Positions 1 through 47,877 of a stretch of DNA of 47,877 bases are shown one piece after another. Position 1 is the first letter of the stretch. Each line of letters opens with the position of its first letter. This DNA is from Prevotella sp. (GTDB lineage Bacteria > Bacteroidota > Bacteroidia > Bacteroidales > Bacteroidaceae), in NCBI GenBank assembly GCA_017458125.1, contig JAFTGB010000036.1, positions 1 through 47,877 of the forward strand, read 5' to 3'. The notes under the pieces were generated by a model. The model worked only from the letters and a program-made list of their open reading frames with translations, was not told where the DNA came from and did no database searches. Both the position numbers and the translations under genes were made by a program.

Positions 1-1
1 C

Positions 2-2107
2 TCGACCTATTTTGAAGTGGACAAGAACCGCCACTACGACAATATCCCCATCGGACGTCCGCTCTATAACCTGACGGCCTTGGTGCTCGACAGCAAGGGC
101 AACCTGTTGCCTAAGGGGGAGACGGGCGAGCTGTGCATGGCAGGACCACAGATGGCGAAGGGCTACTGGAAACGTCCAGACCTGACAGCCGAGAAGTTCT
201 GCGAGGTGAACATAGGCGGCGAGAAGATGAAGGTCTACCACACGGGAGACCTCGTACGATGGAACGACGAGGACCAGCTGGAATATCTGGGGCGTATCGA
301 CACGCAGGTGAAGCTTCGCGGTTTCCGCATCGAGCTGGGCGAGATAGAGGCCCGTGCCGCCATGTTCGATGGTATCAGCATGGTAGCCGCCGAGGTATGG
401 CAGGGCCAGACGCTCTGTCTCTATTATACTTCTAAAAAGGAACTTGACAAGTCCAACTTGAAAGCGTTTCTTTCGATGACGCTGGCTGGTTACATGGTTC
501 CGACATCCTATATGCAACTGGAGGAGATGCCGCTGACCCCCAATGGCAAGATCAACCGCAAGATACTCCCGGCTCCGGAGGTGAAAACTGACACTGTCTT
601 TGTGGCTCCAGAAGGACGCTATGAGATGATGTTTGCCCGTATTTTCGAGAACATCCTGAAGGTGTCGCCCGTCGGTGCCAACGACAACTTCTTTGAACTT
701 GGCGGAACGTCGATTAATGCCATCCGTGTCGTTGTGGAGGCCAGCAAACAGGGTGTGAACATCGTGTTCAACGATCTCTTCCAGCAGAAGACCCCACGTG
801 CATTGGCGAATTTTGTCAAACAGTCTCAGCAGCAGGGCAGTAGCGTAAAGATGGAAAATGTTATATTGCCCAACCAGAAACCAAAGATACCCAATGCCGT
901 TTCACCTGTTACGGGGAATGCATATCAGGGCTATGACAACCTGCTGCAGCGCAATACCCTGGAAGCCATTCGCAAAGGCTCCCGACAGCCTATCGGCAGG
1001 GTACTACTGGCTGGTGCTACTGGCTATATGGGCATCCACATATTGCATGAGCTGCTCCGAAACAATGGCGCTAAGATTTACTGTCCCATCCGTTGTAACG
1101 AGGGCGAGCAGCCAATGGACAAGCTCAAAACGCTCTACTTCTACTATTTCGGTGATGAAAACTTTTCTATACTTGAGAAGCGCGTAGTTGCTTTCAAGGC
1201 AGAGATGAGCAATTCGGATGCCCTCAAGAACTTCAGAGGGCGCAAACTAACCGTTATCAATTGCGTGGCCAATGTCAAGCACTTTTCCAGTGGTGACGAT
1301 ATCGAACATGTGAACACCGATTCGGTGCGCGTACTGATTGACTTCTGCCTGCATACCAACAGCCGGCTCATCCATATCTCTACCGTTAGCATCGCAGGTG
1401 ATCGTATTAATGGTGTGCCTGCCAAGGATGTCGTGCTCAAAGAGCAGGGCTTTTGGTTGGGGCAGGAGGTGGATGACAACCAATATGTCCACTCTAAGTT
1501 CGTGGCTGAGGACCTGGTGCTCGATGCTGTCAAGAACCGAGGCCTCAATGCCAAGATCATGCGTGTGGGCAATCTCTCTGCCCGACAGTCTGACGGCGAG
1601 TTTCAGATCAACTTCAGCAGCAATAACTTCATGGCCACACTGAGGGCTTATGTCGCATTGGGTGAAGTTCCATTTGACGAACTGGATACTCCCAATGAGT
1701 TCTCGCCCATCGACGAACTGGTGCGTGCCATTCTGCTATTGGCTGAGACTCCCCGTGAATGTGTGGTGTTCCATCCATGCAACAACCACTCCATCTTGCT
1801 GGTAGACATCTTGGAAGGGCTGGCCCGCACAGGACTCTTCGTCAGGGGTGTAGAACGGAAAGTCTTCGAGCGTCGCTTGAAAAAAGCCATGAAGAACCCG
1901 GTACTGGTGGAACTGCTTCGTCCGCTGATGGCTTATGACAGTACTGCAGGAATTTCCGTTGAGGAAGTGGATTACGACAGTGAGTACACCACGCAAGTAC
2001 TCTATCATATGGGATTCAAATGGAAGTTTTTAGATGAAGACTATGTCGAGCGTTTTGCAAAGGCATTGTATGGTTTAGGCTTTTTTGACGAACAGGACAA
2101 TCTGTAG
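2..2107 (+). CDS. NRPS C-terminal part: adenylation (partial), carrier, thioester reductase
   Basis: The reading frame is open from base 2, so the gene starts upstream and only the last ~701 codons are here. Counting from the GTG at 17, the end of an adenylation domain is visible: A7 YHTGDLVRW (~74-82), A8 core KLRGFRIELGEIE (~99-111) and A10 NGKINRKIL (~176-184). A peptidyl carrier domain follows with FFELGGTS, Ser232 being the expected phosphopantetheine site. Residues ~325-690 form a short-chain-dehydrogenase-like reductase: NAD(P)-binding GATGYMG (333-339) and a Thr456/Tyr490/Lys494 catalytic set (HISTVS, YVHSK). In this family the R domain releases the chain as an aldehyde or alcohol using NAD(P)H. 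A terminal R domain in place of a thioesterase suggests a peptide aldehyde or its cyclised product. The downstream exporter gene starts 2 nt after the stop, so the two are very probably one operon. The substrate cannot be read because the specificity pocket lies outside the window. Confidence 0.93.
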   Translation, partial: STYFEVDKNRHYDNIPIGRPLYNLTALVLDSKGNLLPKGETGELCMAGPQMAKGYWKRPDLTAEKFCEVNIGGEKMKVYHTGDLVRWNDEDQLEYLGRIDTQVKLRGFRIELGEIEARAAMFDGISMVAAEVWQGQTLCLYYTSKKELDKSNLKAFLSMTLAGYMVPTSYMQLEEMPLTPNGKINRKILPAPEVKTDTVFVAPEGRYEMMFARIFENILKVSPVGANDNFFELGGTSINAIRVVVEASKQGVNIVFNDLFQQKTPRALANFVKQSQQQGSSVKMENVILPNQKPKIPNAVSPVTGNAYQGYDNLLQRNTLEAIRKGSRQPIGRVLLAGATGYMGIHILHELLRNNGAKIYCPIRCNEGEQPMDKLKTLYFYYFGDENFSILEKRVVAFKAEMSNSDALKNFRGRKLTVINCVANVKHFSSGDDIEHVNTDSVRVLIDFCLHTNSRLIHISTVSIAGDRINGVPAKDVVLKEQGFWLGQEVDDNQYVHSKFVAEDLVLDAVKNRGLNAKIMRVGNLSARQSDGEFQINFSSNNFMATLRAYVALGEVPFDELDTPNEFSPIDELVRAILLLAETPRECVVFHPCNNHSILLVDILEGLARTGLFVRGVERKVFERRLKKAMKNPVLVELLRPLMAYDSTAGISVEEVDYDSEYTTQVLYHMGFKWKFLDEDYVERFAKALYGLGFFDEQDNL

Positions 2108-2109
2108 TC

Positions 2110-3861
2110 ATGGAACTTAAACGAAAACCGTTCCTCATTAACCGGGCCGTCAACAAGTTCCTGATGGCCTCTGTGGTTTCTGCCGTAGCTGTCCAACTGG
2201 CAGTTATGACAGATTCTATTATCGTGGCAAACTTCGTGGGACCTAATGCCATGTCTGCCATCAGTGTTTGCACGCCAGTGGTAGCCATCATCGTCAACAT
2301 AGGCTATATGATCAGTATGGGAAGTACGCTACTCATGTCGAAGGCTATCGGGGAGAACAATATGGAACACAGCAGTCATGTTGCTGCCGTAGCCCTCGCT
2401 ATGCTCATCGGTTCAGGACTGATTCTGATCGTGGCTGGCTTGCTGTTCAGCGATGTGCTGGTGTCGTTCATTTGTTCCGATTCCTCTATTGCCGGCTATG
2501 CCAAGACCTGGCTGCGTCTCTTCTTCTTGCTCGAAGTGCTGCCGCTCTTCATATATAATGCTGTATGTGGCTTCACCGAGGCCGACGGCAGCCCACAGAT
2601 GGTTACCCGTGCCGTCATTATTGGCGGTATTGCTAACGTCCTGCTCGATTTGTTGTTTGTAGGTGTTTTCCATTGGGGCATCAGCGGAGCGATGTATGCC
2701 ACAGTCTCCAACGACTTTATTGTGTTATTCATCCTATGCCGCCATCTCTACCACCATAGTAAACTGCGCTTCCACATGCCCAATGGTGGCATTCTGAAGA
2801 TTTCCCGCGAGATAATCGGCGAGGGTGCTGCTTTAACTGTTGGCGAGTCTGCCCTCATGGTAGGTCTTATGGTGCTTAACTCCGCCATCATCTACACCTT
2901 AGGCAGTAACGGCATGTTCATCTGGAGTGTGTGTATGGCATTATTCACGTTTGTGCTGATAGCCATGAGCGGAGTGGAGACTTCTATGGTTTCCATTGGC
3001 GGATTCCTCACTGGCGATGACGATTTCAATGGTCTCCGTCTGATGGTTCGCCATGTGATGTGGATAGTCTGCTCACTGCTCTTCCTGCTCACTGTGGCCA
3101 TTATGGTTGCGCCTCAGGCAGTGGCGGTTGTTTTCGGTGCCCGTGGGGCTAACATAGACACCTTGTCGAAGGCCTTACGCATCTTCTCACTGTGCCTGGT
3201 GCCTGTTGGCGCGATGAATATCATGCGTGTGGTGTTCCAACTGTTGGGACATCGTTTTGCCAGCGGAGCTCTCTTCACCAGTCAGATGCTTTTCATGGAC
3301 TTTGTAATCGGTGTCTTCGCCTTCCTCATTCCAGGTTTGGTATGGTGGGGCTTCCCCATCTCGAGTGTAATGATGCTGGCCATGATGTTTGCCTATACGC
3401 TGTATCACCATCATCGCAATCAGGAACTATCGCCGTTTACGCTTATTCCCCGACATGCACCCGAGACGTCGCTTGACTTCTCCGTGCCCTACGATACAGA
3501 TGCTCTTGGAGAGTCGCTGGAACGTATCCGCTGTTTTGTAACAGGCTATCCGCAGTTGCAGGGACGTGTCAACGATATTATGCTGACGTGTGAGGAGATT
3601 ATAAAGAACATCATCGAGCACAGCAAAGGAGATGTCCTGAAGTGGAGTTTCGACGTTCACCTGCGTTATACCGATAATCGGATTTCTTTCATCATCAAGG
3701 ATGCTGGTCTGGCTTTCAATCCTATGGAGCATTTGCCCCAGTCTCATTTGGACCTTGACAAGCCTCAGTTTGGCATCCGCCTGATGTCCGCCACGTGCGA
3801 AGAGCTCAGCTACAAGTACATGTGGGGGCAGAACATGATGTTTGGCACCTTCCGCATATAG
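2110..3861 (+). CDS. MATE-family exporter fused to an RsbW-like ATPase domain
   Basis: The protein has 583 residues. Residues ~1-435 hold about twelve hydrophobic segments with MATE character (opening FLMASVVSAVAVQLAVMTDS, then IGYMISMGSTLLMSKAIGE), so an ion-coupled multidrug or metabolite exporter in the inner membrane. Residues ~455-583 are a soluble GHKL ATPase domain like anti-sigma kinases RsbW/SpoIIAB: N box CEEIIKNIIEH (Asn500), G1 IIKDAGLAFNP (Asp531, Gly533) and a GIRLM G2-like motif (555-559). An ordinary MATE protein is ~440-460 residues, so the extra domain is a real fusion, and the frame is continuous across the junction. It starts 2 nt after the NRPS stop, suggesting that it exports the NRPS product. 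The ATPase may be a kinase of an anti-sigma-factor antagonist or only a nucleotide sensor; this is inference. Confidence 0.9.
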   Translation: MELKRKPFLINRAVNKFLMASVVSAVAVQLAVMTDSIIVANFVGPNAMSAISVCTPVVAIIVNIGYMISMGSTLLMSKAIGENNMEHSSHVAAVALAMLIGSGLILIVAGLLFSDVLVSFICSDSSIAGYAKTWLRLFFLLEVLPLFIYNAVCGFTEADGSPQMVTRAVIIGGIANVLLDLLFVGVFHWGISGAMYATVSNDFIVLFILCRHLYHHSKLRFHMPNGGILKISREIIGEGAALTVGESALMVGLMVLNSAIIYTLGSNGMFIWSVCMALFTFVLIAMSGVETSMVSIGGFLTGDDDFNGLRLMVRHVMWIVCSLLFLLTVAIMVAPQAVAVVFGARGANIDTLSKALRIFSLCLVPVGAMNIMRVVFQLLGHRFASGALFTSQMLFMDFVIGVFAFLIPGLVWWGFPISSVMMLAMMFAYTLYHHHRNQELSPFTLIPRHAPETSLDFSVPYDTDALGESLERIRCFVTGYPQLQGRVNDIMLTCEEIIKNIIEHSKGDVLKWSFDVHLRYTDNRISFIIKDAGLAFNPMEHLPQSHLDLDKPQFGIRLMSATCEELSYKYMWGQNMMFGTFRI

Positions 3862-3881
3862 TGGTTGGCATCGTATATGAA

Positions 3882-3913
3882 AAAGAGCAGAGGCCGCTAA
3901 GCCTCTGCTCTTT
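3882..3913. terminator. Bidirectional intrinsic terminator between the MATE gene and tsf
   Basis: A perfect 13-bp stem (3882-3894 paired with 3901-3913) has a 6-nt loop. A-rich sequence precedes it and T-rich sequence follows. It sits in the 73-bp gap between two converging genes and can serve both strands. Confidence 0.88.
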
Positions 3914-3934
3914 CTTTATGGTTTGCTTTTTTGA

Positions 3935-4930
3935 TTACTCAGCAACGAGCGTGAAGCGCTTGAAGTCGCAAATCTTCAGCTCCTTGTCCTGAGCAGCCAG
4001 CCACTGGCTGACGGTCTGCTTGTCGCCGTCGCCGAACTGGAACTCCTGGTCTACCAGGCAGTTCTCCTTCAGGAACTTCTGGACGCGGCCCTTGGCAATG
4101 CCCTCAATCATGGGCATCTTCAGCTGAGCCTCGCCCTCTGTCTTGCCGTCGGCAATCAGCTTGCGAGCCTCGTCGGCCTGCTCCTGCGTCAGCCAGCCCT
4201 TAGCCATGTTCGACTCGATGTGGTCCTCAGAGTCTACCAGGTTGGGGTTGATGCCGGCCTTCTTCAGCTTGTTGTCCACATACTTCTGCACCTGCTCCAG
4301 CTTCGACTTCTCGACGGCAGTCTTGTACTCCTCGTCCAGAATCTTCTGGTCTACGCTCTGAGCGTCCAGGGCTACGGGCTTCATGGCAGCCACCTGCATA
4401 GCCAGTTTGTGGCCGATTTCGGCGGCGGGCTTGTTCAGCTGTACCATGGTGCACAGTGTGTTCTTGCCCATGTGGTTGTAAACCTCGATGTTGTCACCCT
4501 CAAGGGTCAGGTAGCCGTCCAGCTCCATCTTCTCACCGGTGATACCCGAGCGCTGCGTGACAGCCTCCTGAGCGGTCTGACCGTTGATGACGAGAGCCTT
4601 GACAGCCTCCAGGTCCTTGCACTTGTTGGCGATGGCAGCGTCAAGGATGCTCTGCGTCAGTGCGATGAAGTCGGCACCGTTGGCCACGAAGTCGGTCTCG
4701 CACTTCAGGGCGATGGTGGCGGCAAAGCCGTCAACAGCCTTTACCAGCACACAGCCGTTGGAAGTCTCACGGTCGCTACGCTTGGCAGCGATGGCCAGTC
4801 CACGCTCACGGAGCAGCTCCTTGGCCTTGTCGAAGTCGCCCTCGGCTTCCGTCAGGGCCTTCTTTACGTCGGCCAGACCGGCGCCGGTCATAGCGCGAAG
4901 TTTCTTGATGTCGTCTATTGAAATAGCCAT
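3935..4930 (-). CDS. tsf: Translation elongation factor Ts
   Basis: The protein has 331 residues. EF-Ts is the cytoplasmic nucleotide-exchange factor that releases GDP from EF-Tu. The N terminus carries the EF-Ts UBA-type domain (ISIDDIKKLRAMTGAGLADV) followed by the conserved core KCETDFVAN, which contacts EF-Tu. The C-terminal part (IEGIAKGRVQKFLKENCLVDQ) is the usual dimerisation and C-terminal module. It is the last gene of rplM-rpsI-rpsB-tsf, 40 nt after rpsB. That spacer is AT-rich and contains a twice-repeated TTTACGATTTACTG-type sequence on the plus strand. The start is the ATG at 4930. Length and order fit Bacteroidota. Confidence 0.98.
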   Translation of the reverse strand: MAISIDDIKKLRAMTGAGLADVKKALTEAEGDFDKAKELLRERGLAIAAKRSDRETSNGCVLVKAVDGFAATIALKCETDFVANGADFIALTQSILDAAIANKCKDLEAVKALVINGQTAQEAVTQRSGITGEKMELDGYLTLEGDNIEVYNHMGKNTLCTMVQLNKPAAEIGHKLAMQVAAMKPVALDAQSVDQKILDEEYKTAVEKSKLEQVQKYVDNKLKKAGINPNLVDSEDHIESNMAKGWLTQEQADEARKLIADGKTEGEAQLKMPMIEGIAKGRVQKFLKENCLVDQEFQFGDGDKQTVSQWLAAQDKELKICDFKRFTLVAE

Positions 4931-4970
4931 TGTATTATTTACGATTTACTGATTTACGATTTACTGTTTA

Positions 4971-5834
4971 TTACTCTGCGGCAGGAGCCTCCTCAGCAGG
5001 AGCGGCCTTCTCGGCAGCGGGAGCAGCCTCCTCAGCGGCGGGAGCCTCAGCCTCCTTGCGGGGCTTGCGGGCCTGACGGCGGGGCTTGTTCTCCTCCTCC
5101 TCAGCCTCGGCCTGAGCCTCAGCGGCCTTCTCGTCGGCCTTCTCCACCTTGCGCTCCTCGATGCCTTCCTTGATGGCGTCGCAGCAGGCGGCGAGAATGG
5201 TCTCTACCGAGTCCTTGGCGTCGTCGTTGGCAGGGATGATGAAGTCAATGTTCTTGGGGTCGCTGTTGGTGTCGACGATACCGAACACGGGGATGCCCAG
5301 ACGGTTAGCCTCGCGTACGGCAATCTGCTCCTTCAGCACGTCAACGACGAAGAGGGCAGAAGGCAGGCGCGTCAGGTCGGCGATAGAGCCCAGGTTCTTC
5401 TCCAGCTTGGCACGCTGGCGGGTCACCTGCAGCAGCTCGCGCTTCGACAGGTTGGCGTAGGTGCCGTCCTGCATCAGCTTGTCGATGTTAGCCATCTTCT
5501 TGACGGCCTTGCGGATGGTGGGGAAGTTGGTGAGCATACCGCCCGGCCAGCGCTCGATGACGTAAGGCATGCCTACGCTCTCGGCCTTCTCGGCGATAAT
5601 CTCCTTGGTCTGTTTCTTAGTAGCAACGAAGAGTATTCTCTTGCCGCTCTTGGCTATCTGCTTCAGTGCGTCTGCAGCCTCGTCAATCTTGGCTACAGTC
5701 TTATGCAGGTCGATGATGTGGATGCCGTTGCGCTCGGTGTAGATGTAGGGAGCCATTGCGGGGTTCCACTTACGCTTCAGGTGGCCGAAGTGGCAGCCGG
5801 CCTGCAGCAGTTGGTCAAAATTTGTTCTTGCCAT
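4971..5834 (-). CDS. rpsB: 30S ribosomal protein S2 with an Ala/Glu-rich tail
   Basis: The protein has 287 residues. S2 binds the small subunit late in assembly and is needed for S1 attachment. Classical S2 motifs are present: LLQAGCHFGH near the N terminus, KRNPAMAPYIY-like (written KWNPAMAPYIY here), RWPGGMLTNF and the VVDVLKEQIAVREANRLGIPV stretch, which ends in the FGIVDTNSDP motif. After residue ~225 comes a low-complexity tail rich in Ala, Glu and Lys, longer than the E. coli protein (241 residues); such tails are frequent in Bacteroidota S2. It lies 139 bp downstream of rpsI, the largest gap of the operon. That gap holds a small perfect hairpin (5945-5950 with 5954-5959) and a T-rich plus strand, so a processing site or extra promoter is possible but not shown. 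Confidence 0.98.
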   Translation of the reverse strand: MARTNFDQLLQAGCHFGHLKRKWNPAMAPYIYTERNGIHIIDLHKTVAKIDEAADALKQIAKSGKRILFVATKKQTKEIIAEKAESVGMPYVIERWPGGMLTNFPTIRKAVKKMANIDKLMQDGTYANLSKRELLQVTRQRAKLEKNLGSIADLTRLPSALFVVDVLKEQIAVREANRLGIPVFGIVDTNSDPKNIDFIIPANDDAKDSVETILAACCDAIKEGIEERKVEKADEKAAEAQAEAEEEENKPRRQARKPRKEAEAPAAEEAAPAAEKAAPAEEAPAAE

Positions 5835-5973
5835 GTTGTTGTTTCTTTTTGTTGTTGTTTACTTTCTTTTTAATTCTTTTGTTAGAATCAGCAGCAGAGT
5901 AATTATAGTCGCTATAGGTGTTATAGAAACTATAGGTCTCGGCTGTTTAGATGCTAAACGCTGTTCAGTCAGA

Positions 5974-6360
5974 TTAACGCTTACTGAACTGGAAGCGACG
6001 ACGTGCCTTCGGCTGGCCCGGCTTCTTACGCTCAACCTCACGGGCGTCGCGGGTCAGGAAACCGTTGTCCTTCAGCTGCTTCTTGTCCTCGGCATTGATC
6101 TTCACCAAAGCGCGGGCAATGGCCAGACGCAGAGCCTGGCTCTGACCGGTGAAACCACCGCCGTCGAGGTTGGCCTTGATGTCGTATTTCTCAGCGACTT
6201 CCAGCAGGTTCAGCGGCTGCTTAACCACGTACTGCAGGATGGCTGAGGGGAAATATACTTCCAAATCCTTCTTGTTGATCGTGATCTTGCCAGTACCCTC
6301 TGACAGATATACGCGAGCTACCGAGCTCTTACGACGACCTATAGCATTGATGTATTCCAT
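5974..6360 (-). CDS. rpsI: 30S ribosomal protein S9
   Basis: The protein has 128 residues. It begins MEYINAIGRRKSSVARVYL, the typical S9 N terminus, and ends KKPGQPKARRRFQFSKR, the basic C-terminal tail that reaches toward the P-site tRNA. Glycine-rich GGGFTGQSQALRLAIARAL is also characteristic. It follows rplM after 41 nt; the L13-S9 pair is nearly universal in bacteria. The start is ATG at 6360. Confidence 0.98.
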   Translation of the reverse strand: MEYINAIGRRKSSVARVYLSEGTGKITINKKDLEVYFPSAILQYVVKQPLNLLEVAEKYDIKANLDGGGFTGQSQALRLAIARALVKINAEDKKQLKDNGFLTRDAREVERKKPGQPKARRRFQFSKR

Positions 6361-6401
6361 CTTGATAATTTACTATTTTAGTATTTACTATTTACAATTT
6401 A

Positions 6402-6869
6402 TCACTTGTAGAGATTGATGTCGATAGCCTTGGGCTTCTGTGCCTCGTGCGGGTGCTCTGTACCATTGTAGATGTAGAGGTTGTTCAGCAGCGAACGTCC
6501 GAGGGGACCCTTGGGCAGCATGCCCTTGACGGCGTGCTTCAGGATGCGCTCCACGCCAAAGGGCTTCTTGCGCAGCTCGGCAGGCGTGTTGAAACGCTGG
6601 CCGCCGGGGTAGCCGGTGTAGCGGGTGTAAACCTTGTCAGTCTCCTTCTTGCCAGTGAACACCACCTTGGCGGCGTTGATGATGATGACGTTGTCACCAC
6701 AGTCCTGGTTGGGGGTGAAGGTGGGCTTGTACTTACCGCGGATAATCTTGGCCACTTTCGAGGCCAGGCGGCCTACCACCTGGTCGGTGGCGTCGATGAC
6801 CAGCCATTCCTTCTGCTCGCGGGCAGCTTCCTTCGATACGGAAACGGTCTTGTAACTTAAAGTGTTCAT
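6402..6869 (-). CDS. rplM: 50S ribosomal protein L13
   Basis: The protein has 155 residues. L13 is an early-assembly protein of the large subunit. The protein carries WLVIDATDQVVGRLAS and the KYKPTFTPNQDCGDNVIIIN segment typical of L13, then the HAVKGMLPKGPLGR motif. It is the first gene of the operon rplM-rpsI-rpsB-tsf and starts at ATG 6869. A likely promoter lies ~205 nt upstream, leaving a long leader that can fold into hairpins, as is common for r-protein operons under feedback control. Confidence 0.98.
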   Translation of the reverse strand: MNTLSYKTVSVSKEAAREQKEWLVIDATDQVVGRLASKVAKIIRGKYKPTFTPNQDCGDNVIIINAAKVVFTGKKETDKVYTRYTGYPGGQRFNTPAELRKKPFGVERILKHAVKGMLPKGPLGRSLLNNLYIYNGTEHPHEAQKPKAIDINLYK

Positions 6870-7081
6870 TTCTTTTAAATTTTTACTACTAAAAAACAGT
6901 TTTACTTTTAATTAATATGTACGCACAAAAACCAGCATCCGAGGTCTAACTCTCGGCTGTCAGTCTAACTTGCGCTTCGAGACAGCGATTCACGAACCAC
7001 CACGTCCGGCCAAAGACGCCGCTATTCACACACTGACCCACGGGAATTCTAAGTCTCTTCCCAAATCGGACTGCAAAGGTA
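6870..7081 (-). promoter_or_regulatory. rplM operon promoter box and long structured leader
   Basis: On the minus strand TACCTTTG (7081-7074) matches the Bacteroidota -7 box TAnnTTTG; no good TTG -33 box is evident. The ~200-nt leader can form at least two short hairpins: CCGAG (6939-6943) with CTCGG (6952-6956), and CTGTC (6957-6961) with GACAG (6981-6985). Leaders of this kind often bind a ribosomal protein of the same operon, but no known motif was recognised. hsdR ends at 7149 on the same strand, and only a weak hairpin (7106-7110 with 7114-7118) separates it from this promoter, so read-through is possible. Confidence 0.55.
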
Positions 7082-7148
7082 CGCTTTTTCTGATGAATAT
7101 CGCGCGTAAGAAACTTACAGGCATCTATTATTTATGTTTTTTTAACTT

Positions 7149-10100
7149 CTATGCGGTAATGATATGGTGTAGCAGATTAATGTACTTTCCTACGTGGACG
7201 GCCTTGTCGTCAAAGAGTTCGATGATGTTGATGTCGTTGAATGGCGATACGCTCATGAGAGTTTGCGGCTCTATGTCGCCATTTTCGCAAACGTAGGCGA
7301 TGATGTCCTTCAAATAGTCCATTTGCATGGCATTCAGCGTGGAGCCGTTCAGGAAGTCAGTGAACTTCTGTAGTGCTAACTGGCGGTCGACTTTGATGAC
7401 GGAGCGGATGAACATAGCGACATTCGGGCAGTCCGACCGCACATAGCGGTCGTAGTCCTCGCGTGTGCCTAACTCCTCCCACATGATATGCTCCAGCTGG
7501 CTGATGTCGTCGGCAGAAAGTTGCTCCAGTCTGAAAATCTTCTGGAACACGGCGTCGCTGCGATGTTCGCTCAGATAGTCCAGCACCCGCTGCTTATAGG
7601 TGTTGCCGCTCAGACTGACTGCCGCCGTCATGCCGCCATCGGTCACGATGTCCTCGATGTTCAGGGTGAACTGCCGTGACTGACTGCCCTCCAAGTTCTT
7701 CACCAGTTCTCGCAGTTCCTGGCGGACACGCTCTAACAAGTCAAGTGAGGCTTCCTTGAAGAACCCTCGCCGCTGCACGGCTCGTATCATGTCTATGTGC
7801 TGGGCTATGGCGGGGATGGATGCTTTCTCCTGGAGTTTCTTGGCGATGGTGGTGATGCGGGGGGTTAGGTTATCTAGATTATCTAGATTATCTAGATTTT
7901 CTAGATTTTCTAGAGATGTTAGCTTGCTCAGCTCTATCCTTAGCATCATCAGGTCAAATTTTTCGGCACTCTCGTTATTTATCTTCCTTACTATTAGGGG
8001 CGAGATGATGTCCTTCAGCTCTTGTGCGTCAAGGGCTGAGAGGCATGTCCATACCGTCTTGTCGCGGTACTTTACTACCGTAGGCCACACCCGGCGGGTG
8101 CTGACCATCGTGTCCTTGATGTCGCACACCTGCTTGTAGAGCTGTTCCTTCAGACTGTCGTGCAGGGCTTTCTCCTCTTCGTTTTCCTGATGTACGGCTG
8201 TCTGCAGGGCTGCGGCAATATCCACCCGTATGCAGAAGAGCCGTTCGGCTAATGACTGGCTCTGTACGGTCTCAGTGCTGTTAGGGTTCTCCTTGAAATA
8301 CTCGAAGTTGCCGCACCAGTCGAAGATGTAGAACTCCTGCTTGTCCTGACCGTAGCCGAAGATGCCGGGCGACAGACGGGTGCCGCGTCCTATCATTTGT
8401 TTGAAACGGATGCTGCTCAGCACGGGCTTGAAGAATACCAGGTTCAGGATGTCGGGCACGTCGATGCCCGTATCGAGCATATATACCGATACCGACACCT
8501 GCGGCAGACTGTCTCGCTCTTCGAAACTGTTGATCAGCGTCTGCGCGTGCTCCACGTAGTTGTCGATGAGTTGGCAGAACTCCGGGCCAAGCTCTGGGTA
8601 GAGCACGCCGAAGCGTTCCACCACCAGCTCAGCATGCTGGTGGTTGTAGCAGAAGATGATGCTCTTGCCTATCTTGTTGCCGCTCTGCACGCGCTGACCA
8701 TGTTCCATCAAGTCTTGCAGCATCTTGTCGATGGTGTCGATGTTGAAGATGTAGCTGAACATCTCCTTACTCTCAATGTCGCGCTCATAGTCCTCCGAGG
8801 GGTCTATCTCATACTTCGTCTTCTCATAGTCGAACACGGGCTGCAGCTGACTCCTGTCCTCTGCGGCTAAGGTGGCCACCTCGATGCCCCGCTCCAGCAT
8901 CTGGCTGCGCCGCACGAAACCACGATAAGGCACTAAGTAGCCGTCGCGTATGGCTTCGTCGTACTCGTAGGCGAAGGTCTGCTCCGGCTCCATGTTCAGC
9001 AGGTCGTAAGTAGAGCGCGCCACCTCGTCGCGAGGTGTGGCCGTCAGTCCGATAAGGAACGCATCGAAGTAGTCGAAGATGGCTTTGTACTTGCCGAACA
9101 CCGAGCGGTGGGCCTCGTCGATGATGATGAGGTCGAAGCGTCCGATGGAGAACGGTTTCTTGTCAGCTTCCACGTAGTTAATCATCGTCTGATACGTGCT
9201 CAGCATCACACGAGCACCCATGTCGGCCTCGCCGGTGCGGTCGCTCAGTTCGCAGAAGGTGGCATCGGTCAGAAATTTGGCGAAGCCCTTGGTCTTGGCC
9301 TGTTTCACTAATGAGGTACGGTCGGCGAGGAACAGCACGTTCTTCACCCACCTGTTGCGCATCAGCACGTCGGTCAGGCTGACAGCCACGCGCGTCTTGC
9401 CCGTACCCGTCGCCATGATGATGAGCGACTGGCGGTGCATCTTCTGCAGGTGGTCGCACACGCTGCGTATGGCCCGCTTCTGATATTCGCGGTTGGTGAT
9501 GTCGTCGCGAATGCTCAGGTCGGCAATGCTGCCGCGCTCCCTGCGCCGCTGGTGCAGCAGCATCAGGTCGTCTTCTGAGTGGAAGCCGAAAACCTCACGC
9601 TCTGGGTAGCCCAGTCCGTCGATGACCTTTGTGGTGTAGCCGTTGCTGATATAGATGACCGGGCGCACACCGTAACGCTGCTCCAGACAGTCGGCATAGA
9701 GTTTGGCTTGCTGACGGCCTTTCTCTGTGCTGATGGTGGTGCGCTTGGCTTCAATCAGAGCCAAGGGGCGCAGGGCGGCATCGAACAGCACATAGTCCAC
9801 ATAGCCTTTGCCCGATGCAGAGTCGGGCATACCCGTCACCTCTGTCTCTATGCAGGCGCTGGAAGGCTTGATAGCTCCTTTCTCCGCCTGCACCTCCCAT
9901 CCCGCTTCCGTCAGCATCATGTCAATAAACTGATGGCGCGTCTCGGCTTCCGACAGCGGACTGGCGGGCAGGTCGATGTTCTCTCTCGGCGCAGCCACAT
10001 CCGTCGGTGACACCTGGGCTTGGAACTGCTGGTTGGCTTCCGGCTCCCTTACGGGCTGCACCACGGAGATACGTTCACGCTTGCCAACCAACTCACGGTC

Positions 10101-10514
10101 GAAGGGTTTTATGCGGTTCACCAACCGTAGTGACTGCAGGATGTAGCCCAGCACGTAGTGCAGGTCTATCAGTGTGTAGAGTGCCTGCTGCGGGGTGATG
10201 CGCTTCGTGGGGTCTTGCTCTATGTGTGCACCACGGTTGCCCATTGTGCGCACATATTTTATATTGCGCCAGAAGATGGGGTCGGCACCGATGAACGTGC
10301 GGAATGCTTCGTGGTCCACCATCTGGCTCAGCGACAGTCCTGCCGGGTCCACCTGCTTCATCTGTAGCAGCTGGATCATCATCCACTCCAGTGCCCATCG
10401 GCAGTTCATCACGCTCAGCTTCGGGCTGATCTTTGCTGTGCGCTCCGCCTGCTTGCAGTACTCCTGCAGTTCCTGCGTCTCAGGTATCGTCTTGATAAAG
10501 TCGAAGTTTCCCAT
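7149..10514 (-). CDS. hsdR: Type I restriction enzyme, R (motor/nuclease) subunit
   Basis: The protein has 1121 residues. HsdR translocates DNA using ATP and cuts it when the M2S complex meets unmodified sites. Residues ~1-130 form a DUF4145-like N-terminal helical domain. A PD-(D/E)XK nuclease site follows (YVDYVLFD, then LIEAKRT: Asp240, Glu255, Lys257). The SF2 helicase core has ATGTGKT (~368-374) and DEAH (~466-469), then LTATP and a late helicase motif MIGRGTRLSPG. The stretch LENLENLDNLDNLDNL (~870-885) is encoded by five 9-bp repeats and probably sits in a linker before the C-terminal helical domain. It starts 12 nt after hsdS. The frame is intact with all catalytic residues, so the enzyme looks functional. 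Confidence 0.96.
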   Translation of the reverse strand: MGNFDFIKTIPETQELQEYCKQAERTAKISPKLSVMNCRWALEWMMIQLLQMKQVDPAGLSLSQMVDHEAFRTFIGADPIFWRNIKYVRTMGNRGAHIEQDPTKRITPQQALYTLIDLHYVLGYILQSLRLVNRIKPFDRELVGKRERISVVQPVREPEANQQFQAQVSPTDVAAPRENIDLPASPLSEAETRHQFIDMMLTEAGWEVQAEKGAIKPSSACIETEVTGMPDSASGKGYVDYVLFDAALRPLALIEAKRTTISTEKGRQQAKLYADCLEQRYGVRPVIYISNGYTTKVIDGLGYPEREVFGFHSEDDLMLLHQRRRERGSIADLSIRDDITNREYQKRAIRSVCDHLQKMHRQSLIIMATGTGKTRVAVSLTDVLMRNRWVKNVLFLADRTSLVKQAKTKGFAKFLTDATFCELSDRTGEADMGARVMLSTYQTMINYVEADKKPFSIGRFDLIIIDEAHRSVFGKYKAIFDYFDAFLIGLTATPRDEVARSTYDLLNMEPEQTFAYEYDEAIRDGYLVPYRGFVRRSQMLERGIEVATLAAEDRSQLQPVFDYEKTKYEIDPSEDYERDIESKEMFSYIFNIDTIDKMLQDLMEHGQRVQSGNKIGKSIIFCYNHQHAELVVERFGVLYPELGPEFCQLIDNYVEHAQTLINSFEERDSLPQVSVSVYMLDTGIDVPDILNLVFFKPVLSSIRFKQMIGRGTRLSPGIFGYGQDKQEFYIFDWCGNFEYFKENPNSTETVQSQSLAERLFCIRVDIAAALQTAVHQENEEEKALHDSLKEQLYKQVCDIKDTMVSTRRVWPTVVKYRDKTVWTCLSALDAQELKDIISPLIVRKINNESAEKFDLMMLRIELSKLTSLENLENLDNLDNLDNLTPRITTIAKKLQEKASIPAIAQHIDMIRAVQRRGFFKEASLDLLERVRQELRELVKNLEGSQSRQFTLNIEDIVTDGGMTAAVSLSGNTYKQRVLDYLSEHRSDAVFQKIFRLEQLSADDISQLEHIMWEELGTREDYDRYVRSDCPNVAMFIRSVIKVDRQLALQKFTDFLNGSTLNAMQMDYLKDIIAYVCENGDIEPQTLMSVSPFNDINIIELFDDKAVHVGKYINLLHHIITA
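7870..7914. repeat. Five tandem 9-bp repeats (TTATCTAGA/TTTTCTAGA) inside hsdR
   Basis: Units start at 7870, 7879, 7888, 7897 and 7906. The first three are TTATCTAGA and the last two TTTTCTAGA. The unit is a multiple of three, so copy-number change would add or remove Leu-Asp/Glu-Asn triplets without a frameshift. The same repeat recurs at 12,327-12,371 outside coding sequence. Confidence 0.95.
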
Positions 10515-10526
10515 AGTCGTTCGCTT

Positions 10527-11639
10527 TTAACTGTCAAACCAGTACTGCATACGCGAGGCCAACAGCGTCTCCAAGTCTTTCAGCGACTGCTTCACCTGTT
10601 GCTTTTGTCGCTCTATCGCCTCTATTTTTGCGGCGAAGGATTGTTGGAGGGGGAGAGGGGGGGTGATTAGTGGTATTTCACGTACATCTTGCATATTAAT
10701 TTGTTTCAGTGCTATACCTTTTGTGAAATTTGAGATATAGTGTTGTATTCCGTCCGTCCGTAAATGATGATATATAAATAATCTGTCATTATGTTTATTA
10801 CATTCTATAGGAGTAATCCCCCTTGTTACATTACATCCCTGTAGTTCTTTAGTTGCCAATGACACTAATCCTGTAGTACCCCGTACACACATTAGTATTT
10901 CGTTGCCTTTGAGTATGGTACGCTTATATGAGTCAGAAATTTCTTTGGTTGTTTGTTTCAGTCCTTTCTTTGATATATATGTTTGTGTCATGTCAACGGG
11001 ACGAACTACAGGAATGCCGTTGTCAACACCATCCCCAGGTTGAACAATTCCATAAGAAATCGTGCAACTTTCTTCGACGATATCTTTCAGCTTCTTCATC
11101 TCCCATCCCTTTTCATTTACCACTGGGTCGCCGAACATATCATAGAAGATGCTTTGTGCCAGTGCATCGAGGTCGTTCAGCTGCGACTTCTTCAGGCTTA
11201 TCAACTCGTTGATTTTGTCGTGCTCCGCCACGATGGACTGCTGCTCAACAATTGACGGTATGGGGATAGAGAGCTCTTTCAACAGTTTATAATGGCGCGA
11301 ATAACCTAAACTGGGAATATTGTACCACAGCAGATAGTACAACAGGAACTTAGCCATCAGGAAATCTTTTGGAATAAGTATTTTCACGCCGTCGGCACCA
11401 ACAACGAAATCGAAATCAACATATTTCAAAACACGTGTATGGTCACCAAAGATGACCACAGGTTTGTCGAAGTGGCATAGGAACGCAGCATCGTCACAAT
11501 AGCCTGACACTAATTTGTCCTCTTGCGACACAATAGGATATTTTGTGCCAGCATTATATTCCGATGTCTGCACCTGCTTTGCTTTGGGTGCTTTCTCCAG
11601 GCAGTCCTCAAACTTCTTATACTCCCATCCCTCTCTCAT
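10527..11639 (-). CDS. hsdS: Type I restriction enzyme, specificity subunit
   Basis: The protein has 370 residues. HsdS holds the two target-recognition domains (TRDs) that define the bipartite DNA site for both methylation and cleavage. The two-fold architecture is visible: a first half-repeat (WEYKKFEDCL at the start, IPIPSIVEQQSIVAEHDKINELI at its end) and a second (GWEMKKLKDIV, then ITPPLPLQQSFAAKIEAIERQK). The coiled-coil spacer ends with LAQSIFYDMFGDP. Both TRDs are AT-rich compared with the flanking hsd genes, as is usual for exchanged specificity domains. The start overlaps the previous stop by ATGA. The first TRD is somewhat short. Only one hsdS gene is present and no recombinase lies next to it, so shuffling inside this locus is not evident. 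Confidence 0.95.
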   Translation of the reverse strand: MREGWEYKKFEDCLEKAPKAKQVQTSEYNAGTKYPIVSQEDKLVSGYCDDAAFLCHFDKPVVIFGDHTRVLKYVDFDFVVGADGVKILIPKDFLMAKFLLYYLLWYNIPSLGYSRHYKLLKELSIPIPSIVEQQSIVAEHDKINELISLKKSQLNDLDALAQSIFYDMFGDPVVNEKGWEMKKLKDIVEESCTISYGIVQPGDGVDNGIPVVRPVDMTQTYISKKGLKQTTKEISDSYKRTILKGNEILMCVRGTTGLVSLATKELQGCNVTRGITPIECNKHNDRLFIYHHLRTDGIQHYISNFTKGIALKQINMQDVREIPLITPPLPLQQSFAAKIEAIERQKQQVKQSLKDLETLLASRMQYWFDS

Positions 11640-12307
11640 GCTTTACCATTTTTCAGTTTGTTGATTTCAGCTTTGAGCAAATTGTTTTCGCTTTGCAGTT
11701 GCGCCACCTGCTTCTGCAGTGTGTCGAGCATTTCGCGTTGGTTGGTGCGATAGTTCAGTCGGGCGGCAGTCATTCTTTCCCGTATGCCCCCCTCGGTAAT
11801 GAACTCGTTCTCTTTTTTCTTCTGATAGGTCATCATCATCTTGTCCACCATCCTGCATAGCGTGATGGCCGTATTGGCCGCTTCCTCGTCCGTCCAGCGG
11901 TTGAAGAACGGCTCATAGTCGCCTAAGTAGTTGTGTGAGCGGCAGAACTTCAGCATCGAGTCGAAGCGTGTATGGCCTGCTGTCCATTTGGTCAGTTGGT
12001 GCGACGGCAGGTAGTCCTCGTAGTCCTCAAGAAGCTCCTGTATGCTCGACCGTGCCACGTTGAGCAGCTTCAGCTCCATCTCCATCGAGGTGACGCCGTC
12101 TGCCGACCCCTCCACGATGTTCTGCTTGCCCGAGCGTGCTGCCTGTACCATCTGATCCACCGTCCTGTCGCCGTAGGCAGGCAGGAAGCGTCGGGTGAAG
12201 ACGTATGTGAGCTGGTAGAGCACCACGGTTTTCTGGTAGAACCAGAGCTGTTTCCAGTTGGTTTGTTTGCGGAGGACGGTTTCTATTTTTTTGGCTTCTT
12301 GGTTCAT
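11636..12307 (-). CDS. Four-helix-bundle (S23-like) protein inside the type I RM operon
   Basis: The protein has 223 residues. Residues ~20-150 look like the 23S-rRNA-intervening-sequence/four-helix-bundle family: LWFYQKTVVLYQLTYVFTRRFL, DQMVQAARSGKQNIVEG and ELKLLNVARSSIQELLEDYEDYL. The C-terminal ~45 residues form a coiled coil (LDTLQKQVAQLQSENNLLKAE) after the EGGIRERMTAARLNYR linker. It lies between hsdM and hsdS and its stop overlaps the hsdS start (ATGA), so it is translationally coupled. Proteins of this family occur in type I RM loci of Bacteroidota; their function is not established as far as I know. A role in complex assembly or control is inference. Confidence 0.85.
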   Translation of the reverse strand: MNQEAKKIETVLRKQTNWKQLWFYQKTVVLYQLTYVFTRRFLPAYGDRTVDQMVQAARSGKQNIVEGSADGVTSMEMELKLLNVARSSIQELLEDYEDYLPSHQLTKWTAGHTRFDSMLKFCRSHNYLGDYEPFFNRWTDEEAANTAITLCRMVDKMMMTYQKKKENEFITEGGIRERMTAARLNYRTNQREMLDTLQKQVAQLQSENNLLKAEINKLKNGKA

Positions 12308-12326
12308 TTTTTTGGTTCTTTGGGGT

Positions 12327-12371
12327 TTTTCTAGATTTTCTAGATTATCTAGATGCTCTAGATTTTCTAGA
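12327..12371. repeat. Five tandem 9-bp repeats between hsdM and the four-helix-bundle gene
   Basis: Units TTTTCTAGA, TTTTCTAGA, TTATCTAGA, TGCTCTAGA and TTTTCTAGA run from 12,327 in register; a degenerate sixth unit reaches the hsdM stop. The unit is the one found inside hsdR. Here it fills most of the 69-bp intergenic gap, so copy number would change the distance between two co-transcribed genes. Confidence 0.93.
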
Positions 12372-12376
12372 ATTTT

Positions 12377-13876
12377 TTAGATTTTGATTAATTCTTTCAG
12401 TTGGGTCAGGCCTTTGGTGAAGTGGTGTTCTGTCTCTTCTAACCGCTGGAGGATGGTGGCGGTTGGCTCGTACTCTACCTTCACGCGCTCCACCTCTTTA
12501 TATTTGTTGATGGACAGGTCGTAGTCGTTCTGGCGGATTTCTTCTGCGGGGACTAAGAACGACTGGTCTTTGCGGGTGCGGGTGGCCTCTTTCTCTAAAT
12601 GCTCGAAACGGTGGATGATGTCGGGGATGTCGTTGTCGCTGACGGGGTTGCGCTTGTCGTCGAGCGAAAAGCCGTCGGCCCGCATGTCGTAGAACCACAC
12701 CTTGTCTGTGCCGCCGCTGTTGGTCTTGGTGAAGATGAGTATGGCGGTGCTCACGCCGGCGTAGGGTTTGAAGACACCGCTGGGCATGGAGATGACGGCC
12801 TGCAGCCGCTGGTTGTCAACCAGTTCACGGCGCACGGCCTTATGGCCGGAGGAGGTGCCGAACAGCACACCGTCAGGTACAATGCTTGCACAGCGTCCAC
12901 CCAGCTGCAGCATGCGGGTGAAGAGTGCCACGAAGAGCAGCTCGGTTTTCTTTGTCGGTGCTATCTTGGTGAGCGACTTGGCAATGACCTCCTTGTCGAT
13001 GTTGCCGGCGAAGGGCGGGTTGGCCAGACACAAGGTGTAACGCTCGGCATCGGTATTGTCGGTAGACAGCGAGTCCTTATATTCTATGTCAGGGTTGTCC
13101 ACGTTGTGCAGCATCAGGTTCATGGCACCGATGCGCAGCATGGTCTGGTCGGTGTCGAAGCCGTGGAACATGTGGTTGCGGTAGTGCTCCTGGTTCTCCT
13201 TGCGCATCAGCTCCTGCGCATAGTGGCTCTTGATGTACTTGGCACTCTCGACGATGAAGCCCGCACTGCCCATGGCCGGGTCGCAGACAATGTCCGTCAT
13301 GGTGGGTTTCATCAGGCGCACCATCATGCTGATGATGTGTCGCGGTGTGCGGAACTGGCCGTTGGTGCCGCTGGCAGCCATTTTCCCAAGTACATACTCA
13401 TAGACATCGCCCATGGTGTCGCGGTTGTTCATGTCGAGACTGTCGACCCCCTCCACCACTTTGACTAATGTGCGTGCATTGGGGATGAGGAACGTCGCAT
13501 TCTCCATGAACCGGCTGTAGGCCGACTCGCGCCCGCTGTTCAGGTTCTTGATGAATGGGAAGACGTTCATGCGGATGTTCTGAAACATCGACGCCCCGTC
13601 GTCGTTCTTGAACACATGCCAGCGCAACCGCTCGTAAGGCACGTCCTGCTCCGTCTCCGGGTTGTGCCAGTGCTGTCCTGCGGGGAATGTCGGGTTCACC
13701 AACGTCGTACCCAGCAGGTTGGCGTTGCTCTCGGCCTTTGTCTGTGCGTCGTCGAGCATTTTCATGAAGAACAGATAGGTCATCTGCTCCAGTACTGAGA
13801 TGCTGTTGGTGATGCCACCCGTCCAGAAGTCCTCCCAAATGAGGTCAATCTTCGATTTTATCTCGCCTGTTATCAT
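12377..13876 (-). CDS. hsdM: Type I restriction enzyme, N6-adenine methyltransferase subunit
   Basis: The protein has 499 residues when started at the ATG at 13,876 (MITGEIKSKIDLIWEDF). An upstream ATG at 13,924 is in frame, but a good promoter lies between the two, so the inner start is preferred. HsdM uses S-adenosylmethionine to methylate adenine in the HsdS-defined site. The SAM-binding motif is DPAMGSAGF (~199-207) and the catalytic motif is NPPF (~286-289). The N-terminal helical HsdM_N domain (ILEQMTYLFFMKMLDD-like) is present. It is the first gene of hsdM - four-helix-bundle - hsdS - hsdR. All motifs are intact. The second Gly of the usual DPAxGSGGF is Ala here, a conservative change. 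Confidence 0.96.
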   Translation of the reverse strand: MITGEIKSKIDLIWEDFWTGGITNSISVLEQMTYLFFMKMLDDAQTKAESNANLLGTTLVNPTFPAGQHWHNPETEQDVPYERLRWHVFKNDDGASMFQNIRMNVFPFIKNLNSGRESAYSRFMENATFLIPNARTLVKVVEGVDSLDMNNRDTMGDVYEYVLGKMAASGTNGQFRTPRHIISMMVRLMKPTMTDIVCDPAMGSAGFIVESAKYIKSHYAQELMRKENQEHYRNHMFHGFDTDQTMLRIGAMNLMLHNVDNPDIEYKDSLSTDNTDAERYTLCLANPPFAGNIDKEVIAKSLTKIAPTKKTELLFVALFTRMLQLGGRCASIVPDGVLFGTSSGHKAVRRELVDNQRLQAVISMPSGVFKPYAGVSTAILIFTKTNSGGTDKVWFYDMRADGFSLDDKRNPVSDNDIPDIIHRFEHLEKEATRTRKDQSFLVPAEEIRQNDYDLSINKYKEVERVKVEYEPTATILQRLEETEHHFTKGLTQLKELIKI

Positions 13877-13899
13877 GTTGCATAAAATTATTTTGAACG

Positions 13900-13929
13900 C
13901 AAATTTAACCATAATCTTCGACACCGCAA
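13900..13929 (-). promoter_or_regulatory. hsdM operon promoter
   Basis: On the minus strand TTG (13,929-13,927) is followed after exactly 19 nt by TAAATTTG (13,907-13,900). This matches the Bacteroidota consensus TTG-(19-21)-TAnnTTTG. Transcription would begin near 13,893, just upstream of the chosen ATG at 13,876. Confidence 0.8.
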
Positions 13930-13968
13930 AGAGGTCGGATAATCATTTCATGTTTTTTATCAAAATTC

Positions 13969-14040
13969 TGATGCTCACCAGCAAAATTCTGACCATCAGA
14001 ATTTATTTTCCCACCATGGGAATTTTGCTGGTGAGCATCA
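13969..14040. repeat. 20-bp perfect inverted repeat with nested dyads upstream of hsdM
   Basis: 13,969-13,988 is the exact reverse complement of 14,021-14,040, with 32 nt between. Inside and overlapping are a second dyad, ATTCTGATG/CATCAGAAT (13,965-13,973 and 13,995-14,003), a repeated CAAAATTCTGA, and a short palindrome around CCCACCATGGG. It lies 40 bp upstream of the hsdM promoter and 203 bp beyond the GH97 stop. Confidence 0.9.
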
Positions 14041-14141
14041 GTGTCATCTTCCGCTGTCATGCACGGAATGTTAACAGGCGTGTGCTGTTTTGTAACCCGT
14101 CTTTACGCGCGCGTGCGTGTAGTTAGTGAATAATTTTTTTT

Positions 14142-14202
14142 ACCCGCACCCACTGCACCCACAACACTTGTGCTAAGTGTTGTGGGTGCAGTGGGTGAGG
14201 GT
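14142..14202. repeat. Long hairpin flanked by T-tracts downstream of the GH97 gene
   Basis: 14,148-14,169 pairs perfectly with 14,175-14,196 (22 bp, 5-nt loop). The stem extends to 14,142 and 14,202 with one mismatch. The plus strand has a T-run on both sides, so a U-tract follows the stem only for plus-strand transcripts; in the GH97 direction (minus) the stem is followed by A residues. It may block read-through or protect the 3' end of the GH97 mRNA, but it is not a canonical terminator for that gene. Confidence 0.85.
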
Positions 14203-14243
14203 TGTTTTTTTATTTCACTAATCAGCACTGTTTTGCCGATTTT

Positions 14244-19197
<4,954 letters not shown>

Positions 19198-19272
19198 AAT
19201 GAGTAGGTTTTATATTGACAAAATAAATCCAACCACTAACCCCTTGCCTCTCATTTCATGCAAACGGTCGCA

Positions 19273-20577
19273 TCAGTGCTTGTCCCTGATGAGGAAGACA
19301 CTGGCGGAACCGGCCACTAACAGCATGGCAGCGGCAAACATCATGGCCGACTGGGTGCCGCCAACCATGTTGAAGACGAAACCGCCGCAGGCAGCAGCGA
19401 TAATCTGCGGCAGACAGATGGCGCAGTTGAACAGTCCCAAGTAAGCTCCCATGTGGCCGTAGCCCTGCAAGGCGTTGGTAACCAGCGTGAACGGACAGGC
19501 CAGCATGGCAGCCCATACGCAGCCGATGAGCAGGAAGGGCACAATCTGCAGGTATTGGTCGTGGCAGAAGGGGATGAGGACAAAGCCCAGTGCGCCGAGC
19601 AGGATGCTGACGCTGTAGGCCGTCTTTATGTTCTTGAAGCGCGGAATGAGCGTTGCCCACGCCACGGCGGCTAAGGCCTGTATGGCATAGAGCACGCCCG
19701 TCCAGTTGCGGGCCGTCTGGTAAGCCTCTGTCTCCGGGTCGTCCGTGTTCCATACCGTCTCGGAGACGGCACCCACCACGTATGACCACATATACAGGAA
19801 TGCCGCCCAGCAGAAGAACTGTACCAGACTGATGCGCCAGAAGTTCTGCGGTGCGCGCTTCAGCAGCGTGAACCAGTTGGACTTGCCCTCCTCTTCCTCG
19901 GCGGGGGCAGGGTTGTACTCGGCGTAGTCCTTGGGTGCCCACTCGCGTACGGTCAGCGTGGTGTAGACGACACAGGCGATGAGGATGGCGGCACCGATGT
20001 AGAACGACCAGATGACGGAGTCGGGCACTACGCCCTTGGGTGCCACGTTCTTGACGCCTAACCAGGTGAAGAGGAAGGGGAAGATGTAGCCGCCTACGCT
20101 GCCGGCATTGCAGAGGAACGACTGGATGCTGTAAGCCTTGCCCTTCTGCTCCTCGTTCACCATGTCGCCCACCATCATTTTGAAAGGCTGCATGGCCATG
20201 TTCAGCGACGTGTCGAGCAGCATCAGTGCAAAGAGTCCGAAGATGAGCGCCATGCTCACCGACATGCCGAAGGAACCGGCGTTAGGCAGCAGGCACATGA
20301 CGATGACGGCCAGCGTGGCCCCCACGAAGAGATAGGGTATGCGGCGTCCGAAGCGCGTCCACGTCCTGTCGCTCAGCGACCCCACAATGGGTTGCACGAG
20401 CATGCCCATGAGCGGCGGCAGGATCCAGAAGTAGCTCAGGTCGTGCGGGTCGGCGCCGAGGGTGTGGAAGATGGACGAAATGTTGGCGCTCTGCAGGGCG
20501 TAGGCTATCTGTACGCCGAAGAACCCGAAACTCAGGTTCCACAGGCTCCAAAACGGTAGATTAGGTTTTTGTTTCAT
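19273..20577 (-). CDS. GPH/SLC45-type MFS transporter, probably for maltose or malto-oligosaccharides
   Basis: The protein has 434 residues with about twelve hydrophobic segments. It starts MKQKPNLPFWSLWNLSFGFFG, a beginning typical of Bacteroidota MFS sugar transporters of the SLC45/GPH type. The loop motif GSLSDRTWTRFGRRIPYL (the D-R-x-G-R-R/K signature between helices 2 and 3) supports the MFS assignment. The central loop (YAEYNPAPAEEEEGKSNW) is hydrophilic and acidic. Substrate is inferred from context: regulator, malQ and GH97 on the same strand and susCDEF divergent. It would carry GH97 or SusC products across the inner membrane. Spacing is 57 nt from the regulator and 75 nt to malQ. 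Confidence 0.9.
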   Translation of the reverse strand: MKQKPNLPFWSLWNLSFGFFGVQIAYALQSANISSIFHTLGADPHDLSYFWILPPLMGMLVQPIVGSLSDRTWTRFGRRIPYLFVGATLAVIVMCLLPNAGSFGMSVSMALIFGLFALMLLDTSLNMAMQPFKMMVGDMVNEEQKGKAYSIQSFLCNAGSVGGYIFPFLFTWLGVKNVAPKGVVPDSVIWSFYIGAAILIACVVYTTLTVREWAPKDYAEYNPAPAEEEEGKSNWFTLLKRAPQNFWRISLVQFFCWAAFLYMWSYVVGAVSETVWNTDDPETEAYQTARNWTGVLYAIQALAAVAWATLIPRFKNIKTAYSVSILLGALGFVLIPFCHDQYLQIVPFLLIGCVWAAMLACPFTLVTNALQGYGHMGAYLGLFNCAICLPQIIAAACGGFVFNMVGGTQSAMMFAAAMLLVAGSASVFLIRDKH

Positions 20578-20634
20578 ATTTTATTTGGTTTTCTCTTTTT
20601 TCTTGCTTCCTGCTTCTTGCTTCTTGCTTCTCAA

Positions 20635-21660
20635 TTATCTCGTCGTACCTCTTATAATTAAGCGCGTGCGCACGATACGGCGCTCAGCCTTGTCGAGGGG
20701 AATGGTGCCCTCGGCGTGTCCGATGAGGATGTCGGCAGCCTCCTCGCCCACCTTCACCCCTCGCTGTTCGACGGTGGTGAGCATGGGGTCGCAGGCCACG
20801 GCACGCTGACCGTTGGTGAAGCCGCAGATGCTGATGTCGCGCGGCACCTTGAAACCCATGCGCTTGGCAGTGTAAAGGATGCCGATGGCCGTGTCGTCGT
20901 TGACGGCAAAGAATGCGTCGGGCACGTTGTCGCTATTCAGCAGCTCGGGGGTCACGGCCTCGGCGTCGGTGCGGTTGTCGCAGATGCGCGTCAGCGTCTC
21001 GTCATACGGCAGACCGTGCTTCAGCAGAGCGTCCTTGTAGCCGTTGAAGCGGTTTTTTGAGATTTCCAACGTCAGGGCAGCACCGTAGAAGGCGATGCGC
21101 TTGCAGCCCGTCTCGATGAGATACGTCACGGCGTTGAAGGCCCCCATGTAGTCGTCCACGACCACACGGCTCGCGTTCACGCCCGTACATATCCTGTCGT
21201 AGAACACCAAGGGGACGCCGTCGTCTATGAGGCGCTGGAAGTGGCTGTACTTCTGCGTGTCCTTGGCCTGCGACACGATGATGCCGCACACCTTGTTCTC
21301 GTGGAACGACTGGCAGATGCGCACCTCGCGCTCGTACTGCTCGTTGCTCTGGGCCACCATGATGTGGTAGCCGCGCGACGAGGCTTCCTCCTCGATGCCG
21401 GCCAGCACGGACGAAAAGTAAAAATGGGTGAACTCGGGGATGATGACGCCGATGACTTTCATAGGCTGTACGCGCGAGAAGCGCAGCGACTCGGCAATGA
21501 CGTTCGGCGTGAAGTTGTGCTCCTTGGCATACTGCTGGATGGCCTGGCGCCGTTCGACGGAAATGCGGGGCGAGTCCTTCAGTGCGCGCGACACCGTAGC
21601 CACCGAGATACCAAACTCGCGGGCTATCTCCTTCATCGTCAATGGAGTCTTCTCTTTCAT
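20635..21660 (-). CDS. LacI-family transcriptional regulator of the starch locus
   Basis: The protein has 341 residues. An N-terminal LacI helix-turn-helix is clear (LTMKEIAREFGISVATVSRAL, ~8-28) with the hinge region following (NVIAESLRFSRVQPMKVIGVIIP). A periplasmic-binding-protein-like effector domain occupies the rest (DGVPLVFYDRICTGV, CGFTNGQRAVACDPMLTTVEQ). It would bind the 16-bp palindrome at 21,756-21,771, midway to susC, and probably senses a malto-oligosaccharide or maltose, in the manner of MalR proteins. Its own promoter box is at 21,694-21,701, so it may also control itself. The start ATG is at 21,660. Confidence 0.95.
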   Translation of the reverse strand: MKEKTPLTMKEIAREFGISVATVSRALKDSPRISVERRQAIQQYAKEHNFTPNVIAESLRFSRVQPMKVIGVIIPEFTHFYFSSVLAGIEEEASSRGYHIMVAQSNEQYEREVRICQSFHENKVCGIIVSQAKDTQKYSHFQRLIDDGVPLVFYDRICTGVNASRVVVDDYMGAFNAVTYLIETGCKRIAFYGAALTLEISKNRFNGYKDALLKHGLPYDETLTRICDNRTDAEAVTPELLNSDNVPDAFFAVNDDTAIGILYTAKRMGFKVPRDISICGFTNGQRAVACDPMLTTVEQRGVKVGEEAADILIGHAEGTIPLDKAERRIVRTRLIIRGTTR

Positions 21661-21693
21661 CTTCCGGCTTTTAGTTATACGGTTTTACATTTG

Positions 21694-21701
21694 CAAAGAT
21701 A
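21694..21701 (-). promoter_or_regulatory. Promoter -7 box for the regulator/transporter/malQ/GH97 arm
   Basis: TATCTTTG on the minus strand matches TAnnTTTG and lies 34 nt upstream of the regulator's ATG. No clear TTG -33 box was found. It is on the other side of the operator from the susC box. Confidence 0.65.
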
Positions 21702-21755
21702 TGGAAAACTTTTTCACGTTGCCCTACAACGTTCTTTTTTTTAAGGTAAAAGAAT

Positions 21756-21771
21756 ATGCAAACGTTTGCAT
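21756..21771. promoter_or_regulatory. LacI-type operator in the divergent control region
   Basis: ATGCAAACGTTTGCAT is a perfect 16-bp palindrome with the central CG and A-rich half-sites typical of LacI-family operators. It is 95 bp from the regulator start and 142 bp from the susC start, so one site could act on both arms. Confidence 0.8.
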
Positions 21772-21825
21772 CATCAAAATAACGTATTTATTTCAGAAAA
21801 AGTATTAACGAATGAAAACAATGCT

Positions 21826-21833
21826 TATCTTTG
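21826..21833 (+). promoter_or_regulatory. susC promoter -7 box
   Basis: TATCTTTG matches the Bacteroidota box, predicting a start near 21,840 and a ~74-nt leader. Upstream sequence is AT-rich with no exact TTG at the ideal distance, as expected for an activated promoter. Confidence 0.65.
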
Positions 21834-21913
21834 CACTTGATTTATGTCAAACATTCCGCATGGACGGGACAGAATACTAAAAACCGTATATACTAACTTT
21901 AAAAATTAAATTG

Positions 21914-24900
21914 ATGAAGCAGGTAAACATTAAGATTCCGTTTAGGATGCTTTTCCTTTTGTTAGGATTATTCCTATCGGTAGGAGCCTTTGCGCAGATT
22001 GACGTCAAAGGCCATGTTAAGGATGCTCAGGGCGAACCCATTATCGGAGCCACCGTACGTGTAGCCGGCACACAGACCGCTACCGTCACCGACTTCGACG
22101 GCAACTTCGTCTTGAAGGCTAACCAGGGTGCTGACATCACCATATCGTACGTCGGCTACCAGACGGCTACCGTGAAAGCTGCCGCCTCCGTCGAGGTGAC
22201 GCTGCAGGACGACGCTGAGATGCTGGAGAATGTGGTGGTTATCGGTTACGGCCGTGCCAGAAAGAACGACCTGACGGGTTCGGTGACGGCTATCAAGCCT
22301 GACGAGATGAACCACGGTCTCATCACCAGTGCGCAGGATGCTCTGCAAGGCAAGGTGGCAGGTGTCAACATCACCAACAGCGGTGGTGAGCCGGGCGGCG
22401 GCGCTACCATCCGCATTCGTGGCGGTTCGTCGCTCAACGCCAGCAACGACCCGCTGATTGTCATCGACGGTCTGGCCATGGACAACTATGGCATGCAGGG
22501 AGCTTCCAACCCTCTGGCACTGGTCAACCCTAACGACATCGAGTCGTTCACCGTGCTGAAGGATGCTTCAGCTACTGCCATTTACGGTAGCCGTGCCTCC
22601 AACGGTGTGATTATCATCACCACCAAGAAGGGACGCAAGGGTGCCAAGCCCAGCATCTCCTACAACGGTAACGTGTCCATCAGCACCGTCCGCAACAAGA
22701 TGGACGTGATGAACTCCTCAGACTACCAGTCCTACATCAAGAACCTCGTCATGAATAACAGGGGACTGACGGAAGAAGAGTACCTGGCCAGCGACTACTA
22801 TCACAACCTGGGCTACTTCGACGCTGAGGGCAACCACCTGTTTGCCAACACCGACTGGCAGGACGAAATCTACCGCACGGCAGTCAGCACTGACCACAAC
22901 ATCACCGTTGCCGGCGGACTGAAGAACATGCCCTATCGCGTCAGCCTCGGCTACACCAACCAGAGCGGTGTGGTGAAGACCAGCAACTACCAGCGCTATA
23001 CGGCCAGCATCAATGTGTCGCCGACGTTCTTCGAGGACCATCTGACGGTGAACCTGAATGCCAAGGGCATGTACTCCAGGACGAAGTATGCCAACAGCGG
23101 CTCAGCCATCGGCAGTGCCATCTTCATGGACCCCACCAAGCCCGTCTACGACCCCAACCGTGACAACGGCTTCGGCGGCTACTGGCAGTGGGGCAGCACC
23201 GCCGACTGGGAGGACAGCGCATGGAATACCAATATCAACACGTATGCTGCCGGAAACCCCGTCGCTGCTCTGAACAACTACAGTGACAAGGGCAAGACGA
23301 AGGCATTGGTAGGCAACTTGGAGCTGGACTATAAGATTCACGGCTTCGAGGACCTGCACCTGCATCTGAACGCCGGCATGGACATCACCTCAGGAAAGAC
23401 CGACAAGAGCCAGTCGCCCTACAGCTATCAGTCGAATGTGTACTATTATGGTAACTACGGCTGGAACAAGATGGACACCTACAACCTGTCGCTCAACATG
23501 TACGCCCAGTACATGAAGGACTTCACCGAAGACCACCATTTCGACATCATGGCCGGTTACGAGTGGCAGCACTTCCACAAGAAGACCGACTACTTCTACA
23601 CAGGTTACTATCCTTCGACGTCGCTGAAGCTGGATGCCGACGGCAACAAACTGGCCGGTACGCAGTATCTGCCTTCCGAGGGTACTACGGAGTACAAAAC
23701 CGAAAACTACTTGGTGTCGTTCTTCGGACGTCTGAACTACTCCTTCCTCGACCGTTACCTCATCACCGCCACGCTGCGTGCCGACGGCTCGTCGCGCTTC
23801 AACTGGATTAAGACGAACGGTGGCAAGAACGAGCAGTGGGGCATCTTCCCCTCGGTGGCTTTAGCATGGAAAATCAACAATGAGCCGTTCCTGAAGGATG
23901 CCAAGTGGCTCAGCGACCTGAAGCTGCGTGCCGGCTGGGGTATCACCGGTCAGCAGGAGGGCATAGGCGACTACACCTACATACCTACCTACACACCCAA
24001 CAAGCAGGGTGCCTACTATCCCTTGTTCAGCGTCGATGGTATCACCTACCGTCCCGATGCCTACAACAACGCACTGACGTGGGAGAAGACGACGACGTGG
24101 AATGCCGGTCTGGACTTCGGTATTCTGAACGACCGCCTGACCATCAATCTGGACTTCTACCATCGCAAGACGAAGGACCTGATTAATACGGTGGTCATCC
24201 CCGTGGGTACCAACTTCTCGAACAAACTGACCAGCAACATCGGTTCGCTGCACAACACCGGTTTCGAGGTTGCTGCCAACTGGCGCGCCATCCAGACCAA
24301 GGACTGGAGCTGGCAGATAGGCTACAACTTCACATGGAACAAGAACAAGATTGACGAGCTGGTAGCCAGCACGGGCGAGGACTACAAAATCCTGCACGGC
24401 GGACTGGCCATCGGTGACTCCGGCTCCGACGGTATCAAGTCGTGGCACGTGGGCAATGCCGTGGAGGCGTTCTACACCTACCAGCAGGTCTACGACGCCA
24501 ACGGACAGCCTATTGACGGACAGTTTGTCGACCGCAATGCCGACGGCATCGTCAACCAGGACGACCGCTACTACTACAAGAAGAGCACCCCTGACGTCAC
24601 CATGGGCTTCACCTCGAAGCTGATGTATAAGAAGTGGGACTTCGGCTTCTCGCTGCGTGCCAGCTTCAACAACTACGTCTACAACGGTGTTGAGGCCGGT
24701 AACTCCAACCTTTCGCTGACACAGACCTTCATCGGCAATGCCTGGCGCAACATCCTCGACATGTCGCGTCCCAAGAACTGGCAGACGGCCAACCTGCAGG
24801 GCGCGCTCAGCGACTACTACATCCAGAACGCCTCTTTCCTGAAGTGTGACAACATCACCATCGGCTACTCTTTCGACACCCTCTTCGGCCTGAAGGCCAG

Positions 24901-25042
24901 CGGTCGTGTCTACGCAACAGCTCAGAACGTGTTCACCATCACCAAGTACAAGGGCCTCGACCCCGAAATCAACGGTGGCTACGATGGCAACATCTATCCG
25001 CGTCCCTTCGTCGGAATCCTTGGCTTGAACCTGAACTTCTAA
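21914..25042 (+). CDS. susC: SusC/RagA-family TonB-dependent outer-membrane transporter
   Basis: The protein has 1042 residues from the ATG at 21,914; a TTG three bases upstream is not needed. The signal peptide ends near LGLFLSVGAFA-Q. A carboxypeptidase-regulatory-like domain (GHVKDAQGEPIIGATVRV, ~30-105) is followed by the TonB-box region and plug (VVVIGYGRARKNDLTGSV, DALQGKVAGVNI, IRIRGGSSLNASNDPL). The rest is the 22-strand barrel, ending KYKGLDPEINGGYDGNIYPR and LGLNLNF with a C-terminal Phe. It imports starch oligosaccharides with SusD as its lid. It is first in susCDEF, 39 nt from susD. Confidence 0.97.
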   Translation: MKQVNIKIPFRMLFLLLGLFLSVGAFAQIDVKGHVKDAQGEPIIGATVRVAGTQTATVTDFDGNFVLKANQGADITISYVGYQTATVKAAASVEVTLQDDAEMLENVVVIGYGRARKNDLTGSVTAIKPDEMNHGLITSAQDALQGKVAGVNITNSGGEPGGGATIRIRGGSSLNASNDPLIVIDGLAMDNYGMQGASNPLALVNPNDIESFTVLKDASATAIYGSRASNGVIIITTKKGRKGAKPSISYNGNVSISTVRNKMDVMNSSDYQSYIKNLVMNNRGLTEEEYLASDYYHNLGYFDAEGNHLFANTDWQDEIYRTAVSTDHNITVAGGLKNMPYRVSLGYTNQSGVVKTSNYQRYTASINVSPTFFEDHLTVNLNAKGMYSRTKYANSGSAIGSAIFMDPTKPVYDPNRDNGFGGYWQWGSTADWEDSAWNTNINTYAAGNPVAALNNYSDKGKTKALVGNLELDYKIHGFEDLHLHLNAGMDITSGKTDKSQSPYSYQSNVYYYGNYGWNKMDTYNLSLNMYAQYMKDFTEDHHFDIMAGYEWQHFHKKTDYFYTGYYPSTSLKLDADGNKLAGTQYLPSEGTTEYKTENYLVSFFGRLNYSFLDRYLITATLRADGSSRFNWIKTNGGKNEQWGIFPSVALAWKINNEPFLKDAKWLSDLKLRAGWGITGQQEGIGDYTYIPTYTPNKQGAYYPLFSVDGITYRPDAYNNALTWEKTTTWNAGLDFGILNDRLTINLDFYHRKTKDLINTVVIPVGTNFSNKLTSNIGSLHNTGFEVAANWRAIQTKDWSWQIGYNFTWNKNKIDELVASTGEDYKILHGGLAIGDSGSDGIKSWHVGNAVEAFYTYQQVYDANGQPIDGQFVDRNADGIVNQDDRYYYKKSTPDVTMGFTSKLMYKKWDFGFSLRASFNNYVYNGVEAGNSNLSLTQTFIGNAWRNILDMSRPKNWQTANLQGALSDYYIQNASFLKCDNITIGYSFDTLFGLKASGRVYATAQNVFTITKYKGLDPEINGGYDGNIYPRPFVGILGLNLNF

Positions 25043-25081
25043 GGAATGAAAGTTAAAATTAACACATTAAAGATTTTGGTC

Positions 25082-26641
25082 ATGAAAAGATTAATGAAAC
25101 ATATTGTTCCGGCCGCCGCACTGGTGCTGCTGTTTGGAATGACCTCCTGCGTCAATGACCTGCACGTGGACAACATCAACCCCATGCAGACCAGCGAGCT
25201 GGATGCCAATGCGCTGCTCAACAAAATCTACTCCAGCTTCGTGCTTACCGGACAGGTGGGTCCTGACGGCGACAAGGACATCGCCGACATTGACGAGGGA
25301 CGCTCCGACCTCTACCGCAAGAGCTGGGAGATGAACGAGTTCCCTACGGGCGAGGCCAGCTGGCAGTGGGACGACACCGGACTGCCCGAGCTGTTTAACA
25401 AGTCGTGGGGTGCCGACAACGCCTGCTCGGTAGGTCTGTACTACCGTCTGTTCTTCTCCATCACCCTCTGCAACTACTACTTGGACACCGTGGGTGACGA
25501 CGACTCACAGGACATCAAGCAGAAGCGCGCTGAAGTGCGTTTCATCCGCGCCCTGCTGTACTACTACGTGATGGACCTTTATGCCAACGCTACCTTCATC
25601 GAGCATGTCAGCCAGGAGCCGGGCGTCCGCTATACCCGTTCGCAATACTTCAGCTACATCGAGAAGGAACTGACCGAGATTGAGGCCGACTTGGCCGCTC
25701 CCGGCGCCAACGTCTACGGCCGCGTCGACAAGGTGGCTGCCTGGATGCTGCTGTCGCGCATCTACCTCAATGCCGAGGTCTACACGGGTACTGCCCAGTG
25801 GGCCAAGGCCAAGGAGTACGCTGAGAAGGTTATCAACAACGGCTACTACCACCTGAACACCACCGGTACCAGCAACTACTCTGCCTACCAGATGCTGTTC
25901 CTGGCCGACAACGACACCAATGGTGCCCAGTACGAGAACATCTTCCCCATCCTGCACGACGGTATCAAGACGCAGAGTCACGGTGCCATGCACTTTCTGG
26001 TGCTGTCTAACTATGCCAAGCGCGATGCCAGCGACATGGATGTCGTAGTGCCGTCAGGCACTGACGTGTCGTGGGGTAAGTGTATGGCCGTTACGGGCCA
26101 GCTGGTCGACGCCTTCTTCGGCAAGGGTGTCTCTGCTCCGGCCGAGACCAATGCCGTCACCGACGTCACCACCGCTGCTGGCGACGACCGTGCCCTGTTC
26201 TACACGACGGGCTACAGCCGCGACATCACCGACCGCTCGCAGGAGACGCAGGGCTACGGTTGCGTCAAGTTCCGCAACGTCCGTTCTGACGGCAAGCCCG
26301 CCAGCGCACTGGCTAAGGTCGACACCGACCTGCCGCTGATGCGTATCGCTGAGGCCTACCTTACCTACGCCGAGGCCGAGACGCGCCTGAACGGTGCCAC
26401 CGCTGCTGCCAAGGAGAAAATTGACGCCCTGCGCAGCCGTGCTCACGCTGTGCCGTTCAACAGCTACAGTCTGGAGCAGATTCAGGAGGAGTGGACGCGT
26501 GAGTTCTGGTTTGAGGGACGTGCCCGCATCGACCAGATCCGTTTCGGCACGTATAACCTCCCGAAGTATCGTTACATCTATCCTATTCCTAACAACGACC
26601 TGACCAACAACCCCAACTTGGTTCAGAACGATGGCTATTAA
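25082..26641 (+). CDS. susD: SusD/RagB-family starch-binding lipoprotein
   Basis: The protein has 519 residues from the ATG at 25,082 (MKRLMKHIVPAAALVLLFG), giving a normal lipoprotein signal with Cys23 in GMTSC. An in-frame ATG at 25,046 would add 12 residues and looks less likely. SusD closes over SusC and binds helical starch. TPR-like helices and SusD motifs are visible: RAEVRFIRALLYYYVMDLYANATF, KVAAWMLLSRIYLNAEVY, LMRIAEAYLTYAEAETR and EEWTREFWFEGRARIDQIRFG. It follows susC by 39 nt and is part of the same transcript. Confidence 0.97.
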   Translation: MKRLMKHIVPAAALVLLFGMTSCVNDLHVDNINPMQTSELDANALLNKIYSSFVLTGQVGPDGDKDIADIDEGRSDLYRKSWEMNEFPTGEASWQWDDTGLPELFNKSWGADNACSVGLYYRLFFSITLCNYYLDTVGDDDSQDIKQKRAEVRFIRALLYYYVMDLYANATFIEHVSQEPGVRYTRSQYFSYIEKELTEIEADLAAPGANVYGRVDKVAAWMLLSRIYLNAEVYTGTAQWAKAKEYAEKVINNGYYHLNTTGTSNYSAYQMLFLADNDTNGAQYENIFPILHDGIKTQSHGAMHFLVLSNYAKRDASDMDVVVPSGTDVSWGKCMAVTGQLVDAFFGKGVSAPAETNAVTDVTTAAGDDRALFYTTGYSRDITDRSQETQGYGCVKFRNVRSDGKPASALAKVDTDLPLMRIAEAYLTYAEAETRLNGATAAAKEKIDALRSRAHAVPFNSYSLEQIQEEWTREFWFEGRARIDQIRFGTYNLPKYRYIYPIPNNDLTNNPNLVQNDGY

Positions 26642-26676
26642 GATAATTGATAATAGATAATTGATAATTGAAAATT

Positions 26677-27606
26677 ATGAAAAAGATATTCAATAGCTTG
26701 TTGCTGGCCATGGTAGCCGCCCTGCCCATGCTCACGTCGTGCAGCGACGACAATGGCAGCAACCCGACAGTGGTACAGCCTACGGAGTTCACCATCAATG
26801 CCTCCCCGTTAGCCGACCAATACATCCAGCTGACTGCCGATAACATGATCAACCTGACGTGGTCGCAGCCAAACTACGGATTCAACGCCTTGGCTACTTA
26901 CCAGATACAGGTGGGTCTGGTCGAAAACGGCGATGTGACGTGGAATACCAAGGACGGTGCGCCCAAATACCTGAAGACAACGTTCACCACCTGCTCTGCC
27001 GACATCAGCGGCGAGGAGATTGCCGAGTCCATCTGCGACCTGGACGGCTTCAAGGATGCCGACAGCTACGTGGACAAAGGTTTCCGCGAGGTGGCCCTGC
27101 GCGTCTACTCCTGCCTTTATGATGCCAGCGAACAGAAGATTGACAACAGTGGCATCGTGTCCGACAACTATGTCACCTTCAAGCACATGGCTGCCTACAA
27201 TGCCGTCAAGAGTCCGGCCTACATCTACTTGGTGGGTAACCCCACGGGCTGGGCCACGCCTAATGCCGGCAGTCTGGAGACTTACATCCCCTGGCGCCTG
27301 TACGAGAAGGCCGACGAGATAGGCAGCGACGTCTACTACGGCACGTTCGACATTCCCGCCATCGACCCGTTGCAGTTCCGCTTCTACCGCGAGCTGCTGG
27401 GCTGGGACCTCACCTCCATGGGTCCGCAGGAGGCCGACGCTGGTGTTGACTGCGTCTTCAAGGACGGCAGCTACGAGGGTTCCATCATGTGGGACAAGAC
27501 CGCGTTCTATAAGGGTTCCTGGAATTTCGGAGCCTTTGAGGGTGGTACTATCTCGATGAAGGTAGACCTGAAGAAGAAGACTGTCAACTTCACGATTATC
27601 AAATAA
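26677..27606 (+). CDS. susE: SusE-like surface starch-binding lipoprotein
   Basis: The protein has 309 residues from the ATG at 26,677; an upstream TTG is ignored. The lipoprotein signal has Cys22 in MLTSC. Residues ~40-150 match the SusE N-terminal Ig-like domain (EFTINASPLADQYIQLTADNMINLTWSQPNYGF). A single carbohydrate-binding-like module follows, with a YIYLVGNPTGW beginning. B. thetaiotaomicron SusE carries two starch-binding modules, so this one is shorter. It acts at the cell surface to hold starch near SusCD. The 35-nt spacer from susD is a run of imperfect TTGATAAT repeats. Confidence 0.92.
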   Translation: MKKIFNSLLLAMVAALPMLTSCSDDNGSNPTVVQPTEFTINASPLADQYIQLTADNMINLTWSQPNYGFNALATYQIQVGLVENGDVTWNTKDGAPKYLKTTFTTCSADISGEEIAESICDLDGFKDADSYVDKGFREVALRVYSCLYDASEQKIDNSGIVSDNYVTFKHMAAYNAVKSPAYIYLVGNPTGWATPNAGSLETYIPWRLYEKADEIGSDVYYGTFDIPAIDPLQFRFYRELLGWDLTSMGPQEADAGVDCVFKDGSYEGSIMWDKTAFYKGSWNFGAFEGGTISMKVDLKKKTVNFTIIK

Positions 27607-27633
27607 GTGTCTAAACGCTAAAAACTATAGAAT

Positions 27634-29529
27634 ATGAAAAAGTTAAGCATATATATGACAGCTCTCCTGAGTGCTGTTCTCATGGGCTGTAACGAGAACT
27701 TCGACTCGCCGTTCGGCCCGCAGAGCTATTTGCCGGAGAGTCCCATTCCTGCCGATGCCTTTAGTGTCAGCATTGGCAACGCCCCGCAGACGGTGCGGCT
27801 TGACGAGTTTATCGACGAGGAGGCCAAGACGGAAACACCGCTCATGATTGGTGTCCTCAGCGTGGCTGAGGGTGCCCTGCCTTCCAACACCGTTGTCAAG
27901 GCTGACATTGAGTTCGCACGTACCGAGGACTTCGATGAGTCGGTGGTTATAGAAGCCAACGAACTGGACGAGACCAATGCGCTCTATGTCAGTGCGACGA
28001 AACTGCAGGATGCCTATTTCAACGACATCACCAAAAACCCGTCCGCTACTGATCTCTATGTGCGCACCATTCTGTACACGGTGACCAACGGTAACTCCAA
28101 AGCCATCGTCGGCAAACCGGGCGAGAACTACTTCGACACGCACCGCATCGCCTTCAAGCCGCTCAACAAGCTGGTCATCGCTCCGGCCTACTACATTGTG
28201 GGCGGTCCCAACGACTGGGCTTCGTCAGCTGCCAACCGCAGCATCAAGTTCGAGCACAGCAATGCCGATGTCTACGTCGACCCCGTATTCACTGTGGTCT
28301 TCGACGCTGCTGACGGCGATACATGGTTTGCCATTGGCGACGATGAGGCGTGCGATGCCGTGGGTAACGGCGACTGGAGCCAGCTCTACGGTATTGTGGG
28401 TGGCGACAGCGAAGCCAAGGAAGGCAAGATAGCCCGTCGCAGCGAACTGGGCGGCGACAACTCGTTCTGTGTCAAGAATGCCAAGAAGATTCGTGTCACC
28501 ATCGACATGATGGAGCAGACCTTTAAGGTAGAGGCCGTCAACATTGCCGAGGCTTACTACTTGGTAGGCGGACCCATCGAGGACTGGGCAGGCTCTGCTG
28601 CCAGCAAAGAGCAGAAGTTCTCGCACAGTGCCAAGGACGTTTTCGACGACCCCGTCTTCACTTACGTCTTCCCCGGTGGCAAGGACACTTGGTTTGCCTT
28701 CGGCGACGATGCCGCATGCGATGCTGTTGGTAACGGCGACTGGTCACAGCTCTTCGGCACCACCGGCGCCAGCGAAGACTTGAGCGGCACCTTCGACCGC
28801 CGCTACAACCTGGGCGGCGACCACTCGTTCCACGTAGACGGCACGGCTAAGTTCTACCGCTTCCAGATTAACATGCTGAACAATACCTACACCATCACCC
28901 CGCTGAACTTCCAGGAGTACATCTATGAGGCAGGTGTCAACAACGACTGGGGAGGCGTTGAACAGGCCCTCTACTGCGCCGACGGCAACGGCACCTACAC
29001 CGGCTTCTTCTATGCTCAGGATGCCGACTGGACCGGCGGCAAGGGAGCCTTCAAGTTTACGGGAGCCTTCAACGACTGGAGTCAGGGCAACTACGGCACG
29101 GGCACCTTTGACGAGGCCACCCTCACCGGTACGCTCATCGACGACGGCGGCTCTGGCAACATCTTCCCTAATCCCGGCTTCTACCGTGCTGATGTCAACC
29201 TGGCCGACATGACTTTCAAGCTGACTCCCATCAAGAGCGTCTTCGTCGTAGGCAGTGCCGTCAACAACGACTGGGATAACGGTGTCGAGATGACCTACAA
29301 CGTCAGCAAGCGCTGCTGGGAGTGCGACGCCAACTTCACCGAGGCCGGTGTCATCAAGTTCAAGGGCAACGGCACCTGGGACAACGAGGACGGCAACTGG
29401 GGCGGTACGATGGACAACATCATCAATGGCTCCAACGACAACATTCCTGTCAGCCTGACCGGCAACGTCCATATTGAATTCTATCCTACCTGCGATACCA
29501 AGTCGTACTGCACGATTACTGCCAAGTAG
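27634..29529 (+). CDS. susF: SusF-like surface starch-binding lipoprotein with duplicated modules
   Basis: The protein has 631 residues with a lipoprotein signal (Cys19 in VLMGC). After a ~165-residue N-terminal region come four modules of ~100-120 residues starting YYIVGGPNDWA (186), YYLVGGPIEDWA (308), YIYEAGVNNDWGG (~428) and VFVVGSAVNNDWD (~538). The first two are close copies (DTWFAIGDDEACDAVGNGDWSQL versus the same block with three changes), showing a recent duplication. The conserved Trp residues fit starch-binding CBMs of SusF. Known SusF has three binding modules; this protein has four. It is the last gene of susCDEF and ends before a strong terminator. Confidence 0.92.
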   Translation: MKKLSIYMTALLSAVLMGCNENFDSPFGPQSYLPESPIPADAFSVSIGNAPQTVRLDEFIDEEAKTETPLMIGVLSVAEGALPSNTVVKADIEFARTEDFDESVVIEANELDETNALYVSATKLQDAYFNDITKNPSATDLYVRTILYTVTNGNSKAIVGKPGENYFDTHRIAFKPLNKLVIAPAYYIVGGPNDWASSAANRSIKFEHSNADVYVDPVFTVVFDAADGDTWFAIGDDEACDAVGNGDWSQLYGIVGGDSEAKEGKIARRSELGGDNSFCVKNAKKIRVTIDMMEQTFKVEAVNIAEAYYLVGGPIEDWAGSAASKEQKFSHSAKDVFDDPVFTYVFPGGKDTWFAFGDDAACDAVGNGDWSQLFGTTGASEDLSGTFDRRYNLGGDHSFHVDGTAKFYRFQINMLNNTYTITPLNFQEYIYEAGVNNDWGGVEQALYCADGNGTYTGFFYAQDADWTGGKGAFKFTGAFNDWSQGNYGTGTFDEATLTGTLIDDGGSGNIFPNPGFYRADVNLADMTFKLTPIKSVFVVGSAVNNDWDNGVEMTYNVSKRCWECDANFTEAGVIKFKGNGTWDNEDGNWGGTMDNIINGSNDNIPVSLTGNVHIEFYPTCDTKSYCTITAK

Positions 29530-29552
29530 CAAGTGCGGCAGCCAAAGAAAAG

Positions 29553-29591
29553 ACAGGCGGACACCCCCATGAGGATGTCCGCCTGTTTTTG
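29553..29591. terminator. Terminator at the end of susCDEF
   Basis: An 11-bp perfect stem (29,553-29,563 with 29,576-29,586) is followed by five T. It separates susF from the convergent DUF3467 gene, which ends at 29,607. Confidence 0.9.
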
Positions 29592-29606
29592 TGTCCGTGC
29601 CGGCCG

Positions 29607-29927
29607 TCAGGCCTCGCCCTTCGTCGGACCGAATGGCGCAATGGTGCGCGGCTCCTGATTGGGAATCTTGATGAGTCCGAACTCGCGCTCGTAGCGCATG
29701 ATGTTCTCCTGCAGTGCACCCAACAGCCGTTTGGCGTGCTCGGGGGCCAGAATGATGCGGCTCTTCACCTGAGCCTTAGGCACGCCCGGCAGCACGCGGG
29801 CAAAGTCAATGACGAAGTCGCTGCTGGAGTGTGTAATGATGGCAAAGTTGGCATACTCGCCCTGTGCCACCTCTGCGGGCAGCTCTATTTGCAGCTGCCC
29901 CTGCTGTTTGTTGTCGTTTTCGTTCAT
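29607..29927 (-). CDS. DUF3467 family protein
   Basis: The protein has 106 residues. The pattern QLQIELPAEVAQGEYANFAIITHSSSDFVIDF, then a Lys/Arg-rich segment VKSRIILAPEHAKRLLGAL and QENIMRYEREFG, is that of DUF3467, a small cytoplasmic family widespread in Bacteroidota without an assigned role. It lies 30 nt downstream of the PP2C phosphatase gene on the same strand, so the two probably share a transcript. Confidence 0.88.
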   Translation of the reverse strand: MNENDNKQQGQLQIELPAEVAQGEYANFAIITHSSSDFVIDFARVLPGVPKAQVKSRIILAPEHAKRLLGALQENIMRYEREFGLIKIPNQEPRTIAPFGPTKGEA

Positions 29928-29957
29928 AATGTTTGTATTATATAATGATGAAGTAAT

Positions 29958-31748
29958 TCAAAGTTTTGTCTCCGTCAGCATACTCTTATGCTGTTCTGGC
30001 GTGTAGCGGATGACCAGCATGGTCAGGTCGTCGCTCTGGTCGGCATCCTTCACGAAACCTCTGACGGCCTCCTTGACTTTATTCAGGACGGCCAGCGGCT
30101 CCTTGTCGGTGCAGGAGTCCAGCGTGCTCATTACCCGTTGCAGGCCAAACTGCTTGTGCTCCTTGTTTTTCGCCTCCGTCAGTCCGTCGGTATAGAGGAA
30201 GATGGTACTGCCAGGGCACAGCACAGCCTCTTGAGAAGTGTATGCCGTGTCGTCAAACACCCCGACGGGCAGATGCGGCTCCACGCTGAGTTTGTGTTTG
30301 TTCTCAGCCCATAGTCCGTTGTCCGTTATGATGGGTGCGTCGTGCCCCGCGTCGCAGTAGTGCAGCCGACCTGTGGACAGGTTAAGAACGCCGATGAACA
30401 GCGTGATGAACATGTTCGAGTCGTTGCCCTGACAGGCGGTCTCGTTGATGGCTTGCATGATGTGGGCCGGGTTGTTCTTGTGGGCCGAGGCCGAACGGAA
30501 CAGCGTGTGGCAGACGGCCATGAGCATGGCCGCGGGAGCCCCCTTGCCGCTGACGTCGCCGATGCAGAAGAACAGCTTCCCGTCGCGCACGAAGTAGTCA
30601 TAGATGTCGCCGCCCACCTCACGGGCAGGCATCAGCGAACCCCTCACTGCCAGCGTCCCGCCAGTCATCTCCTCGGCGGGCAGCATGCTCTGCTGGATGG
30701 TGTTGGCCACACGCAGCTCGCCGTGTATGCGGTCCTTTTCGGCGTTGGCCTCGCGCAGCCGTTCCAGGTTGCGCGAGCTGCGCCAGACGATGAACCCGGC
30801 GAAGAACAGGCCCGCCATCACCGGCAGTAGCAGCAGGAACCTGACCGTGCGCAGGCGGCCGAAGACCTCGCTGTCGTTTAAGACGGCGATGAGCACCCAG
30901 TCGGTGTTGCCGCCCACGGGCGTATAGAACACATGCAGCTTCTCGCCCCTCTCGTCGTCTATCGTCGTGTACCCGTCGTTGTCGGCATCGGCCTCCAGCA
31001 GGTGCAGAGCCTTCTTGAACACGGGGGAGTCATCGCCCGCCAGCCGTTGGTAGTTGCCCGTGGTCAGAAAGCGCTGAGTCGACTTATAGACCTTCGCCTC
31101 GGACATGACGTCGTCTATCCAGTCGACGGAGACGTCGGCGAAGACCACGGCCACAGTCTTGCCGTCGTCCGTGTGCACGGGTACACTGTAGGACGTCACC
31201 ACCTCCTGCGACCCGTCCTTGTCAAAGTACGGCTGGCTCCAGTGACTCTTCCCCGTCATGACGGCCGCAGTGTAGAGCTCGGTCTTTGTGTAGTCGTGCT
31301 GGTCCGACGCTATCTGCCTGACCTCTATCGCGCCGTCGTCCCTGCGTATGGCGACGGGTTCGAACAGCCGCCCCTTCTGTGGGTAGTAGTACGGGGCGAA
31401 GCACACGCCGCCTGACGTAATGAACGGGTTGCTGCTCACGAGCATCGCCGGGGTCTCAAACATCCATTCCGCATTGGCCAGGTCGCGCTTCACCACCCAC
31501 GCCATGTTGTCGAGCATCACCTCGGCACTCGCCAGCTTGCTGCGGATGCGCAGGTAGACGGCGTTCATTTCCACACGCACCAGTCGCTCCATAGTGCTTT
31601 GCAGGTTGCTTTGCGCCGCATAGTACATCAGTCCCGTTGTCAGCTCCAACAGCAGTGCCGCTGCGATGATGACAACCAGACTGGTATATGTGTTCATGAA
31701 GCCGCACAGCCGCTTCCACAAACCTTGTTGAGTAGTATTCTTCTTCAT
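29958..31748 (-). CDS. Membrane sensor PP2C (SpoIIE/RsbU-type) serine phosphatase
   Basis: The protein has 596 residues from the ATG at 31,748; an in-frame TTG at 31,778 is a weaker start. One transmembrane helix (SLVVIIAAALLLELTTGLMYY) precedes a ~260-residue extracytoplasmic region with Cache-like character (SHWSQPYFDKDGSQEVVTSYSVPV). A second helix (LLLLPVMAGLFFAGFIVW) leads to a coiled-coil linker and a C-terminal PP2C_2 domain: MPAREVGGDIYDYF and FCIGDVSGKGAPAAMLMA contain the metal-binding Asp residues, and LYTDGLTEAKN the last. Such enzymes dephosphorylate anti-anti-sigma proteins in response to an external signal. No sigma-factor partner lies beside it. The MATE-ATPase fusion far to the left has the matching kinase-like domain, but a link is speculation. 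Confidence 0.92.
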   Translation of the reverse strand: MKKNTTQQGLWKRLCGFMNTYTSLVVIIAAALLLELTTGLMYYAAQSNLQSTMERLVRVEMNAVYLRIRSKLASAEVMLDNMAWVVKRDLANAEWMFETPAMLVSSNPFITSGGVCFAPYYYPQKGRLFEPVAIRRDDGAIEVRQIASDQHDYTKTELYTAAVMTGKSHWSQPYFDKDGSQEVVTSYSVPVHTDDGKTVAVVFADVSVDWIDDVMSEAKVYKSTQRFLTTGNYQRLAGDDSPVFKKALHLLEADADNDGYTTIDDERGEKLHVFYTPVGGNTDWVLIAVLNDSEVFGRLRTVRFLLLLPVMAGLFFAGFIVWRSSRNLERLREANAEKDRIHGELRVANTIQQSMLPAEEMTGGTLAVRGSLMPAREVGGDIYDYFVRDGKLFFCIGDVSGKGAPAAMLMAVCHTLFRSASAHKNNPAHIMQAINETACQGNDSNMFITLFIGVLNLSTGRLHYCDAGHDAPIITDNGLWAENKHKLSVEPHLPVGVFDDTAYTSQEAVLCPGSTIFLYTDGLTEAKNKEHKQFGLQRVMSTLDSCTDKEPLAVLNKVKEAVRGFVKDADQSDDLTMLVIRYTPEQHKSMLTETKL

Positions 31749-31807
31749 GCTGCTACAACTTCTTCCCCCTTGTTTCAATGCTCTCTTTAGACTAAGAGTT
31801 TGCGTTG

Positions 31808-31815
31808 CAAAGTTA
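31808..31815 (-). promoter_or_regulatory. Promoter box for the PP2C/DUF3467 operon
   Basis: TAACTTTG on the minus strand matches TAnnTTTG, 60 nt upstream of the ATG at 31,748. No clear -33 box. Confidence 0.55.
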
Positions 31816-31967
31816 CGAAAAAAGGTTGTAAAAGCGAAGCGATTTTGGAAGATTAACGCAATTCAGCCTAAAATAAAGGCAAGACGGGGAAGAATGAAGA
31901 AGTTCAATTTGGACTAAAAGCAAATTGGGGAGGATTGGTGAAAGAGTTAGGTTTCCAAATCGTAACC

Positions 31968-32089
31968 TCATTTAGCCATCTCCTTCATCTTTGTGATGAC
32001 GCTTTTGAAGCTCGTCAGCAGTTCTTCGACGAGCGAAGCGGCAAGCCGATTACCTCGTAGGTACTGCGCTCAATTGAAATTACTTCCAT
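31968..32089 (-). pseudogene. Frameshifted remnant of a small mobile-element gene (excisionase-like leader)
   Basis: From the ATG at 32,089 the frame reads MEVISIERSTYEVIGLPL before a stop. A second frame then continues EELLTSFKSVITKMKEMAK to a TGA at 31,968. Together they look like one short gene broken by a frameshift. Beginnings of the MEVISIE-type are common for small DNA-binding (excisionase-like) proteins of Bacteroidota mobile elements. A promoter box TACCTTTG sits 29 nt upstream (32,125-32,118, minus). Assignment rests on a short stretch only. Confidence 0.35.
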
Positions 32090-32125
32090 GTCTTGTTTAG
32101 TTTTTATAATCTGCGGACAAAGGTA

Positions 32126-32441
32126 CATCATGATTTCCAGGTAAGATTACTTTAAAAATTCCTTGTTGTGGAATAACAATTCAGGGAAACAAGACCCTAA
32201 TGTCTGCCGAGCTTGCTCATCAGAAAGCAGACAAGCATCTTTGTGTGGCACTCCGCCACAAAGTGCGTATTAGGCTACACCCTTCTACGGAATCTATTTG
32301 TGGTTTTGCAAGCTATCTGGGGTAGACATCTTCCCTCTATTGTAACATGCTGCAAGCACCTTAGCTTTATTCATTACGACATCACGATCGTCAGTCCATC
32401 ACATCTATCTTATAAATTCTTCTCTCATTGTCTCAAAAATA
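32126..32441. other. AT-rich spacer with no gene recognised
   Basis: No convincing coding sequence on either strand. An imperfect dyad around 32,239-32,263 (CTTTGTGTGGC ... GCCACAAAG) could be a terminator stem at the end of the minus-strand operon. The stretch from ~31,850 marks the change from GC-rich chromosomal to AT-rich accessory sequence. Confidence 0.5.
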
Positions 32442-33008
32442 TTAATCTCTTATAATTATCTTCCCTCCACCTGGGCCAAAAATAAAGTCGCCTATCAGAC
32501 GGACTGATCGAGGGATATACAGCGTAACAAATTGGCGGCATGTAGCGAATGCCATAGAACATATCGTCACTACACCTTCCGGCACATGGTATTCGTTATC
32601 TTTGAATCCAGCCCTTGCGAACAATAACCGATGCCTATCGAGGCTATAGGCTATATCATTTTCATCCATGCGGTACTCTCCATCATCCTCAAAGGCATCC
32701 GTCTGCTCATCGCGACAGGAATAGTCTTTTTGCCAGAAATATACACAAGGCATCAGATTCTCATTTTCCTCTTTATTTTTACTAAACACAAGCTGGTCAC
32801 AATCATGCACATGAGCCGTCCAAGGAATATGCAGCGTATCAATCTTGCACCCTAATAATGCTTCAGGATCAATATCTTCTACTCCCTCAGGAATCCAATA
32901 TGCACCCTTTACGTTCGCTCCCTTCAGTAAGCGTTTACCATCACCAGAGTAAACAAAACCATGGCTGTCCATCCATAGTCTCTCGTCAGCTTCAGTGAGT
33001 TTGCCCAT
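32442..33008 (-). CDS. BspA-type leucine-rich-repeat protein
   Basis: The protein has 188 residues with no signal peptide. Two LRR_5 (BspA-like) blocks are visible: GAYWIPEGVEDIDPEALLGCKIDTLHIP near residues 35-62 and YHVPEGVVTICSMAFATCRQFVTLYIPRSVRLIGDFIF near 138-175. Between them is an acidic stretch (DEQTDAFEDDGEYRMDENDIAY). LRR_5 proteins usually mediate protein-protein contacts and are often surface-exposed. It is the last gene of the nine-gene minus-strand operon and overlaps the preceding small membrane gene by 17 nt. Its role is unknown; recognition or immunity toward a partner is one guess. Confidence 0.75.
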   Translation of the reverse strand: MGKLTEADERLWMDSHGFVYSGDGKRLLKGANVKGAYWIPEGVEDIDPEALLGCKIDTLHIPWTAHVHDCDQLVFSKNKEENENLMPCVYFWQKDYSCRDEQTDAFEDDGEYRMDENDIAYSLDRHRLLFARAGFKDNEYHVPEGVVTICSMAFATCRQFVTLYIPRSVRLIGDFIFGPGGGKIIIRD

Positions 33009-33150
33009 ACCAATAGAAGAAAAATAGAATCAATATTATTACCCCTATTGCGATAATAGCCCCAATAAGCCTACCAAGCAAAAACTTGAAATATTCTCCC
33101 CACGAGTTAAACTCGAATAAGAACCCATTGAACTCTTTGAAAAATCTCAT
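32992..33150 (-). CDS. Small one-helix membrane protein
   Basis: The protein has 52 residues from the ATG at 33,150, which overlaps the preceding stop (TAATG). A TTG start 27 nt upstream is possible but unlikely. The C-terminal half is a strong transmembrane helix (LIGAIIAIGVIILILFFFYWY). No family is recognised. Position between the metalloprotease and LRR genes, with overlaps on both sides, suggests co-translation and a shared function. Confidence 0.65.
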   Translation of the reverse strand: MRFFKEFNGFLFEFNSWGEYFKFLLGRLIGAIIAIGVIILILFFFYWYGQTH

Positions 33151-33578
33151 TACATATACAGCTTTTTGACGAACCAATACGAAATTGATGGCGTGCCCTT
33201 TCTCCGCTTATATTCCGACAAATCTACCGTTGGCGTTATATGGAGCCCATACGACGCATTCAGTTTTGCAGCCATTTCCTTGAATTTCTTTCCATGTTTA
33301 CAGCTTCTGTCGATACCAAAGTAGGCCAGATAGTAATGAATCATCTCATGACACATGATGTCCCTGAACTGTTTCTCCGTGAAGTCGTAATAGTCTGTCA
33401 TGGATATAGTTGGGTCATATAGAGTTTTATCAAGCCAGCCTCCTTTGGTGTATTGGAAGTATCCGCATGTTCTAAATGAATGCAACAACGCGAATTGTGG
33501 GAACAACAACTTACCCTCAAAATACTCCATATTACAGAGATTGAAGGTGTCAAGCATATTGTCGTGGTTGGCCACCAT
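33150..33578 (-). CDS. SprT-like zinc metallopeptidase
   Basis: The protein has 142 residues from the ATG at 33,578; the TTG at 33,584 is not required. The zinc site is HEMIH (His77, Glu78, His81), with His95 in HGKKF as the likely third ligand, the SprT arrangement. The N-terminal part (LDTFNLCNMEYFEGKL) also fits SprT-like proteins. The substrate is unknown. In this operon, 6 nt after a WXG100-like gene, it could process secreted proteins or a toxin. SprT relatives otherwise act on DNA-bound proteins, so a DNA-related job is an alternative. Confidence 0.8.
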   Translation of the reverse strand: MVANHDNMLDTFNLCNMEYFEGKLLFPQFALLHSFRTCGYFQYTKGGWLDKTLYDPTISMTDYYDFTEKQFRDIMCHEMIHYYLAYFGIDRSCKHGKKFKEMAAKLNASYGLHITPTVDLSEYKRRKGTPSISYWFVKKLYM

Positions 33579-33584
33579 AAGCAA

Positions 33585-33857
33585 CTATCCTTTGTATGCC
33601 CATTCAGGAGCAGATAGTTCTTTGCTCAATTCCTGCTCCATGCTTTTCAACTGCTCCAAAGAACTGTTAATACCCGTCTGTACCTGCTCAACGGTCTGCA
33701 TATATTCCTGGCAGGTGTTATTTACGACGGTAACACAAGTACTGCTGAACTGTTCTGACTTTTTATCCTGCCAGTTATCGTTCAGTATTTGATTATTTCG
33801 ATTGAACGCCTGCACATACTGGTGCATCTCGTCAAGAAGCATCTTCAACTGTTTCAT
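33585..33857 (-). CDS. WXG100-like small helical protein (second copy)
   Basis: The protein has 90 residues, almost entirely helical. A central LNDNWQDKKSEQF segment has Trp29 at a predicted turn between two helices, the layout of ESAT-6/WXG100 proteins, although the motif reads W-Q-D instead of W-x-G. It shares the NWQDKK/GWQDKQ block and flanking acidic/amide residues with the 92-residue protein encoded upstream at 34,338-34,616, so they are probably paralogs. The start overlaps the previous stop (ATGA). In type VII systems such proteins are secreted as helical-hairpin dimers; that role here is inferred from the neighbouring FtsK-type ATPase. Confidence 0.7.
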   Translation of the reverse strand: MKQLKMLLDEMHQYVQAFNRNNQILNDNWQDKKSEQFSSTCVTVVNNTCQEYMQTVEQVQTGINSSLEQLKSMEQELSKELSAPEWAYKG

Positions 33858-34330
33858 TGCTTATATTCATTTAGTGCATCGATGGCTTTCTTTAGGAAAT
33901 TATTGCCTTCGTCCCTGCTATTCTCCAATTTGTGTCTTTGACGGTTGGTCATCCACTCCACACGTTCAAACTCTCCATGGATATTCTGATAGAGCTTCTT
34001 GGCTGATTCTGCATAGTTCTGAGCCTTTTTGTAAAGAGCTTTATATTTTTCCAAAGCCTGCTCTCGATGCGCCAATTCCTGCCCGTCCATACCTCCACCT
34101 CTTTTAACAGATGCTTCATAGTCTGCTTTGGCATGAGCAAGTTTCTGCTGGGCAATATTCAGATGATCCTTTATCTTATGTTCCAGTTCTCGTGCCTGAT
34201 CGTCTTTCTGAGCGAAGAGGTTACGAAACCTGTAGGTCATCTGTATCGTCGACTCCATGAATCTGTTATAAGCAGTGGAGTACGACTCTAAGAGCCGTAC
34301 TTCCCTTACTTTTACATCACTGTTTGCCAT
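33854..34330 (-). CDS. Coiled-coil protein between the two WXG100-like genes
   Basis: The protein has 158 residues with no Trp-turn motif and no membrane segment. It is strongly helical and charged (AQKDDQARELEHKIKDHLNIAQQKLAHAKADYEASVK, EQALEKYKALYKKAQNYAESAKKLY). A glycine-rich break (KRGGGMDG) divides it into two long helices. The stop overlaps the next start (ATGA) and it begins 7 nt after the first WXG100-like gene. By analogy with type VII loci, it could be a chaperone or targeting partner of the small secreted proteins; no family was recognised. Confidence 0.6.
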   Translation of the reverse strand: MANSDVKVREVRLLESYSTAYNRFMESTIQMTYRFRNLFAQKDDQARELEHKIKDHLNIAQQKLAHAKADYEASVKRGGGMDGQELAHREQALEKYKALYKKAQNYAESAKKLYQNIHGEFERVEWMTNRQRHKLENSRDEGNNFLKKAIDALNEYKQ

Positions 34331-34337
34331 CTTGGAA

Positions 34338-34616
34338 CTATCTTATGTTTTGATATTCCATCAACTTCGAGGTTATCTTGGCGATGTAGTTGGAATACTC
34401 CGTAAACATCTCCGACATCTTCTTGATGTCCTGCACACTACGATCAAACTGCTCACGGAACTTATCGTTTTGCTTATCCTGCCATCCTTCAGAGACGGCG
34501 TTCATACGCTGCTGGGCTGCTTGCATCGTCTGATACATGTTCTGCCCCAAGTTCTTAATGTTCTTACCAAACAGAGCCAACTGCTCTATGTTTTTTACAC
34601 CAGCATCACTTGCCAT
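34338..34616 (-). CDS. WXG100-like small helical protein (first copy)
   Basis: The protein has 92 residues, two long amphipathic helices with a turn at VSEGWQDKQNDKF (Trp45). Length, Trp position and the shape helix-Trp turn-helix match the WXG100 family; the third motif residue is Asp, not Gly. After the turn comes REQFDRSVQDIKKMSEMFTEYSNYIAKI. No C-terminal YxxxD/E export signal was seen. It lies 24 nt downstream of the FtsK/SpoIIIE-type ATPase gene, the classical WXG100-ATPase pairing. Confidence is good for the fold and lower for secretion. Confidence 0.78.
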   Translation of the reverse strand: MASDAGVKNIEQLALFGKNIKNLGQNMYQTMQAAQQRMNAVSEGWQDKQNDKFREQFDRSVQDIKKMSEMFTEYSNYIAKITSKLMEYQNIR

Positions 34617-34640
34617 AGTCTTATACCTTATTTATTATCG

Positions 34641-37271
34641 TTAGAAATCAAACGGAGTAAACAGCGTGTAACTGTTATTTGTCTCATTATAATAGATAGC
34701 CCTTAGACGCTCAATGTCTGAAGAGAGATTTTCCAGTTTCAGATCATCGCTCATTCCAAGCGTATTGACGGCATTTTCATCACTCTTCAGCATGATAAGA
34801 TGATGGAACATATTGAAGAAATCCTTTGCCGACATGTAGTCAGAGAATAGCAACTGCTTGGGCTTGTCAATCTGAAGGATGACATGCACGCCAACCTCAG
34901 CACCGTTTTTCAGAATATACTCAATCACCTTCTGATAACTATTGAAGTCGGTACTTCCACTATCACCGGCAGAGAACATGCTACTATCGAATCCGAAGTC
35001 ATCGGCAGCTGCAGTTGGCTTGGCTGAAGCAATCTCCATATCCATACGCAATTCCCTGAATCGCTCTTGTCCGAGGATATATAGCACAGTCGGCTCTGCT
35101 GTTCTATCCTTGATAGAAGTTGCGATACTTACTAGTTCAGTACCACAATCCTGTGGGTTCAGCAGTTCTATTTCTCCCTTACCTTCCAAGTCATTAAGCA
35201 TCTTGGTGGTATTTCGCTGGTCTGAAGGCAGACAATTGATGACCTTAATCTTAATGTTCTTGTTAGAGATTCTCAGACTCTTGATAGAAGCCATCGTAGT
35301 ACGTGAAACCTGTTCCTCGTCGTTGATGCCGAACAACATCACGTTGTCTGCATATTCATTACGCAATGGGATGACAACAGGTTCCATCTTCGTATCAATA
35401 GAGCGACCAAAAGCAATTGCATCACCCTTCTTGGTGAGCAAGCTCTTCACTTCATCATCAATCTCGAATATCTGCGAGCCCACGAAGTAGAACTGCTCAT
35501 TCTTTGAAGCCTTCGTCTTTTCGTTAATCTTCTTGATAATTTCAAGAGCCTGCGGTGTGGGCAGATAAGTGGACTTGAACACCACATCATTATCAATATC
35601 ATGATGAAGCACTTGACCCGTTTTTAGTGCACTTGTCGTATCAACAGAACCACGAACCAGCCTTTCTGAATCACCAGGCGAACACTTCAGCAGATAGAAG
35701 TCTGAGATATTGTTGAGTATCTCGCTCGAAATTTCAGCCTGAGCAATGGTCTGTGTTGCCAATACGAGGTGTACGCCCTGACTACGTCCTTCCTTCGCAA
35801 TCTTCTGCAGAATTTCAGAGATTTCACGATACAACTTGGCCTCCTTACTGTTCATCGTTGGGAACATCACGTGACACTCGTCAGCGATAAAAACGATACG
35901 AGGCATCTTCTTCGTTGGATTCACCTGATTATATTCCACAATATTCGAGACACCGCTGGCTCGGAGTAGCTTACCACGCTCACGCATCTTGTTGCTGATG
36001 TCGCGAAGAATCTCCAGTGTAATTTGGATATCCGAATTGTCAACGAGTAGTGCCTTCACATGCTTCTCATTGCGATAACGGTTAAACTCCACACCACCAA
36101 TCTTGAAGTCCATCAGGTATAGCTCCAGTTCTTCTGGTGAGTACTTTGCCATTGCGCCAATGATGACATCGTGCAGGAATACTGACTTACCCGTACCAGA
36201 CTGTCCAATGATAAAGCAATGTATATGGCTTACGGTATCAAGCGTGAAGTCCACCAAGTCGCCTTGCTCCGTGGAGCCGACAGGAATCACCATCGCCCTG
36301 TCTATCTTCTCAAATCCTCCAGAAAGCATTTGGTCGTAATCCACGCTGGCCGCTGCCACCTGCGGCAGCTCAGCCCCCTCATTGATGTAGTTGAAGCAGG
36401 CCTTTGCCAAGATGGGATTGTCGAGAATGGGGGTGCAACGGATAAAAGCATCCTTGGAATAATTCCCATAGTTCTCTGCTTCCAACACTTGATAGAAGTT
36501 TTTCAAAGCCAACAGCGAGTCAATATCCCTATCGTTCTTGAAGTCCAGGTTATTCATTAACACAAAGTAGATTCCACCTTTATGGCCATTCTCAAACAGC
36601 GCATCCAAGTCGCGCATATCGTTAAGACACTTCTGGTAATCTGTTATGACCACCACGTCGTAAGGAACCACGACCTTATTCTTGCTCTCGTTGTATTTAA
36701 CCACATCGCCGTATTCCTCCAACGACTTCGCCATTTTGGCCCTAAGATTATCCTTCAGCTGATTCCAATCGTTTGGACTACTAATCAGCTTACCATACAA
36801 CTTCTCATCCAAGTTTCTCGTTAGGAACGAAGCCTGAGCCGAGAACGCAAGATCAACGAAATGTAGATTGAAACTTCTACCGGGGAGTGATAACAGTATA
36901 TCAACAATCAACTGGTTCAAACGTCCTTGCGCTTTCTCTGCTGTCTTGTTCGTGTAGTTAATCACAAAGTTCTGGCCAGCCTTTCCATCTTGCCACTCCA
37001 TTATGGTTGGCGTTTCAATGATTATATTACCCACTCTATCAACGGTATGTTGGCCATCTGGCAGATAGGGGGCAAAACTCTTTCTATTCACATTATCCGC
37101 AATCTTGCTAAATACAGTCAGAGCGTTTTCTGAAGATGAAACTTCAATGTTGAACAGGAATAGAGGAAGAAAGTTGTCTCTAACGGCTTTCAGGAAATCC
37201 TCATTCTCAAAAGTCTTTGAGTTAATTGCAATATACTCAACTAATTGTTTTATTTGTTTTGTTGTCTTCAT
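34641..37271 (-). CDS. FtsK/SpoIIIE-type ATPase (EssC/EccC-like, no membrane segment)
   Basis: The protein has 876 residues. The central domain has Walker A GQSGTGKS (356-363), Walker B IVFIADE (~459-465) and a sensor-like LVLATQT (~503-509), as in FtsK/HerA motors. The N-terminal ~300 residues look like a degenerate ATPase-like or adaptor region. The C-terminal ~270 residues look like another degenerate ATPase module (VMLFGINDEEQ in place of a Walker A, TVLYILGQER in place of a Walker B). Several tandem modules with only one intact is the pattern of type VII EssC/EccC. Unlike those proteins, it has no transmembrane helices or FHA domains, so it must attach to another membrane protein; the preceding gene encodes a candidate. 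Two WXG100-like genes follow directly. Confidence 0.85.
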   Translation of the reverse strand: MKTTKQIKQLVEYIAINSKTFENEDFLKAVRDNFLPLFLFNIEVSSSENALTVFSKIADNVNRKSFAPYLPDGQHTVDRVGNIIIETPTIMEWQDGKAGQNFVINYTNKTAEKAQGRLNQLIVDILLSLPGRSFNLHFVDLAFSAQASFLTRNLDEKLYGKLISSPNDWNQLKDNLRAKMAKSLEEYGDVVKYNESKNKVVVPYDVVVITDYQKCLNDMRDLDALFENGHKGGIYFVLMNNLDFKNDRDIDSLLALKNFYQVLEAENYGNYSKDAFIRCTPILDNPILAKACFNYINEGAELPQVAAASVDYDQMLSGGFEKIDRAMVIPVGSTEQGDLVDFTLDTVSHIHCFIIGQSGTGKSVFLHDVIIGAMAKYSPEELELYLMDFKIGGVEFNRYRNEKHVKALLVDNSDIQITLEILRDISNKMRERGKLLRASGVSNIVEYNQVNPTKKMPRIVFIADECHVMFPTMNSKEAKLYREISEILQKIAKEGRSQGVHLVLATQTIAQAEISSEILNNISDFYLLKCSPGDSERLVRGSVDTTSALKTGQVLHHDIDNDVVFKSTYLPTPQALEIIKKINEKTKASKNEQFYFVGSQIFEIDDEVKSLLTKKGDAIAFGRSIDTKMEPVVIPLRNEYADNVMLFGINDEEQVSRTTMASIKSLRISNKNIKIKVINCLPSDQRNTTKMLNDLEGKGEIELLNPQDCGTELVSIATSIKDRTAEPTVLYILGQERFRELRMDMEIASAKPTAAADDFGFDSSMFSAGDSGSTDFNSYQKVIEYILKNGAEVGVHVILQIDKPKQLLFSDYMSAKDFFNMFHHLIMLKSDENAVNTLGMSDDLKLENLSSDIERLRAIYYNETNNSYTLFTPFDF

Positions 37272-37306
37272 TTTTTTGTCCTTTTATTCAGATTCAATTT
37301 TAGCAA

Positions 37307-38395
37307 TCACTTCTTTCTGTTTTTTATCCCCCTCCAAATCCATCTTATAAGATAATACCAGAAGTAACAACATAATACCATAACGACTCCACCTATGAAA
37401 CCGTTACTTACTTCCAATTCTTTGTAATCTGATGCGCCAAAAATGAATAAGAGAATAATAATGATAGAATGTTTTATTATTAGCTTCTTTCTCTTCTTTC
37501 TTGATTCTTCTTCTTCCTTTTCTTGCAATAGTGCATTACGCTTTTCCTCTTTCTCTTTTCGAATACGTTCTTTTTCTTCTTTCTCCCATTTGTTCTTGAT
37601 TGTTTCAATCTTTGGCATAACTTCTTTTCGCCAAAGTCTTGAACAACGTGTTGATATCTCGTTCAATTCATTTCTTGCGACAGCAAAAATTCCTGCAATA
37701 TCGATACTTGAAAGAAGAGAATATCCCTCTATTTCTATAACTTCTAATACATTTGAAAAATGTATGGAACTACTGTTTTCTTTTAGTTTACTCTCTATCT
37801 TTTGATACAATGGATTATTGCTATCAACTTCCCCGAATTGAAGCCATTGCAAAGCATCAGAATAGTCTCCTGAGTCAGACATGATTTGAGCAGCAATAAC
37901 ACACGAAGATGGGTCTTGGCAAATGGCTGCTATTTCAATGATTGATTTCTCCCTTTTATCTCCACCTTTTGTATAATCTTTTAAAATTGAGGTTATTGCA
38001 TTATTAAGGACTCTCGTTGGTAGTTTCCATTTATTGAGCCAATCACGCAAAATCTCTCTTTCTTGAATTACTTTCTCAATATAGGAGTTTTCTAGGTCAT
38101 CTACTGCACTACACGCTGCTTTAGCATAGCTCATGAAAGCCGATGAGTAGTCACCATCTAATTCTGAGAGGAAACCTAAAAATCGCTGAGAGTCGTGATC
38201 ATTTAATAATGATTGAGACGAGAAATGTAACTTGGCTTTTTTGAAGTCTATAGCTGTGTTTATACCAAGCAAATAAACCATGCCCATCTGGAAACACGCT
38301 TTGGGGTCCCCATTTTTCGCACTTTCATTCAGTTTAAAACTATTTCTGGATGTTTCTGCGATTAAATCTTTTAAGGAAGTGATATATTTATTCAT
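37307..38395 (-). CDS. Sel1-repeat protein with C-terminal membrane segments
   Basis: The protein has 362 residues. Near the N terminus a Sel1-like repeat is visible (NGDPKACFQMGMVYLLGINTAIDFKKAKLHF), and further helical pairs continue to ~residue 200. A charged region of Glu/Lys/Arg (KEEKERIRKEKEEKRNALL) leads to two hydrophobic segments near the C terminus (IIKHSIIIILLFIFG and GFIGGVVMVLCCYFWYYLI). It could be the membrane anchor or docking protein for the cytosolic FtsK-type ATPase, 35 nt downstream. No Esa/Ess family similarity was recognised. Confidence 0.65.
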   Translation of the reverse strand: MNKYITSLKDLIAETSRNSFKLNESAKNGDPKACFQMGMVYLLGINTAIDFKKAKLHFSSQSLLNDHDSQRFLGFLSELDGDYSSAFMSYAKAACSAVDDLENSYIEKVIQEREILRDWLNKWKLPTRVLNNAITSILKDYTKGGDKREKSIIEIAAICQDPSSCVIAAQIMSDSGDYSDALQWLQFGEVDSNNPLYQKIESKLKENSSSIHFSNVLEVIEIEGYSLLSSIDIAGIFAVARNELNEISTRCSRLWRKEVMPKIETIKNKWEKEEKERIRKEKEEKRNALLQEKEEEESRKKRKKLIIKHSIIIILLFIFGASDYKELEVSNGFIGGVVMVLCCYFWYYLIRWIWRGIKNRKK

Positions 38396-38408
38396 ATTTT
38401 AAGTGTGA

Positions 38409-38996
38409 TTATTGTTCTGGTTCTTTAAACTTACTCCAATCGACTTTTCTTTTCCTTACGACATAATGGAAAAGATTGTCTTTGCCGTTCTCTTCTTCAT
38501 ATCCAATGGAATCTATTATTCCTTTTTTCCTGTCATATATGTCATCATCATCTTCTTCTATTAATGCAACAACATATAACCATGAATTTTGGTCTAAAAA
38601 ATACCTTTTACAGAAGTCACATTTTATTTCCTTTATTCTGCTTAGGGTGTCATTTCCGTGGAAATATTTCAGTTCTAATGCAAATGAATCATTTCTATAA
38701 ATAAATTCTTTTTGATTGCTTGCATTTTCCATTCCTTCTTTTGTGAGTAATAGAATATCAACTCTATATTGGGGTCTTGGGATTCCATCAAAATAATGTG
38801 AGACCTGAGTATGTATAGTAAAATCACCAGGTCTTGGCATCTGATAATCATTGTGGCCCAATCTGTTCATTATACTCCAACAGACCAGTCTTTCAAAATC
38901 AGCTTCTGATAGCACAATTTCTGGTTCTTGCTCCAATTTTGGCTCACAATCATGCAAAGATGCTTCAATAAGATTCTTCAATTCGGACAACTCCAT
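38409..38996 (-). CDS. Putative PD-(D/E)XK-fold protein at the head of the operon
   Basis: The protein has 195 residues from the ATG at 38,996; the TTG at 39,002 is less likely. YRVDILLLTKEG (Asp80) followed by SFALELKYF (Glu108, Lys110) matches the D...ExK active-site spacing of restriction-like nucleases, with hydrophobic strands around both. The C-terminal part is acidic (EEDDDDIYDRKKG) and ends with a basic strand. No known family is recognised. It is the first gene of the minus-strand operon, 13 nt before the Sel1-membrane gene. It could be a nuclease effector, a DNA-sensing part or an immunity/defence element. No clear promoter was found upstream. Confidence 0.6.
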   Translation of the reverse strand: MELSELKNLIEASLHDCEPKLEQEPEIVLSEADFERLVCWSIMNRLGHNDYQMPRPGDFTIHTQVSHYFDGIPRPQYRVDILLLTKEGMENASNQKEFIYRNDSFALELKYFHGNDTLSRIKEIKCDFCKRYFLDQNSWLYVVALIEEDDDDIYDRKKGIIDSIGYEEENGKDNLFHYVVRKRKVDWSKFKEPEQ

Positions 38997-39002
38997 AATC
39001 AA

Positions 39003-39441
39003 ATTTTGACTTGTGAGTTACTAATAGTCCCTCATTGCTTCCTAGCTCCCCAATTTAGCGTTAATACTATATTTAGGTGTGGAAATAAAAAAGACGTGGG
39101 AGTTTGTTCCTCCGCGCCTATCCCAGAACTCAGGCCTTCGCATTGCCTTTTCGCAAGGATAAGCAACGCAAGCCAGCCCACGCCGAGTGATTATATAAAT
39201 CAGCGTAGGCGTTGACCATCAAAATACAATGATAGCAACGAAATGCTGGGATATAATACACCCACGCAGACGCTTCGTTGCATTACCGCTGTGCGAAAAT
39301 TCAAAGTTGCGAACTATGCAAGAAAACGATAAACTTTTAAGCCATATTTGAAAATCAGATACTTACAGAAGAAAAACGCCATTTTGAAGACTTAAAACCT
39401 ACCCCCAAAAAGAACGAAAACGAATAACAAAATTCAAGGGT
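39003..39441. other. Structured intergenic region before the integrase
   Basis: No gene is seen. Several dyads are nested or close together: CGTGGG (39,095-39,100) with CCCACG (39,177-39,182), CCTT/AAGG around 39,146-39,158, TGATT (39,188-39,192) with AATCA (39,198-39,202), and GCAACGAA (39,235-39,242) with TTCGTTGC (39,274-39,281). Such a region could hold the element's attachment site, integrase binding sites or a leader RNA. Confidence 0.5.
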
Positions 39442-41040
39442 ATGGAACAGCAAATTTTCATTCGTGAGATGGTGGCTCATTTCAACTTACGAGAGCCAAA
39501 ATCGGAAAAGCCGACACCTATTTATATGGTAATACGGATAGGAAGAAAACAATTAAAGTTTCCAATCGGGTGCAAAATTTATCCCTCTCAATGGAACAAG
39601 AAAACAGAGAGAGCCTTCATTTCTCCACTCCTGACAGAGTTAGATAATCAAAACAATTTTATCGTCAATTCAAAAATTTCTCATTTTTTATTTCTCTTTA
39701 GTCAGTTTTTGCAGTATATTTGCAATGAACCACAAAATATTGACGATATGGAAAGAAAATTAAGAGAGGACATCGGAAAAGGGAAGAAAACGAGAGCAAC
39801 AAAGAAAGAGGATGCAATTAGATGGTTGTTCAACGACTTGGAAAGGGCATCAATGAAAGCCGGTAGCAAAGCGAACTACGAACAGCAGTTAAAGGATTTT
39901 GAGACTTTCTGTAAAGACACAAACAGAGTGCCACTCCAATGGGAAGAAATAACTTACAACCTCCTCACAGAATACGAGGATTGGCTAATGACCCACAATG
40001 TCAGAAACAAGAAACGGGATGACCGCACCGTAGGAGATAAGGTCTCAAAACTCATAACAAGACTAAAAAAAGCCGAGAAAGCGGGAGTTATTGACCTCTA
40101 CAAATCCCGTGTGTACTTGTACGAGAAGCCAAAGGTCTCTTATCTGTCACAGAATAACACATTTGCTTTAGATGAGAGTGAAATATCAGCGTTATATCGC
40201 TTGAAATTAACAGGGGACAAAGAGAAAATAAGGGATGTTTTTGTCTTTCAAGTATGGAGCGGCCAACGTTTTAGTGACATTCCAAATCTGAACAATGGAA
40301 TTATCGACCGAGAGAACAAACTAATTAAGATTATTCAAGAGAAGGAAACGGAACCAGTAACAATTCCCATATTGCCAATAGCACTTGAAATCCTTAATAA
40401 GTATGATTGGAATCTTCCTTTGTTCCCGATGGAAAAGACCAACGAGACATTGAAAGAGGTGGCCCAGATGGCACGACTAACACGAGAGCATTATGTTACG
40501 CACCAACACAGAGGGGATGTTAAAAGTGAGAGGCGAATGATTTGCGATGATTTGGCGACACATTGCGCTCGTAGGACTTTTATAACGCTAATGCTGACAA
40601 ATAAGTATTTAACAAAGGAAGAGACACAAGCAATATCAGGTCACAGAACAGACTCAGCCTTTAACCGATACGTTAAAGTAAATAAAGACAAAATAGCAGA
40701 TAATGTCATACACAAATTTTATGGTGAAAAGATGGAACAGCCTCAACAAGTGCCATCGGTTCCAGTAACCGCAGCCTCAACTTCACAAGTCACCATAGAC
40801 TACATAGAGCGTAGCGTTAGGGAGAAGATACAACTTGAAAACACGGTGAAAGAGCAAGCCGAGCAGTTGCATCGACAAGAGCAAGAGACAAGCACCATGC
40901 GCCAGCGCATGGAGCGGCAAGGCAAGGAACTGAAAGACTATCAAGACACCATCACGACAGCCGAATATATTGATAAGGTCGGAGATTTAGCCATGCAAGC
41001 CGAACAAGATGCGATTTTCCTCTACCGTGAGCAGCCGTAA
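39442..41040 (+). CDS. Tyrosine integrase of an integrative element
   Basis: The protein has 532 residues. It has an N-terminal Arm-binding-like region, a SAM-like core-binding domain (~122-215) and a catalytic domain with Arg276 (GQRFSD), His374-x-x-Arg377 (THCARRTF), His401 (ISGHRT) and Tyr410 (FNRY), so the full R-H-R-H-Y set. The C-terminal ~110 residues add a coiled coil rich in Gln/Glu, longer than usual (~400 residues) for Bacteroidota integrases. It would integrate and excise the element that follows. It is divergent from the nine-gene operon to its left, so whether that operon travels with it is open. Confidence 0.95.
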   Translation: MEQQIFIREMVAHFNLREPKSEKPTPIYMVIRIGRKQLKFPIGCKIYPSQWNKKTERAFISPLLTELDNQNNFIVNSKISHFLFLFSQFLQYICNEPQNIDDMERKLREDIGKGKKTRATKKEDAIRWLFNDLERASMKAGSKANYEQQLKDFETFCKDTNRVPLQWEEITYNLLTEYEDWLMTHNVRNKKRDDRTVGDKVSKLITRLKKAEKAGVIDLYKSRVYLYEKPKVSYLSQNNTFALDESEISALYRLKLTGDKEKIRDVFVFQVWSGQRFSDIPNLNNGIIDRENKLIKIIQEKETEPVTIPILPIALEILNKYDWNLPLFPMEKTNETLKEVAQMARLTREHYVTHQHRGDVKSERRMICDDLATHCARRTFITLMLTNKYLTKEETQAISGHRTDSAFNRYVKVNKDKIADNVIHKFYGEKMEQPQQVPSVPVTAASTSQVTIDYIERSVREKIQLENTVKEQAEQLHRQEQETSTMRQRMERQGKELKDYQDTITTAEYIDKVGDLAMQAEQDAIFLYREQP

Positions 41041-41299
41041 AGACTGACCTTTGAGCCATCCAAAGACTTTCAGTAGCAATTTATTTCAAATTTCATTCGT
41101 AACCTACTGACTATTAGGGAGTGAGTGCCGTAACTTGGCACTCATATCACCTAACATTCTTATTAGGGGTAAGTTATCCTTCGGTGTGCCGTGCGTTTTA
41201 AAAAATTGGAACAAAATTTTCACGGCAAACTTATTGGACTTGACAATTTTTCTGAACTTACCAATATTTATATTAAATAAAGTTTTACAATTTAATACG

Positions 41300-41464
41300 A
41301 TGAGACAATACAGAGAATTAAGTGACATTACAAAGGCGAAGATTTCGCAGAGTATGAGAGGCCGCACAAAGAGCGACACCCATAGAGAAAACATCAGCAA
41401 CGGACTCAAAGCATATTGGTCCAGTATTCCGAATAAACCTACAAGCAACACTAACCATGAATAG
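41300..41464 (+). CDS. NUMOD3-like small DNA-binding protein
   Basis: The protein has 54 residues from the ATG at 41,300. LSDITKAKISQSMRGRTKSDTHRENISNGLKAYWSS resembles the short NUMOD3 helix-turn-helix motif found in homing nucleases and small mobile-element proteins. Its last codons overlap the start of the Rep-like gene by 8 nt, so translation is coupled. A role as a DNA-binding helper of replication or mobilisation is inferred. Confidence 0.6.
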   Translation: MRQYRELSDITKAKISQSMRGRTKSDTHRENISNGLKAYWSSIPNKPTSNTNHE

Positions 41465-42401
41465 GATTTTTAGATTTGGAATTGATATGTTGAGGCTCTG
41501 TTTTGAAATTGAAGAACCAAATATTATTGACTATTTGGCAAAATTGGAGCCAGCAGAAAAAGCGGACTTCTACGACTTCTATTTGTTGAGAATTGAGGGA
41601 AAACATTTTGAATATGTGTTTGAAATCCGTTACGATGATTTAGGAGAGGACAAACTTTTCGGTGAACTGCGTTTCGGCATAAATAAAAACGAGGATGAGG
41701 CTAACACCCACACCAATGGCAAACGCAAGGCGTGGATAAGCATTTCAAATCGGGTACTATATACGACCGAGGAAATGCACTACCTTGAATATATCGCCGA
41801 CGTGCTACACTTGGAACTCCACAATATAACTAGTTTAGACCTTTGCCTTGATATGAGTATGAATATAGCGCGGTATCTGCGTAGGCTTATCCGCTGCAAG
41901 GATATGACCGTAATACTTAACGGCAAAAGAGTCACAGACCGTAAGGCAGACCGTCCCGAAATCATCTACACAATGAGCGGTAATCTTGACCGTGACAAAT
42001 ACTTGACGGTGAACATCAAACAGAAGAAAGCAATTAAGGACAAGAGCAGAGGTAGCACCCTTGCAGCCTACGACAAACGAGCCGAGATAGCCAATAGTTC
42101 AAGTAAGGAGTACATTTCTGATTTGTACGGATGGCCCAGTAAGCTGCATCGGCTTGAGGTACACCTCAACAATGACGAAATTAAAGACTATTTCAACAAG
42201 ACAGGCGAGGAACTGAATATCGGTACTATTTTTAACCAACAATTTTTGTTTAGATTGTTTTTCTCAACCCTTGAAAGTCTTATCAGATTTGAGCGAGGTG
42301 GCAAAAAGTTAGATTGGTGGGCTGTTTTGGAAGGGGGTATAACAACCACCCCTGCGACAAAGGAAAAGGAGAAGAAATCTCCTTTGCTGAAAGCGAGTTA
42401 A
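41457..42401 (+). CDS. Rep_trans-like replication initiator or MOBT-type relaxase
   Basis: The protein has 314 residues. The central motif AAYDKRAEIAN followed by KLHRLEVHLNN resembles the YDKxxE...RxE pattern of Rep_trans (pT181-like) initiators, which are HUH-unrelated nicking enzymes, also used as relaxases by Tn916-like elements. The N-terminal part (FGIDMLRLCFEIEE, FYDFYLLRIEG) fits the same fold. The element has no recognisable other Mob or Rep gene, so this protein probably nicks an origin for replication or transfer. The active-site Tyr cannot be assigned with certainty. It lies between the NUMOD3-like and serine recombinase genes. Confidence 0.65.
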   Translation: MNRIFRFGIDMLRLCFEIEEPNIIDYLAKLEPAEKADFYDFYLLRIEGKHFEYVFEIRYDDLGEDKLFGELRFGINKNEDEANTHTNGKRKAWISISNRVLYTTEEMHYLEYIADVLHLELHNITSLDLCLDMSMNIARYLRRLIRCKDMTVILNGKRVTDRKADRPEIIYTMSGNLDRDKYLTVNIKQKKAIKDKSRGSTLAAYDKRAEIANSSSKEYISDLYGWPSKLHRLEVHLNNDEIKDYFNKTGEELNIGTIFNQQFLFRLFFSTLESLIRFERGGKKLDWWAVLEGGITTTPATKEKEKKSPLLKAS

Positions 42402-42521
42402 GCAATTTCAAAGTGTTTCCATTTCGTTAGATAGTGTATTCTTTAGAAAGTGTATTCAAATATATCTGCAAGCCTCTCGAAAAGAATGCACTATTCGTAT
42501 TCAAAATATTCTTTGATTTTC

Positions 42522-42552
42522 TTGCATATATCAAATATTTTTAGTACCTTTG
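42522..42552 (+). promoter_or_regulatory. Promoter of the serine recombinase gene
   Basis: TTG (42,522-42,524) and TACCTTTG (42,545-42,552) are separated by 20 nt, a full match to the Bacteroidota consensus. Transcription would start near 42,559, ~35 nt before the ATG. Confidence 0.82.
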
Positions 42553-42593
42553 CATCAAGTTAAGAAACAAAAGTTGATATTAAAATCAAGATT

Positions 42594-43223
42594 ATGACAG
42601 CAGCCATTTACGCCCGAGTAAGCAGCCTCAACGACAGACAGTCAACTGACCGTCAAGTGATAGACCTCCGCAACTATGCAGACCGTAACGGCATAGAAGT
42701 GGTTAAGGTGTACGAGGAACATATCAGCGGAGCAAAGCGCAACGAGGAACGTGCCGTGCTGTGCGAGTGCTTGGACTATTGTTTCGACAATAAGGTAGAC
42801 ACCCTTCTCATAAGTGAGTTAAGCCGCCTTGGCCGTAACGTGGACGAGGTTTTAAGTAATGTCAAAAGGTGTAAGGACAACAATCTCAACATTTATTTCC
42901 AAAAGGAAAACTTGTCTATCTTCGAGGCTGACGGCAAGAAAAATCCGTTCCTCAACATCTTTGTATCTATCCTTGGTACTTGTGCCGAAATGGAAAGGGA
43001 GAATATCAAGTTTCGTCTTAATAGTGGTCGTGCTAAGTATATCGCAGAGGGTGGCAAACTTGGTCGCAAGGTCGGCAGCACCAAAAGCAGCGAGAAGAAG
43101 CAAGAGGAATACAAGTCTGTGCTCAAGGAGTTGCGTAAAGGTACCAGTATCCGCAGAACAGCCAAACTCTGTGACGTATCGATTAGCACCGTTCAGAGAC
43201 TCAAGGCAGAGTTTCAATTATGA
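42594..43223 (+). CDS. Serine recombinase (resolvase/invertase family)
   Basis: The protein has 209 residues. It begins AAIYARVSS with catalytic Ser10, continues with the family motifs ISELSRLGRNVDEVLSNV and GTCAEMERENIKFRLNSGRA, and ends in a Hin-like helix-turn-helix (SIRRTAKLCDVSISTVQRLKAEF). Length is normal for small serine recombinases. It may resolve dimers of a replicating form of the element or invert a segment; no obvious pair of inverted sites was found close by. It has its own promoter. Confidence 0.94.
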   Translation: MTAAIYARVSSLNDRQSTDRQVIDLRNYADRNGIEVVKVYEEHISGAKRNEERAVLCECLDYCFDNKVDTLLISELSRLGRNVDEVLSNVKRCKDNNLNIYFQKENLSIFEADGKKNPFLNIFVSILGTCAEMERENIKFRLNSGRAKYIAEGGKLGRKVGSTKSSEKKQEEYKSVLKELRKGTSIRRTAKLCDVSISTVQRLKAEFQL

Positions 43224-43267
43224 AGAAAAGCCACTACTTACCAATGTAGTGACTTTCCCATTTAGAG

Positions 43268-43468
43268 TTAGATGTTTTCTTTCAAAGAAACAATATCGTT
43301 AGCCAGTCTTTCAATATCATCTAACGTGTACTCTTGATTGTTTTCTTGCAGATGGATTTTTTCAAATCCTTGAAAAGTGTTCTTTAAGAATCCAAAGAGG
43401 TCACCAGTCAGAATGTTATCGGTCGGGTTGATGTCGCTAACAGACATCTTTAATGTACCTTTTTTCAT
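43268..43468 (-). CDS. Small hypothetical protein
   Basis: The protein has 66 residues (ATG at 43,468), acidic, with helical C terminus (YTLDDIERLANDIVSLKENI). No family is recognised. It lies 12 nt after the lipoprotein gene on the same strand and ends 44 nt from the convergent recombinase gene. Coding status rests on operon position, a regular ATG start and reasonable composition. Confidence 0.55.
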   Translation of the reverse strand: MKKGTLKMSVSDINPTDNILTGDLFGFLKNTFQGFEKIHLQENNQEYTLDDIERLANDIVSLKENI

Positions 43469-43480
43469 TTCATTTCAAAA

Positions 43481-43807
43481 TTAGGGTGTACCTGCCATAT
43501 CGTCAATAAATGTGCGCTCCCCATTGTCAGGCAAGGAAATATAGTACCGGTACATCCGCTTGCCTATATCAACACTTCTTTGGCGAAGTGATTCCAACTC
43601 TTCGGGAGTGATTTCTGTTTTCTGCACATCGATATCGAGTGCTTCATACATTTCTTTAACAATCTGTGCAACCTCTTGGCGAGATTTTGCCTTAAATAGA
43701 GCCTCTTCCTTTTGGTCTAAGGCATCCATCGCCACCTCATACGGGCGTTTGGAACTACACCCACCCAGTAGGATAGCCACTAAAAGCATTAAAACATATT
43801 TTTTCAT
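43481..43807 (-). CDS. Small lipoprotein
   Basis: The protein has 108 residues with a lipoprotein signal MKKYVLMLLVAILLGGC (Cys17). The mature part is helical (YEVAMDALDQKEEALFKAKSRQEVAQIVKEMYEAL) and ends without a known domain. It is first of a two-gene minus-strand unit, with a promoter box ~290 nt upstream (44,102-44,095). Its long leader contains the nested dyad at 43,899-44,013. A surface-exclusion or envelope role within the element is possible. Confidence 0.7.
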   Translation of the reverse strand: MKKYVLMLLVAILLGGCSSKRPYEVAMDALDQKEEALFKAKSRQEVAQIVKEMYEALDIDVQKTEITPEELESLRQRSVDIGKRMYRYYISLPDNGERTFIDDMAGTP

Positions 43808-43898
43808 TCTCTTTTTTGTTAAAATTATTGCAATAATTGTAGGTCAGTCCGAGGCGGAGGGAGACAAAAAGAAAACGTGGACTGATAACTTCGTCTAC

Positions 43899-44013
43899 GC
43901 TCCCGAGGTATCGCCAAACACCATGCCGCTATATACGAGTAAAAGCCCACGCTGAAGCGTGAGCGTCAAACTTTTACTCATTGCGGCCCGTCTAATTGGC
44001 GATTTTCGGGAGC
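43899..44013. ncRNA. 115-nt nested dyad: candidate structured RNA, origin or recombination site
   Basis: Five pairs of arms lie in nested order: 43,899-43,906 with 44,006-44,013 (GCTCCCGA/TCGGGAGC); 43,910-43,917 with 43,996-44,003 (ATCGCCAA/TTGGCGAT); 43,925-43,929 with 43,983-43,987; 43,937-43,945 with 43,971-43,979 (GAGTAAAAG/CTTTTACTC); and 43,948-43,953 with 43,956-43,961 at the tip. All are perfect. No reading frame uses this order. On the minus strand it falls in the leader of the lipoprotein gene. It could be a regulatory RNA or a single-strand origin or end of the element. Confidence 0.75.
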
Positions 44014-44094
44014 CCGATTCAAGTTTTACGCTTCTTTTCTATGTGTCTATATCTTTTTTATATCATAGGCAAATCATTTTTTGTTTAACGAGTG

Positions 44095-44102
44095 CAAAGG
44101 TA
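44095..44102 (-). promoter_or_regulatory. Promoter box upstream of the lipoprotein gene
   Basis: TACCTTTG on the minus strand matches TAnnTTTG. If used, it gives a ~280-nt leader that includes the nested dyad. Confidence 0.55.
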
Positions 44103-44569
44103 CAAATTTTCCTCCAAATTTAGCAGAAAACCGTCAAATTATTCCTGTATTTGCCGGATTTTATGTACTTTTGCAGGGAAATAAGAGGATAGGAAAAAGA
44201 ACTTTCAAAAATAACGGCTCTTATAAGTCGCTGAAAATCAGTAGGGGTTAGAAAGTTGCGAAGTTTGAGTTCACAGACAGGTAACGTTCAGAAAACGTCC
44301 TTTCCCTTCGGCCTGCCCTACAAATGGCATCGTTGGCCTCCGGATTCCATCGATGTTAATTCGACCCGCCCTTGTCCTTTCAGCCCCAATCATAATATGA
44401 CCAAGGCGGCTGGACTGGCTTAGTCTCCTGCAAATATACAAAATCTTCTTTAATAATAAATAACAAGGTGGAACTTTTTGAGAAATTTTAAGCCTTTAGA
44501 ATCAAATAGGCGGTATTTGAGAACCAAACACCGCCTAATTATTGTATTTCCTTCCGTCCTAAATGGAGA
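44103..44569. other. Non-coding AT-rich region, no gene recognised
   Basis: No supported coding sequence was found. The stretch ~44,210-44,430 is richer in GC than its surroundings and could be a decayed gene or element end, but nothing could be identified. Another TACTTTTG box on the plus strand near 44,165 has no gene behind it. Confidence 0.5.
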
Positions 44570-45133
44570 TTATTGCCACAATGGTTCCTGCTCCCAGTTC
44601 TGTGGGAAACCGAGCGCACCTACATGTACAGTTGGGAACCTATAGAAGAGTTGCAGCAAGTCCTGCGTCAGCGTATTCTGAGGGTCGATGATGTTCAGCC
44701 AATAGCGAATAATGGCAAGTACGAAATAGACACGCTGTGTACCTGTTGCAGGCTGCGTAATGAAGGTTCTATGGGGATGACGCGGCATCAGCGGGCGAAC
44801 ACCAAGTGTGCGGTTCCACAGACGCGCATGATGAGCACAAATGTTACGAACATAGACCAGAGTATGAAGCCACGAAGCAAACACCGTATCGCTTACACCA
44901 AAAACAGCCGCCACTTCGCGCTTGGAAATACCTGGCTTCAAATACTGATAGAGTATAGACATTGTTCCAAACGATGTCACTTCGAGCGTCATCCAGCTTG
45001 GCGGCAATGGATCACAATATTTCCGTTTGAAGGCCCGAACAAACTGCTCGTCGCTACGATGATATTCTTTTACCTTTGCACACGGGAATCTAAGAGGGTT
45101 TAAGTGTGAATGAAGGTTAATGCGTACTATTTC
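44570..45133 (-). pseudogene. 5'-truncated Abi_2 (AbiD/AbiF-like) abortive-infection gene
   Basis: The frame is open from 45,133 to the stop at 44,570 (187 codons). It contains the C-terminal half of an Abi_2 protein: DEQFVRAFKRKYCDPLPPSW, then MTLEVTSFGTMSILYQYL, VRNICAHHARLWNR (with the RxxxxH HEPN-like RNase motif) and VYFVLAIIRYWLNII. Whole proteins of this family are ~300 residues and the N-terminal part is missing; recognisable similarity begins near 45,090. An IS110-family element lies just upstream and may have removed or displaced the 5' half. The first ATG inside the frame (45,007) would give only 145 residues, so activity is unlikely. Confidence 0.78.
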
Positions 45134-45231
45134 TTATTCTGGATATTCTCCATGAAGCGATCAAGGCTTAGCTTTTTTCTTCTTTACCTCTTGTTTCCCA
45201 TTAGTTATATCAATATCAAAAAAGATGAGTA

Positions 45232-46260
45232 ATGAACAAGGAACTGTATTTTGGAGTAGATGTGTCTAAGAATTGGCTTGACGTTGCCTATTACAACGGA
45301 GTAACAATTGACTGGAAAGGTGGTCATATCCGAGTTGATAACAATCTCCATGGCTTTATTCAGATAGGCAAGTGGTTAAAAAAGTTAAATGCTGAAAAGG
45401 ATTGCGCACTTTTTTGTATGGAGTATACAGGATTGTATAGCCAAGGATTTCGTTTGTGGCTTGAAAAGGAAGGCATAAAATACGGAATGGTCCAACCTCG
45501 TAAGATGCATCGTTTTGAACCTGATCTTGGCGAGAATGAGCGTGCTATAGACCGTATCAAGACAGACGAGGTGGATTCCTTCCGTATCGCGATTTATTGT
45601 GAGAAACATCAACGGAAAATAAAGACTTCTCCATCGAAGCTACCAGGAGAGGCTTATCTCAAATTGAAACGTTTATTATCAGAACGTAAGCAATACACCA
45701 AACAATCCACTCTATATAAGCAGCAGTTGCATGACATCTCTGAATATGATACAGAAGGATCGTGTAAACGCAAACAGTACGGATTGGATTTTGTAAAAAA
45801 TCAGATTCACCAAACGGATAAGGAAATTCAAAAAGTTTTAGAACAAGACCCGAATTTAGCAACAAACTATAATTTGTTGCGCTCCATTAAGGGAATAGGG
45901 CTAGTCGTGGCTGTTGAAACCATTGTATTAACAGAAAATTTTACGTCTATATCGAATCCTCGTAAATATGCCTGCTACATAGGCATAGCCCCAGCAAGGA
46001 AAGAGTCTGGAATAAGTGTAAAAGGAGGTGAACATGTATCTAGGAAGGGCTTTACACAGGCGAAGGCGGATTTGTCTATTGTTTGTCTTGTGTCCATCAA
46101 GTGGGATCCAAACATAAAAGCATATTGGGAACGTAAAAAGGCCGAAGGCAAATGTACGGGAATTGTGCTTAATGCTATAAAATTTAAACTGGTTTTACGC
46201 ATGTTTGCCGTTATAAAACGTCAGCAGCCTTATGTGATTATTGACGGCCACAAGAAATAG
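45232..46260 (+). CDS. IS110-family transposase (element A)
   Basis: The protein has 342 residues. The N-terminal DEDD (RuvC-like) domain is visible as FGVDVSKNWLDVAYY, CMEYTGLYSQGF and IDRIKTDEVDSFRIAIY. The C-terminal Transposase_20 domain has LLRSIKGIGLVVAVETIV and YACYIGIAPARKESGIS, with the serine of this last motif as the expected second active-site residue. IS110 enzymes are guided by an RNA encoded in the element's non-coding end. The 5' gap is short (~100-150 nt) and the 3' gap has a 9-bp inverted repeat (46,300-46,308 with 46,357-46,365), so a 3' RNA of the IS1111 type is possible. Element borders cannot be fixed because this family makes no target duplications. Confidence 0.95.
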   Translation: MNKELYFGVDVSKNWLDVAYYNGVTIDWKGGHIRVDNNLHGFIQIGKWLKKLNAEKDCALFCMEYTGLYSQGFRLWLEKEGIKYGMVQPRKMHRFEPDLGENERAIDRIKTDEVDSFRIAIYCEKHQRKIKTSPSKLPGEAYLKLKRLLSERKQYTKQSTLYKQQLHDISEYDTEGSCKRKQYGLDFVKNQIHQTDKEIQKVLEQDPNLATNYNLLRSIKGIGLVVAVETIVLTENFTSISNPRKYACYIGIAPARKESGISVKGGEHVSRKGFTQAKADLSIVCLVSIKWDPNIKAYWERKKAEGKCTGIVLNAIKFKLVLRMFAVIKRQQPYVIIDGHKK

Positions 46261-46299
46261 TCCACTCTATATATTGGTTGGACTAGGATATCGCTAGGT

Positions 46300-46365
46300 A
46301 AGGATATGGGTACTACAAGTTACTTCAAGAAATTATTCTCTAATAGACGATTAAGTCATATCCTT
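46300..46365. repeat. 9-bp inverted repeat downstream of transposase A
   Basis: AAGGATATG (46,300-46,308) and CATATCCTT (46,357-46,365) are exact reverse complements with 48 nt between. The region could be the right end of element A or a guide-RNA stem; it stops 10 nt before the promoter box of element B. Confidence 0.6.
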
Positions 46366-46374
46366 GTTTTTCAC

Positions 46375-46382
46375 TACCTTTG
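46375..46382 (+). promoter_or_regulatory. Promoter box for the candidate bridge RNA of element B
   Basis: TACCTTTG matches TAnnTTTG and predicts a start near 46,390. Its 9-bp extension TACCTTTGC recurs as an exact inverted copy, GCAAAGGTA, at 46,590-46,598, across the transposase start codon. Confidence 0.6.
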
Positions 46383-46389
46383 CACTCGC

Positions 46390-46530
46390 TTTTTCAACGA
46401 AGAGGAGAGGAGCAGGGCGGAGGTAGTGAACTTTCTTTCGGTTAGACGAAGCTCTTGACCTCGATTTAGTCTCCTCTGCCCATGTACACGGCCGCAGTAC
46501 CTGTTAGAGAATTGACGTGCCGCTAACACG
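46390..46530 (+). ncRNA. Candidate IS110 bridge RNA (two-loop structure)
   Basis: The ~200 nt between the promoter box and the transposase start contain no gene but fold well. An outer stem AGAGGAGA/TCTCCTCT (46,401-46,408 with 46,470-46,477) encloses GAGGT/ACCTC (46,420-46,424 with 46,458-46,462) and a tip TTCG/CGAA (46,437-46,440 with 46,447-46,450). A second hairpin TGTTAG/CTAACA (46,502-46,507 with 46,523-46,528) follows. Established for IS110 elements such as IS621: a bridge RNA from the 5' non-coding end has two loops, one for target and one for donor DNA. The loop segment TAGTGAAC (46,424-46,431) is exactly complementary to GTTCACTA at 47,691-47,698 beyond the transposase, as expected if a loop reads the element border or its flank. 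Transcript ends are estimates. Confidence 0.6.
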
Positions 46531-46597
46531 CCTTTAAAAGATCTGGCTTACGACCCTGCATGTTGCCCCTCCCGTAACTTTAAAACGCCGCAAAGGT

Positions 46598-47632
46598 ATG
46601 AATAAAAATTGGTTTATCGGCATTGATGTCTCGAAAAAAACGCTTGACGCATCGATTTTCGTCGCAGGCGAGGTGATTAACAAGTTTCCCCATGTCCAGG
46701 TGAGGAACGACAAACAGGGCTTTAAAGACTTGTTCAGATGGGCAAAGGAGCAAGGCGTGAAGACGAAGGACTCGCTCTTCGGTCTGGAGTTCACAGGATA
46801 CTACTCCGACGCATTAGAACAATTCCTGGCCAAGAAGCAGATTAGCTACACCATGCTGCCAACGACGGTGGTGAAACACTACCAGCGTGGTCCCCATGAC
46901 AAGAACGACAAGATCGACTCTGCAAAGATAGCAGACTACCTGTTCCGCTTCAACGGCACGGAATGCATCAAGCTGCGTGTGCTGCCGTCCAAGGCCATGC
47001 AGCAGCTGAAGGACCTCAAGAGCGAGCGCAAGTTCCTCGTACAGCAGCGCGTGGCCTGCGAGAACCGCCAGAAAGTCGCCAAGTCGAAGAGCGAGGAGAA
47101 ACACCTGCAGAAGCTCATAGACCTCTACAAGACGGAAATCGAACTGGTGGAGCAGCAGATTGCCGACGTGATAGTGCAGGATGAGGAAATCTACGCTACC
47201 TACAGGCTTCTGAACTCCATCCCCGGAATTGGCTTCGTCAATGCCGTCAATACCATTGCCAATACCCAGAACTTCACGGCGTTTGAGACTGCAAGACAAT
47301 ATGCGAAGTATGTTGGCGTAGCCCCGTCGGAACACTCATCAGGCACAAGTGTCCAATGGCGACGACGACCATCACCGCACGCCGACCTCCAGGCGAAAGC
47401 CGACTTGTCGATGGCTGCTTTGCACGCGATTGAACTAAGCAGGGAGATGAGACAATTGTATGAACGTAAATTAGGAAACAAACCAAAGGACAAAGATATG
47501 CAGAAGAAGGCCCTTAATGTCGTCAAATTCAAACTTATCAGGGAGATGTTCTCCGTAACCAAACAGGCAAGGAACTTTGAACTGAGAGGGCTGGACAAGG
47601 CACAGGCCGAAGCACATAGCACCGAGGAGTGA
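46598..47632 (+). CDS. IS110-family transposase (element B)
   Basis: The protein has 344 residues and is related to, but clearly different from, the enzyme of element A. The DEDD domain shows WFIGIDVSKKTLDASIF, LFGLEFTGYYSD and KNDKIDSAKIADYLF. The C-terminal Tnp_IS116/IS110 domain shows LLNSIPGIGFVNAVNTIA and AKYVGVAPSEHSSGTS with the expected catalytic serine. Its coding sequence is noticeably more GC-rich than that of element A, so the two came from different sources. A candidate bridge RNA lies upstream. The enzyme appears intact. Confidence 0.95.
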   Translation: MNKNWFIGIDVSKKTLDASIFVAGEVINKFPHVQVRNDKQGFKDLFRWAKEQGVKTKDSLFGLEFTGYYSDALEQFLAKKQISYTMLPTTVVKHYQRGPHDKNDKIDSAKIADYLFRFNGTECIKLRVLPSKAMQQLKDLKSERKFLVQQRVACENRQKVAKSKSEEKHLQKLIDLYKTEIELVEQQIADVIVQDEEIYATYRLLNSIPGIGFVNAVNTIANTQNFTAFETARQYAKYVGVAPSEHSSGTSVQWRRRPSPHADLQAKADLSMAALHAIELSREMRQLYERKLGNKPKDKDMQKKALNVVKFKLIREMFSVTKQARNFELRGLDKAQAEAHSTEE

Positions 47633-47642
47633 GTGAACTATG

Positions 47643-47659
47643 GCAGGAGTGCCTCCTGC
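47643..47659 (+). terminator. Hairpin downstream of transposase B
   Basis: GCAGGAG (47,643-47,649) and CTCCTGC (47,653-47,659) form a 7-bp stem with a 3-nt loop, followed by a short T-containing stretch. A moderate terminator. Confidence 0.6.
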
Positions 47660-47877
47660 TACTTTAGTCTCGCTTAAGTAGGTGGATGCGGTTCACTAAT
47701 TAGAAATCAAGATCGTCACTATTTGTTAAAAGAACCAGACCGCATCATTTTGTAACGAAAATGGAATCATACGCCTTTTCGCTACATCAAAATCCGTTGC
47801 TTCAGCCCTCAAAACAAAGAAAATGAAGCTTCTTAACATTTATTAAGTGCCTCATTCTTGGTTTTATCTTAGAAATC
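47660..47877. other. Non-coding right end of the window
   Basis: No gene is seen. GATGCGG (47,685-47,691) and CCGCATC (47,731-47,737) form a 7-bp inverted repeat around the GTTCACTA site that matches the candidate bridge RNA. The right border of element B is probably in or near this stretch. Confidence 0.5.

Follow-up and report, generated by a model that had tools for sequence, protein, structure and literature searches.

Does a Prevotella operon that pairs an FtsK-type ATPase with WXG100-family proteins export proteins, or does it act inside the cell? The operon lies in a contig stretch of 47,877 nucleotides, called the window here, and has an integrase next to it. It encodes an ATPase that is related to EccC/EssC and retains a single intact nucleotide site, accompanied by a WXG100 protein, a coiled coil and another helical protein with W-x-D.

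All nine open reading frames are present on the minus strand (39002..32442), tightly packed and with correct coordinates. The preliminary description of nine same-strand genes that overlap or lie within 40 nt of each other is right, because the successive spacings are +13, +35, +24, +7, −4, 0, −28 and −17 nt, i.e., from +35 to −28 nt. Its domain labels held in part: FtsK, WXG100 in gene 4, SprT and LRR score over the Pfam cut-offs, whereas Sel1 and WXG100 in gene 6 fall below them and PD-(D/E)XK finds no Pfam match. The G+C content is 0.407 in the operon and 0.421 from 39003 onward, compared with 0.551 for positions 1-31778. A tyrosine recombinase of the neighbouring island (39442..41040, plus strand), with PF00589 and PF13102 over cut-off, is divergent from the operon. 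A search for att-site repeats around the operon yielded nothing usable, and an empty-site search using the flank, part of which is a dispersed repeat, yielded nothing.

The ATPase, or motor, is encoded by gene 3 (34641..37271, minus strand; 876 aa). It matches Pfam FtsK_SpoIIIE over cut-off (E = 5.9e-24) as well as NCBIfam EccCa (7.7e-29) and EssC (2.2e-27, covering residues 341-801), both far below their full-length cut-offs. With a profile of 11 motor relatives, EccC (4nh0, 5e-39) ranks above FtsK (2ius, 2.2e-22), and YukB also outranks FtsK, which places the motor nearer to EccC/EssC than to the housekeeping protein. That it is the housekeeping FtsK itself was rejected, as a separate match exists in the same genome at G000:C61. 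The earlier claim that this Bacteroidota locus pairs a motor of type VII kind with WXG100-like proteins was right; the gene 4 product, WXG1, scores 33.6 bits against Pfam WXG100 (cut-off 27.3). A Walker scan located one Walker A site (residues 356-363) with one Walker B site (460-465), and exactly one Walker A was found in each of 17 motors scanned. Of three putative FtsK/HerA domains in the motor, the degenerate first matches the second at E = 5.2e-6, with five shuffled controls reaching no better than 0.0056. The third is weakly supported, at E = 0.0047 and a probability of 7.5, where none of five shuffles did better than 0.18; the L039 motor has no third domain. In PADLOC the motor hits SspH (7.7e-21) and several HerA entries, matches that are of a superfamily-level kind. 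A phage origin was rejected, as phage records match the motor only partly (none of 202 covers 80%), and peptide-pattern scans of viral contigs (six and two patterns) found no motor relative.

WXG1 (34338..34616, minus strand; 92 aa) lies directly after the motor gene. Its profile matches EsxA (2vs0) at 3.2e-6, ranked below one designed-protein match, and Helicobacter pylori HP0062 (structures 2gts and 3fx7) weakly, at E = 0.014. The WXG-like proteins at the locus read W-x-D, not W-x-G, and the W and D of WXG1 are invariant in all 11 aligned rows. No further WXG100 protein was found at E = 0.001 in the window's genome, which is 88% complete. The gene 6 product, WXG2 (33585..33857, minus strand; 90 aa), scores 14.7 bits against Pfam WXG100, below the cut-off of 27.3. 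In the PDB, profile searches with WXG2 and with the coiled-coil protein gave coiled-coil noise, and EsxA 3zbh at 0.018 for WXG2. The AlphaFold2 model of WXG2 (mean pLDDT 83) has helices at residues 2-30 and 34-81 with a break at 31-33 adjoining W29-x-D31, and fits a hairpin and a bent helix alike; the motor model from two rows was unusable (pLDDT 36). Foldseek and VIA-align searches with the WXG2 model, which exclude nothing, gave nothing at E = 0.001, only generic helical proteins and no WXG100 among the matches listed.

Between the two WXG genes lies gene 5 (33854..34330, minus strand; 158 aa), a coiled-coil protein proposed as an effector carrier. Of the 13 family loci, 12 have a coiled coil at the same position, with a length of 155-171 aa in ten and 236-257 aa in two. 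Pairwise similarity to the window's coiled coil was found in L057 and L058 only, and to its WXG2 in L057 only; the other relatives' proteins show none at E = 1e-3. Beyond L057 and L058, the two nearest relatives, both were assigned by position, size and W-x-D, and the WXG2 W-x-D count is partly circular because the pattern aided the choice of reading frame in some loci. An LXG match in one of 10 coiled-coil members (E = 9.6e-5) stands among similar coiled-coil noise. Read by eye, distant coiled-coil proteins carry extra C-terminal parts: that of Caballeronia shows D...ExK, and those of Rhodococcus and L040 resemble ParB. L040 also gives a GNAT match just below cut-off (20.1 vs. 20.7 bits), and the Caballeronia, Rhodococcus and L066 proteins have no Pfam match at 0.01. 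A WXG-protease fusion in L032, its parts also read by eye, has no Pfam match at 0.001.

One rival reading is a reduced type VII-like exporter, in which a Sel1/transmembrane protein or a transmembrane peptide would form the inner-membrane part, the WXG proteins and an attached effector would cross, and another route would serve the outer membrane. The motor family and the Pfam-supported WXG100 protein encoded beside it are as in type VII secretion. Gene 2 (37307..38395, minus strand) could supply the membrane part: its Sel1 match is poor (12.5 bits against a cut-off of 30.7, E = 0.24), and hydropathy gives it two C-terminal hydrophobic helices, at residues 303-324 and 327-351, which make it a candidate membrane anchor. 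It has homologues in L057 and L058, and an adjacent Sel1-type protein with membrane helices occurs in these two, in L038 and in the window; Sel1 or TPR genes adjoin the motor in L038, L059, L061, L064 and L065. In addition, the motors of L040 and L041, from Bacteroidales outside the family, carry a hydrophobic stretch near the N-terminus. However, the window motor has no predicted membrane helix (top 19-residue mean hydropathy 1.25, threshold 1.6), whereas type VII ATPases are anchored by N-terminal membrane helices. The YukD-like ubiquitin partner and the EssB/YukC membrane partner of T7SSb, which the first description had likewise failed to see, were each found in none of six genomes searched, with Bacillus subtilis positive as control; EccB (T7SSa) was likewise found in none of six, in a search where no control genome was positive either. 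YxxxD/E is the export signal in type VII substrate tails, and it is missing from the last 30 residues of 13 WXG1-type, 10 coiled-coil and seven WXG2 proteins; this absence is only moderately telling because few were expected by chance (0.97, 2.22 and 0.33, respectively, at their own background rate, about 3.5 in total). No outer-membrane partner was noticed by eye. A full T7SS was rejected, on the missing motor helix, YukC/YukD and YxxxD/E tails, and a reduced exporter is considered possible but doubtful.

WXG partners are known from protein transport, which tells against another reading, that of a DNA-handling conflict system whose FtsK-type motor captures invading DNA for a nuclease, with the hairpins being structural. 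The motor does belong to the FtsK/HerA superfamily, and the operon is headed by gene 1 (38409..39002, minus strand; 197 aa), a possible PD-(D/E)XK nuclease by a D...ExK pattern read by eye. Further, HerA/FtsK capture systems have been proposed (PMC12839542, as far as its available text goes), and in CoCoNuT-type loci the coiled-coil protein carries a fused REase (PMC11090510, section 10). However, the profile favours EccC over DNA-translocating FtsK, and gene 1, without a Pfam match, was not recovered by tblastn from the plasmid collection or from any of 12 family loci. DNA handling is rated as improbable.

The search for the same gene order in Bacteroidota recovered a smaller core, not the nine-gene unit. 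The core, i.e., motor, WXG-like protein, coiled coil and second short helical protein, often with a Sel1/TPR gene, was found in 13 of 399 family genomes (L039, L040 and L041, of other Bacteroidales, are outside these counts), and the same order is seen in other genera. In all 13 loci the motor gene is followed by a WXG gene, which comes next in 11 and one gene later in two. Single genes were sought by tblastn at E = 1e-3 against 12 family loci, with 6-19.5 kb read per locus and contig ends cutting L058, L062, L063, L066 and L103. The nine-gene unit was rejected, since genes 1, 8 and 9 recur in none of the 12 and SprT in one. Gene 8 (32992..33177, minus strand; 61 aa) encodes a one-helix membrane peptide (hydrophobic stretch 29-60), and gene 9 (32442..33008, minus strand; 188 aa) an LRR_5 protein just over cut-off (PF13306, 28.0 vs. 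27.7 bits). Gene 7 (33150..33584, minus strand) encodes a SprT-like zinc metalloprotease with the motif HEMIH (PF10263, 39.5 bits, cut-off 25.6), a candidate effector, whose 52% identical copy occupies the same place in L057 only; plasmids of Prevotellaceae have SprT-like genes too, and one of these plasmids, by its annotation, lacks the motor/WXG module. An order-wide search gave 23 of 295; except in G000, G293 and G209, the matches were not counted because they were limited to profile positions 326-655, like those of housekeeping FtsK. A two-pattern scan of genome contigs found the named strain record Bacteroidales bacterium SW299, a carrier of the core, and a weak locus, L043.

Between the window and L057, WXG1 and FtsK are 85% and 81% identical in amino acids with synonymous sites at or near saturation, and since the order also recurs in other genera, the arrangement exceeds chance. 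The same comparison points to purifying selection on the core genes. The coiled coil, WXG2, SprT and Sel1 proteins are 41-66% identical, a split as would be expected for a machine and its variable cargo. This selection bears on a further reading, that the locus is cargo which helps its mobile element to persist, to be transferred or to exclude rival elements, with no direct gain for the cell. The locus lies next to an integrase, on the border of a low-GC stretch, and the L038 copy lies in an element with a Mob_Pre gene and, by eye, integrases. However, the copies in L057, L060 and L061 have ordinary chromosomal neighbours, as judged by eye, and the selection on the core also speaks against this reading; element cargo is rated as rather improbable.

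The neighbourhoods of related motors touch on conflict. The annotation of L031 lists VWA, PP2C, kinase and CARF genes, and the Rhodococcus motor bears a TerD domain (E = 4.4e-19). PADLOC matched five of 10 eye-picked neighbours, all in L059 (AbiEii and FRG) or L064 (AriA/AriB), a figure that has no background rate and includes one general helicase; none of the four picked in L039 and L065 matched. In L103, from a genome of the window's family, the motor, WXG block, JAB-like and E1 genes stand together, and an E1 51% identical to that of L103 lies upstream of the motor in the fecal contig L032. A distinct intracellular conflict machine without secretion may be imagined, in which helical W-x-D proteins serve as adaptors that bring a variable carrier of effectors to a soluble EccC-type ring with a single site, and in which a Cap2-like E1 and a JAB peptidase have joined one branch; we hold this to be unlikely. 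If the E1/JAB branch is read correctly, ubiquitin-like conjugation would be linked to a type VII-derived motor in bacteria.

Our leading reading, held with slightly less than even confidence, is that the locus represents a Bacteroidota branch of mobile type VII-like modules and may be a conflict module whose adaptors present effectors to the ATPase inside the cell; action inside is judged somewhat likelier than export. The ATPase would assemble into a ring, either cytosolic or seated on the inner membrane's inner face, and the Sel1/transmembrane protein might tether it. WXG1 would be a fixed machine part, and the coiled coil and WXG2 would carry a variable effector, here a separate protein and possibly the SprT protease. 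The motor could then move or unfold carrier and effector in conflict with phages, mobile elements or neighbours. We know of no experiment on the function of such a module, and none was found in titles and abstract openings among the matches listed, subscription literature aside; in the papers covered, such modules are described from sequence alone. A compact core that recurs in Bacteroidales, with SW299 as one carrier, makes the choice between export and an intracellular role of a helix-less type VII-derived motor testable, and a motor working inside the cell would give WXG100 proteins a role other than secretion.

The cluster had first been called undescribed, which is too strong because it fits two published descriptions. 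In table note 6 of PMC3482391 (2012), solo WXG genes are paired with a YueA-like ATPase that has three FtsK/HerA domains, the middle one alone active; the note names Bacteroidetes and terms such sets "mobile versions of T7SS". The window shares the WXG gene beside the ATPase, the single active middle domain and mobility; that note gives no further genes, whereas the present loci repeatedly add a coiled coil and another W-x-D protein, and often a Sel1/TPR gene. Section 10 of PMC11090510 (2024) describes an EssC/WXG100 unit in Type III-A CoCoNuT operons, whose EssC-like ATPase likewise has no membrane helices and is active in its central domain only; a pair of WXG100 proteins, a coiled coil and a REase-like part complete the likeness. 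However, that unit lies between VWA genes in a McrBC-type operon, its REase is part of the coiled-coil protein, and W-x-G is given for one of its WXG100 proteins; the window unit reads W-x-D and stands alone, with no VWA or McrB/McrC-type core among the nine operon and nine flanking proteins scanned. Type VII secretion (T7SSa, T7SSb and further variants), as outlined in the accessible part of PMC11217815, shares the motor family and a WXG100 partner but differs from the window in motor anchoring, number of active domains, W-x-D, YxxxD/E and YukD/YukC. LXG toxins and their Lap partners of T7SSb, in the same source, similarly combine WXG-fold helical partners with a larger effector protein, whereas the window has no fused toxin. 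The WXG and FtsK genes of Helicobacter pylori, also a diderm, are described in PMC4978471 as a minimal type VII set; their partner genes differ from the window's. The available text of PMC7159879 and PMC1779556 treats FtsK in other settings and reports no E1 or JAB with WXG genes. Compared with these systems, the four-gene anatomy, the W-x-D signature, the effector-carrier reading and a sister locus with a Cap2-like E1 and JAB seem to be new.

The nine same-strand genes of the preliminary description were confirmed as nine ORFs on the minus strand (39002 to 32442, spacings −28 to +35 nt) of the window, which spans the entire contig G000:C86. The gene assignments held in part: Pfam matched FtsK_SpoIIIE (the motor), WXG100 (gene 4, WXG1), SprT-like and, barely over the cut-off, LRR_5, and left gene 2 (Sel1) and gene 6 (WXG100, WXG2) under the cut-off, with zero Pfam matches for gene 1. 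At 0.407, the G+C content of the operon is lower than the 0.551 of window 1–31778, and it stays low (0.421) in the stretch beyond, which holds a divergent tyrosine recombinase, a resolvase and two IS110 transposases, the last encoded in tandem near the contig end (45232–46260 and 46598–47632). Positions 45695 and 46250 carry the two members of a 24-nt repeat pair, which are 83% alike. The intergenic stretch 31806–32300, on the left margin of the low-GC region, has copies elsewhere in the same genome and in same-genus genomes, and is therefore a dispersed repeat.

A motor profile built from 11 relatives and compared with solved structures ranked EccC (4nh0, 5e-39), EccC5 and YukB ahead of FtsK (2ius, 2.2e-22), and exactly one Walker A was counted in 17/17 motors compared. 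The region before the active domain is a degenerate copy of it (E 5.2e-6, where five shuffled controls reached 0.0056 at best), and the region after it is weakly supported as another (E 0.0047 at probability 7.5, with no shuffle better than 0.18). The PADLOC (SspH, mad8, HerA) and FtsK-like PHROG matches of the motor are at the superfamily level only. In L040, another Bacteroidales locus, the third domain of the motor recurs as a free-standing copy (2337–3251, 43% identical, E 1e-56) between the motor and a WXG gene, resembling orphan EssC C-terminal cassettes.

Relatives of the motor were found in 13/399 same-family genomes, window included, and in 8/30 genera (two-row profile, E 1e-30 or better). 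In wider samples (393 order and 395 phylum genomes), full-length motors were seen only in the window's genome and G293, with three further partial matches among the order genomes. Across all 13 family loci, window included, the gene order recurs: a WXG gene directly follows the motor in 11 and comes one gene later in two (L058, L065), and the coiled coil is next in 12 (155–171 aa in 10, 236–257 aa in L066 and L103), being unseen in L062. Eleven of the 13 have another short W-x-D gene, which was not seen in L062; the L058 contig stops short of its place. In pairwise tblastn of the window proteins against the 12 relatives (E 1e-3, best piece per locus), the motor was matched in 12/12 and WXG1 in 9/12, the best WXG1 piece of L060 falling on the second W-x-D gene. 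Matches to Sel1 and the coiled coil were confined to the nearest relatives, L057 and L058, those to WXG2 and SprT to L057, and genes 1, 8 and 9 were matched in 0/12; thus, for the coiled coil and WXG2, the other relatives were matched by position and pattern. Other kinds of Sel1 or TPR genes adjoin the motor in L038, L059, L061, L064 and L065.

The W and D are invariant in both alignments (WXG1, 11/11 rows; WXG2, 9/9 rows, some chosen with the aid of the W-x-D pattern). Pfam WXG100 was matched by 8/11 WXG1 members at 0.01 and by 3/9 WXG2 members at 0.1. At least one W-x-D protein is encoded in 5/6 more distant loci (L031, L032, L033, L040, L041), unlike L039, which reads W-x-G. In an AlphaFold2 model of WXG2 the helix is broken at residues 31–33, beside W29-x-D31, and structure comparison could not resolve a hairpin. 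Compared with L057, WXG1 (85%) and FtsK (81%) are the most alike, their synonymous sites being saturated or nearly so, followed by WXG2 (66%), the coiled coil (59%), SprT (52%) and Sel1 (41%). In this respect WXG1 resembles a machine part, and the latter four resemble variable cargo or adaptors.

The neighbours of the module differ elsewhere. A Caballeronia plasmid carries, in annotated order, VWA, WXG100, motor, CARF, VWA, PP2C and kinase genes, and its coiled-coil protein ends in D...ExK (read by eye); a Rhodococcus plasmid encodes a TerD domain on the motor, two W-x-D proteins and a coiled-coil protein whose tail looks ParB-like by eye. The L103 set comprises a motor, two WXG genes, a coiled coil, WXG2, a TM protein, a JAB-like gene (Rpn11, 0.0018) and an E1 (Cap2, 3.6e-10). 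The fecal contig L032 encodes ThiF (E 2.6e-26), the motor and a protein that bears W-x-D close to the start and HELGH later in its sequence (no Pfam match at 0.001). The Cap2-like E1 genes of the two loci (regions L103 1587–6866, on G1195:C38, and L032 584–7371) are 51% identical over 285 columns, each close to a motor-WXG block. Downstream of the L103 E1 (L103 6955–9000, L104 136–2113), an array of five genes in tandem has a common N-terminal motif, about H-I-T-D-x-G-x-I-Y-x-V-x-x-D-G-S-x-T, after which the genes differ; most of the differing parts contain stretches that look hydrophobic by eye. Several tandem genes near the motor-WXG block of L066 (1271–4741) also share one domain, which resembles FISUMP. 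L038 has Mob_Pre and DUF3987 genes, with integrases by eye. Among ten neighbours selected by eye, with no background rate for comparison, PADLOC identified an AriA/AriB pair in L064 (16320–18222, ~4.3 kb past the block) and AbiEii and FRG in L059, and matched 0/4 in L039 and L065. On a Segatella hominis plasmid (L067 5121–6402), a SprT-like gene sharing 38% identity with that of the window adjoins DUF559 and dnaB, with no WXG gene annotated nearby.

A hydropathy scan found no membrane helix in the window motor; a clear N-terminal hydrophobic stretch was seen in the L040 and L041 motors, and those of L061, L062 and L064 were barely over threshold, away from the N-terminus. YukD and YukC were not found in any of 6 genomes searched, and the tail signal YxxxD/E occurred in the last 30 residues of 0 among 13, 10 and 7 proteins, where ~3.5 in all would be expected by chance. 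With these three absences, the module does not qualify as a type VII secretion system by the tested features. The main rival to action within the cell is export across the inner membrane, for which the Sel1/TM protein would provide the anchor. The family of the motor, its single active site, its partners, the order of the genes and their mobile neighbours are observed. As to mechanism, we somewhat favour a module acting within the cell, in a conflict: the motor would assemble as a ring, WXG1 would serve as adaptor, the coiled coil and WXG2 together may carry the effector, and SprT would be that effector in the window's version.

Among the PMC matches listed on WXG100 in Bacteroidota, on WXG100 with FtsK and anti-phage defence, on type VII-like systems in Bacteroidales and on WXG with JAB, ThiF or E1-like proteins, no account appeared either of the four-gene anatomy or of E1/JAB beside the module. 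For WXG100 and FtsK in an anti-phage setting, the PMC literature gave only the CoCoNuT paper (PMC11090510), which cites Anantharaman et al. 2012 for stand-alone copies. By the description in that paper, the Caballeronia plasmid locus is of CoCoNuT type and the module resembles the EssC/WXG unit of CoCoNuTs; it also agrees with the 2012 footnote on "mobile versions of T7SS" (PMC3482391).
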